Positions 1-41,176 of a stretch of 41,176 nucleotides of DNA are shown here, in pieces; within the stretch, counting starts at the first letter, position 1; every line of letters starts with the position of its first letter. The notes below the pieces were generated by a model. That model had not been told where the DNA came from. It made no database searches and saw only the letters and a program-made list of their open reading frames with translations. This DNA comes from an uncultured Bacteroidota bacterium (GTDB taxonomy: Bacteria > Bacteroidota > Bacteroidia > Flavobacteriales > Flavobacteriaceae), in the NCBI GenBank assembly GCA_902622575.1, contig CACNQJ010000010.1, positions 1 to 41,176 of the forward strand, read 5' to 3'. The translations under genes were made by a program, and so were the position numbers.

Positions 1-277
1 CAAATGTTGATGCTTTAGGTAAATTTTTAGGATTTAATCCACCAAAAATTTCTTTGACATAAGCTTTAGCAACCCTTAACGGGGTTCCTTTAAGGCTATC
101 ATCATTCATATCCATGCCAAGTGTTTGTAAAATTTCTTTGACATTATTTTGAATGATAGATATTTTTTCATCATCAGAAATTTCAAATGCATCATCTCGT
201 AGTGGTGTTTCTATTGAGAACTTTTTGTGATCTGAGTCGATTTGTTCAAGTTCTTCAAGAAATTTATTGTATTTCAT
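1..277 (-). CDS. folE: GTP cyclohydrolase I (FolE), N-terminal part, cut by window edge
   Basis: The reverse strand from the ATG at 277 reads without a stop to the window edge (about 92 codons). It shows the N-terminal region of type I GTP cyclohydrolase, with the family-typical segment GMDMNDDSLKGTPLRVAKAY followed by an EIFGG-type stretch. The enzyme converts GTP to 7,8-dihydroneopterin triphosphate, the first step of folate and pterin synthesis. The catalytic and zinc-binding half lies outside the window, so completeness cannot be judged. It follows the OmpP1/FadL-like gene on the same strand after 38 nt, but a TATATTTG box just upstream suggests its own promoter. Another folate gene, folP, is in this window but not adjacent. 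Confidence 0.85.
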   Translation of the reverse strand, partial: MKYNKFLEELEQIDSDHKKFSIETPLRDDAFEISDDEKISIIQNNVKEILQTLGMDMNDDSLKGTPLRVAKAYVKEIFGGLNPKNLPKASTF

Positions 278-294
278 ATTATTTATAAGTTTTG

Positions 295-302
295 CAAATA
301 TA
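295..302 (-). promoter_or_regulatory. -7 promoter box for folE
   Basis: Reverse strand TATATTTG matches the Bacteroidota -7 consensus TAnnTTTG exactly and lies 18 nt before the folE ATG. No clear TTG is seen at the -33 position, so only the -7 box is called. Confidence 0.45.
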
Positions 303-315
303 AAAGAATTACCTT

Positions 316-1812
316 TTAAAATATTATATTATAAGACATTATTAATTTAAGTACTTTATTGTTGATACGTGAAGATTCAGTCAAACCTGTATCAAACAAT
401 TGATAATTGTAATTGTATGTAGAATTTAAAATAGCAAAATCAAGTGTTGCTGAATCAAAATTATATCCAACACCAAAAGATTGGGATATTAAATATTTGT
501 TTTCTCCATTATTGTAAGGATTATTAAAAGCTTTATATCCAGCTCTAAGGCTTAATTGATTTATTTTTAATTCTGTTCCAAAACGATAATCTAAAACATT
601 TGTTAAGTTTTTTGTAATAGCATCATTCAAATCATTGTAAACACCTTCATTTCTATGTTTAAACTTTGATTGGGAATAATTCTTTGAAATAACATCCAAA
701 CTCAGAATAAGCATATTATTAATAATAGCTGCTCCACTGAAAGTTAATTTTGATGGCGATTTAAAGTCATAAAAATAAATATTAGTTACCTGAGGATCAA
801 CTATATCATTGTATCTAACTCCATCGGTATCAATTGAATTTGTTTCTATATATTGTTCAAGATTATCTTCAAACTGATAATGTGTGGGTGATAAATAAGA
901 AAGTCCTAATCGAAAGGTTCCAGCTTTGTATATCAATCCCCCATGAATAGAAACACCATTTCCATTTGTAGTAAGATAATTTCTAAAATCTATGTTTGTA
1001 ATTGGAGAATCATTATCAAAATCATTTTCGAAATGTCTAATTTCTTTTTCTACAAAAACATCATTAAAATTCAGGTTAATACCCATGTATAGGTTTTTTC
1101 TAAATTGAATTGAAATATTTAACGATGAGTGATTATTAAAACCAGATGAGAATATTGAATGCTCATGTGTAACACCATCGTCATATTTAGCCAAAGAAAA
1201 ATATGAGCTAGAATCATTATCATAGTCTAATAAATATGATTGGTAACCTAAAAAAGCTTGTTGAGCATAATAACCAATGTTATCACCAAGCCACCTGTAA
1301 ACACCTTGAGTGGTTTCATTGGGGCCAACACTAATTCGATTTATATTAACTCCAAATGCGTTATTAAGAAAGAAATTATCTATTGAATTTGAACTTCTAC
1401 CATAAATTTTAAATTCTTCATTAAAATTATTTTTTGATTGGAAATTAAAGCCAATTGAGAATTTATTCAGGTTCCCATCTCCATAATTTTTTAACACATA
1501 AATCAACCCAGCCTGGTAGTTTGAGTTTCTTGATTTTAATGTTTTTTCATTATTATAGTATTGTGACTTTATTGAGTTATCATTTACGATTAGAGAACCT
1601 CCTAGTCTTGAAAGTTCAAATACAGCTCCTGATGCAGGATTGTTGGAAATAGCTGATAGATTACCACCAAGGGCTCCAAAGGCACCACCCATAGATTCGT
1701 ATCTGGAATTTCCACTTTCATTTTCAAAACTCCAATTGATGGCATCATAGATACTTTGTGAATGAATAAAGATCGGAATAATTACCGAAAGCAAATAAAA
1801 TTTAAACTTCAT
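316..1812 (-). CDS. OmpP1/FadL/TodX-family outer membrane beta-barrel protein
   Basis: A 498-residue protein with an N-terminal signal peptide (about residues 1-19, ending HSQS) and the family hallmark near the N terminus, ESMGGAFGALGGNLSAISN followed by NPAS. This is the usual start of Bacteroidota OmpP1/FadL/TodX transporters. The rest is Asn/Tyr/Ser-rich with alternating strands typical of a beta barrel, ending in an aromatic C-terminal residue (YNIIF). The family carries hydrophobic compounds across the outer membrane; the substrate here cannot be told. The ATG at 1812 lies 6 nt after the upstream lipoprotein gene stop, so the two are probably co-transcribed and may act together at the outer membrane. 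Confidence 0.8.
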   Translation of the reverse strand: MKFKFYLLSVIIPIFIHSQSIYDAINWSFENESGNSRYESMGGAFGALGGNLSAISNNPASGAVFELSRLGGSLIVNDNSIKSQYYNNEKTLKSRNSNYQAGLIYVLKNYGDGNLNKFSIGFNFQSKNNFNEEFKIYGRSSNSIDNFFLNNAFGVNINRISVGPNETTQGVYRWLGDNIGYYAQQAFLGYQSYLLDYDNDSSSYFSLAKYDDGVTHEHSIFSSGFNNHSSLNISIQFRKNLYMGINLNFNDVFVEKEIRHFENDFDNDSPITNIDFRNYLTTNGNGVSIHGGLIYKAGTFRLGLSYLSPTHYQFEDNLEQYIETNSIDTDGVRYNDIVDPQVTNIYFYDFKSPSKLTFSGAAIINNMLILSLDVISKNYSQSKFKHRNEGVYNDLNDAITKNLTNVLDYRFGTELKINQLSLRAGYKAFNNPYNNGENKYLISQSFGVGYNFDSATLDFAILNSTYNYNYQLFDTGLTESSRINNKVLKLIMSYNIIF

Positions 1813-1818
1813 TAGATA

Positions 1819-3048
1819 TTATCTCGATCCACGACCAACAGAGCCAACAGACGATGATCGTCCTCCAGATGATGAGCTATTAACACTGCTTGATGATGGG
1901 GCTGGAGACGGCCTTGAAAAACTTCCACTTGAAAAACTTGACCTTGAACTTGGACTTGAACTGGATGAACTTCCAGGATTTCCATAAGATCTGACTTGAC
2001 CAGCACTACTATTCGATGATTTGTTTCGTCCACCTAATCCCCAATTATACTGTACAGAATTACTAGGTCTAGGGTTACTGTAATTACTAGGGTTATTGTA
2101 ATATCTTCTTTTTTCTACTTTATTTGGGGTTCCTGGATTCGATCCTGATCCTGATATACCAACACCCATCTCAGGTCTATCATAGACTCTTCCTCTTGTA
2201 ACTGAACTTGAGGAATTATTTTTTATAAAATCCTTGTAACTCCTAAAATTGGCGTTGTTAGTACTTCCTTGAATGATTTCGTCACCCTGCTTAGTGTTCA
2301 TTCTACCTGCATTATAGTTTTTGATTTCTCTTACTACATTGCCATTGGCTTTTGGACCAACTTTTCCATCACCATAAATAACAACGTTTGATGAACTCCC
2401 CCTTCTGCCATCATTGTAAGATACATTATTTATTTCTCTGTTGTAGGCAGGATTGCTGTAAGGATTCATGTATGAAAGTCTATTTTTGTTTCCGTAATAT
2501 ACATTTCTATTCCAATAACCAAATGGGTAGAAATCATAAAAGAAGGGAAAATAACCAAATCTCCAACCATACCTGTACCAGTTTCTCATTGGATTATAAT
2601 AATATGAATAACCTGGGTATCCATAACCAAAGCCATAGTAAGGGAACATGTAATCATAATATCCATAACCATATCCATAGCCAAAGTACCTGTTATTGAA
2701 AGAGTAGTAGTCAACTATATAATCTTTTGAGTCTGGAATTTGACCCCATGCCGCTTTGTTGGTTGAATAAGAAATACCATCAGAAGTTATAAAATCAGAA
2801 TCTAAATTTATTGAATCAGAAAAAACAAAATCATTATTCATTTCGAGAGCTTTCTCCTTGAAATAATTTTCATAATACTTCGAATTATTTTCCTTAGTTT
2901 CACTTTCATTGTTATTCTTGTAAATCCCATCAGAGTTAACAAGACTTGAAGAACTAAAGGAACCACAACCTACTAATGCTAGTAAGAATAAAACGAAGAT
3001 TGTACTATTAAGATTGCTTTTTAATTTGGTAGATGGCATTATTAACAT
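1819..3048 (-). CDS. Tyr/Gly-rich and Ser-rich lipoprotein, unknown function
   Basis: A 409-residue protein with a lipoprotein signal (hydrophobic stretch then lipobox LVGC, Cys near residue 28). Residues about 120-200 are extremely rich in Tyr, Gly, Phe and Pro (runs such as YGYGYGYYDYMFPYYGFGYG) with many Trp and Arg. The C-terminal 100 residues are Ser/Pro/Gly/Arg low-complexity sequence ending in a basic tail. Homologues with this Ser-rich tail next to an OmpP1/FadL-like gene are common in flavobacteria, but I know of no established function. The start could be the ATG at 3048 or the in-frame ATG at 3039; the latter gives a more usual signal-peptide n-region. It heads an operon with the porin gene 6 nt downstream and is divergent from proS. 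Confidence 0.7.
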   Translation of the reverse strand: MLIMPSTKLKSNLNSTIFVLFLLALVGCGSFSSSSLVNSDGIYKNNNESETKENNSKYYENYFKEKALEMNNDFVFSDSINLDSDFITSDGISYSTNKAAWGQIPDSKDYIVDYYSFNNRYFGYGYGYGYYDYMFPYYGFGYGYPGYSYYYNPMRNWYRYGWRFGYFPFFYDFYPFGYWNRNVYYGNKNRLSYMNPYSNPAYNREINNVSYNDGRRGSSSNVVIYGDGKVGPKANGNVVREIKNYNAGRMNTKQGDEIIQGSTNNANFRSYKDFIKNNSSSSVTRGRVYDRPEMGVGISGSGSNPGTPNKVEKRRYYNNPSNYSNPRPSNSVQYNWGLGGRNKSSNSSAGQVRSYGNPGSSSSSSPSSRSSFSSGSFSRPSPAPSSSSVNSSSSGGRSSSVGSVGRGSR

Positions 3049-3095
3049 ATTTTTGCTACTATAAATATAAAAACAAAATTTATGCCAAATAAATT

Positions 3096-4568
3096 ATGTC
3101 AAAAAAATTAACATCTAGACAAGAAAATTATTCAAAATGGTATAATGAATTGGTAGTAATGGCTGATTTGGCGGAAAACTCATCAGTTCGTGGATGTATG
3201 GTTATAAAACCATATGGTTATGCAATTTGGGAAAAAATTCAACAAGAATTAGACTCAAAATTCAAAGAAACAGGCCACTACAATGCATATTTTCCTTTAT
3301 TTGTTCCCAAAAGTTTATTTGAAGCTGAAGAAAAAAATGCAGAGGGATTTGCAAAAGAGTGTGCAGTTGTAACACATTACAGATTAAAAAATGATAAAGA
3401 AAACCCAGGGAAATTAGTAGTTGATGAAAACTCCAAGCTCGAGGAAGAGTTAATTGTTAGACCAACCAGTGAGGCTATAATTTGGAGAACATATAAAAAC
3501 TGGATTCAATCATACAGAGATTTACCAATATTATTAAACCAGTGGGCAAATGTCGTAAGATGGGAAATGAGGACAAGACTTTTTTTGAGAACAGCCGAAT
3601 TTTTATGGCAAGAAGGTCACACTGCCCATGCGACTAAAAAAGAAGCTCTAGCTGAAACTAAATTAATTATTGATTTATATGCAAAGTTTGTAGAAAATTT
3701 TATGGGAATTTCAGTTCTTTCAGGTTTGAAATCTGATTCAGAAAGATTTGCTGGTGCTGAAGAAACCTATTGCATTGAGTCTTTGATGCAAGATGGAAAA
3801 GCATTACAAGCAGGAACTTCGCATTTTCTTGGTCAAAATTTTGCAAAAGCATTTGATGTAAAATTTGCAGATAAGGATGGTAAATTGGATCATGTTTGGG
3901 CAACCTCTTGGGGTGTTTCAACAAGGTTGATGGGTGCACTCATAATGAGTCATGGTGATGATCATGGCTTAGTGCTTCCGCCTAAACTAGCACCTTATCA
4001 AGTTGTTATAGTTCCAATCTTTAAATCTGATAAGGAGTTAACTGAAATTTCTGAATATGTTAATCCATTGATCGAGCAAATCAGAAAAAATGGTTACACA
4101 GTAAAGTATGATAACAGATCAAATCATAAACCCGGCTATAAGTTTAATGAGTACGAGATTAAGGGTGTTCCAATCAGGATTGCAGTAGGCCCTCGTGATT
4201 TACAAAACAAAACTCTTGAGGTTTTTAGACGAGACAAAATGCATAAAAAAGTTTTGAAGTTTGGTGAGGTATTTGAAGAGGTATCATTTCTAATTGATGA
4301 TATTCAGAATGAACTTTTACGTGCATCTAAAAGACATATGGATGACAATACAAAAGTAGCTAGCTCATATGCAGAATTTAAACAAATGATTGAAGACGGT
4401 GGTTTTGTTTTGGCCCATTGGGATGGAACAAGTGAAACTGAAGAAAAAATAAAAAAAGACACTAAAGCTACCATTAGATGCATACCCATTAATAAAAAAG
4501 AGCCAGGCAAATGTATGGTTACCGGTGCCAGCTCAGAGTGCAAGGTGTTTTTTGCAAGGTCTTATTAA
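3096..4568 (+). CDS. proS: prolyl-tRNA synthetase (archaeal/eukaryotic-like type)
   Basis: A 490-residue class II aminoacyl-tRNA synthetase that charges tRNA-Pro. Visible class II elements are the motif 2 region with [16 protein letters not shown] (about residues 168-183) and the motif 3 region [20 protein letters not shown] (about 270-289). An anticodon-binding domain follows. A C-terminal zinc-binding-like extension ends in CKVFFARSY, the hallmark of the short type without the bacterial editing insertion; the length fits that type. The ATG at 3096 has no Shine-Dalgarno sequence, as expected here. It is divergent from the lipoprotein operon with 47 nt between, and tRNA-Glu follows 61 nt downstream under its own promoter. 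Confidence 0.97.
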
Positions 4569-4584
4569 TTTTACATTTAATATT

Positions 4585-4614
4585 TTGCATGTTTATTTCC
4601 TTTATATAAATTTG
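4585..4614 (+). promoter_or_regulatory. promoter for tRNA-Glu
   Basis: TTG at 4585-4587 and TAAATTTG at 4607-4614 (exact TAnnTTTG) are separated by 19 nt, the Bacteroidota -33/-7 arrangement. The box ends 15 nt before the tRNA 5' end. Confidence 0.65.
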
Positions 4615-4629
4615 CACGACTAATTTCTT

Positions 4630-4701
4630 GGCCCGTTCGTCTATCGGCTAGGACGCCAGGTTTTCATCCTGGTAAGAGGGGTTCGATTCCCCTACGGGCT
4701 A
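4630..4701 (+). tRNA. tRNA-Glu (anticodon TTC)
   Basis: A 72-nt cloverleaf. The acceptor GGCCCGT pairs with ACGGGCT (one G-U pair at 1-72), the anticodon stem CCAGG/CCTGG encloses loop TTTTCAT (anticodon TTC), and the T-arm is AGGGG-TTCGATT-CCCCT. The discriminator is A and CCA is not encoded. Besides translation, glutamyl-tRNA-Glu is the substrate of HemA, whose gene is also in this window. Confidence 0.96.
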
Positions 4702-4713
4702 CAAAGTTTATGG

Positions 4714-4740
4714 TTGGGTATCAAGTTTTATGATATTCAA
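4714..4740 (+). other. stem-loop downstream of tRNA-Glu
   Basis: TTGGGTATCA (4714-4723) and TGATATTCAA (4731-4740) form a 10-bp stem with two G-U pairs around a 7-nt loop. The G-U pairs hold only for plus-strand RNA. No T-run follows, so it may be a processing or 3'-end element rather than a full intrinsic terminator. Confidence 0.4.
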
Positions 4741-4757
4741 TAAATTAAACATTAAAA

Positions 4758-4789
4758 TTGTTTACAGATATAAAAAACTATTATATTTG
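4758..4789 (+). promoter_or_regulatory. promoter for rpsT
   Basis: TTG at 4758-4760, a 21-nt spacer, then TATATTTG at 4782-4789, an exact TAnnTTTG -7 box. The rpsT ATG follows 23 nt after the box. Confidence 0.65.
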
Positions 4790-4812
4790 CTGAGCTAAAA
4801 TTTAAATACAAT

Positions 4813-5112
4813 ATGGCAAATCATAAATCAGCTCTCAAAAGAATACGACAAACTAAAACTCGTAATACTAAAAATCGATTACAGCATAAAACAACTAGAA
4901 ATGCAATAAAGGTTTTAAAAGAAACGACAAATAAAAAAGAGGCTGATAAGTTATTTACTGATGTAACATCACTGCTTGATAAACTCGCAAAAAATAATAT
5001 TATTCACAAAAATAAGTCAGCAAACTTAAAGTCAAAACTTTCTAAGCACGTAAATAGTTTGAAAGTAGTAAAAAAGGCTGCTAAACCAAAAACTAAGAGT
5101 TCATCGAAATAA
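4813..5112 (+). CDS. rpsT: 30S ribosomal protein S20
   Basis: A 99-residue, strongly basic protein starting [17 protein letters not shown], the S20 signature, followed by the Lys/Arg-rich helical body and a Lys/Ser tail. S20 binds 16S rRNA early in 30S assembly. The length is slightly above the usual 83-90 residues because of the C-terminal [13 protein letters not shown] tail. It has its own promoter. Its last 20 nt overlap the 3' end of rho on the opposite strand, and no terminator hairpin is visible between the two. Confidence 0.97.
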
Positions 5113-6442
5113 GAAACTCCTCGTTATTCAAAGTCTTTTTAATTTTATCCTCCACAAATTCCATAGCCTCGACTGGGTTCATGTCGGCTAAATATTTTCT
5201 CATGATCCACATTCTTTGAATTGTGTTTTCATCAAGAATCAAATCGTCACGTCTTGTGCTTGAAGATACTAAATCAATAGCTGGAAAAATTCTTCTATTG
5301 GATATTTTTCTATCAAGTTGTAACTCCATATTACCAGTTCCCTTAAATTCTTCAAAAATTACTTCGTCCATTTTTGATCCGGTTTCGGTTAAAGCAGTTG
5401 CAATAATTGACAAGGAACCACCACCTTCAATATTTCTTGCTGCTCCAAAGAATCTTTTGGGTTTATGAAGAGCATTAGCATCAACACCACCACTAAGAAT
5501 TTTTCCTGATGCTGGTTGAACTGTATTGTAAGCACGTGCTAACCTCGTGATTGAATCTAAAAGTATGACCACATCATGGCCACATTCAACAAGTCTCTTC
5601 GCTTTGGAGAGAACAATATTGGCAACTCTTACGTGTCTATCAGCGGGTTCATCAAATGTTGATGCAACTACCTCGCCTTTAACATTTCTTTGCATGTCCG
5701 TAACTTCTTCAGGTCTTTCATCTATCAATAGAATTATTTGGTATACCTCAGGGTGATTAGCAGCAATTGCATTTGCAACATCCTTTAATAACATGGTTTT
5801 TCCTGTCTTTGGTTGAGATACAATCATTCCTCTCTGTCCTTTACCAATTGGTGTAAAAAGATCCATAATTCTTGTAGAAATACTACTCTCCTTATCAGCG
5901 ATGTTGAACTTCTCATCAGGGAAAAGAGGAGTCAAGTGTTCAAAAGAGACTCTATCTCTGACTACATCTGGACTAAGACCATTGATTTTATTTACTTTAA
6001 TTAGTGGAAAATACTTTTCTCCTTCTTTAGGTGGTCTTACTTGACCCAATACGGTATCACCAGTTTTAAGACCAAACAATCTTACTTGAGATTGAGAAAC
6101 ATAGATATCATCTGGTGAGCTTAGATAATTGTAATCTGATGATCTTAAAAATCCATATCCTTCTTGCATTATATCCAATACACCCTCAGACTCAATAATT
6201 CCATCGAATTCAAAGTCAGGTTCTTTGTACCTGTTGCGATTGTCTTTGTTATGACTCTTTTCTCTTGATTTTTCTTTAGGAATATTGTTTTTTACAGGTT
6301 CTTTTTTTTCCTTTCTTAGGTGAAAGTCTACTATTTTTTGAATCAATTCATCTTTTTTGCCTGAGGAATCAATACCTAATTCAACTGCTAATTCAACCAG
6401 CTCTGAAATCTTTTTCTTATTTAAATCTATAATTTGTGACAT
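5093..6442 (-). CDS. rho: transcription termination factor Rho
   Basis: A 449-residue hexameric RNA helicase/translocase. In order: a Rho N-terminal SAP-like domain (residues 1-42), a short Lys/Glu/Asn-rich linker (about 43-77), and the cold-shock-like RNA-binding domain with [20 protein letters not shown] (about 87-106). Then comes the RecA-type ATPase with P-loop SQPKTGKT (about 209-216), the Walker B and following region [15 protein letters not shown], and the Q/R-loop area [15 protein letters not shown]. All core motifs are intact. Factor-dependent termination fits a window with very few intrinsic terminators. It is divergent from the DUF4293 gene and converges on rpsT with a 20-nt overlap. 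Confidence 0.98.
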
Positions 6443-6495
6443 AATCTTAGTTCGTGATGTTTTGCTATCTGGAAAGTTATTTGAGGATAACCATA

Positions 6496-6503
6496 CAAAT
6501 ATA
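6496..6503 (-). promoter_or_regulatory. -7 promoter box for rho
   Basis: Reverse strand TATATTTG, an exact TAnnTTTG, ends 53 nt before the rho ATG, giving a leader of roughly 45 nt. A TTG lies upstream, but about 26 nt away, longer than usual. Confidence 0.5.
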
Positions 6504-6558
6504 CAATATTTTTATTTATAGATTAAAAACAATATTTTTATCTGTAATATTAGTTAAA

Positions 6559-6963
6559 ATGCTTCAAAGAATTCAATCTTTATACATGTTATCAATCCTT
6601 GCAATAAATTTTCTTTTAATTATTTGGATTGATACTGATCCAACTATGTCTATAACAGAAAATTACTTTGGATATTTTAGACCATATTTAAATGACTATT
6701 TTTTTTCTGAAATAATTGCTTCCGTAGTATTTATAAATATTTTTATGTTTAGATATCAAAAAATGCAACTTACGATATTAAAAATTATTGGACTATTATT
6801 GATATTTGGGTTATTTAACTTTTTTGATGAGAGATCAATAATTCAATCACTAACAGATTTAGGTATTATCTATTTTATTATTTCTTTTATTTTGCTTTAT
6901 TTATCACATAAGGCAATTAGTAAGGATAAGTCAATTATTGATTCATCCAACAGGTTAAGATAA
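6559..6963 (+). CDS. DUF4293 family membrane protein
   Basis: A 134-residue protein starting MLQRIQSLYMLSILAINFLL, the typical opening of the Bacteroidota DUF4293 family. Four hydrophobic segments are visible (about residues 9-24, 45-60, 70-88, 98-118), indicating a small integral inner membrane protein. The frame is open upstream to 6454, but the ATG at 6559 matches the family start, and the longer form would cover the divergent rho promoter region. The family often neighbours rho in Bacteroidota; its function is not established. The last 9 nt overlap the 3' end of the phosphodiesterase gene on the other strand. Confidence 0.8.
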   Translation: MLQRIQSLYMLSILAINFLLIIWIDTDPTMSITENYFGYFRPYLNDYFFSEIIASVVFINIFMFRYQKMQLTILKIIGLLLIFGLFNFFDERSIIQSLTDLGIIYFIISFILLYLSHKAISKDKSIIDSSNRLR

Positions 6964-7461
6964 GCTTGACCTGTTACCAAGCTCAATAATTTCCATTTTT
7001 TCAATTTTCTTTTCATTTAAATTAAATCTTATCATAGTTCTTTTTTTATGAAAACCGTGTTTACCAGCTGCCCCAGGGTTAATGCAAATTATATCATTTT
7101 TTTTATCATTTTCTACTTTTAAAATATGAGAATGACCATAAATTAAAATATCTGGAGATTCATTGTTAATTATTTTTCTCAATCTATTATTGTAGTTTGG
7201 TTGTTTTCCTGCGATATGTGTAATGAGTATTTTAAATCCTTCAATATTTATCAACTCATTTTCATTAATACAAGATCTAATTTCAGCATTATCGATATTA
7301 CCAAATACAGCTTTTAAATTTGAAACTTTTGATAATTTATCAACAACATCAATATCACCAACGTCACCCGCATGAATAACCAAATCAGCATTTTTAGCAT
7401 ATTTTAAAATTACATTATCCATGTAACCATGTGTGTCTGATATCAAAAGAATTTTTTTCAA
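6955..7461 (-). CDS. YfcE/MJ0936-type metallophosphoesterase
   Basis: A 168-residue calcineurin-like phosphoesterase of the short YfcE class. The di-metal motifs are all present in order: SDTHG (residues 8-12), HAGDVGD (30-36), GNID (about 54-57), a His in LITHIAGKQP (about 80) and YGHSHI (about 108-113), followed by NPGAAG. Relatives hydrolyse phosphodiesters with Mn2+ or similar metals; the physiological substrate is unknown. There is no signal peptide, so it is cytosolic. It is divergent from truA with 51 nt between, and an exact -7 box sits upstream. Confidence 0.85.
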   Translation of the reverse strand: MKKILLISDTHGYMDNVILKYAKNADLVIHAGDVGDIDVVDKLSKVSNLKAVFGNIDNAEIRSCINENELINIEGFKILITHIAGKQPNYNNRLRKIINNESPDILIYGHSHILKVENDKKNDIICINPGAAGKHGFHKKRTMIRFNLNEKKIEKMEIIELGNRSSLS

Positions 7462-7489
7462 TTGTTTTTACTGTTATTACTTATCTTTG
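7462..7489 (+). promoter_or_regulatory. promoter for truA and the ABC exporter
   Basis: TTG at 7462-7464, a 17-nt spacer, then TATCTTTG at 7482-7489, an exact TAnnTTTG. It would start a very short leader of about 15-20 nt before the TTG start of truA at 7513. Confidence 0.5.
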
Positions 7490-7496
7490 AATTTAA

Positions 7497-7504
7497 CAAA
7501 TTTA
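7497..7504 (-). promoter_or_regulatory. -7 promoter box for the metallophosphoesterase
   Basis: Reverse strand TAAATTTG, an exact TAnnTTTG, 35 nt before the ATG at 7461. No upstream TTG at the right distance was seen. Confidence 0.4.
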
Positions 7505-7512
7505 ACCTGTAA

Positions 7513-8280
7513 TTGAGATATTTTATAGAAATTTCATACCTCGGAACTAATTGCCATGGCTGGCAATCACAACCTAATGCAATTACAATACAAGAAATTT
7601 CAGAAAATTGTTTGTCTAAAATTTTAGATACTCCAATTAAATTAGTGGCTGCAGGTCGTACTGACAAAGGAGTTCATGCAAATCAAATGTTTGCTCACTT
7701 CGATATTAGAACAAAAATTTCAGAAAAAGACACATTTATTCATAATGCTAATTCATTTTTGCCAAATGAAATAGTTGTAAAAAATTTGCTGCTTGTCAAT
7801 GATAATTCTCATGCTAGATTTGATGCGATCTCAAGAAAATATGAATATCTTATATCATTAGAAAAAAATCCATTTGAAATAAATAAGGTATTTTACTTTA
7901 AAAGAAATCTTGATTTAGAAAGTATGAACAAATGTTGCGAGATTTTAATGCAGTATACAGATTTTAAGTCTTTTTCAAAATCTAAATCCGATGTTAAAAC
8001 TTATGAATGTAATATTTTCATGGCTAAATGGTCTTTTGATAAAAATCGTATGGTATTTACAATTAAAGCCGATAGGTTTTTGCGAAATATGGTAAGAGCA
8101 ATCGTTGGTACACTAATTGAGAATGGTTTGGGTAAGATTTCAGCTAAGGATTTTAAATCAATTATTGAAAAAAGAGATAGACAATTGGCAGGTTTTTCAG
8201 TACCAGCACATGGTCTTTATTTAAAAAAAATTGAGTATAACTGGGATAATATCTTAATTCATGAACAAAAGAAAGTTTAA
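7513..8280 (+). CDS. truA: tRNA pseudouridine synthase A (TTG start)
   Basis: A 255-residue TruA, which makes pseudouridine at positions 38-40 of tRNA anticodon arms. The start MRYFIEISYLGTNCHGWQSQ and the catalytic segment AAGRTDKGVHA with Asp51 are typical. The C-terminal FLRNMVRAIVGTLIENGLG motif is also present. The start codon is TTG at 7513: an in-frame TAA lies directly before it, and no ATG occurs where the family starts. The last 20 nt overlap the start of the ABC exporter gene, implying translational coupling. Confidence 0.95.
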   Translation: MRYFIEISYLGTNCHGWQSQPNAITIQEISENCLSKILDTPIKLVAAGRTDKGVHANQMFAHFDIRTKISEKDTFIHNANSFLPNEIVVKNLLLVNDNSHARFDAISRKYEYLISLEKNPFEINKVFYFKRNLDLESMNKCCEILMQYTDFKSFSKSKSDVKTYECNIFMAKWSFDKNRMVFTIKADRFLRNMVRAIVGTLIENGLGKISAKDFKSIIEKRDRQLAGFSVPAHGLYLKKIEYNWDNILIHEQKKV

Positions 8281-10033
8281 TTTTAAATTGTTTGCGCGGC
8301 TGGTTAGATATGTCAGCCCTTATAAGTTTAATTTTATTTTCGTATCAATATCAGCAATTTTAATTTCATTTTTTTCTATACTCAACCAATACTTGTTGAA
8401 AATAGCTGTTGATGATTTTATTACTCTTCGAAATTACGATGGCTTGTTTGCCATAACATCAATTATGATAGGTGTTCTAATCCTGCAAGTTATATTTCAG
8501 TTCTTATTTGTATTTTTTACTAACCTCCTTGGTCAAAAAGTTGTATTTGATATTAGAAAGAAATTATTTTCAAAAATAATTTCCTTTAAAATGTCATATT
8601 ATAATAAATCTTCTGTGGGCAGACTGGTAACTCGTACAGTCAATGATATGGAAACAATTGCAAGCATTTTTAGCCAGGGTTTATTCATGATTGTTGCTGA
8701 TTTAATCCTGATGTTTTCAGTTTTGATAGTTATGATATTATTAAGCTTAAAACTATCTTTTATTATTTTTCTTGTTTTGCCATTTATTCTTATCGCAACC
8801 AGATTATTTCAAATGGCAATGAAAGTTGCATTTAATCAAGTAAGAAATGAAGTTGCTAACTTAAATTCCTTTGTGCAGGAACGTCTTTCAGGCATGAAGG
8901 AAATACAGATTTTTAACAGACAGAGTATTGAATACAAAAATTTTAGAGAAATTAACGAAAGACACAAACAGGCTTGGTTAAAAACTGTTTGGTATAACTC
9001 AATCTTTTTTCCTCTCTCTGAAATCTCAACATCAATTACCATAGGATTGATTGTATGGTACGCTGGATTTAATAATGTGGCAGTTGAAAATTCCATAAGT
9101 CTTGGTACAATATTTTTATTTATACAATTATCACAAATGCTATTCAGACCCTTGAGACAAATAGCAGATAAATTTAACACACTTCAAATGGGAATGGTTG
9201 CCGCCAACAGAGTTTTTAAAATTTTGGATACTAGAGAGAATTTGAATGATTCTGGTAAAATACGAGAGGAAATTATAAAAGGTAAAATTTCATTTGAAAA
9301 TGTAAATTTTGAGTATGAAAAAAATACGCCTGTGCTAAGAAACATATCCTTGAGTATTAAAAAAGGGGAGATGATAGCAATTGTTGGGCCAACAGGATCA
9401 GGAAAATCTACAATCATTAAATTAATTTTGAGATTTTTTGAATTGGAAAATGGAAAAATTAGTATTGATAATATAAATATCAAGGACTATTCAATCAAAA
9501 ATCTTAGATCTCAGATAGCACTGGTATCTCAAGATATTTTCCTTTTTGCAGACTCCATTTACAATAACATCTCTCTCTTTAATAAAAAAATAACCAAGCA
9601 AGAAGTTGAAAGAGCTGCAAAAGATATTGGGATTCTCGAATTCATAAATAGTCTACCAGGTGGATTTAATTATAATGTTAAAGAAAGAGGAGTCATGTTA
9701 TCAGAGGGTCAACGACAATTAATTTCATTTTTAAGAGCATATGTCTCTAATCCTAAGATTTTAATTTTAGATGAAGCAACTTCATCAATTGATTCCAGAA
9801 CTGAGCAACTAATTCAGTATGCAACAAATAAAATTATAGACGAAAAGACGTCTATAATAATCGCACATAGATTGTCAACAATTCTAAATGCAGACAAGAT
9901 ATTATTTATAGATAATGGTGAGATCAGAGAGTATGGCGCTCACAAAGAATTGATAAAAATTGAAAATGGATTTTACAAAAAATTGTTTGATTGTCAATTT
10001 AAAGATACTGAACTACTCAACCAAATCAGTTGA
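8261..10033 (+). CDS. MsbA-like ABC exporter (fused membrane and ATPase domains)
   Basis: A 590-residue half-transporter. Residues about 20-310 are a six-helix ABC exporter membrane domain. The ATPase domain carries Walker A GPTGSGKST (about 376-384), signature LSEGQRQL, Walker B ILILDEATSSID and the H-loop IIAHRLSTI, all intact. It probably works as a dimer exporting lipid-like or xenobiotic compounds; the substrate cannot be told from sequence. It overlaps truA by 20 nt upstream. Its 3' end overlaps the 3' end of cdaA on the opposite strand by 21 nt. An MsbA role in lipid A export is possible but unproven. Confidence 0.9.
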   Translation: MNKRKFNFKLFARLVRYVSPYKFNFIFVSISAILISFFSILNQYLLKIAVDDFITLRNYDGLFAITSIMIGVLILQVIFQFLFVFFTNLLGQKVVFDIRKKLFSKIISFKMSYYNKSSVGRLVTRTVNDMETIASIFSQGLFMIVADLILMFSVLIVMILLSLKLSFIIFLVLPFILIATRLFQMAMKVAFNQVRNEVANLNSFVQERLSGMKEIQIFNRQSIEYKNFREINERHKQAWLKTVWYNSIFFPLSEISTSITIGLIVWYAGFNNVAVENSISLGTIFLFIQLSQMLFRPLRQIADKFNTLQMGMVAANRVFKILDTRENLNDSGKIREEIIKGKISFENVNFEYEKNTPVLRNISLSIKKGEMIAIVGPTGSGKSTIIKLILRFFELENGKISIDNINIKDYSIKNLRSQIALVSQDIFLFADSIYNNISLFNKKITKQEVERAAKDIGILEFINSLPGGFNYNVKERGVMLSEGQRQLISFLRAYVSNPKILILDEATSSIDSRTEQLIQYATNKIIDEKTSIIIAHRLSTILNADKILFIDNGEIREYGAHKELIKIENGFYKKLFDCQFKDTELLNQIS

Positions 10034-10804
10034 TAGTAAATTTCTTAATTCCTCATCATTTTTACAATTAATTATTTTACCATCTTTAATGTATGATAAT
10101 TTTCCAGTCTCTTCAGAAATAACAACCGATACAGCATCTGATTCCTCAGTAACTCCAATCCCAGCTTTATGTCTCAGTCCCAATGACTTATTAATTTTTT
10201 TATTTTTTGATACGGGTAATGTAACTCTTGATGCAACGATAACATTTCCAACAACTATGACAGCACCATCATGTAATGGACTATTTTTGTAGAAAATGCT
10301 TTCAATAATAGGAAGAGAAAGCTCTGCATTAATTGAATCTCCATCATCTTTAACAAAATCAAGATTATTATTTCTTTCAAAAACAAAAATTGCACCGGTT
10401 TTATCTTTTTTTAGTTTATTACACGCTAACATAAACTCATCGACATTTAGCTTTGTTTGTTCTTTGCTTATTTTGAAAAAAAGACTGAAACGTTTCCATA
10501 TTGATTTGTTATTGGTTATCCTTGATGATCCTAACAGGAGCAAAAACTTTCTTATTTCTTGTTGAAAAACAATAATTACAGCAAATACACCGACACCGAT
10601 GAAACCACCCAGAATACTGCTAAGAATATTCATGTTTAGTAAGTCTGTAATCCACCAAACTACATAAATTATAACAAAACCTCTGAAAACAACTATAGCT
10701 GCTGTTCCTCTAACTAGCTTATATGCATAATAAAGCAATACTGCAACAAGTATAACATCAATAATTGGTAAAATTGTGGATTTTATTAAATCAAGGATTT
10801 CCAA
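10013..10804 (-). CDS. cdaA: diadenylate cyclase CdaA (DisA_N domain)
   Basis: A 263-residue membrane-bound cyclic-di-AMP synthase. Three N-terminal transmembrane helices (about residues 10-30, 35-55, 60-80) precede the DisA_N domain (about 105-240). The catalytic motif LHDGAVIV (Asp179-Gly180-Ala181) is intact. The second motif, usually RHR, reads RHK (211-213, GLRHKAGIG), a conservative change. Cyclic-di-AMP controls osmolyte and cell-wall homeostasis in many bacteria. It lies 16 nt downstream of folP on the same strand, so a folP-cdaA operon is likely, and it converges with the ABC exporter with a 21-nt overlap. Confidence 0.93.
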   Translation of the reverse strand: MEILDLIKSTILPIIDVILVAVLLYYAYKLVRGTAAIVVFRGFVIIYVVWWITDLLNMNILSSILGGFIGVGVFAVIIVFQQEIRKFLLLLGSSRITNNKSIWKRFSLFFKISKEQTKLNVDEFMLACNKLKKDKTGAIFVFERNNNLDFVKDDGDSINAELSLPIIESIFYKNSPLHDGAVIVVGNVIVASRVTLPVSKNKKINKSLGLRHKAGIGVTEESDAVSVVISEETGKLSYIKDGKIINCKNDEELRNLLSTDLVE

Positions 10805-10820
10805 AGCATTACAAAATTAG

Positions 10821-11654
10821 TCAAATTAGACTATTTATTGTTTTTTCATATAAAATAATACATTCTTTAGCTTCTTTAACATCATGAACTCTAAGTATTT
10901 TTGCCCCTTTTGTTAAAGCTATTGTGTTTAAACAAGATGTTCCATTTAGAGCATTTTCAGAATTTGTTTTTAATGTATTGTAGATCATAGATTTTCTGGA
11001 AAAACCTGTAAGTATAGGTAAGTCTAAAATTAAAAATTTTTCAAGATTATTTAGGATTTCGAAATTATGTTCTGTGGTTTTTCCAAACCCAAATCCTGGA
11101 TCAGCTATTAAATCAGTAATTCCAAACTCATGAGCAACTTTAATTCTTTCTGCAAGAAATTGAATTATCTCAATTACTACATCTTTGTAGCTGGGTGATT
11201 GCTGCATGGTTTTAGGATTTCCTTTCATATGCATCAAAATATATGGACAATTGTATTTTGAAATAGTTTCTAACATTTTATTATCCATGTTTCCTGAACT
11301 TATATCATTTATAATATCTGCACCCTCGTTGAGTGAAACTCTAGCAACTTCAGATCTAAATGTATCAATAGAAATTATTAATTCAGGGAATTTTTTTCTT
11401 ATAAATTGAAGAGTTTTAATAATCCTAGATATTTCATCATTCTCACTAATTTCTTTAGCCCCTGGTCGTGAACTATATCCTCCAATATCTAGAAAATCCA
11501 TTCCATTTTTAATCATTTCGGAAACATGTGATTCTATCTTTCCTAAATCAAAGAACTTACCACCATCATAGAAAGAGTCTGGTGTCAAATTTAGAATTCC
11601 CATTACTTTGGGTTTAGATAAATCGATAAGATTTCCACGAATATTAATATTCAT
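10821..11654 (-). CDS. folP: dihydropteroate synthase
   Basis: A 277-residue TIM-barrel enzyme that condenses p-aminobenzoate with dihydropterin pyrophosphate. The signature elements are MGILNLTPDSFYDGGKF (residues about 18-34), DIGGYSSRPGA (about 56-66), the DIINDIS segment, the GFGFGKT loop and GFSRKS near the C terminus. The length is normal. It is the first gene of a probable folP-cdaA operon, divergent from the DUF1599 gene with 56 nt between, and a near-consensus promoter is visible on its side. Confidence 0.96.
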   Translation of the reverse strand: MNINIRGNLIDLSKPKVMGILNLTPDSFYDGGKFFDLGKIESHVSEMIKNGMDFLDIGGYSSRPGAKEISENDEISRIIKTLQFIRKKFPELIISIDTFRSEVARVSLNEGADIINDISSGNMDNKMLETISKYNCPYILMHMKGNPKTMQQSPSYKDVVIEIIQFLAERIKVAHEFGITDLIADPGFGFGKTTEHNFEILNNLEKFLILDLPILTGFSRKSMIYNTLKTNSENALNGTSCLNTIALTKGAKILRVHDVKEAKECIILYEKTINSLI

Positions 11655-11686
11655 TTAACGAATTAGTTTATTAGGTAATTTTAATC

Positions 11687-11717
11687 GAAATTTACATAAA
11701 ATAAGTATTTGTGACAA
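11687..11717 (-). promoter_or_regulatory. promoter for folP-cdaA
   Basis: On the reverse strand TTG (11717-11715), a 20-nt spacer, then TAAATTTC (11694-11687), one mismatch from TAnnTTTG. Spacing is ideal. The -33 element overlaps the first codons of the divergent DUF1599 gene. Confidence 0.4.
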
Positions 11718-12244
11718 CAGAAAACCAATTTGACACAGTAATTGAAAATTGTTTAGATATTTTTTCAAAGAAAATGAAAGATTATGGTAGTGCTTGGAGA
11801 ATACTAAGACTTCCATCTCTTACAGATCAGATTTACATAAAAGCTCAGAGAATAAGAGGTATTCAAACTAATAGAACAAAAAAAATAGATGAGGGCCAAG
11901 TATCTGAGTTTATTGGAATAGTGAATTACTCAGTGATGTCTCTAATCCAAATTGATTTGGGTGTTGTAGATGAACCTGACTTGAATATGAATCAAGCGTT
12001 AAACAATTACAAAAAACAAATTGATATTGTAAAAAACCTCATGAAAGATAAAAATCATGATTACGGAGAGGCTTGGAGAGAAATGAGAATAAGCTCTTTA
12101 ACTGATTTGATAATTCAAAAATTACTCAGAGTAAAGCAAATTGAAGACAATGACGGTGAAACACTGATTAGCGAAGGCATTGATGCTAATTATCAAGATA
12201 TTATAAACTACTCGGTTTTTGCTCTTATTTTACTAAATCATTAA
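11711..12244 (+). CDS. DUF1599 protein with two repeats (GTG start)
   Basis: A 177-residue Bacteroidota DUF1599 protein starting with GTG. It consists of two copies of the same module. Residues about 12-80 contain KMKDYGSAWRILRLPSLTDQ, and about 102-175 contain KNHDYGEAWREMRISSLTD; each ends in a NYSVxxLIxx helix. The function is not established. The soluble, helical, acidic-motif character recalls nucleotide-pyrophosphohydrolase-like folds, but that is only an impression. It lies between folP (divergent) and the OppB-type permease gene 6 nt downstream, a neighbourhood of folP, DUF1599 and tpiA often seen in flavobacteria. Confidence 0.8.
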   Translation: MTTENQFDTVIENCLDIFSKKMKDYGSAWRILRLPSLTDQIYIKAQRIRGIQTNRTKKIDEGQVSEFIGIVNYSVMSLIQIDLGVVDEPDLNMNQALNNYKKQIDIVKNLMKDKNHDYGEAWREMRISSLTDLIIQKLLRVKQIEDNDGETLISEGIDANYQDIINYSVFALILLNH

Positions 12245-12250
12245 TTTTTT

Positions 12251-13303
12251 ATGAAGTTATTAAACATCTTATTTACTCTATTTGGTGTTGTAACAGTAAT
12301 TTTTTTTCTTTTTCAAATATTACCTGGAGATCCTGCCAGAATGATGATGGATCAAAATGAAAATGCAGAGCAGTTAAGCATAATAAAAAAGAAATATGGT
12401 TTTGATGAGCCAGTATTCAAACAATATTTATATTATTTGAATGATTTGTCATTAATTTCAATTCATTCCAAGAATCCGGAAAAAATTAATTTTTTAAAAA
12501 ATGACAAATATTCTTTTATTAAGGTTGCTGATTTTAAAAACTCCTCATTGGTTGTCAAATACCCATACTTGAGGGAATCTTACCAGCGTAGAGGTGTTAA
12601 GGTGTCTACAATTATTTTAAATACTTTTCCAAACACAGTTATTTTAGCATTATCATCTATAATTTTTGCTACAATATTTGGTTTGTTTTTGGGTATTTTA
12701 TCAGCTGTCTACAAGGGAACATTTTTTGACAACAGTATTCAACTATTTAGCACATTTGGAATGAGTATGCCTTCATTTCTAAGTTCCATAATTTTTGCTT
12801 GGATTTTTGGTTTTGTTTTGGCTGATTTAACAGGGCTAAATATGACTGGGAGTTTGTATGAGCTGGATGATTTTGGAAATGAATATAAATTACAGTTAAA
12901 AAATTTAATACTACCAGCTGTTGTTTTGGGTATTAGACCGATAGCAGTTATAAGTATGATGATGCGAAATTCACTTATAGAAACATTAAAAAAGAATTAT
13001 GTGATAACTGCATATGCTAAAGGATTGTCAAAATCAAAAGTAATACTTAATCATTGTATTAAGAATTCTCTGAACCCAGTTGTTACAGCTCTTTCTGGTT
13101 GGTTTGCAAGCTTACTGGCAGGCTCAGTGTTTGTTGAATATATATTTGGATGGAATGGTTTGGGTAGAGAAATAGTCAATTCTTTAAACTTATTAGATGT
13201 CCCTGTAATAATTGGTGCAGTCATAGTTGTAAGCTTTTCTTTTATAATCATTAATATATTTGTAGATTATATTTATAAAGTTTTAGATCCAAGAATAAAC
13301 TAA
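12251..13303 (+). CDS. OppB/DppB-type ABC transporter permease
   Basis: A 350-residue inner-membrane permease of the oligopeptide/dipeptide type. The N-terminal helix is followed by the ILPGDPARMMMD segment typical of OppB/DppB, a periplasmic insert (about 60-115), and five further helices. The ATPase-contacting EAA loop reads YAKGLSKSKVILNHCIKNSL (about 255-274). No partner permease, ATPase or binding protein is adjacent, so those must lie elsewhere. It sits 6 nt after the DUF1599 gene and 2 nt before tpiA, forming one tight operon. Substrate unknown, presumably peptides. Confidence 0.85.
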   Translation: MKLLNILFTLFGVVTVIFFLFQILPGDPARMMMDQNENAEQLSIIKKKYGFDEPVFKQYLYYLNDLSLISIHSKNPEKINFLKNDKYSFIKVADFKNSSLVVKYPYLRESYQRRGVKVSTIILNTFPNTVILALSSIIFATIFGLFLGILSAVYKGTFFDNSIQLFSTFGMSMPSFLSSIIFAWIFGFVLADLTGLNMTGSLYELDDFGNEYKLQLKNLILPAVVLGIRPIAVISMMMRNSLIETLKKNYVITAYAKGLSKSKVILNHCIKNSLNPVVTALSGWFASLLAGSVFVEYIFGWNGLGREIVNSLNLLDVPVIIGAVIVVSFSFIIINIFVDYIYKVLDPRIN

Positions 13304-13305
13304 AT

Positions 13306-14058
13306 ATGAGAAGAAAAATTGTCGCGGGAAATTGGAAAATGAATAACAATTTTAATCAATCAATGGAATTGATTGATTTAATAATTAAAAATTCTAAAAA
13401 AGAAAGTAAATGTGAGATTTACGTTTCACCTGCCTACCCTTTTCTAAAAGATGTTCGAATTAGGTGTAGCTCATCAGATATTAAAGTTATGGCTCAAAAT
13501 GTGTCTCACACTAATCATGGTGCATTTACGGGCGATGTTTCATGCAATATGCTTCAAAGTATTGGTGTAAATAGTGTTATTATTGGACACTCAGAAAGAA
13601 GGACCTTTTTTAAAGAAACAGATGAACTACTGCTAAATAAATTGGAATTATGTGTTGAAAATGATTTTGAAATTTTTTATTGTATTGGAGAGAATCTAGA
13701 AGCCAGAAAATCTAACAGGGCCTACCAAGTCATCGAAACCCAATTAAATAATACTATTTTTAATATTTCTAATATTAATCCAAAAAAATTAGTTATGGCA
13801 TATGAACCAGTTTGGGCTATTGGAACAGGTTTAACTGCAAAACCCATAGAGGCTCAAGAGATGCACCATTTTATAAGAGAGAAATTTAAAAATAATTATA
13901 ATAATGATGTGTCTTCTAATTTGACAATAATTTATGGTGGCAGTGTCAAGCCTGATTCTGCAAAAGATATTTTTCTACAACCTGATGTTGATGGAGGATT
14001 GATTGGAGGAGCATCATTAAACTCAAATGATTTTTCAGATATTATCAATTCAATTTAA
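13306..14058 (+). CDS. tpiA: triosephosphate isomerase
   Basis: A 250-residue glycolytic TIM barrel interconverting dihydroxyacetone phosphate and glyceraldehyde 3-phosphate. Catalytic elements are intact: GNWKMN with Lys (residues 8-13), IIGHSERR with His (about 91-98), YEPVWAIGTG with Glu (about 165-174) and the phosphate-binding YGGSVKP. It starts 2 nt after the permease stop, so it is expressed from the same transcript. clpS follows after 41 nt. Confidence 0.97.
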   Translation: MRRKIVAGNWKMNNNFNQSMELIDLIIKNSKKESKCEIYVSPAYPFLKDVRIRCSSSDIKVMAQNVSHTNHGAFTGDVSCNMLQSIGVNSVIIGHSERRTFFKETDELLLNKLELCVENDFEIFYCIGENLEARKSNRAYQVIETQLNNTIFNISNINPKKLVMAYEPVWAIGTGLTAKPIEAQEMHHFIREKFKNNYNNDVSSNLTIIYGGSVKPDSAKDIFLQPDVDGGLIGGASLNSNDFSDIINSI

Positions 14059-14074
14059 CTTAATATAAAAATCG

Positions 14075-14082
14075 TAAATTAG
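14075..14082 (+). promoter_or_regulatory. possible -7 box (TAAATTAG) for clpS
   Basis: TAAATTAG followed by C differs by one base from TAnnTTTG and lies 17 nt before the clpS ATG. No -33 TTG is seen. The same TTAGC variant occurs before tRNA-His and the M28 peptidase gene. Confidence 0.3.
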
Positions 14083-14099
14083 CACCTAACTAACTGGTT

Positions 14100-14375
14100 A
14101 TGAGTGTTAAAGAGAAAGAAAAAAAAGATTACTCTGTTGATGAACTGAAAGGTGATGAGCACCAAATTATTCTTTACAATGATGATTTTAATACTTTTGA
14201 CCACGTCATTGAATCATTAATCAATATATGCGATCACAGCCCTGTACAAGCAGAGCAGTGCACACTCATAGTTCATTACAAAGGTAAATGTTCAGTAAAG
14301 TCTGGTACACTTATTGATTTAAAACCAAGGTTAAAGCGGCTGATTGAAGCAAACCTCTCAGCCGAAATAATTTAA
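14100..14375 (+). CDS. clpS: ATP-dependent Clp protease adaptor ClpS
   Basis: A 91-residue ClpS. A charged flexible N terminus (residues 1-20) precedes the core IILYNDDFNTFDHVIESL, whose NDD motif binds N-degron substrates, and a VHYKGKCSVKSG segment. ClpS delivers N-end-rule substrates to a Clp ATPase. The length is normal. It lies between tpiA and a GPx gene; in many flavobacteria prmA stands between tpiA and clpS, but here it is absent. A weak promoter-like box precedes it. Confidence 0.93.
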   Translation: MSVKEKEKKDYSVDELKGDEHQIILYNDDFNTFDHVIESLINICDHSPVQAEQCTLIVHYKGKCSVKSGTLIDLKPRLKRLIEANLSAEII

Positions 14376-14385
14376 TTAGTGTTTT

Positions 14386-14937
14386 ATGAAATTAATTTTT
14401 AGTTTATCAATGATTCTTTTTTTTAATTGTATCTTTTCGCAAACTAACAATGTTGTGCCAAAATCAATACATAGTTTTGATGTTACAGATATATATGGTA
14501 ATAAATTCGACTTTAAAAGTCTTAAGGGTAAGAAGGTGATGGTTGTTAATACAGCATCTAAATGCGGACTTACTTATCAGTACAAAAACCTTGAAAAGTT
14601 ATACAAGGACTACAAAGATGACAATTTTATAATTATAGGCTTTCCTGCAAATAATTTTTTATGGCAAGAACCTGGATCAAATGAAAAAATTGCATCTTTT
14701 TGTAAGGAGAATTATGGAGTAAGCTTTCCCATGATGAGTAAAATTTCTGTTAAAGGATCAACTATCCATCCGATCTATAAGTTTTTGACAAAAAAAAGTG
14801 AGAATGGAGTATTAGATTCTTCTGTTTCTTGGAATTTTCAAAAATATTTGATTGATGAAAATGGTTATATTGTTAGAGTTGTTTCACCTAGAACTAAACC
14901 AGATGATCAGTCAATTATTGATTGGATTTCCAGTTAA
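14386..14937 (+). CDS. secreted glutathione-peroxidase-family thiol peroxidase
   Basis: A 183-residue GPx-fold protein with an N-terminal signal peptide (about residues 1-19, ending FSQT), so it acts outside the cytoplasm. The peroxidatic site NTASKCGLT has Cys60, the FPANNF loop (86-91) is followed by the glutamine-containing WQEP, and VSWNFQKYLI supplies the catalytic Trp/Asn. The FPCNQF Cys of many homologues is Ala here, while Cys106 (IASFCKENYG) is in place to resolve the disulfide. It probably reduces peroxides using thioredoxin-like donors. It is 10 nt from clpS and 3 nt from the PLP enzyme gene. Confidence 0.88.
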   Translation: MKLIFSLSMILFFNCIFSQTNNVVPKSIHSFDVTDIYGNKFDFKSLKGKKVMVVNTASKCGLTYQYKNLEKLYKDYKDDNFIIIGFPANNFLWQEPGSNEKIASFCKENYGVSFPMMSKISVKGSTIHPIYKFLTKKSENGVLDSSVSWNFQKYLIDENGYIVRVVSPRTKPDDQSIIDWISS

Positions 14938-14940
14938 ACT

Positions 14941-16080
14941 ATGTCAAAAAAATTAAGCACTAAATGTATTCACTCAGGCGGTATTGTTGATGATAATTTT
15001 CATGGTAACATAACTCCAATATATCCTTCCATCACTTATGATTATTTAAAGAGTGATGCCTACCCAAGGTATTTCAATACTCCTAACCAATTATCGGCAG
15101 CAAAAAAAATTGCAGAACTAGAAGGTGCTGAAGATGCTGTTCTTTTTGGTTCTGGACTTGCATCAGTTGCAACTTCGATGTTTTCTTTATTGAGCTCTGG
15201 TGATCATGTTATATTACAGAAATCTCTTTACGGTGGAACAATCAACTTGGTAAATACAGAATTTAAAAAATTCAAGATTGAATTTGATTATGTTGATGTA
15301 AGTAATAATAATGAGTTAGAAAATGCTCTTAATTCTAAAACAAAAATCATTTACATTGAATCACCTAGTAATCCTTTATTGAGTATTACAGATATAAAGT
15401 CTATTGCTTCCTTTGCTAAAAAAAATAATTTAATTTCCATAATTGATAATACATTTGCCAGCCCAGTTAATCAAAATCCAATATCACTAGGTATAGATTT
15501 GGTTATACACAGTGCTACAAAATATTTAGGTGGACACAGTGATATACTTGCAGGTGTCGTTTGTGGTTCAAATGATTTAATATCTGTTATTAAAAAATCT
15601 GGTTTGAACTTTGGTTCAAATATTAGTGAATATATATCATGGCTTTTGGAAAGAAGTATTAAAACTCTGTCAGTAAGAGTTCTACAACAAAATTACAATG
15701 CTTTAAAAATTGCAAATTTTTTATCCAGACATAAAAAAATTAATAAAGTTTATTATCCGGGACTAGAAAAGCACCCAAAACATGATGTTGCTAAACTACA
15801 AATGACAGCTGGATTTGGCGGTATGGTCTCATTTGAGCTTAATGATTCTATTGACTCTGATAAATTTGTTAAAACTCTAAAAATTATTCAACCAACAATG
15901 AGTTTAGCTGGTGTTGAATCCACGATTACTTCTCCAGCAAAAACCTCTCACAAAAAAATGGATCCTGAAGACAGAGATAAAATGGGTATAACTAAAAATC
16001 TTCTTAGATTTTCTGTTGGAATTGAGGATGCAGATGATTTGATAAATGATCTTTTAAATGCTTTAGAAATTAATGAATAA
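14941..16080 (+). CDS. Cys/Met metabolism PLP-dependent enzyme (cystathionine synthase/lyase family)
   Basis: A 379-residue fold-type I PLP enzyme. The PLP lysine is Lys194 in HSATKYLGGHSD. The GSGLASVATSM segment binds the cofactor phosphate, the IDNTFASP segment holds the PLP-contacting Asp, and SLAGVESTITSPAKTSH is the usual C-terminal substrate region. Cystathionine gamma-synthase, gamma/beta-lyase and methionine gamma-lyase cannot be separated by eye. Its 3' end overlaps bshB1 by 8 nt, and bacillithiol needs cysteine, which favours (but does not prove) a role in cysteine supply. Confidence 0.88.
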   Translation: MSKKLSTKCIHSGGIVDDNFHGNITPIYPSITYDYLKSDAYPRYFNTPNQLSAAKKIAELEGAEDAVLFGSGLASVATSMFSLLSSGDHVILQKSLYGGTINLVNTEFKKFKIEFDYVDVSNNNELENALNSKTKIIYIESPSNPLLSITDIKSIASFAKKNNLISIIDNTFASPVNQNPISLGIDLVIHSATKYLGGHSDILAGVVCGSNDLISVIKKSGLNFGSNISEYISWLLERSIKTLSVRVLQQNYNALKIANFLSRHKKINKVYYPGLEKHPKHDVAKLQMTAGFGGMVSFELNDSIDSDKFVKTLKIIQPTMSLAGVESTITSPAKTSHKKMDPEDRDKMGITKNLLRFSVGIEDADDLINDLLNALEINE

Positions 16081-16795
16081 TAACTTAGATATACTTGCTT
16101 TTGGAGCTCATCCAGATGATATTGAGTTGGGATGTGGTGGAACTATAATCAAAGAAGTTCACTCTGGTAAATCTGTTGGTATAATTGATTTGACTAGGGG
16201 CGAACTTGGTACTCGTGGTACACCTGAATTAAGAGACAAGGAAAGTGCTAGTGCTGCAAAAGTTATGGGGGTTAAAATCCGAGAAAATTTAGGATTTAAA
16301 GATGGATTTTTTCAAAATGATGAAAAGCATCAACTTGAAGTAATAAAAATAATTAGAAAATATAAACCTAAGATTGTTTTATGCAATGCAATGGATGATA
16401 GACATATAGATCATCCAAAAGGAGCTGATCTAGTTTCTCATGCTTGTTTTTTAAGCGGATTAGAAAAAATAAAAACAATTTTAGATGGTAAAAAACAACA
16501 ATCTTGGAGACCATTAAATGTTTATCACTACATACAATGGAAGAATATTAGTCCAGATTTTCTTGTTGATATTAGTGGATATGAGGAACTAAAAATGGAT
16601 GCAATTAAATGTTATTCATCGCAGTTCTATGATCCAAAAAGTAAAGAAACAGAGACTTTAATTAGTAAAAAAAATTTTTTGGATACAATCTACAATAGGT
16701 CACTAGATTTAGGTAGACTTATTGGTGTTGATCATGCAGAGGGTTTTACGTCAAATAAAATAGTGGGTGTTGAATCTATTAATGATTTAATTTAA
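16073..16795 (+). CDS. bshB1: bacillithiol biosynthesis deacetylase BshB1
   Basis: A 240-residue PIG-L/LmbE-type zinc deacetylase. Zinc ligands are in AFGAHPDDIELGCGG (residues 10-24) and in DDRHIDHPKGADL (about 103-115). TRGELGTRGTPELR and the C-terminal GVDHAEGF are the BshB1 hallmarks. It removes acetyl from N-acetylglucosaminyl-malate during bacillithiol synthesis; bshA and bshC must be elsewhere. The ATG overlaps the preceding PLP gene by 8 nt, so translation is coupled. Together with the GPx gene this makes a small thiol-redox cluster. Confidence 0.94.
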   Translation: MNNNLDILAFGAHPDDIELGCGGTIIKEVHSGKSVGIIDLTRGELGTRGTPELRDKESASAAKVMGVKIRENLGFKDGFFQNDEKHQLEVIKIIRKYKPKIVLCNAMDDRHIDHPKGADLVSHACFLSGLEKIKTILDGKKQQSWRPLNVYHYIQWKNISPDFLVDISGYEELKMDAIKCYSSQFYDPKSKETETLISKKNFLDTIYNRSLDLGRLIGVDHAEGFTSNKIVGVESINDLI

Positions 16796-16821
16796 TACTA
16801 TTATTTTATAATCAGATATAT

Positions 16822-16829
16822 TATATTAG
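16822..16829 (+). promoter_or_regulatory. possible -7 box (TATATTAG) for tRNA-His
   Basis: TATATTAG followed by C lies 13 nt before the tRNA 5' end, one mismatch from TAnnTTTG. No -33 TTG is visible. Confidence 0.35.
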
Positions 16830-16842
16830 CGAACTCAAAAAT

Positions 16843-16917
16843 GGTGGTTGTAGTTCAGTTGGTTAGAACGCCTGATTGTGGTTCAGGAGGTCGCCGGTTC
16901 GAGTCCGGTCTTCCACC
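16843..16917 (+). tRNA. tRNA-His (anticodon GTG)
   Basis: Cloverleaf with the extra 5' G (G-1 at 16843), D-stem GTTC/GAAC, anticodon stem CCTGA/TCAGG around TTGTGGT (anticodon GTG), and T-arm GCCGG-TTCGAGT-CCGGT. The discriminator is C. The acceptor GTGGTTG against CTTCCAC pairs at five of seven positions; two adjacent T-T mismatches (5-68 and 6-67) are visible. CCA is not encoded. Confidence 0.94.
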
Positions 16918-16928
16918 CAAACTTTTTC

Positions 16929-17111
16929 ATGATTGATTTTTCATTTACATGCCCTTATTGTTGGGAATTACAAAATAAGCTTGTAGATCCATCAGTATTT
17001 GACCAGTCCTTTATTGAGGACTGTGAAGTATGTTGTAATCCTATATCTTTTAATCTAAAAATTAGTGATAACATGGTTGTACAATCAGACGTATTCTCAA
17101 TTGAACAATAA
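16929..17111 (+). CDS. CPXCG-type cysteine-rich small protein
   Basis: A 60-residue protein of the CPXCG family. CPYCWE (Cys8, Cys11) near the start and CEVCCNP (Cys32, Cys35, Cys36) make a zinc-ribbon-like four-Cys site. The length matches the family. The frame is open back into tRNA-His, but the family starts at this ATG (16929), 11 nt after the tRNA. It is therefore probably translated from the 3' part of a tRNA-His transcript after tRNA processing. Function is not established; metal binding is likely. Confidence 0.83.
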   Translation: MIDFSFTCPYCWELQNKLVDPSVFDQSFIEDCEVCCNPISFNLKISDNMVVQSDVFSIEQ

Positions 17112-17132
17112 AAACTTATATATTTATTGTCT

Positions 17133-18272
17133 ATGAAAATCTTTCAATTAATAGCACTTCTTTTTTTTACTAAATTTTTTTCACAAGATTTAGAGTTTCG
17201 GGCTGTTTGGGTAGCCTCCGTTGCAAATATTAATTGGCCAAGTGAACCGGGATTATCTACTGAACAACAAAAAAATGAGGCAATAAAAATAATCGAAGCA
17301 GTAAGAGATGCGAACATGAATACTATCATTCTTCAGGTTAGACCTCAGTGTGATGCATTGTATCAAAGTAAAATTGAGCCATGGTCATATTTTTTAACTG
17401 GTGAGACGGGCTTACCACCGACCCCTTATTATGATCCACTTGAATTTTGGATTAATGAAAGCCATAGAAGAGGAATAAAAATTCATGCGTGGTTAAATCC
17501 TTACAGGGCTAATCATCCTAGCAATAAATCTATAAATAAAAACAACATAATTGAGACCAAGAAAGAATTAGTATTAGAATTAAAAAATGGATATTGGTGG
17601 CTTAATCCCACTAATAAAAATGCTATGAATCATTCACTCAGTGTAGTTTATGATATAGTCAAAAGGTATAATGTGGATGGAATTCACTTTGATGATTATT
17701 TTTATCCCTATCCATCATATAATGATGGCGAAGACTTCCCAGATAATGAGGATTGGGAAAAATCTAAAAAAAATTTTTTTATAGTCAATAAAAATGATTG
17801 GAGACGAAGAAGCGTAAATAAGTTTATAAAAAAAGTCCATCGTGGAATCAATAAAATTAAACCAAATGTGCTTTTCGGTATTAGTCCATTTGGAATATGG
17901 AGACCTAAACACCCAGCAATAGCTGATACTAGTTTTGATCAATTTGATATGATTTTTGCAGATCCAAAAAAATGGATTAGAAGAGGATGGGCAGATTATT
18001 TTTCACCACAACTATACTGGACTATTGACAATCCAAAATACAGTTATCCTGTTTTATTGGACTGGTGGAACTCTCAAAATAAAAAAGATAAATCAATATG
18101 GCCTGGAATAAGATTGAGTAACTATTCAGGAAATGATCAAGTAAATGAGGTTTTAAGTCAAATAAAAATTAATAAGGACAAAAAAAACAACGGCATTGTT
18201 TTTTGGAGCTTTAATGAACTTAAAAATAACCCTGATTTATCTAAAAAATTAATAGAGACCCATTTTAAATAA
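17133..18272 (+). CDS. GHL10-type glycoside-hydrolase-like lipoprotein or secreted protein
   Basis: A 379-residue protein with a signal peptide (about 1-18, ending FFSQD) and a GHL10/DUF187 TIM-barrel domain. The start of the domain reads EFRAVWVASVANINWPSE; further conserved parts are LQVRPQCDALY, IKIHAWLNPYRANHP, the acidic VDGIHFDDYFYPYPSY and ISPFGIWRP. Relatives are thought to cut peptidoglycan-derived or other glycans; the substrate here is unknown. I chose the ATG at 17133 over an in-frame TTG at 17127. It stands 21 nt after the CPXCG gene and converges with the M28 peptidase gene with a 1-nt gap. Confidence 0.85.
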   Translation: MKIFQLIALLFFTKFFSQDLEFRAVWVASVANINWPSEPGLSTEQQKNEAIKIIEAVRDANMNTIILQVRPQCDALYQSKIEPWSYFLTGETGLPPTPYYDPLEFWINESHRRGIKIHAWLNPYRANHPSNKSINKNNIIETKKELVLELKNGYWWLNPTNKNAMNHSLSVVYDIVKRYNVDGIHFDDYFYPYPSYNDGEDFPDNEDWEKSKKNFFIVNKNDWRRRSVNKFIKKVHRGINKIKPNVLFGISPFGIWRPKHPAIADTSFDQFDMIFADPKKWIRRGWADYFSPQLYWTIDNPKYSYPVLLDWWNSQNKKDKSIWPGIRLSNYSGNDQVNEVLSQIKINKDKKNNGIVFWSFNELKNNPDLSKKLIETHFK

Positions 18273-18273
18273 A

Positions 18274-19563
18274 TTACTCTTTAATCATTTTAATTTGATA
18301 AGGCCCTTGCTTAAACTGCATACTATTATTTTCTGTATCAAAAGTTAATTCAAGACCGGCTGCTTCACTACCAAACTTATTCTCAGAGATTGGATCAAGT
18401 TGAAGAGCTTGTTCCATTACTTCTATGAATAAGTTGTCATCTCTTACAAACACGCCAATTTTTAAAGGAATACCTTCCGCACCGTATGTTCCGGAATATG
18501 TTTCTAGTTTTTCAACATCAACCTCAAATGTTTCAGTTTCAGGTTTTGGGTCTAGTACAATTCTTTGATCTCTGTTTGCTATATTCCAAGCAGTGTAGAA
18601 AACTAACCTGCTTCTTACTTCAAGTAGATCATATTCAATCTTATCGGGTGTATCTGACGGCATATGATAATCAGGGTGAGTACCCGAAAAGTAAAAAATT
18701 ATTGGTATACCGTTTTTCGCAAAGTTGTAATGGTCGCTTCTATAATAAAATCTTTGAGGATCATCCTTAGCATTAAACCTATAGTCTAATTCTATATTGA
18801 CAGTCTCTGAATTAGTTTGTTCTGAAATATTATGAAGATCCTGACTATCATGATCGGAACCTATTATGTAAATATATTCTCTGTTTTTCCCCTCTCTAGT
18901 TGGGTCTGTCCTACCAATCATATCAAGATTCAAATTCGTAACGGTGTCCTCAAGTGGGTATATCGGATTATCAGTATAATAAGCTGAGCCTAGAAGACCT
19001 TTTTCTTCACCGGTAACATGCAAAAAAACAATACTTCTTTTTGGCCCTTTACCTTTCTTACTTGCTTCTTTAAAAGCTTGGGCAATTTCAAGGACAGCGA
19101 CAGTTCCAGAACCATCATCATCAGCTCCATTATGTATTTTATTTACATTACGACCAGCTCGCGAACCAGTTCTACCATATCCAACATGATCTAAATGTGC
19201 AGTTAATACAACATATTCATCTGGTATCTCTGTTCCTCTTATTATTGCTATTACGTTTTCTGTATCTACTTCCCCCTCATTTCCTCTGCTTATATTTAAA
19301 GTCATTTTTTGGAAATAATCTTTGTCTGGATCTCCTGCCTCAATTTCATTTTTTATGTAAAAATTTCTTAGATACTCAACAGCTTTTTTCTGACCAGCTT
19401 CGCCAGTGTTTCTACCCTCAAATTCATCAGATGCATACACATATAAATATTCTTTTAAATCTTCGGCTGTGATTGTTTTTGCAAATTTTTTAGCTTTTTC
19501 TAGTTGAGCATAAGAATTAATCGAAAACAGAATTGAAACAATTAATAAAAATATATTTTTCAT
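18274..19563 (-). CDS. secreted M28-family metallopeptidase
   Basis: A 429-residue protein with a signal peptide (about 1-19, ending NSYAQ), a protease-associated-like N-terminal part and an M28 zinc peptidase domain. Zinc and catalytic residues are visible in TAHLDHVG, NGADDDGSGTVAVLEIA, VTGEEKGLLGS, LDMIGR and HPDYHMPSDTPDKI. A short beta-rich C-terminal extension (about 345-429) follows. Relatives are aminopeptidases or carboxypeptidases acting in the periplasm or outside the cell. It converges with the GHL10 gene and is divergent from the sulfatase gene. Confidence 0.9.
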   Translation of the reverse strand: MKNIFLLIVSILFSINSYAQLEKAKKFAKTITAEDLKEYLYVYASDEFEGRNTGEAGQKKAVEYLRNFYIKNEIEAGDPDKDYFQKMTLNISRGNEGEVDTENVIAIIRGTEIPDEYVVLTAHLDHVGYGRTGSRAGRNVNKIHNGADDDGSGTVAVLEIAQAFKEASKKGKGPKRSIVFLHVTGEEKGLLGSAYYTDNPIYPLEDTVTNLNLDMIGRTDPTREGKNREYIYIIGSDHDSQDLHNISEQTNSETVNIELDYRFNAKDDPQRFYYRSDHYNFAKNGIPIIFYFSGTHPDYHMPSDTPDKIEYDLLEVRSRLVFYTAWNIANRDQRIVLDPKPETETFEVDVEKLETYSGTYGAEGIPLKIGVFVRDDNLFIEVMEQALQLDPISENKFGSEAAGLELTFDTENNSMQFKQGPYQIKMIKE

Positions 19564-19585
19564 AAAAAAGGTTTTTTTGGGGACG

Positions 19586-19593
19586 CTAATATA
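19586..19593 (-). promoter_or_regulatory. possible -7 box (TATATTAG) for the M28 peptidase
   Basis: Reverse strand TATATTAG followed by C, 22 nt before the ATG at 19563. It is one mismatch from TAnnTTTG, with no clear -33 TTG. Confidence 0.3.
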
Positions 19594-19631
19594 GCTATAA
19601 TTTACATTGCTTTTTTTTATATTTAAAATTG

Positions 19632-21053
19632 ATGAAAAAAATATTATTAGTTACTCTATTATTTTTTATGTTTTATGGTTGTAAAAAAAATGTAAAAAAT
19701 GAATATAATTTTATAATAGTATTTGTTGATGATATGGGTTATGGAGATATAGGATCTTATGGTCATCCGACTATTAAAACCCCCAATCTTGATAAAATGT
19801 CCCATGAGGGGCAAAAATGGACTCAATTTTATTCAGCATCTAGTGTTTGTACCCCTAGCAGAGCTGCATTAATGACTGGCAGGCTTCCAATTAGAAATGG
19901 AATGATTGGAAATAATCATAGGGTTCTTTCTCCAAACTCTGATTTTGGACTGCCTCAATCAGAAATTACAATTGCAGAAAAACTTAAAGAAAATGGGTAT
20001 AAAACTATCGCTATTGGCAAGTGGCACCTTGGTCATAAAAAAGAATATCTTCCTCTTCAAAATGGTTTTGATTATTACTATGGAATACCCTATTCCAATG
20101 ATATGAATGCTGTAAATGGTGTTACTTGTTGTCCTGGAAATAATTATTGGCCACAATATGATGAAAAACCAATCAACTCAAATAACTATAATGTTCCTTT
20201 AATGGAAAATAACGAAATAATTGAAAGACCAGCTGATCAAACAACTATAACTAAGAGATTTACTCAAAAAGCTATTGAATATATTAACAAGCATAAAGAC
20301 GATAAATTTTTTATTTATTTAGCACATAATTTACCCCATATCCCACTATATGCCTCAGATGATTTTTTAGGAAGAAGTAAAAATGGTTTGTATGGTGATG
20401 TGATTGAAGAAATTGATCACGGTATGGGTACTATCATTAGTGAGTTAAAAAAATATAATCTTGATAAAAATACAATTGTTGTTTTTAGTTCCGACAATGG
20501 CCCGTGGCTTCCTTTTGAAACCCATGGTGGATCCTCTGGACCTTTGAGAGAAGGAAAAGGGATGACTTGGGAGGGAGGGCATCGTGTTCCAGGTATTTTT
20601 TGGGGAGCTGATATCAAACAAGGTGTTATTAATGAAATTGGATCAACTATGGATCTTTTTCCAACATTAGTAGGTTTATCTGATTCTGATAAAGTTTTAG
20701 ACAGAGTTATTGATGGTGTAAATATTCAGGAGACGTTATTAAATCACTCACCAATTAAACGAGATAAAATATTTTTTTATCGTGAAAGAGAAATTTATGC
20801 AGTGAGATATGGAAAATATAAAGCTCACTTCATAATTAAAGGTGCTTATAATTATCCAAAGGGAAGTAATAAAAAAATTGTTCTTAAAGAACCCCTTCTT
20901 TTTAATTTAGATACAGATCCCTCAGAGAAATATAATATTGCTGAGAAATTTCCCGATATAGTAATGGAAATAAAAAAAATAGCAGATGATCATCTGAAAA
21001 GTTTTCAGCCACCTAAAAGTCTTTTAGAGTCGAGAACAAGTGAAAGTTTCTAG
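19632..21053 (+). CDS. sulfatase (formylglycine-dependent arylsulfatase family), probable lipoprotein
   Basis: A 473-residue type I sulfatase. The signal (residues 1-17) ends in MFYGC, a plausible lipobox. The calcium-binding VDDMGYGDIG (32-41) and the active-site SVCTPSRAALMTGR, with Cys73 to be converted to formylglycine, are intact. KWHLGH, HNLPHIPLY and SSDNGPW complete the site. Such enzymes remove sulfate from marine polysaccharides or other sulfate esters; no glycan-utilisation genes adjoin, so the substrate is open. The ATG at 19632 is preferred to a TTG just before it. The stop overlaps the DUF3050 gene by 4 nt, tail to tail. Confidence 0.92.
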   Translation: MKKILLVTLLFFMFYGCKKNVKNEYNFIIVFVDDMGYGDIGSYGHPTIKTPNLDKMSHEGQKWTQFYSASSVCTPSRAALMTGRLPIRNGMIGNNHRVLSPNSDFGLPQSEITIAEKLKENGYKTIAIGKWHLGHKKEYLPLQNGFDYYYGIPYSNDMNAVNGVTCCPGNNYWPQYDEKPINSNNYNVPLMENNEIIERPADQTTITKRFTQKAIEYINKHKDDKFFIYLAHNLPHIPLYASDDFLGRSKNGLYGDVIEEIDHGMGTIISELKKYNLDKNTIVVFSSDNGPWLPFETHGGSSGPLREGKGMTWEGGHRVPGIFWGADIKQGVINEIGSTMDLFPTLVGLSDSDKVLDRVIDGVNIQETLLNHSPIKRDKIFFYREREIYAVRYGKYKAHFIIKGAYNYPKGSNKKIVLKEPLLFNLDTDPSEKYNIAEKFPDIVMEIKKIADDHLKSFQPPKSLLESRTSESF

Positions 21054-21811
21054 ATTTGATTGTAGATGAAATCCCAAAGTTTAATTCTTTGTTTCAATGC
21101 ACTAATTGAATATTTGGTTGCATCAGACCATTTAGTTTGATCATTACCACATAAACCAGAAATCATTTTCAATGCCATTGGACCATGTTCGTCTCCGTCC
21201 ATTTCAATATGTCTTTCTAAGTAGTATAAAAGTTCTTGAGTTTTGCTTCCAGGCTTACTATTTAAAGACTTTACAATATTGATAAACATATCTGGTATTA
21301 AGTCCTCTCTTCCAAACGTAAAAACACTTGCAATTACGTGTGTTTTTCTAGTTTTGATTACATCAAATGTAAAATCCATGAAATCTTTAGCAGCTTTGGG
21401 AACTTTTGAAGTCTCTGCTGCCTCATAGTAATTATTCGCAATATTAACATTTGAAATAAAATTGTTTATGTTTTTAGTATTTGCACCAATTGTCTTCATT
21501 GCCTCAATGTATAATTCGAAGTGACTAATTGGATTGTCATTTTGATCAATATCACTCTCCTCACCAAGAACAATTTCATTTATTAACCTTCTTGATATAT
21601 TATCTTTGGTTGGAGTCCAAGGGATTGCCACACTTGTCAAATTAATTTGAAGAGCTTTTACAAGGGACATGAAATCCCACACTGCAAATACATGGGTTTC
21701 CATGAATTTAGCAATGGATTCCTCAGTTTTTAAGCTTGAGTAGAGTGGATGACTAAGTAGCGTATCTCTTGTCTCAGAAATATCCTTTAATAATTTATCA
21801 ATATTTTTCAT
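21050..21811 (-). CDS. DUF3050 family protein (heme-oxygenase-like fold predicted)
   Basis: A 253-residue soluble, mostly helical protein of the DUF3050 family. Conserved elements are FMETHVFAVWDFMSLVKALQ (about 37-56), FGREDLIPDMF and YLERHIEMDGDEHGPMALKM (about 197-216), rich in His/Glu/Asp. These match the pattern of heme-oxygenase-like di-iron or heme-binding folds. The fold assignment rests on family knowledge and function is not established. It converges on the sulfatase with a 4-nt overlap and is divergent from the LysE-type exporter gene 57 nt away. Confidence 0.75.
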   Translation of the reverse strand: MKNIDKLLKDISETRDTLLSHPLYSSLKTEESIAKFMETHVFAVWDFMSLVKALQINLTSVAIPWTPTKDNISRRLINEIVLGEESDIDQNDNPISHFELYIEAMKTIGANTKNINNFISNVNIANNYYEAAETSKVPKAAKDFMDFTFDVIKTRKTHVIASVFTFGREDLIPDMFINIVKSLNSKPGSKTQELLYYLERHIEMDGDEHGPMALKMISGLCGNDQTKWSDATKYSISALKQRIKLWDFIYNQI

Positions 21812-21868
21812 ATCAGGCCTGTAAAATTATATAATATTATAAATAATTCATAGATTAAATAAAGATTT

Positions 21869-22471
21869 ATGGATGTAGAAATTCTATTAGTTTTTTTGTT
21901 GTCGACCTCTCTGTTAACTATTAGTCCTGGTCCTGATATTTTATATGTATTTTATAAAAGTATTAGTGATGGAAAAAATCCTGCTATTAAAACTGTTTTT
22001 GGTTTAACCACTGGACTTTTTTTTCATACATTTTTATTGGTTATTGGTTTTTCTATTTTAATAAAAAACAATCAGACAATATTTTTTCTAATTAAAATTT
22101 TTGGTTTTTTATATTTTCTTTTTTTGGCATTGAATATTCTTTTTAAAAATAAAAAATCCAATTCTAATAAGTTGATAAAAACAAATAATGATTTTTTTGT
22201 TGGTTTGATGATGAATTTGTTAAATCCAAAAGTTAGTTTATTTTTTATTGCTTTTTTTCCTGGATTTATATTTAGTGATTCGATTATTATTGAAATCCAG
22301 TTTTTAGTTTTGGGAGTTATTTTCTGGTTTGTTGCAACTTCAATTTTTTTAGTAGTTGTTTTTATTTCATCAACTTTTAAAAATCAGATTCAAGATTTAT
22401 TGGATAATAAAAATTTAAAGTATGTCCAGGCTTTAGTTTTTTTATTGGTTGGAATCTGGATAATTAAATAA
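21869..22471 (+). CDS. LysE/RhtB-family amino acid exporter
   Basis: A 200-residue inner-membrane protein with six predicted helices. The family marker SPGPDILYVFYKSISDG is near the N terminus (about 19-35). NLLNPKVSLFFIAFFPGF (about 115-132) is the second conserved element. The family exports amino acids or small zwitterions; the substrate is unknown. It converges with hemY with only 2 nt between stops and no visible terminator. Confidence 0.85.
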   Translation: MDVEILLVFLLSTSLLTISPGPDILYVFYKSISDGKNPAIKTVFGLTTGLFFHTFLLVIGFSILIKNNQTIFFLIKIFGFLYFLFLALNILFKNKKSNSNKLIKTNNDFFVGLMMNLLNPKVSLFFIAFFPGFIFSDSIIIEIQFLVLGVIFWFVATSIFLVVVFISSTFKNQIQDLLDNKNLKYVQALVFLLVGIWIIK

Positions 22472-22473
22472 TA

Positions 22474-23793
22474 TTAATTAAACTTTTTTGATATTAGCAC
22501 GTGAGCTTTCTTTATGCAATCACTAACTGAAACACCTCCAAAGTAATTTCCAATTAAAAAAAACCCCTTATTTCTTGAATGAAATTGATTTACAGATTCT
22601 TCTATTACATCTTGAAAAAGATTGTATTGTGGAATTCCATTTTCCCATAAGTAAAAATTGGACTCTTGTAAATTACCTTGGCATTTAATTAGTTTTCTTA
22701 AATCATTTAAAACTAATTTTTCAATTTCACCTTTATTTTTCTTAAGAATTTGTTTTTGTTTTTCACCACCTACCATTACAGTGTAAACTTCATGTCTTTT
22801 GGAACAGATATGAGGAAAAATTTTACTGCTGAAAATTACCCCTAAAAAATTCTTATTATCCGAAGGTTTGGCTAAAATACCAAAACCACTCAAATCATTC
22901 TCTATATCTGACTTTAAAAAAGCAAAATGAAAAACACCAACTGCATTATATTCAATTTTTGATAGCGTGTCTTTTATTTCATCTTTAAAAATTATCTTTT
23001 CTAGCTCATATGATGGAACTGAACTGATTATATTTTCACATCTGTATGTCCTATTCGAATCTGTTTCAACCTCATACTTATCTTTAAGTTTTTTAATTTT
23101 TGTTACTCTTGTATTTGTAATTATTTTTTTACTTAAACTTTTAGCGATTGTTTCAGTTATATTATTAATTCCATTTGAAAAATTAAAAGATTCTATTCTT
23201 TGTTTTTTAGATTTAAACAACCCTTTAAGAATACTGCCAAAATTTTGTTCTAACTGCCATATCTTTTTTATTGCATGTTTAGCACTCATTTTACTTGTAT
23301 CACCAGCATAAACACCCGTTAAGAAAGGTTCAATCAATTTATCATGAAATTCTTTTCCAAATCTATTTGAAATAAAATTCAAAACAGATGTATTTTTTTT
23401 GTGAGGAGGCTTAAAAAACTCTTTGAAAATACTAATTTTTGAATTTAACGAAAGAATCGGAGTCCTCAAAAACCTAATGAAACTACTTGGAACTGCTTTT
23501 GGTTTTCCTTTGTGAAAAACATAACGGTTTGAACTGATGTTTTTGTTGGGTACAATTATTTCATCAAACAGTTTAAAATCTTTAAGTATTTGGTTTATTG
23601 ATGTATTATTATTTAAAATGGTATTTGGACCATTTTCGTAAATAATTCCATTTTTTTTTATTGTTTGGATTACTCCACCTGTTTTTTTTTGGGATTCAAT
23701 TAAAACAAAATCAATACCTTTTTTTTTAAGAAAGTGACCAGCACTTAATCCACTAATACCACCTCCAATGATAACTGTGTTAATTGCATTCAT
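22474..23793 (-). CDS. hemY: protoporphyrinogen oxidase, FAD-dependent HemY type
   Basis: A 439-residue flavoprotein that oxidises protoporphyrinogen IX to protoporphyrin IX. The dinucleotide-binding motif GGGISGLSAGHFLKKKG (residues 9-25) is at the N terminus, with VLIESQKKTGGVI after it. The protein ends in FFLIGNYFGGVSVSDCIKKA, the family's FAD-binding C terminus. Many Bacteroidota annotations call this hemG, but it is the FAD type, not the flavodoxin-like HemG. It is the last gene of the heme operon, directly abutting hemH (no gap). Confidence 0.92.
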   Translation of the reverse strand: MNAINTVIIGGGISGLSAGHFLKKKGIDFVLIESQKKTGGVIQTIKKNGIIYENGPNTILNNNTSINQILKDFKLFDEIIVPNKNISSNRYVFHKGKPKAVPSSFIRFLRTPILSLNSKISIFKEFFKPPHKKNTSVLNFISNRFGKEFHDKLIEPFLTGVYAGDTSKMSAKHAIKKIWQLEQNFGSILKGLFKSKKQRIESFNFSNGINNITETIAKSLSKKIITNTRVTKIKKLKDKYEVETDSNRTYRCENIISSVPSYELEKIIFKDEIKDTLSKIEYNAVGVFHFAFLKSDIENDLSGFGILAKPSDNKNFLGVIFSSKIFPHICSKRHEVYTVMVGGEKQKQILKKNKGEIEKLVLNDLRKLIKCQGNLQESNFYLWENGIPQYNLFQDVIEESVNQFHSRNKGFFLIGNYFGGVSVSDCIKKAHVLISKKFN

Positions 23794-24807
23794 TTAGACT
23801 GCCACCTTTTTACTCCATTTGGCAAGAAGTTTTGCCCAATCATCATCATCGTTTAAACAAGGAACGTAATGATAATTTTCTCCACCTGCCTCCAAAAACT
23901 CTTCTTTTCCTTCCATTGCGATTTCCTCTAAAGTTTCCAGACAATCAGTCACAAAAGCAGGAGTTACAATAACTAAATTCTTCTTACCTTCTTTGGCTAA
24001 ACGAACAAGTTCGTCATCGGTGTAAGGCTTAAGCCAAGCTTCGTTTGGTAACCTGGACTGAAATGCATTACTGTATTTGTCTTTATCAATTTTTAACTTT
24101 TTAACTACTGCTTCTGTAGTTTCTAATACTTGGTGTCTGTAGCAGTATTTATGAGCATCAGATTTTGTGCTACAACAGTTATTTACTTTGTAGCAATGAC
24201 TGTTAGTTGGATCAGAAATTTTTAAATGACTTACTGGAATACCGTGATATGAAAACAAAATATGGTCATATTTAATTTTATTTATAGTTTCTTTAATCTT
24301 GCTACTTAAAAGATTTATATAATTTCTTTCTTTGTAGAATGGAGAAACTATTTTCAAATTAACCCCAGGAAAATTATTCTTAACTTCATCTTTAACTTTT
24401 TCTACTACTGTTTCATATGAGGACATTGCATAGTGAGGGTATAGTGGAAGAACAACAATTTCATTAACGCCAGATTCGTAAAGCTCTTTTATTCCTTTAT
24501 TAATGCTTATAGAACCATACCTCATTGCTAGAGCTACAGGAATATTTATGAACTTCTTTACTTTTTCAAATAGGCGTTGAGACAAAACTATGAGTGGAGA
24601 TCCTTCTTTCCACCAAATTTTTTTATAAGCTTTGGCAGATTTTTTTGGTCGAGTATTTAATATTATAACTTTTACTAGAAACCACCTAAACCAGTAGCTT
24701 TTACCGATCACTCTTTCATCCATCAGAAATTCATCAAGATACCTTTTAACATCTTTTACATCAGTGCTATCAGGTGAGCCTAAATTTATCATTAATAGTC
24801 CTTTCAT
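23794..24807 (-). CDS. hemH: ferrochelatase
   Basis: A 337-residue enzyme inserting Fe2+ into protoporphyrin IX. It starts MKGLLMINLGSPDS and contains LPLYPHYAMSSYETV, the metal-site FSYHGIPVSHLK (His in the SYHGIP motif) and TDCLETLEEIAMEG with the conserved acidic run near the C terminus. A Cys-rich stretch HCYKVNNCCSTKSDAHKYCY (about 192-211) sits where Bacteroidota homologues also have cysteines. It is encoded with no gap to hemN upstream and hemY downstream, so iron insertion is co-expressed with the last porphyrin steps. Confidence 0.96.
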   Translation of the reverse strand: MKGLLMINLGSPDSTDVKDVKRYLDEFLMDERVIGKSYWFRWFLVKVIILNTRPKKSAKAYKKIWWKEGSPLIVLSQRLFEKVKKFINIPVALAMRYGSISINKGIKELYESGVNEIVVLPLYPHYAMSSYETVVEKVKDEVKNNFPGVNLKIVSPFYKERNYINLLSSKIKETINKIKYDHILFSYHGIPVSHLKISDPTNSHCYKVNNCCSTKSDAHKYCYRHQVLETTEAVVKKLKIDKDKYSNAFQSRLPNEAWLKPYTDDELVRLAKEGKKNLVIVTPAFVTDCLETLEEIAMEGKEEFLEAGGENYHYVPCLNDDDDWAKLLAKWSKKVAV

Positions 24808-26184
24808 TTAGATTGTGTTTGAGTATGTACCAACTTTTTGATTAATTAGAGGGTCAAACCTCATGGCTATATTTCTTGTGAATAATCTACCTTTTTCAAA
24901 AACGATTAATTTTGAATCTTGAATCTTAATTAAATTGTCGCTAATAAAATCCTCGAATTTAGAGGCATTAAAATCTAATACGTTAACGACTTTTTCTACT
25001 GAACAATTATTTTTCTTAGCGATTTCAAATAGATCTAAATAATAATTGCACATTATTGTATTTATAGCATCTCTTACAATTTTTTGTTCATCATTTACAG
25101 AATAACCTCTTAAAACAGCTAAATTATTTTTTTCAATTGAGTTAATGTACTGTGCTGCATTTTTGATATTTTGACTATATGCAGAATCCAATTGGGATAT
25201 TGAGGATGCTCCAAATGCATAAACTTGTCCTGTAGTTTCTCTTGTGCAATAACCTTGGAAATTTCTATGAAGCTGTTTGTTTTTTAATGCTATATCAAAT
25301 TCATCTCCAGGTTTTGAGAAGTGATCCATTCCAATTGCAACATAACCTGCTTTCATGAACAAATCATAAGAATTTTCATACATCATAGCTTTTTCTTTTG
25401 AGCTAGGAAATCCAATTTTTTCTAAAATTTTTTGTCTTGGTAAAATTGAAGGCACATGCGCATAAGAAAATGTAACTATGCGTTCAGTATCTAATTCAAT
25501 CGCTTTTTCAACAGTTTTTTTAAAACTTTCAACGGTTTGTAAGGGAAGTCCATAGACTAAATCTATGTTAGTTCCAGTGAAGCCTTCAGATTTAATTTTT
25601 TTTACGATTTCATTTATTGGATGCTTAGATGGCTTTCTATTAATTGCATCTAAAACATCATTCCTAAAATCCTGAATTCCTAGAGAAATTCTATTGAAAC
25701 CAAATTTTTTAAGCAATTCAATATGTTTAAATTCTAAATGAGCTGGATTACATTCAATCGCCATTTCGTAATTTTCAGAAAAATTAAACTCCTCATACAA
25801 CTTATTTGTTATTTTCTCAATATACTTAAGAGATATTGCATTAGGTGTTCCACCTCCCCAATGAACTTGAGTTAGTTTCCTGCTTTTATTAATCAGTTTA
25901 CCTACATAATCAATTTCTTTAACCACTGCATCAACATATCTTTCTAAGAAAGGTTTAGTAAAGCCAGATTCAGTGGTACAGCCACAAAAATGACATATTT
26001 GAGGACAAAATGGAATATGAATATATGCAGAAATATTCTGTGGATTTTCAGTATTTGAATTTATAATTTTTTCTTTGAAATCTTCATTTGAAAAATTATT
26101 ATCAAAAAAAGTAGCAGGCGGGTAGGAAGTATACCTTGGACCTGTTTTACTATATTTTTTTATTAATCTTTCCTCTACTTTCAT
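24808..26184 (-). CDS. hemN: oxygen-independent coproporphyrinogen III oxidase (radical SAM)
   Basis: A 458-residue radical SAM enzyme. The cluster motif lies in AYIHIPFCPQICHFCGC with Cys60, Cys64 and Cys67. VHWGGGTPN, IECNPAH, RISLGIQDF and VYGLPLQT are the HemN-type core motifs, and residues YTSYPPATFF near the N terminus match true HemN rather than HemW. It decarboxylates coproporphyrinogen III without oxygen. It starts 2 nt after the hemE stop and runs directly into hemH. A HemN in an apparently aerobic pathway ending in FAD-type HemY is common in this phylum. Confidence 0.95.
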   Translation of the reverse strand: MKVEERLIKKYSKTGPRYTSYPPATFFDNNFSNEDFKEKIINSNTENPQNISAYIHIPFCPQICHFCGCTTESGFTKPFLERYVDAVVKEIDYVGKLINKSRKLTQVHWGGGTPNAISLKYIEKITNKLYEEFNFSENYEMAIECNPAHLEFKHIELLKKFGFNRISLGIQDFRNDVLDAINRKPSKHPINEIVKKIKSEGFTGTNIDLVYGLPLQTVESFKKTVEKAIELDTERIVTFSYAHVPSILPRQKILEKIGFPSSKEKAMMYENSYDLFMKAGYVAIGMDHFSKPGDEFDIALKNKQLHRNFQGYCTRETTGQVYAFGASSISQLDSAYSQNIKNAAQYINSIEKNNLAVLRGYSVNDEQKIVRDAINTIMCNYYLDLFEIAKKNNCSVEKVVNVLDFNASKFEDFISDNLIKIQDSKLIVFEKGRLFTRNIAMRFDPLINQKVGTYSNTI

Positions 26185-26186
26185 TT

Positions 26187-27206
26187 TTATCTATTCCAGT
26201 TTTTTTCCTTTATCCACTTAACTGTATTTTGAACTTTCTTATAGTTAATATCAGGCAGAAATCCATGACCCAAGTTGAATATCCAGTCATGATTATTTTT
26301 TCCAAAATCCGTTAATGATTCTAGATATGATTCAATTTTATGATCATCATAATAAAAAATTCTGGGATCCATATTGCCCTGAATTCCAACATTATCATCT
26401 ACTAACTTTCTTGCATTTTCTAATGACATATGCCAATCAATGCTAACAAAATCGCAAATTTCTTTATTTATTACCTTTAAGCCAAGTGAGTAATCTTTAG
26501 GAAAAAAAATCGTTGGACAATTCATTTCACTGGCTGCATTGAGTATTTTTTTTGAATGTGGTAAAATTAATTCCGTATATAAATCATGAGGTATACTACC
26601 ACAGTAGGTTTCAAAAAGCTGGAAACACTCAATACCGCTTTTAACTTGATTTTTTACATAATCAATGGAGGCTTCTGTTATTTGCTCTATAATTTTGATG
26701 CTTTCAGGCCTATTATTGTAAAAATATTTTATAGCATCTTTAAAGCCTTTTTTGGATTCATCCCCTCTGAACATAAATAAAAAAGTTGTCAAAGGTCCAC
26801 CGCAGAATCCTATCAGAGGAGTATTGTTCTTATTTTTAACTGTATTGGCTATATTATTGTAGATGTAATTAAGTTTTTCAGGTTTATAATTCAACACAAC
26901 ATTATTTTTCTCGTTTAAAGCATTAGCAAATTTTGGGCCATTCTTTGTAAAAATTAATTCGAGACCAAGGGCATCAGGGATCACTAAAATATCAGAAAAT
27001 AATATAGCACTGTCAACACCCAAGTCGTGTATCGGCAGTAGTGTAACCTCAGTTGCTAAATTTACGTCCTTCATCATATCGTAAAAATTATGACTTTCCT
27101 TAAGTTTTCGATATGATGGGAGTATACGACCCGCCTGTCTCATAAACCAAACTGGTGGGCGATGATTTTTCTTACCTTTTAATGTACTTAAGAAAATGCT
27201 ATCCAT
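26187..27206 (-). CDS. hemE: uroporphyrinogen decarboxylase
   Basis: A 339-residue TIM-barrel enzyme converting uroporphyrinogen III to coproporphyrinogen III. The signature PPVWFMRQAGRILPSYR (about 17-33) and the FSDILVIPDALG segment with the catalytic Asp are intact. GFCGGPLTTF and NLGHGFLPD are also present. Length is normal. Its start overlaps the hemL stop by 8 nt, so translation is coupled. Confidence 0.97.
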   Translation of the reverse strand: MDSIFLSTLKGKKNHRPPVWFMRQAGRILPSYRKLKESHNFYDMMKDVNLATEVTLLPIHDLGVDSAILFSDILVIPDALGLELIFTKNGPKFANALNEKNNVVLNYKPEKLNYIYNNIANTVKNKNNTPLIGFCGGPLTTFLFMFRGDESKKGFKDAIKYFYNNRPESIKIIEQITEASIDYVKNQVKSGIECFQLFETYCGSIPHDLYTELILPHSKKILNAASEMNCPTIFFPKDYSLGLKVINKEICDFVSIDWHMSLENARKLVDDNVGIQGNMDPRIFYYDDHKIESYLESLTDFGKNNHDWIFNLGHGFLPDINYKKVQNTVKWIKEKNWNR

Positions 27207-28488
27207 CTTTTAGTTTTTCTAGTGCTTTTTTGTTGCCAAGTATTAGTTTTTTTATGTCATTTTCTGAAATTACAGAGGACAAGAAAAGACATTCATATTG
27301 AGAGGGAGGTAGATAAATACCTTCTTTCAACATTAGATTAAAGTATTTTGCATACTTATCAGTATCAAGCTCTAAAGCATCTTTATAATTTATTATTTGG
27401 TCCTTTTTGGTAAAGAATAAAGTCATCATGGAGCCAACTCTAGAAATATGAGCATCGGTTTTGGTATCAATAATATTTTTGTTCCAACCATCTTCAATTT
27501 TCTTAGATATACTTTCCAATTTTTGATATACCTCTTTATCAAGCATTTTTAATAAAGTTAGACCCGCAGTCATTGCAAGAGGATTTCCAGAAAGTGTACC
27601 AGCTTGATATACTGGGCCTTCAGGCGCCAACATTCTCATAATATCAACTTTTCCACCGTATGCCCCTACAGGTAATCCACCCCCTATGATTTTTCCAAGC
27701 GTGGTTATGTCAGGCAACACATTATATAATTCTTGAGCTCCACCTGGTGCAACCCTAAAGCCAGTCATTACCTCATCAAATATTAATAAGCAATTATTAT
27801 AATCACAAATTTTTCTCAGTCCAGATAAGAAATTTTTTTTGGGCTTGACAAGACCCATATTTCCAGCAATAGGTTCAACAATTAGTGCTGCAATTTCATT
27901 TTTATTTTCATAAAATAATTCTTTTACAGAGTCTAAATCGTTGAATTCTGCAATCAAAGTGTCTCGAGCTATATTTTTTGTTACACCTGGGCTATCTGGA
28001 AGACCCAAAGTGACAGCACCAGAACCTGCTTTAATCAGAAAACTATCTCCATGTCCGTGATAATTTCCAGCAAATTTGATTATTTTTTCTTTGCCTGTAT
28101 ACCCTCTGGCCAATCTTATTGCACTCATTGTTGCTTCAGTACCAGAATTTACCATCCTTACCATTTCAACAGATGGAACCATTTCAACAATTTTTTTTGC
28201 AACTGCAGTCTCAATTTCAGTTGAAGCACCATATGTTGTGCCTTTTGAACTTGCTTCATTGACTTTGCTTATTATCCTTTTATTAGCATGACCAAAAATT
28301 AAAGGTCCCCAAGATGATACACAATCTATGTACTCATTTCCATCAATATCAAACATCTTACTTCCATTACCTTTATTAAAAAAAATAGGATTCGAGCCAA
28401 CACTTTTAAATGCTCTAACAGGTGAATTCACTCCACCAGGAATATATTTTTTTGCTTCAGAATATGCTTTTTTACTATTCTTAAACAT
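27199..28488 (-). CDS. hemL: glutamate-1-semialdehyde 2,1-aminomutase
   Basis: A 429-residue PLP enzyme making 5-aminolevulinate from glutamate-1-semialdehyde. It has the N-terminal PGGVNSPVRAFKSVG, GTTYGAST, NSGTEATMSAIRLARGYTG, FDEVMTGFR and the PLP lysine Lys266 in TTLGKIIGGGLPVGAYGG. Everything needed is present. It overlaps hemB upstream by 8 nt and hemE downstream by 8 nt. Its place in the same operon as hemA puts both C5-pathway steps under one control. Confidence 0.97.
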   Translation of the reverse strand: MFKNSKKAYSEAKKYIPGGVNSPVRAFKSVGSNPIFFNKGNGSKMFDIDGNEYIDCVSSWGPLIFGHANKRIISKVNEASSKGTTYGASTEIETAVAKKIVEMVPSVEMVRMVNSGTEATMSAIRLARGYTGKEKIIKFAGNYHGHGDSFLIKAGSGAVTLGLPDSPGVTKNIARDTLIAEFNDLDSVKELFYENKNEIAALIVEPIAGNMGLVKPKKNFLSGLRKICDYNNCLLIFDEVMTGFRVAPGGAQELYNVLPDITTLGKIIGGGLPVGAYGGKVDIMRMLAPEGPVYQAGTLSGNPLAMTAGLTLLKMLDKEVYQKLESISKKIEDGWNKNIIDTKTDAHISRVGSMMTLFFTKKDQIINYKDALELDTDKYAKYFNLMLKEGIYLPPSQYECLFLSSVISENDIKKLILGNKKALEKLKDG

Positions 28489-29467
28489 CAGTTTTATTTA
28501 AATATTTTACTACTTCAATAGAGTGATAGCTTATAATTGCGTCTGCACCGGCTCGTTTCATTGATGAGATAATTTCTAAAATTATTTCAAGCTCATCAAT
28601 ATATTGTTTTTGAGCAGCCGCTTTAACCATGGAATATTCACCACTAACATTATATGCAATGATTGGGACATTGAATTTAACTTTAACCTCTCTAATTATA
28701 TCTAAGTAGGCTAGTGCTGGTTTAATTATTACAGCATCTGCACCTTCATTAAGGTCTTGCTCTATTTCTCTTATAAATTCTTTAGAATTCTTGAAATTCA
28801 TTTGATAGCTTTTTCGATTTCCTTTTTTTGGGATATTATCAACTGCATTTCTGAATGGTCCATAAAAAGATGAAGCATATTTTACAGAATAAGGGAATAT
28901 TGGTATTTTTTCAAAACCTTTTTTGTCAAGCTCATTTCTAATCAGCTGAACACGACCATCCATCATATCAGAAGGTGCAATCACATCAGCTCCAGCTTCC
29001 GCTAAAGTTATTGACTGTTTGGCTAATGTTTGAATTGTTAGATCATTATCGACTTCATCATTTGTGATTGTTCCGCAATGTCCATGATTTGTATAACTGC
29101 AGTTGCAAACATCAGCTATCACTAAAAGCTTATCTCCAAATTTTTCTTTGATTTTTTTAATGGCTTTGGGTATAATACTGTTGTGTGAGCAAGCAATATC
29201 ACCATTCTCATCTTTTTGTTCTGAGACCCCAAAAAGTATAATATTTTTTAAACCAAGTTCTAACAGCTCAGAACAAAAATTTAGACAATTATCAATTGAT
29301 AATTGAAACTGTTTATCTAAGCCTTTAATTTCATTTTTAACGTTATGTCCGTCTGTAATAAATATAGGTTGTATTAAATCAGACTTATTAATTGAAACAT
29401 CTTCAAACATTTCTCTGATATTTAAATTATATCTTAACCTTCTTAATCTTGTCTTAGGATAATTCAT
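28481..29467 (-). CDS. hemB: delta-aminolevulinic acid dehydratase (porphobilinogen synthase)
   Basis: A 328-residue TIM barrel joining two 5-aminolevulinates. The zinc-site cysteines Cys121, Cys123 and Cys131 lie in ADVCNCSYTNHGHCG, pointing to a zinc-dependent enzyme. The Schiff-base lysines are Lys196 (SVKYASSFYGPFR) and Lys249 (VIIKPALAYLD). The ATG at 29467 overlaps hemD by 14 nt, and the 3' end overlaps hemL by 8 nt. Confidence 0.97.
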   Translation of the reverse strand: MNYPKTRLRRLRYNLNIREMFEDVSINKSDLIQPIFITDGHNVKNEIKGLDKQFQLSIDNCLNFCSELLELGLKNIILFGVSEQKDENGDIACSHNSIIPKAIKKIKEKFGDKLLVIADVCNCSYTNHGHCGTITNDEVDNDLTIQTLAKQSITLAEAGADVIAPSDMMDGRVQLIRNELDKKGFEKIPIFPYSVKYASSFYGPFRNAVDNIPKKGNRKSYQMNFKNSKEFIREIEQDLNEGADAVIIKPALAYLDIIREVKVKFNVPIIAYNVSGEYSMVKAAAQKQYIDELEIILEIISSMKRAGADAIISYHSIEVVKYLNKTDV

Positions 29468-30197
29468 AACTGGTTGTTTTTTTTAAAAATTTAATTAAAC
29501 TATCACTAATGCCTTCAAATGTCTGCATTTTTGAAGTTAAAACGGTTGAGTATCCAGCACTTTCAATGTATGAAGTTGTAGTCTTCCCAATGCTTACTAT
29601 TTTAGCAAGTGAAGGGTTATAAAAATTCACAAAAGATTTAAAAGAAGATGGGCTCGAAAAAATAACATAAGGTGACTTATTTTTGATAAGCTCCTCAAGA
29701 TTTTTGTACTTTTTGTCTACTAGTTTTGTTTGATAAACAATGATTTTTTTAGTTTTTGAAAATTTATTTAAAGATTTATACAATCCATCATTAGAAAGAG
29801 ATCCTTGAACTAATAGTGCATTTTTTGAATTAATTATTTTAGTTTTTTCTATTTCGGAACTCATTGAATCAGAATAATTTCTTTTGCAAACATAATCAGC
29901 TTTAAAGCCAAAATTTTCTAATTCATGAGCCGTTTTTTTTCCAATGCATATAAAAGACTTTGTGCTAAGGTCAATTTTTATTGAACCCGAATTGTTAAAA
30001 AAATATTTTACGCCATTTTTTGAAGTAAAAATTATTGAATCAGTTGAGTTTAAATTAATACTCTCATTGATGTCTGATTTTAATGTTTTAATCATGGGAA
30101 AATGAAAAAACTTGACTCCTGATTTCTTGAGCTTTAAAAACCCTAATTCATTAATCTCGTTGGTGATTACAACATTAATTTTTTCATTTAATTTCAT
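29454..30197 (-). CDS. hemD: uroporphyrinogen-III synthase
   Basis: A 247-residue HemD, a poorly conserved family recognised here by the two-lobed layout, FTSKNGVKYFFNN (about 58-70), the CIGKKTAHELENFGFKADYV segment (about 84-103), VIFSSPSSFKSFVNFY and SIGKTTTSYIESAGY. Position between hemC and hemB supports the call. It closes hydroxymethylbilane to uroporphyrinogen III. Three adjacent start candidates exist (TTG 30203, ATG 30200, ATG 30197); I used the last, whose reading fits best. It overlaps the hemC 3' end and overlaps hemB by 14 nt. Confidence 0.85.
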   Translation of the reverse strand: MKLNEKINVVITNEINELGFLKLKKSGVKFFHFPMIKTLKSDINESINLNSTDSIIFTSKNGVKYFFNNSGSIKIDLSTKSFICIGKKTAHELENFGFKADYVCKRNYSDSMSSEIEKTKIINSKNALLVQGSLSNDGLYKSLNKFSKTKKIIVYQTKLVDKKYKNLEELIKNKSPYVIFSSPSSFKSFVNFYNPSLAKIVSIGKTTTSYIESAGYSTVLTSKMQTFEGISDSLIKFLKKTTSYELS

Positions 30198-31113
30198 CAT
30201 CAATTTTTTTTAATAATTCAATAACATGATCTTTTTTAAATTTTTGGGATAATTCAATCGAAAGATCTTTTCTTAAATTCTTTGATGAAACTTTATGCCG
30301 AATCGACTTTTTACCGTCAAGTGATAGCACTATTCCATCCAAAAAAAGTGTATTGTCTTTTATGTAGGAATATGCTCCAATGGGATAATTACATCCACCC
30401 CCCATCTTTTTCATAAAATTCCTTTCATTTGTTGTACAAATCATAGTTTGTTCGTGATTTATTTTGGAAACAAATGCTGTAGCTTCAAGGTTATCAATAT
30501 TTGTTTCAACTGCAATTGCGCCCTGACCCGGTGCATTTAAAAATGAATTTAATTCAAAATATTCTGTTATGTATTGTTCTAAATTTAATCTCTCAATTCC
30601 TGCAGCTGCCATAACTAATCCATCGAAATTACCATCAATCATTTTATTTATTCTAGTGCCAACATTTCCTCTAACATCAATAATATTTAAATTCTCATTC
30701 AAACTTAAAATCTGTGCTTTTCTTCTTAGTGATGTGGTACCAATTATGTCATTCTTAGTAAAATCTTGAATTCGTTTTTTATGATTACTTAGAAAAACAT
30801 CTTGTGGATTCCCCCTTTTTAAAACGGCGGATAACCTTAGTTTGTCAATTTGCTCGACAGGCATATCTTTTAAACTATGAACTGCTATATCAATTTTGTT
30901 TTCCAATAATAAATGCTGAATTTCCTTCACAAAAAAACCTTTATCCAAGTTTCTGTCCAGAGGCTTATCAAGTAGTATATCACCTTTTGTTTTTACCTCT
31001 TTTATCTCAATTATCAGATTTGGAAAGTTTTTTTTTAACTCTTTTTTTACTAAATGTGTTTGATAAAGAGCTAATTTACTTGTTCGGCTTCCAATGATAA
31101 CTTTATTTTTCAT
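30184..31113 (-). CDS. hemC: hydroxymethylbilane synthase (porphobilinogen deaminase)
   Basis: A 309-residue enzyme polymerising four porphobilinogens. The N-terminal IIGSRTSKLALYQT, FVKEIQHLLLENKIDIAVHS with SLKDMP, the GTTSLRRKAQ substrate-binding segment, and the dipyrromethane-cofactor cysteine Cys241 in KKMGGGCNYPIGAY are all intact. The start overlaps the hemA end by 11 nt; the end overlaps hemD. Confidence 0.97.
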   Translation of the reverse strand: MKNKVIIGSRTSKLALYQTHLVKKELKKNFPNLIIEIKEVKTKGDILLDKPLDRNLDKGFFVKEIQHLLLENKIDIAVHSLKDMPVEQIDKLRLSAVLKRGNPQDVFLSNHKKRIQDFTKNDIIGTTSLRRKAQILSLNENLNIIDVRGNVGTRINKMIDGNFDGLVMAAAGIERLNLEQYITEYFELNSFLNAPGQGAIAVETNIDNLEATAFVSKINHEQTMICTTNERNFMKKMGGGCNYPIGAYSYIKDNTLFLDGIVLSLDGKKSIRHKVSSKNLRKDLSIELSQKFKKDHVIELLKKIDDEIK

Positions 31114-32368
31114 TTAGGAAAATTTGATTTATAATTTCAATTGCCCTTTCATCTTTTCCATTATTACTAGCCTTTTTTATTTTTTTGACTAGATTATTTG
31201 AAAACTTATCATAAACCTTACTGAGGTGAGAATTTAGGTCGTCACCATTTTTCTGTTCCGAGTAGTAATCTTCAATATTGTTCAGTGTTTCATTTACTAT
31301 TAATTCACGCACTTGTTTTTTTAAAGACAAAATTGAGGGTCTTAATGATCTCGCATTAGTCCAATCATCAAATTCAACTAAAAATTCTTCTATATACAAT
31401 TCAGCTTTAATAATTTCTCCTTTTCTCTTTTTATAATTTTCATTTACAGCATCTTTGAGATTGTCAACGTTAATTACTTCAACATTCTCCATATCATATA
31501 AATCACTTGATAAATTTCTGGGTACTGATAAATCAACTAAAAGAAGTTTTTTTTCTCTACCGTTCATTATTTCTAATAAATCAGATTTACTTAAAAGTGT
31601 GTTTCTTGAGCTGGTTGAAAATATAACAACATCACAGTTTTTTATTTCATTTTTAAAATTTCTAAATTTTATTGATTCATATCCAAGCTCTTTACAAAAA
31701 TCAGTTGATTTTGATTCGGTTCTATTAGTGATTTTTATGTTTTTAATATTTTTTCTGTGTAAGTGTCTTATTGATAATTTTGATGTTTCACCAAGTCCAA
31801 CACACATGAAATTAGATTCCGATAAATCATATTTTTTGGTGATTTGCTCGACTGCAGCATAGCTTACAGAGACAGCACCTCGGCCAATGTCAGTGTTTGT
31901 TCTTATATATTTTCCAGTTTCAAGAGACTTCTGAATCATTCTTCCTAAAATTGGTCCAAGCATTTTATGCTTTTTTGAAAAGTAGTAAGCATCTTTAAGT
32001 TGTTCAACTATCTGAAATTCTCCAATAATCATTGACTCTAAACCTGAAACAAGTCGAAACAAATGGTTGGCAACATTGTATGAGCCTGTAAGATTATTTA
32101 AGTAAGGAGACAAGCTGTCTTTGTAGCCTTTAAAATCTACAAGTTCTTTTACGATAGTATGTAAAAATTTTTTTTCTTCTCCTACGTGATTTTCAAATTC
32201 AAAATATATTTCGGTTCGATTACATGTTGATATCATCATTAATCCCTCAACACCAACCTTTTTTTTGAGTAGATTATTAAAAACAATTTTTTCAGAATTG
32301 TCAAAGTAAAATTTTTCTCTTATTTCTAAGGGAGCAATTTTGTAGTTAATGCTGATTAGTCCTACCAA
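31103..32368 (-). CDS. hemA: glutamyl-tRNA reductase (start uncertain, TTG)
   Basis: First enzyme of the C5 heme pathway, reducing glutamyl-tRNA-Glu to glutamate-1-semialdehyde. It shows NYKIAPLEIREKFYF, the catalytic-Cys motif MMISTCNRTEIYFE, the substrate segment MIIGEFQIVEQLKDAYYFS, the NADPH-binding VGLGETSKL and a helical dimerisation tail. No ATG is available. The frame opens with TTG at 32413, but that codon lies inside an exact TAnnTTTG promoter-like box, and a second such box follows. The TTG at 32368 gives MVGLISINYKIAP, a 421-residue protein with the catalytic Cys at 49, as in family members (about 48-50). It is the first gene of the nine-gene heme operon. Confidence 0.92.
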   Translation of the reverse strand: MVGLISINYKIAPLEIREKFYFDNSEKIVFNNLLKKKVGVEGLMMISTCNRTEIYFEFENHVGEEKKFLHTIVKELVDFKGYKDSLSPYLNNLTGSYNVANHLFRLVSGLESMIIGEFQIVEQLKDAYYFSKKHKMLGPILGRMIQKSLETGKYIRTNTDIGRGAVSVSYAAVEQITKKYDLSESNFMCVGLGETSKLSIRHLHRKNIKNIKITNRTESKSTDFCKELGYESIKFRNFKNEIKNCDVVIFSTSSRNTLLSKSDLLEIMNGREKKLLLVDLSVPRNLSSDLYDMENVEVINVDNLKDAVNENYKKRKGEIIKAELYIEEFLVEFDDWTNARSLRPSILSLKKQVRELIVNETLNNIEDYYSEQKNGDDLNSHLSKVYDKFSNNLVKKIKKASNNGKDERAIEIINQIFLNEK

Positions 32369-32386
32369 CTTTTTTACTTGATACGC

Positions 32387-32418
32387 CAAATTTACTTTCA
32401 AAGAGATATCCAAAAATA
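32387..32418 (-). promoter_or_regulatory. overlapping -7 boxes for the heme operon
   Basis: Reverse strand TATTTTTG (32418-32411) and TAAATTTG (32394-32387) both match TAnnTTTG exactly. The TTG of the first lies 16 nt before the second, so it may instead serve as its -33 element. Either box fits a start for hemA downstream of 32413. Confidence 0.4.
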
Positions 32419-32461
32419 ACGCTAGAAGGTCTAAAAGTATAGCTATCAGTTCACAGAGCTA

Positions 32462-32480
32462 ATATATAATGATTCTAAAT
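32462..32480. promoter_or_regulatory. imperfect copy of the iron-region palindrome (operator 1)
   Basis: ATATATAAT-G-ATTCTAAAT: the right half is identical to the perfect palindrome at 39267-39289, and the left half matches seven of nine bases. It lies upstream of the hemA promoter boxes and upstream of the candidate plus-strand RNA. Confidence 0.45.
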
Positions 32481-32523
32481 AATAATATCGATAAAAGTTC
32501 TTTTAAATATCATTTTTAAATTA

Positions 32524-32531
32524 TATGTTTG
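32524..32531 (+). promoter_or_regulatory. -7 box for the candidate plus-strand RNA
   Basis: TATGTTTG matches TAnnTTTG exactly. The predicted start is about 32536, which is where operator 2 begins. No TTG is seen near 32501, the expected -33 position, so support rests on the -7 box, the operator and the terminator. Confidence 0.4.
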
Positions 32532-32535
32532 AACT

Positions 32536-32558
32536 TTATTTATAATAATTCTAAATAA
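32536..32558. promoter_or_regulatory. near-perfect copy of the iron-region palindrome (operator 2)
   Basis: TTATTTATAAT-A-ATTCTAAATAA is an 11-1-11 palindrome with one mismatched pair. It has the same right half as the 39267-39289 site and sits over the predicted start of the plus-strand RNA. Confidence 0.6.
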
Positions 32559-32608
32559 CATTTTATTTAGTTAATTTATTATAGTTTTTTCTAGTTCACA
32601 CCTTGAGA

Positions 32609-32649
32609 GGGACTTAGGTATAACTCAGAATATCTAAGTTCCTTTTTTT
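32609..32649 (+). terminator. intrinsic terminator, plus strand
   Basis: GGGACTTAGGTAT (32609-32621) pairs with ATATCTAAGTTCC (32630-32642) over 13 bp around the 8-nt loop AACTCAGA, followed by seven T (32643-32649). The two G-U pairs (32611-32640, 32618-32633) form only in plus-strand RNA. On the minus strand no T-run follows. Confidence 0.7.
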
Positions 32650-33040
32650 AATCGATAAACTTGAGTTTGTATTTTTTGTCAAGTACTGGACAGTTATCGT
32701 ATTTACCAAATATTTTATATCTAATCGAAGCTATAAAATCATAGAAGATGTCACAAATGAAATATGGAATAGCACTTATTAAAAGTCTAGGGAAAAGAAA
32801 TTTTTTTGTTTTTTTGAGAACATAGTGAACAGCTTCTGTTTTTCTAACTAATTTCCCATTTTCCATCATTACAGCAATAGAGTCACTGTTTTTTAAAATA
32901 TGCATGTTTTCTTTAGCAAAATTGCTCTGAAAATTGGAAAACAAGAAAACATTGTCACTATCATTTTTATGTACCCATCTAAAAAATGAATTACACATTA
33001 CGCAAACTCCATCGTAAATGATAATATCTTTTTTTTTCAT
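32648..33040 (-). CDS. DCC-family (DUF393) thiol-disulfide oxidoreductase-like protein
   Basis: A 130-residue protein opening with IIIYDGVCVMCNSFFRW, the DUF393/DCC signature with a CxxC pair (Cys13, Cys16), followed by a thioredoxin-like region and RYKIFGKYDNCPV. Function is not established; the CxxC suggests redox activity. DCC domains are often next to, or fused with, HTTM proteins, and an HTTM gene lies two genes upstream. The ATG overlaps the TonB receptor stop as TGATG, so translation is coupled. It is the last gene of the iron operon. Confidence 0.85.
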   Translation of the reverse strand: MKKKDIIIYDGVCVMCNSFFRWVHKNDSDNVFLFSNFQSNFAKENMHILKNSDSIAVMMENGKLVRKTEAVHYVLKKTKKFLFPRLLISAIPYFICDIFYDFIASIRYKIFGKYDNCPVLDKKYKLKFID

Positions 33041-35460
33041 CAAAACTTTATTTGCATTGTAAAATAGAAATTCCTGGGAGCTGATGGAATAATTCCAGGA
33101 CCTGGATAACCAGTAGCTCTTCTTGTAAAATATTTTTCATTTAAAAAGTTATTTACTCCAGTTTCAAAGCTAAGGTTTTTTAGCTTGTATGTTAATGAAA
33201 TGTCAGCTAAGCCATATTTGGGAATTTCGCCAATTACACCACTTAAATTTCCCTCGACAGCATTAGATGAGTCAGTAAATTGTTTTGAAATAAATGAATA
33301 TTGAAAATTAAATGTCAAATTTTTGAATCCAAACTTTAAACCTGTTTTTAAGTTATGATTCGGAACGAATTCAACTGAGTTGCCTTCGATGCCAACTTGA
33401 TCGGACTTTAAGTACTTAGATTCTATGTATGAATAGTTAATAAAGTAATTAAAATCAATATTATTATTTTTTAATAAAATTTCATTTAAATCAAAATCGA
33501 AGAGTGATTCTATTCCATTTATTCTTGCATTACCAACATTTCCTCTTTCACTTTTAACATTTCCATCAGGAAAGACTTTTTGAATAAATCCAATTCTATC
33601 CTCATACAGTAGCAAGAAAATATTTGCATCATATGAAATTTTTCTTTTGAAATTTCCTCTGAGGCCAAAATCAAACGTGTATCCTTTTTCATCATCAATA
33701 TTTGGGTTTACTGCATAGGCTGGATTTATGGTGCTTATATCAGCGAATGTTACCGACCTGTAGTTTTGACTAATATTTGAGTACATTTCAATATTTCTAT
33801 TTGGTTTATAACTCAAACCCAAGCCAAGAAGAATAAAATTTCTCTTTTTTTCATCAAATTCATCAAATCTCTCATTGTAAATTACATTTCCAGCTCCATC
33901 TAAATTAATTTTTCTGTAAAACCCATCGCTTTTAGTCATAATATTTTCATACCTAAATCCTGGTGTGAGTGATAGGTTGTCACTCAAATAAAAAATATTT
34001 TCTGCAAATAAGGCAATATTTTTATTTGGATAGATGTAATTAGATTGGTTGGTATAATTAGGATATTCAAAGCTTTTAAAATTAAAATCAGCATCACTAC
34101 CATTGGATCCTGGCCCTTGTATGCTTGAGGAATTTGAGTTATAATATTTAAGTCCAACTAAAAAATATGATTTATTTTTAAATGCATTATAATTAGTTAG
34201 AAATCTGGTTTCAAATCCGTGATTTGAAAATTCACCTTTAATTAAGTCTCTCTCAAGACCTGAATCAACCTGACTGACCCTGTTACTTCTAAATCCGAGT
34301 GAATTTCTACTAGCTTCAAGTCCAAAAAAACTAAATGTAAAGTTGGTTCTATCGGAAAATTCCTTCTTAAATTTAATGTTGTATAAAAACCAGTTCACTT
34401 CAAACCAGTTTCTAGATCTATTGCTTTGAAATGGATCACTTTTAAACATTTCATCACTTAATCCTCCAGCCTGTTTAGCTAGGTAGTTCAAATAAGTTAT
34501 TTCAGAACTTAGACTGGTAGTTTGATTAAATGTGTATTCGAGATATTGGAAAGTGTTTACAGATTCGAAATTTGAATTAGCTCTAAAACCATCTCCCTTT
34601 TTATAATTTATGAAACCATAGTGACCAAGTTTTTTACCCTTAGAACTCAAACTGGTGAAATTTGTAAATAGATTATTTGATCCAATAGTATTTCTGGTAA
34701 TTAATTCTAATTTTTTTTCAGGGTTTGGCTTTTTCATTACAAAATTTATCAAACCTCCAAATTGGGTTCCAAATTGGAGTGATGCAGCACCACGTAAAAT
34801 TTGAATTTCCATTAGACCTTCAGCAGGAGGGGTGTAATAGCTCTCAGGGTAACCTAGAGCATCAGCACTAATATCATATCCATTTTGTCTAGTGTTGAAG
34901 TTGGAGGTTCTATTTGGATCCAGTCCACGCCCTCCAATGTTTAATTGTAAGCCTGCATCATCATTTTGGTAAATATTTAGTCCTGGAATTTGATTATAAA
35001 TTTGTCTAGCGTTGTTTGATGCTAAGTTAGCCATTGACAGCTCAAGTAAAATTACTTCATTTTTTTTTCCCGCAAAGACCGAAGTTTCCTCAAAATCTTT
35101 CATCCTTCTAATTTGAAATATTTTTTTCTTATTTGCTCTAACAACAACTTCGTTCAATTCCTCAACCCTAGATGATAACTTTATGTTAAGGTTAGTATTG
35201 ATATTGCCCAATTGTCTAGTAAGTAAAATATAGCCCTGTTGATAAAAGACTATTTCAACTGTATTTTTTTTCTTTGTAAACTTAAAGAAGCCTTCACTGT
35301 TTGTGTAGTATATCTGAGTACTATTATTATCATATATGGCAACATTGGAAATTGGTAGATTTGTTTGTTCATCAAAAACATACCCTGAGACCTCATTTTG
35401 AGCAAAACAAGTATTGATTATTAGTAATAATAATATTTTAAAGTTTATTAATTTTTTCAT
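33040..35460 (-). CDS. TonB-dependent receptor with carboxypeptidase-regulatory-like domain, FecA-like
   Basis: An 806-residue outer membrane receptor. Signal peptide (about 1-20, ending CFAQ), a carboxypeptidase-regulatory-like domain (about 22-95, VSGYVFDEQTNLPISNVAIYD), a plug domain with NLASNNARQIYNQIPGLNIY, LNIGGRGLDPNRTSNFNTRQ and ILRGAASLQFGTQFGGLINF, and a 22-strand type barrel ending in aromatic MQIKF. The plug resembles ferric-dicitrate (FecA-like) receptors. Neighbours (imelysin, Fe(III) ABC transporter, palindromic operator) support iron-complex uptake; the actual ligand is unknown. It overlaps the HTTM gene by 23 nt and the DCC gene by 1 nt. Confidence 0.9.
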   Translation of the reverse strand: MKKLINFKILLLLIINTCFAQNEVSGYVFDEQTNLPISNVAIYDNNSTQIYYTNSEGFFKFTKKKNTVEIVFYQQGYILLTRQLGNINTNLNIKLSSRVEELNEVVVRANKKKIFQIRRMKDFEETSVFAGKKNEVILLELSMANLASNNARQIYNQIPGLNIYQNDDAGLQLNIGGRGLDPNRTSNFNTRQNGYDISADALGYPESYYTPPAEGLMEIQILRGAASLQFGTQFGGLINFVMKKPNPEKKLELITRNTIGSNNLFTNFTSLSSKGKKLGHYGFINYKKGDGFRANSNFESVNTFQYLEYTFNQTTSLSSEITYLNYLAKQAGGLSDEMFKSDPFQSNRSRNWFEVNWFLYNIKFKKEFSDRTNFTFSFFGLEASRNSLGFRSNRVSQVDSGLERDLIKGEFSNHGFETRFLTNYNAFKNKSYFLVGLKYYNSNSSSIQGPGSNGSDADFNFKSFEYPNYTNQSNYIYPNKNIALFAENIFYLSDNLSLTPGFRYENIMTKSDGFYRKINLDGAGNVIYNERFDEFDEKKRNFILLGLGLSYKPNRNIEMYSNISQNYRSVTFADISTINPAYAVNPNIDDEKGYTFDFGLRGNFKRKISYDANIFLLLYEDRIGFIQKVFPDGNVKSERGNVGNARINGIESLFDFDLNEILLKNNNIDFNYFINYSYIESKYLKSDQVGIEGNSVEFVPNHNLKTGLKFGFKNLTFNFQYSFISKQFTDSSNAVEGNLSGVIGEIPKYGLADISLTYKLKNLSFETGVNNFLNEKYFTRRATGYPGPGIIPSAPRNFYFTMQIKF

Positions 35461-36796
35461 TTAAAGGTAATATCCATTTTTTATTACTAAACCCTCTTTT
35501 TTCTTTGAGTAAGTCGATATTTGGATCGATAAATCTCTTACTCATTCGACCATTTAAAGCTACATAGCTGTCAGCGTAAACACCAATATCATTGTAACCC
35601 TCATTTTTATAGTGATCACCAAGAAAATGAGCATATTCAAGTATGAAATCTGGCTGAAAACTCATCTGTCTTTCCTGAAATTCTGTTAAAAATTCATCAT
35701 TCATAACATAAAATGACTTTCCATTCTCATTATTAACAATTTTGAAAGTAGTATAACCTCTTTTTTCCATTAGCATCACTCTCCAAGAAAATCTGTAGCC
35801 TTGTTCATTCCAAAATAATTCACCTGGATAAAAAGCGTATCTAAATGGAAAAACAAATTGAATAATAAAAAATAAAATTACAACTGAAATAGCTAACTTT
35901 TCTCTTTTAATGATAACTCTATTCACTTCTTTTAGATTATTCAAAGTATTCTTAAATGGTTTTAAAATAATATTCAATAATTTTTTATGAGTACTGGAAC
36001 TGAAAAATATCAGTGACGAAACAATCATAATGTAAGGAAACATACCAATTGGAAACAGTATGACAGTAAAAATGTGAAAGAAAACAACTAGTAAAAATCC
36101 GTATATTCTTGTTCGACTATACAACAGTATAAAAGGTATTAAAAGGTCGTAAAACATTCCTCCCCAGCTCATAAAATAGTGAAACCACTCTTTTTGCATT
36201 ATATTGTTACCTATAAATGGTAAATCATAGCTACCTGTAGTTAACCAAATTTTTAATGGTTGAGCTTCTAACAGCCAGTCAGTATTTATTTTTGCTAAAC
36301 CCGCATAGAAGTATACAATAAATAGTAAAAGTTTAATACTATCAACACACCACTTTGGAGTGTATCTGTAAGATTGATTTTTTAAATATGAATCTAATGA
36401 ATAGGATGCATTTGCAGGAAGAAAAATCATTAAAAAACTTAGTATGCTTACAAAGTAATAATGGTTTAAATAAGTCGTTTTATCCATTAGTTCGATATAA
36501 GTAAATGACAGAAAAAATGTTATTATAGAAATATAATATTTGTATCCTACTGCAACAAAAAACGCTGAGATACCACAGATAATAAATAGGATATATGTAT
36601 ATTCCTCTAAAGGTTTAACCCATTCAAATCCAAAAAAACTAAAATGAAATGTTGGCTCAATATATAAAAGTTGTATCCAACCTTTTACAGCAAACCTTAT
36701 GATGCTTATGGTCATTAATAATCCAAAAGCTAGCCTAAAAAAGGCTAGACTAGTGGATTCTTGTCTTTTAGAGAAGTAAGATTGGATAATTTCCAA
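35438..36796 (-). CDS. HTTM domain membrane protein (vitamin-K-dependent carboxylase-like)
   Basis: A 452-residue integral membrane protein with about eight or nine helices and the segment DKTTYLNHYYFVSILSFLMI (about 105-124), the hallmark of HTTM/VKGC-like proteins in flavobacteria. A soluble C-terminal part (about 325-452) contains RFSWRVMLMEKRGYTTF. Relatives of eukaryotic gamma-carboxylase have no known bacterial activity here. The start is TTG at 36796; no nearby in-frame ATG is better. It lies 16 nt downstream of the imelysin gene and overlaps the TonB receptor by 23 nt, so it belongs to the iron operon. Confidence 0.85.
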   Translation of the reverse strand: MEIIQSYFSKRQESTSLAFFRLAFGLLMTISIIRFAVKGWIQLLYIEPTFHFSFFGFEWVKPLEEYTYILFIICGISAFFVAVGYKYYISIITFFLSFTYIELMDKTTYLNHYYFVSILSFLMIFLPANASYSLDSYLKNQSYRYTPKWCVDSIKLLLFIVYFYAGLAKINTDWLLEAQPLKIWLTTGSYDLPFIGNNIMQKEWFHYFMSWGGMFYDLLIPFILLYSRTRIYGFLLVVFFHIFTVILFPIGMFPYIMIVSSLIFFSSSTHKKLLNIILKPFKNTLNNLKEVNRVIIKREKLAISVVILFFIIQFVFPFRYAFYPGELFWNEQGYRFSWRVMLMEKRGYTTFKIVNNENGKSFYVMNDEFLTEFQERQMSFQPDFILEYAHFLGDHYKNEGYNDIGVYADSYVALNGRMSKRFIDPNIDLLKEKRGFSNKKWILPLNEKINKL

Positions 36797-36812
36797 AGTT
36801 GAAAATTATTTT

Positions 36813-37940
36813 TTAATCTCCATCTGCATCAGTATAATCAACCTGAATACTTAATAATGATAACATATTAGTTTTGAGGTTAACTACTATTGCTTGTAAT
36901 TTATTGAAGGCATTCATCATTTTCAATTGATCGTTATTTATTTGTGTAATAAAATTTCCGTCCAATTGATTGACAGCTTGTTTAGCTTCCTGAAAGTTAT
37001 TAATAATCATTGGACTTAGGTTTTCTTTATTTACATCTGATGCATGAATATAGTCCAAATACGTCTTTAGGCTGGCTCCCATTGCTCCGGTTAAAGATTT
37101 GCCAGTAAAGAAATTTTCTGAGGCTGTTACGGCCTCCATTGCTAAAATTTTTGAAACATCTTGAAAAGCATTTTTTGATGAATAGTATGCTTCAACCTTT
37201 GTGGGTAGGGCATCACCGCCTGAGTATCTTCCAGCTGGTATACCAATTTTATTAGCTCTTAAACCTTTTTCAAAATAGTATACAAAATCATTTGTTATCA
37301 TGTTTAATGAGCTAGTATTTGAATTTCCTGATGATTGTATAAACGAATCCTTAGTGCTGGACCAGTCCTGAATAATATCATTTGTATTTTTTACCATTAC
37401 ATCAACTAGAACTTTTAAATAGTTCCCGTATTTTGAGTCATTAGAATATACATTTGATACACTTTCAAAATCAGTAGCAACTCCATGAATCAAGTAGTCT
37501 ATTGCAGGAAATCCTTGGCTTGTAAAATCATTAGGACTATTTATATCAGTTTTTTCAGAGGATACATTGGCTTCAATTCTTGAGTTATCAGCGGGATAAG
37601 CATTCATTTTTTGCAAATACATTAACTCTTCAGCTTTTCCAATGTTGAACATCTCAATATGTTGCCATTTTTTATAGGACTCAAGCCAGTCATCATGTAG
37701 TTTTTGTAAGTTTCCTGTGTTTGGGGTTTGAGTGAAATCATCAACTGCTATTTTTAAGCCGTCAAGTGCTACTTTAAAATCACCGTATCTAGGTATTATA
37801 ATATTGGACACATAATTATTCAAAATAGTTGAACGGTCAAATTCTGGAATTTGATCTGCATCATCATCGGTATCACCAGAACAAGCAATAATTAAGAAAA
37901 TTGAAAACAGGGCAATCAGTGTATATTTAATTTCTTTCAT
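36813..37940 (-). CDS. imelysin-family surface lipoprotein
   Basis: A 375-residue protein with lipobox IIAC (Cys20) followed at once by the acidic run SGDTDDDAD, which resembles the surface-export signal of Bacteroidota lipoproteins. The imelysin fold regions are visible, including WLESYKKWQHIEMFNIG and SQGFPAIDYLIHG (about 141-153). The GxHxxE metal motif of EfeO/IrpA reads GFPAID here, as in many flavobacterial imelysins. The family is linked to iron uptake. I chose ATG 37940 because the frame's earlier ATG at 37967 lies inside a terminator hairpin. TonB receptor and HTTM genes follow. Confidence 0.88.
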   Translation of the reverse strand: MKEIKYTLIALFSIFLIIACSGDTDDDADQIPEFDRSTILNNYVSNIIIPRYGDFKVALDGLKIAVDDFTQTPNTGNLQKLHDDWLESYKKWQHIEMFNIGKAEELMYLQKMNAYPADNSRIEANVSSEKTDINSPNDFTSQGFPAIDYLIHGVATDFESVSNVYSNDSKYGNYLKVLVDVMVKNTNDIIQDWSSTKDSFIQSSGNSNTSSLNMITNDFVYYFEKGLRANKIGIPAGRYSGGDALPTKVEAYYSSKNAFQDVSKILAMEAVTASENFFTGKSLTGAMGASLKTYLDYIHASDVNKENLSPMIINNFQEAKQAVNQLDGNFITQINNDQLKMMNAFNKLQAIVVNLKTNMLSLLSIQVDYTDADGD

Positions 37941-37945
37941 ACTAT

Positions 37946-37984
37946 AAAAATAAAAAAACAGTGGCATAAAATACCACTGTTTTT
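37946..37984 (-). terminator. intrinsic terminator inside the iron operon
   Basis: AAAAACAGTGG (37984-37974 on the minus strand) and its perfect complement (37964-37954) make an 11-bp stem around a 9-nt loop, followed by TT-A-TTTTT. It lies between the DUF4856 stop and the imelysin ATG, only 5 nt before the latter. On the plus strand the hairpin has only a short T-run, mostly in the stem. Confidence 0.7.
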
Positions 37985-38015
37985 AATATTAATTAAAATA
38001 ATTTTTCACAAATTA

Positions 38016-39233
38016 TTAGATGTTAAACTTAGATTTGATTGTTGAAATCATTGAATTTAATTTGGCGTTATCAATATTCCAAAAGTCACCTAAATTAGCT
38101 AACATTGCATCAACTTCAGCACCTGAAAAATATGGTTTATCAGTACCATCGTTAGTGAACTGAAGGCTTTGAATAAATCCATATCCTTCTGAAAGTGCGT
38201 GGAAAGCATATCCTGTATCTCCACCTGCCATTTTACTCATATAACTTTCTAAATAGTCAACAGCTTTGAAAGCTATAACTTTAGAAAGATGTACTTTGAT
38301 AATGTTAGCTTGCGCATCTCTAACTTCGTAGTTACCAGCAACAATTGCAGCTCTACCTAATTTAAATGCATCAAATACGATTTGACCCATAGGATCACCA
38401 GATTTAGCACCTGAAACTTGATCAGCATTTATTTTTTTGAAATATTTCATTAGCAATGTGCCCTCACCACCGGGAGCAGATCCAAGATCAGCTCTTGTTA
38501 CATCGGGCTCCTGTCCGTATAAATATCCGAATCCTTCATCCCATTTATGTTCCATATTAGTGTAATTTTTTCCACTAGCAGTAGTTCCTGCGTCATTTTC
38601 ATCTCTGTAACCAGGGGCATCTAATTTACATGGTAAGATGTAGTTATTGACAATTTGGTCAAGTGCCATACCACCAATAAGACCTTTAACGAAAAGTTGA
38701 TCGAGTTCATGGCCTTTACTGTTAACGTGTATAACCTTTGATGGATCAGAAGTGTATGCTATTCTACCAGATGTACCAGAAACTGCATCTCTGTTATACT
38801 CAGTAGTCGAGCCTAGCTCAGTTGCAAATTCCTTTAACAAGTTGTCCATAAAAACTTGAACAGATGCACCTGTTGTAGTATTACAACCGGAACCAGTTTT
38901 AGATCTTACTTTTTTACCAGTACCATTTAATGTTCCTGTCATAAATCCATCACCGTCAGCAAACATTGATTTCAATTCAGCTTCAGTTTTGAAAACAGGC
39001 TTTCCGCCATCTTCGTCCTTGAAATTTAAATAATTGTAGATTGCGTCAACTTGATTCAACCTAGTTGTTTGTCCTGAAAATGATACAGTTGATACACCAT
39101 CTCGTGTAAATTCGTATGTTGCAGGAGCAACAACTTCATTTACTATATCATCCTCATTGTCATCACAAGCAATGAATAACAACGGGAAAATTAATAGTAA
39201 AAAATATTTTGAAATATTAGTATAATTTTTCAT
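38016..39233 (-). CDS. DUF4856 surface lipoprotein
   Basis: A 405-residue protein with lipobox FIAC (Cys23) and acidic residues directly after it (DDNEDD), again like a surface-lipoprotein export signal. DUF4856 is recognised by FVKGLIGGMALDQIVNNYIL, MEHKWDEGFGYLYG (about 228-241) and HALSEGYGFIQSLQF (about 347-361). The family occurs with imelysin and TonB receptors in flavobacteria, and a role in iron capture is inferred only from this company. It is the first gene of the operon, behind the palindromic operator, and is followed by a hairpin terminator. Confidence 0.85.
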   Translation of the reverse strand: MKNYTNISKYFLLLIFPLLFIACDDNEDDIVNEVVAPATYEFTRDGVSTVSFSGQTTRLNQVDAIYNYLNFKDEDGGKPVFKTEAELKSMFADGDGFMTGTLNGTGKKVRSKTGSGCNTTTGASVQVFMDNLLKEFATELGSTTEYNRDAVSGTSGRIAYTSDPSKVIHVNSKGHELDQLFVKGLIGGMALDQIVNNYILPCKLDAPGYRDENDAGTTASGKNYTNMEHKWDEGFGYLYGQEPDVTRADLGSAPGGEGTLLMKYFKKINADQVSGAKSGDPMGQIVFDAFKLGRAAIVAGNYEVRDAQANIIKVHLSKVIAFKAVDYLESYMSKMAGGDTGYAFHALSEGYGFIQSLQFTNDGTDKPYFSGAEVDAMLANLGDFWNIDNAKLNSMISTIKSKFNI

Positions 39234-39253
39234 TTTGTTTTTATAATTTGCGG

Positions 39254-39261
39254 CGAATATA
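39254..39261 (-). promoter_or_regulatory. possible -7 box for the iron operon
   Basis: Reverse strand TATATTCG, one mismatch from TAnnTTTG, 20 nt before the DUF4856 ATG. The palindrome 39267-39289 covers the region where the -33 element would lie. Confidence 0.35.
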
Positions 39262-39266
39262 TATAT

Positions 39267-39289
39267 TTATTTAGAATTATTCTAAATAA
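39267..39289. promoter_or_regulatory. 23-bp perfect palindrome, probable metalloregulator operator
   Basis: TTATTTAGAAT-T-ATTCTAAATAA is a perfect 11-1-11 inverted repeat in the 110-nt gap between the divergent iron operon and the Fe(III) ABC transporter genes. A 9-1-9 core is the architecture of Fur boxes; the sequence itself also recalls DtxR-like sites. Two imperfect copies lie near hemA. Which regulator binds is not visible. Confidence 0.65.
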
Positions 39290-39343
39290 TAAGTCATTTT
39301 TTTTAACAATGAAAGAAATAATTTTAACCTTAAGAAAGCAAAT

Positions 39344-40369
39344 ATGAAGAATTACATATATCTATTAGTTACATTACTTATAACAAGTTGTATGCCAAAC
39401 ACAAATAAATCCAAAGAGATTAACATCTATAGTCAGCGTCACTACGACTCTGATAAAATGCAATACAAAAAGTTTGAAGAAAAAACTGGTATAAAAGTTA
39501 ATGTGACAAAAGCTGGTGCTGATGAATTAATTCAGAGAATGAAAAATGAAGGTGATAACTCACAGGCAGACTTGTTTATAACTGTTGATGTGGGTAAGTT
39601 ATGGCAAGCTGGTGAAATGGGTTTATTTCAAAAGATTGATGATCAAAAAGTTTTTGATAACATTGATCCACAGTTTTTAGATAAAAATGGTTATTGGGTT
39701 CCAGTTACCTACAGATCGAGGGTAGTTGTTTATAGTAACGAAAGAGTAAAAAAGGAAGATTTATCAACTTATGAAGATTTAGCCAATGAAAAATGGAGGG
39801 GGAGACTTTTAGTCAGATCATCATCTAATGCTTATAATCAAGCATTAATGTCATCATTGGTTGCTAATTTAGGCCCAGAAGCTGTGACAAGTTGGTCAGA
39901 GGGAGTTGTAAAGAATTTTGCCAGAGATCCAAAAGGTAGTGACAGAGATCAAGTCAAGGCTATAGCAGCAGGCCAGGGTGATATAGCCATAGTTAATTCA
40001 TATTACATAGGTCTACTTTTATCCTCAGAGAAAGAAGAAGAAATTAACGCTGGTAATGCAGTTTCAGTATTTTTTCCCAATCAAGCTGATGGGGATAGAG
40101 GCGCTCACATAAATGTCTCAGGGATCGCACTCACTAAAAATGCTCCCAACAAAGAAAATGCATTAGAATTAATCAAGTATTTAACCAGTGTAGAGGGTCA
40201 AGAAACCTATGTCAAAAATAGTTTCGAGTATTCAGTTAATCCCAATGTAAAGCCCGATGAAATTGTCCAAGCTTGGGGTGAATTTAAGAAAGATCCTGTC
40301 GATTTGAATATGCTAGGCATCAAGAGAGATGAAGCAATTCGTATATTTGACAAAACAGGTTGGAAATAA
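39344..40369 (+). CDS. Fe(III) ABC transporter substrate-binding lipoprotein (FutA/FbpA-like)
   Basis: A 341-residue binding protein. Lipobox ITSC (Cys16) is followed by MPNTNKSKEI, without an acidic run, so it probably stays facing the periplasm. INIYSQRHYDSDKMQYKKFE, ADLFITVDVGKLWQAGEMGL, GYWVPVTYRSRVVVYSNE and the iron-site tyrosines in IVNSYYIGLL are typical of FutA-type ferric-iron binders. The length is normal. It is divergent from the iron operon across the palindromic operator, and its permease gene overlaps its end. Confidence 0.94.
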   Translation: MKNYIYLLVTLLITSCMPNTNKSKEINIYSQRHYDSDKMQYKKFEEKTGIKVNVTKAGADELIQRMKNEGDNSQADLFITVDVGKLWQAGEMGLFQKIDDQKVFDNIDPQFLDKNGYWVPVTYRSRVVVYSNERVKKEDLSTYEDLANEKWRGRLLVRSSSNAYNQALMSSLVANLGPEAVTSWSEGVVKNFARDPKGSDRDQVKAIAAGQGDIAIVNSYYIGLLLSSEKEEEINAGNAVSVFFPNQADGDRGAHINVSGIALTKNAPNKENALELIKYLTSVEGQETYVKNSFEYSVNPNVKPDEIVQAWGEFKKDPVDLNMLGIKRDEAIRIFDKTGWK

Positions 40370-41176
40370 AAAAAAAATATCTATTAAACAGTAGGAATCT
40401 AGTTATTTCTACTGTTTTTCTAGCACTTTTAGTTATTTTACCTTTACTATACCTAATATCAAGTACATTGGGTGTAGAGGCCAAGAATTTTTACTATTTA
40501 TGGGATAATTTGTTGGTTGAATATTCAATTGATACATTATATCTAGTATCGATTACATCCTTTTTTTCATTAATATTCGGTGTAATACCAGCTTGGTTTA
40601 TTAGTACCAATAATTTTAAAGGAAAAAACTTTTATGATATAATGCTGTATTTACCACTAGCTATCCCAGCATATATTATGGCATTTACTTACAGTGATAT
40701 TTTAAGTTTCACAGGCCCAATTCAAAGTTTCGCCAGAAAATATTTTCCAGAACTTTCCGGGCTTTTAAATCAAGATTATTTGCAAATTGAAATTTTGGGA
40801 ATAATAATGGCCCTTTCTCTGTATCCATATATTTATACGGCTTGTAGGCTGTCATTTTCATTAATAGGTTCTAATTATATTGACCTTTCAAAGAGTTTAG
40901 GTATCTCCAGTACAAAAACCTTTTTTAAAATAATTATTCCATTGTCAAGAGTATCAATTTTCTCTGGTCTTTTTCTAGTAGTAATGGAAGTTCTAAATGA
41001 ATATGGTGCTGTAAAATATTTTGGCGTCAACACCTTTACTAGCGGGATATTCAGATCTTGGTACTCAATGCAAGATATTGAAACAGCATCTTTATTAGCA
41101 GTAATATTGTTCTTTGTTGTAGTAGTTTTTTTCTTCGCTGAGAGATGGATAAACTCTAAATTTAAATTTAATTATC
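40360..41176 (+). CDS. Fe(III) ABC transporter permease (FutB/FbpB-like), cut by window edge
   Basis: An open frame from TTG 40360 (reading MEIKKKYLLNSRNLVISTVF) to the window end, 272 codons. Hydrophobic helices begin at about residue 14. YLPLAIPAYIMAFTYSDIL and the EAA-like loop DLSKSLGISSTKTFFKIIIP, followed by EVLNEYGAVKYFGVNTFTSG, are typical of the first half of FbpB/FutB ferric permeases, which carry two permease units in about 500 residues. The TTG start is inferred: no ATG is near and the N terminus fits. It overlaps the binding-protein gene by 10 nt. The ATPase gene is expected beyond the window. Confidence 0.88.
   Translation, partial: MEIKKKYLLNSRNLVISTVFLALLVILPLLYLISSTLGVEAKNFYYLWDNLLVEYSIDTLYLVSITSFFSLIFGVIPAWFISTNNFKGKNFYDIMLYLPLAIPAYIMAFTYSDILSFTGPIQSFARKYFPELSGLLNQDYLQIEILGIIMALSLYPYIYTACRLSFSLIGSNYIDLSKSLGISSTKTFFKIIIPLSRVSIFSGLFLVVMEVLNEYGAVKYFGVNTFTSGIFRSWYSMQDIETASLLAVILFFVVVVFFFAERWINSKFKFNY

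Follow-up and report, generated by a model that had tools for sequence, protein, structure and literature searches.

A predicted Fur-repressed small RNA gene between heme-synthesis and iron-uptake genes of an uncultured flavobacterium

What occupies the 234 nt (32414-32647) that separate genes for heme synthesis from genes for iron uptake in this uncultured, probably marine flavobacterium? The window, the whole stretch of 41,176 nucleotides that was analyzed, is contig C10 of a 1.27 Mb genome that is 82% complete, and the original prediction had placed in this gap a small RNA repressed by a metalloregulator. Judged from sequence comparison, the gap likely holds the gene of a Fur-repressed, trans-acting sRNA. 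That it yields a real, Fur-controlled RNA of whatever function appears highly probable, and the chances that iron sparing in particular is the role of this RNA are about even.

The locus and its promoter

The neighbors of the gap, assigned through Pfam, bear out the predicted position between iron uptake and heme synthesis. For the TonB receptor in the iron-uptake run, the nearest models are siderophore and FecA models, and it scores under their cut-offs. The gap had also been called the longest of the window; its length is as claimed, but its rank depends on annotation, because 16796-17126 is longer but contains tRNA-His, and 4703-5092, after tRNA-Glu, is also longer unless a 99-aa open reading frame at 4813 is real. 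The features are as follows, with the Riemerella Fur box taken from the available text of PMC5609570:

31103-32413, minus strand: hemA (glutamyl-tRNA reductase), heading a hemA-hemC-hemD-hemB run (Pfam GlutR_N, Porphobil_deam, HEM4, ALAD)
32462-32480, no strand: predicted Fur box A, on the hemA side, with 16 of the 18 fixed positions of the Riemerella consensus on the minus strand
32524-32531, plus strand: -7 promoter box TATGTTTG of the TAnnTTTG class, exact in 9 of 11 homologues and there at a constant distance from the operator
32536-32558, no strand: predicted Fur box B, over the predicted transcription start, with 17 of the 18 fixed positions of the Riemerella Fur box
32536-32649, plus strand: predicted small RNA of about 114 nt (covariance model R1 in 11 of 23 genus genomes; fold z -5.44)
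32540-32584, plus strand: predicted 5' helix, in which 32540-32548, part of the operator, pairs with 32576-32584 (UUAUUAUAG)
32585-32608, plus strand: predicted single-stranded linker with core UUCUAGUUCACAC at 32589-32601, a candidate pairing region
32609-32649, plus strand: predicted intrinsic terminator, stem 32609-32621 / 32630-32642 and T run 32643-32649
32648-33043, minus strand: DCC1-like gene, the last of the iron-uptake run
32648-39233, minus strand: iron-uptake run of DUF4856, imelysin, HTTM/VKGC, TonB receptor and DCC1-like genes (Pfam)
39269-39287, no strand: predicted Fur box C, between the iron-uptake operon and an ABC-transporter binding protein, 18 of 18 and identical to the Riemerella box

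All elements that the original prediction had listed lie where it put them, but it overlooked the weaker box A. The promoter box that it read on the plus strand is an exact TAnnTTTG, the near-perfect 23-bp palindrome at 32536-32558 has 3 mismatches to its own reverse complement with the center base counted, and a weaker second palindrome, which contains box A, spans 32460-32482. Among the eleven homologues found in the genus (see below), TAnnTTTG stands 2 nt before the CTTTATTT of the operator in nine, the free bases being TG, AG, CT or AA, and the remaining two boxes differ by one change at the last G (G001, TAAGTTTA; G006, TAAATTTT). The corresponding box of Flavobacterium psychrophilum occupies -12 to -5 in the available text of PMC9723704, which would set +1 at 32536 and the Fur box at +1 to +23. 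The lack of a visible -33 TTG, conceded from the outset as a weak point, still stands and extends to most homologues: a TTG at a distance that would suit a -33 element occurs only in G019 (18 nt ahead of the -7 box), G006 and G021 have one 12 and 23 nt ahead of the box, and the other 8 of the 11 have none within the 50 nt examined.

On the other side of the gap, the start of hemA, located by eye, is probably the TTG of 32368-32366, and a -7 box TAAATTTG lies at 32394-32387. This start leaves Fur box A about 90 nt upstream, and repeats resembling CGCTAGAAGGTC / AGCTATCAGTTC lie between the hemA -7 box region and box A (window 32366-32480).

Fur boxes and the candidate regulator

The case for a metalloregulator rests on the likeness of the palindrome to the predicted Fur box of Riemerella anatipestifer, ATTTAGAATTATTCTAAAT, a member of the same bacterial order. 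In the available text of PMC5609570, purified R. anatipestifer Fur bound fragments of four such promoters in gel shifts, and the individual sites tabulated there vary considerably. This supports the expectation that the RNA is metalloregulator-repressed, box B being a predicted site that matches a gel-shift-supported box. Within the 23 genomes of the genus, the operator pattern with at most one mismatch gives 42 strand matches at 24 places in 16 genomes, compared with 1 match for the reversed pattern in the same genomes. Eleven of these places are box B and 13 are others, of which 12 were inspected, ten in fetched loci and two, both box A (G020 and G001), in the alignment, with G003:C5:75270 left out. 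By eye and without a family search, the inspected places adjoin hemA, the DUF4856 operon and its ABC binding protein, as well as another TonB receptor, a FeoB-like gene and a DCC1-like gene; one, in G016, lies near an IMP-dehydrogenase-like gene. In the window's own genome, a search allowing two mismatches returned 9 operator places versus 7 for the control on each strand, and thus only the window's three sites can be taken as convincing in that genome.

A FUR-family search of the incomplete genome gave a single match (G000:C3:31014-31370), which falls below the cut-off of all ten NCBIfam models that it matched and whose best solved relatives are Fur proteins. From this sequence evidence, the regulator acting at the palindrome would most likely be Fur.

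The only FUR-family protein found (L049:1480-1926, minus strand) reads HDHIILTDTGEVIEFC and has no CxxC after HDH; in Fur proteins a CxxC usually follows the HDH.

Structure, conservation and history of the RNA

The predicted start and the end of the terminator give a transcript of about 114 nt, close to the 110 nt first proposed. The RNA of 32534-32649 folds with z = -5.44, equaled by 0 of 200 shuffles. In its 5' part, all 9 helix pairs form in all 11 homologues, 7 of them invariant and 2 varying on one side, and because the changes are one-sided only, this helix is the weaker evidence. The linker that follows is unpaired up to 32604 in the predicted fold, and its core reads UUCUAGYUCACA across the carriers in the genus. 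A small encoded peptide would be an alternative: G009, G004 and G007 have an ATG in common at position 65, and in G021 one occurs at 80. ATG is missing from 7 of the 11, however, and GTG from all of them, and we give a peptide a negligible chance.

The 13-bp hairpin with seven T on the plus strand is confirmed, and its alignment passes the proposed check for compensatory change, with two-sided changes in 7 of 12 pairs. Paired cells make up 97.8% of 229, compared with 38-50% in slid versions of the alignment. None of 500 shuffles reaches the terminator's paired share, its two-sided-change cells or its covariation score, and 12 of 500 reach its number of pairs with two-sided changes; further pair types, at 14, lie below the shuffle mean of 16.0 and are reached by 491 of 500. 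These counts are not probabilities, since the aligned sequences are related. Across the homologues the stem contains nine G-U cells, no A-C cell and five U-U or C-U mismatches, and the nine wobble cells with no A-C cell mark the RNA as plus-strand. In this window, both G-U pairs of the stem form on the plus strand only, as had been predicted (-15.0 kcal/mol for plus vs -7.9 for minus), and in 10 of 11 homologues the plus-strand fold is the better one, the minus strand being equal in G009. The T run is weak in 3 of the 11 (G012, G006 and G021), where the stem is followed by no more than TTTAA. When 31100-35500 was scanned for terminators by a simple method, none was listed; we suspect that extension of the stem into the T run caused this miss.

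The hairpin could instead end the minus-strand DCC1 operon, with the promoter-like signals being chance. It does come directly after the DCC1 stop codon, and the minus strand too gives stable folds (-9.6 to -17.7 kcal/mol), but the minus side has no T run, the wobble pairs suit the plus strand only, and a conserved -7 box and operator lie upstream, which makes this explanation highly improbable. As originally stated, no plus-strand gene feeds the terminator.

Conservation of box, palindrome and hairpin in relatives had been set beforehand as a test, and the claim withstood it within the genus. hemA was found in 16 of the 23 genus genomes and the whole RNA unit in 11 of their gaps; four more readable gaps (G022, G011, G003 and G002) have box A without the unit, and the sequence of G008 ends within hemA. 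The covariance model R1 recovers the same 11 genomes (E 2e-15 to 5e-12), the next matches having E >= 0.24. With strict filters, its search of 397 family genomes, only three genus members being among the rows listed, gave 2 matches, both in-genus, and none outside the genus; distant copies may be missed because the filters were strict. Over 35 sources it gave 10 matches, all among the eleven carriers, which add no evidence because these genomes were already counted. Mean identities between the two main groups of homologues single out the same elements: 0.98 for box B, 0.94 for the UUAUUAUAG strand and 0.88 for the first 17 nt of the linker, compared with 0.29 in the 8 nt after the linker, 0.32 in the terminator loop, 0.67 at -60 to -30 (partly box A), 0.50 just before the -7 box and 0.52 in the spacer.

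In a HemA tree of 38 rows, the 11 carriers and the 4 non-carriers form one group (support 89/82) without resolution inside it, and the history of the RNA fits either one gain or a gain and a loss. At eight distant loci (L104-L110 and L116), hemA faces a DUF4856-like gene by eye and 7 of the 8 have two sites with at least 14 of 18 positions; the -7 box follows the operator there, whereas it precedes the operator in this genus.

By eye, the iron operon is inverted in this genus relative to the same distant loci, its genes reading towards hemA. In L088 (G012) and L090 (G007) the linker type of the RNA is discordant with the HemA tree, a pattern that exchange of the gap through recombination between lineages would produce.

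These arrangements bear on a reading in which only the DNA matters: box B would act with box A to aid Fur control of hemA at a distance, and the RNA would be the by-product of an orphan promoter. Boxes A and B lie about 76 nt apart in one gap on the hemA side, and two boxes also occur near hemA in distant genera. Such a reading leaves the conserved linker, the covarying terminator and the fixed -7 box unexplained, however, and box A accompanies hemA without box B in four genomes of the genus. We therefore regard it as improbable.

Candidate targets, mechanism and known systems

Several features expected of a stand-alone Fur-repressed sRNA are found at this locus as predictions: a Fur operator at the promoter, a promoter of its own, an intrinsic terminator and no conserved reading frame. 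Under the favored reading, iron-loaded Fur would bind box B over the start and block transcription, as the identity and place of the box suggest. When iron is scarce, Fur would release the DNA, polymerase would start near 32536 from the TAnnTTTG box, and transcription would stop at about 32649, the start and stop being predicted and both conserved. The exposed linker would then most likely pair with mRNAs, those for iron-using proteins first, and the pairing would lower their translation in a response that spares iron, as with RyhB or FsrA. Because the transcribed operator is also a strand of the 5' helix, one stretch would be both DNA switch and RNA structure. The fuller proposal, an independently evolved iron-sparing sRNA of Bacteroidota whose transcribed Fur operator forms one strand of its 5' helix, is put forward tentatively, at somewhat less than even chances.

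Target searches give this role little that is shared among carriers. The complement of the linker with wobble allowed, TGTGRRYTRGRR, has 54 matches in the 11 carriers (11 of them the locus itself) compared with 56 for the reversed control. Of the other 43, the majority fall inside long open frames or on the strand opposite to them; one is found far inside the same coding gene in six carriers (L131, L144, L146, L147, L149 and L164), one precedes the same small gene in three (L118, L161 and L163), and none is common to the carriers as a whole at a gene start. Pairing was scored at eight sdhC, eleven leuC-like and eight aconitase starts, after exclusion of three partial sdhC genes (G009, G013 and G001) and of the G006 aconitase, for which no ATG was found; some of the scored starts may be wrong because the first ATG of the frame was taken. 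sdhC (z -0.37 to 0.98) and leuC-like genes (z -0.72 to 1.99) are at chance. For aconitase, three carriers that share a linker type give z -2.56, -2.51 and -1.75 and the remaining five 0.25 to 1.53; with linker II it ranks 12, 15, 39 and 42 of 315 fetched-locus gene starts, and far lower in other groups. The suggested check against iron-enzyme mRNAs, run on these three families, thus yielded a signal for aconitase in one linker type but nothing conserved.

The sdhA leader was rejected as a target: it scores -23.2 in G004 and -20.7 in G009, but the pairing requires the mRNA to leave a gap of 14-15 nt, and the other carriers do not preserve it.

The succinate dehydrogenase flavoprotein SdhA (L170:2289-3626, G000:C14) has an in-frame N-terminal extension of about 100 residues that resembles an integrase Arm DNA-binding domain (Pfam Arm-DNA-bind_5, E 4.6e-4, 21.1 bits vs a cut-off of 22.6). 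The extension occurs in 7 of 299 family genomes from 6 genera, five of them in open frames of 767-791 codons, and the leader between sdhC and sdhA (L169-L178) has repeated UGUGUUA / UAACAC motifs that are kept across carriers. Together, the leader motifs and the DNA-binding-like extension suggest, speculatively, an SdhA that regulates itself.

The absence of anything conserved among the classic iron-enzyme targets would also suit a real, Fur-controlled RNA whose main work is something other than iron sparing, such as binding a protein or tuning the iron-uptake mRNAs made alongside it. In G012, G006 and G021, a TonB receptor gene that has a Fur-like box of its own carries GUAGAGCUAGA in its leader, at about -30, and this matches the linker; the pairing has -15.1 to -15.8 kcal/mol and ranks 5, 6 and 9 of 315 for that linker. 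It is limited to one of three linker types, however, and a leader made together with its repressor would be unusual, so that we give such a role a small chance.

For the favored reading of a Fur-repressed sRNA we count the same box beside iron-uptake genes in the window and in relatives, the specificity of the operator (42 vs 1), the -7 box in 9 of 11 homologues, the whole unit in 11 of 23 genomes, the terminator's covariation and plus-strand wobble, a linker core conserved above its flanks and the absence of a feeding gene. Against it we count the missing -33 TTG in most homologues, the weak T run in 3 of 11, the equal strands of G009, the one-sided 5' helix and the further pair types below the shuffle mean. 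On the same side are the failure to find the unit outside the genus with strict filters, the four readable gaps without it, linker complements no commoner than the control and the lack of conserved pairing to any tested iron enzyme.

Fur-repressed sRNAs are a standard component of iron control in Proteobacteria, where RyhB, PrrF and NrrF/HrrF are examples, and in Firmicutes, where FsrA (Bacillus) and IsrR (Staphylococcus) spare iron; that such RNAs can originate independently is known. The candidate shares with the proteobacterial RNAs a stand-alone gene, a Fur box at the start site, an intrinsic terminator and predicted induction at low iron, but differs in its Bacteroidota -7 box, in its linker and in having no Rfam match up to E = 1. 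No Rfam match appeared among 4227 families over 31000-34000, so the label "RyhB-type" given at first fits the predicted control logic but not descent. With FsrA and IsrR it shares control logic and small size but no sequence match, the comparison having been made via Rfam only, which may not include those families. Closer to home, the Rfp RNAs of F. psychrophilum, including Rfp18, are likewise stand-alone, structured flavobacterial RNAs with TAnnTTTG promoters; unlike the Fur control predicted here, Rfp18 acts on metalloproteases in the available text of PMC9723704, and the word Fur is absent from the main text of that paper. In the open-licence literature, to which this check was mostly confined and whose text was available in part, no description of a Fur-repressed sRNA in Bacteroidota was found.

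If the reading is true, RNA-based iron control would have arisen anew in a phylum whose RNA regulation is little known, and would sit in small-genome, probably marine bacteria, and the conserved linker core would make tests of targets direct.
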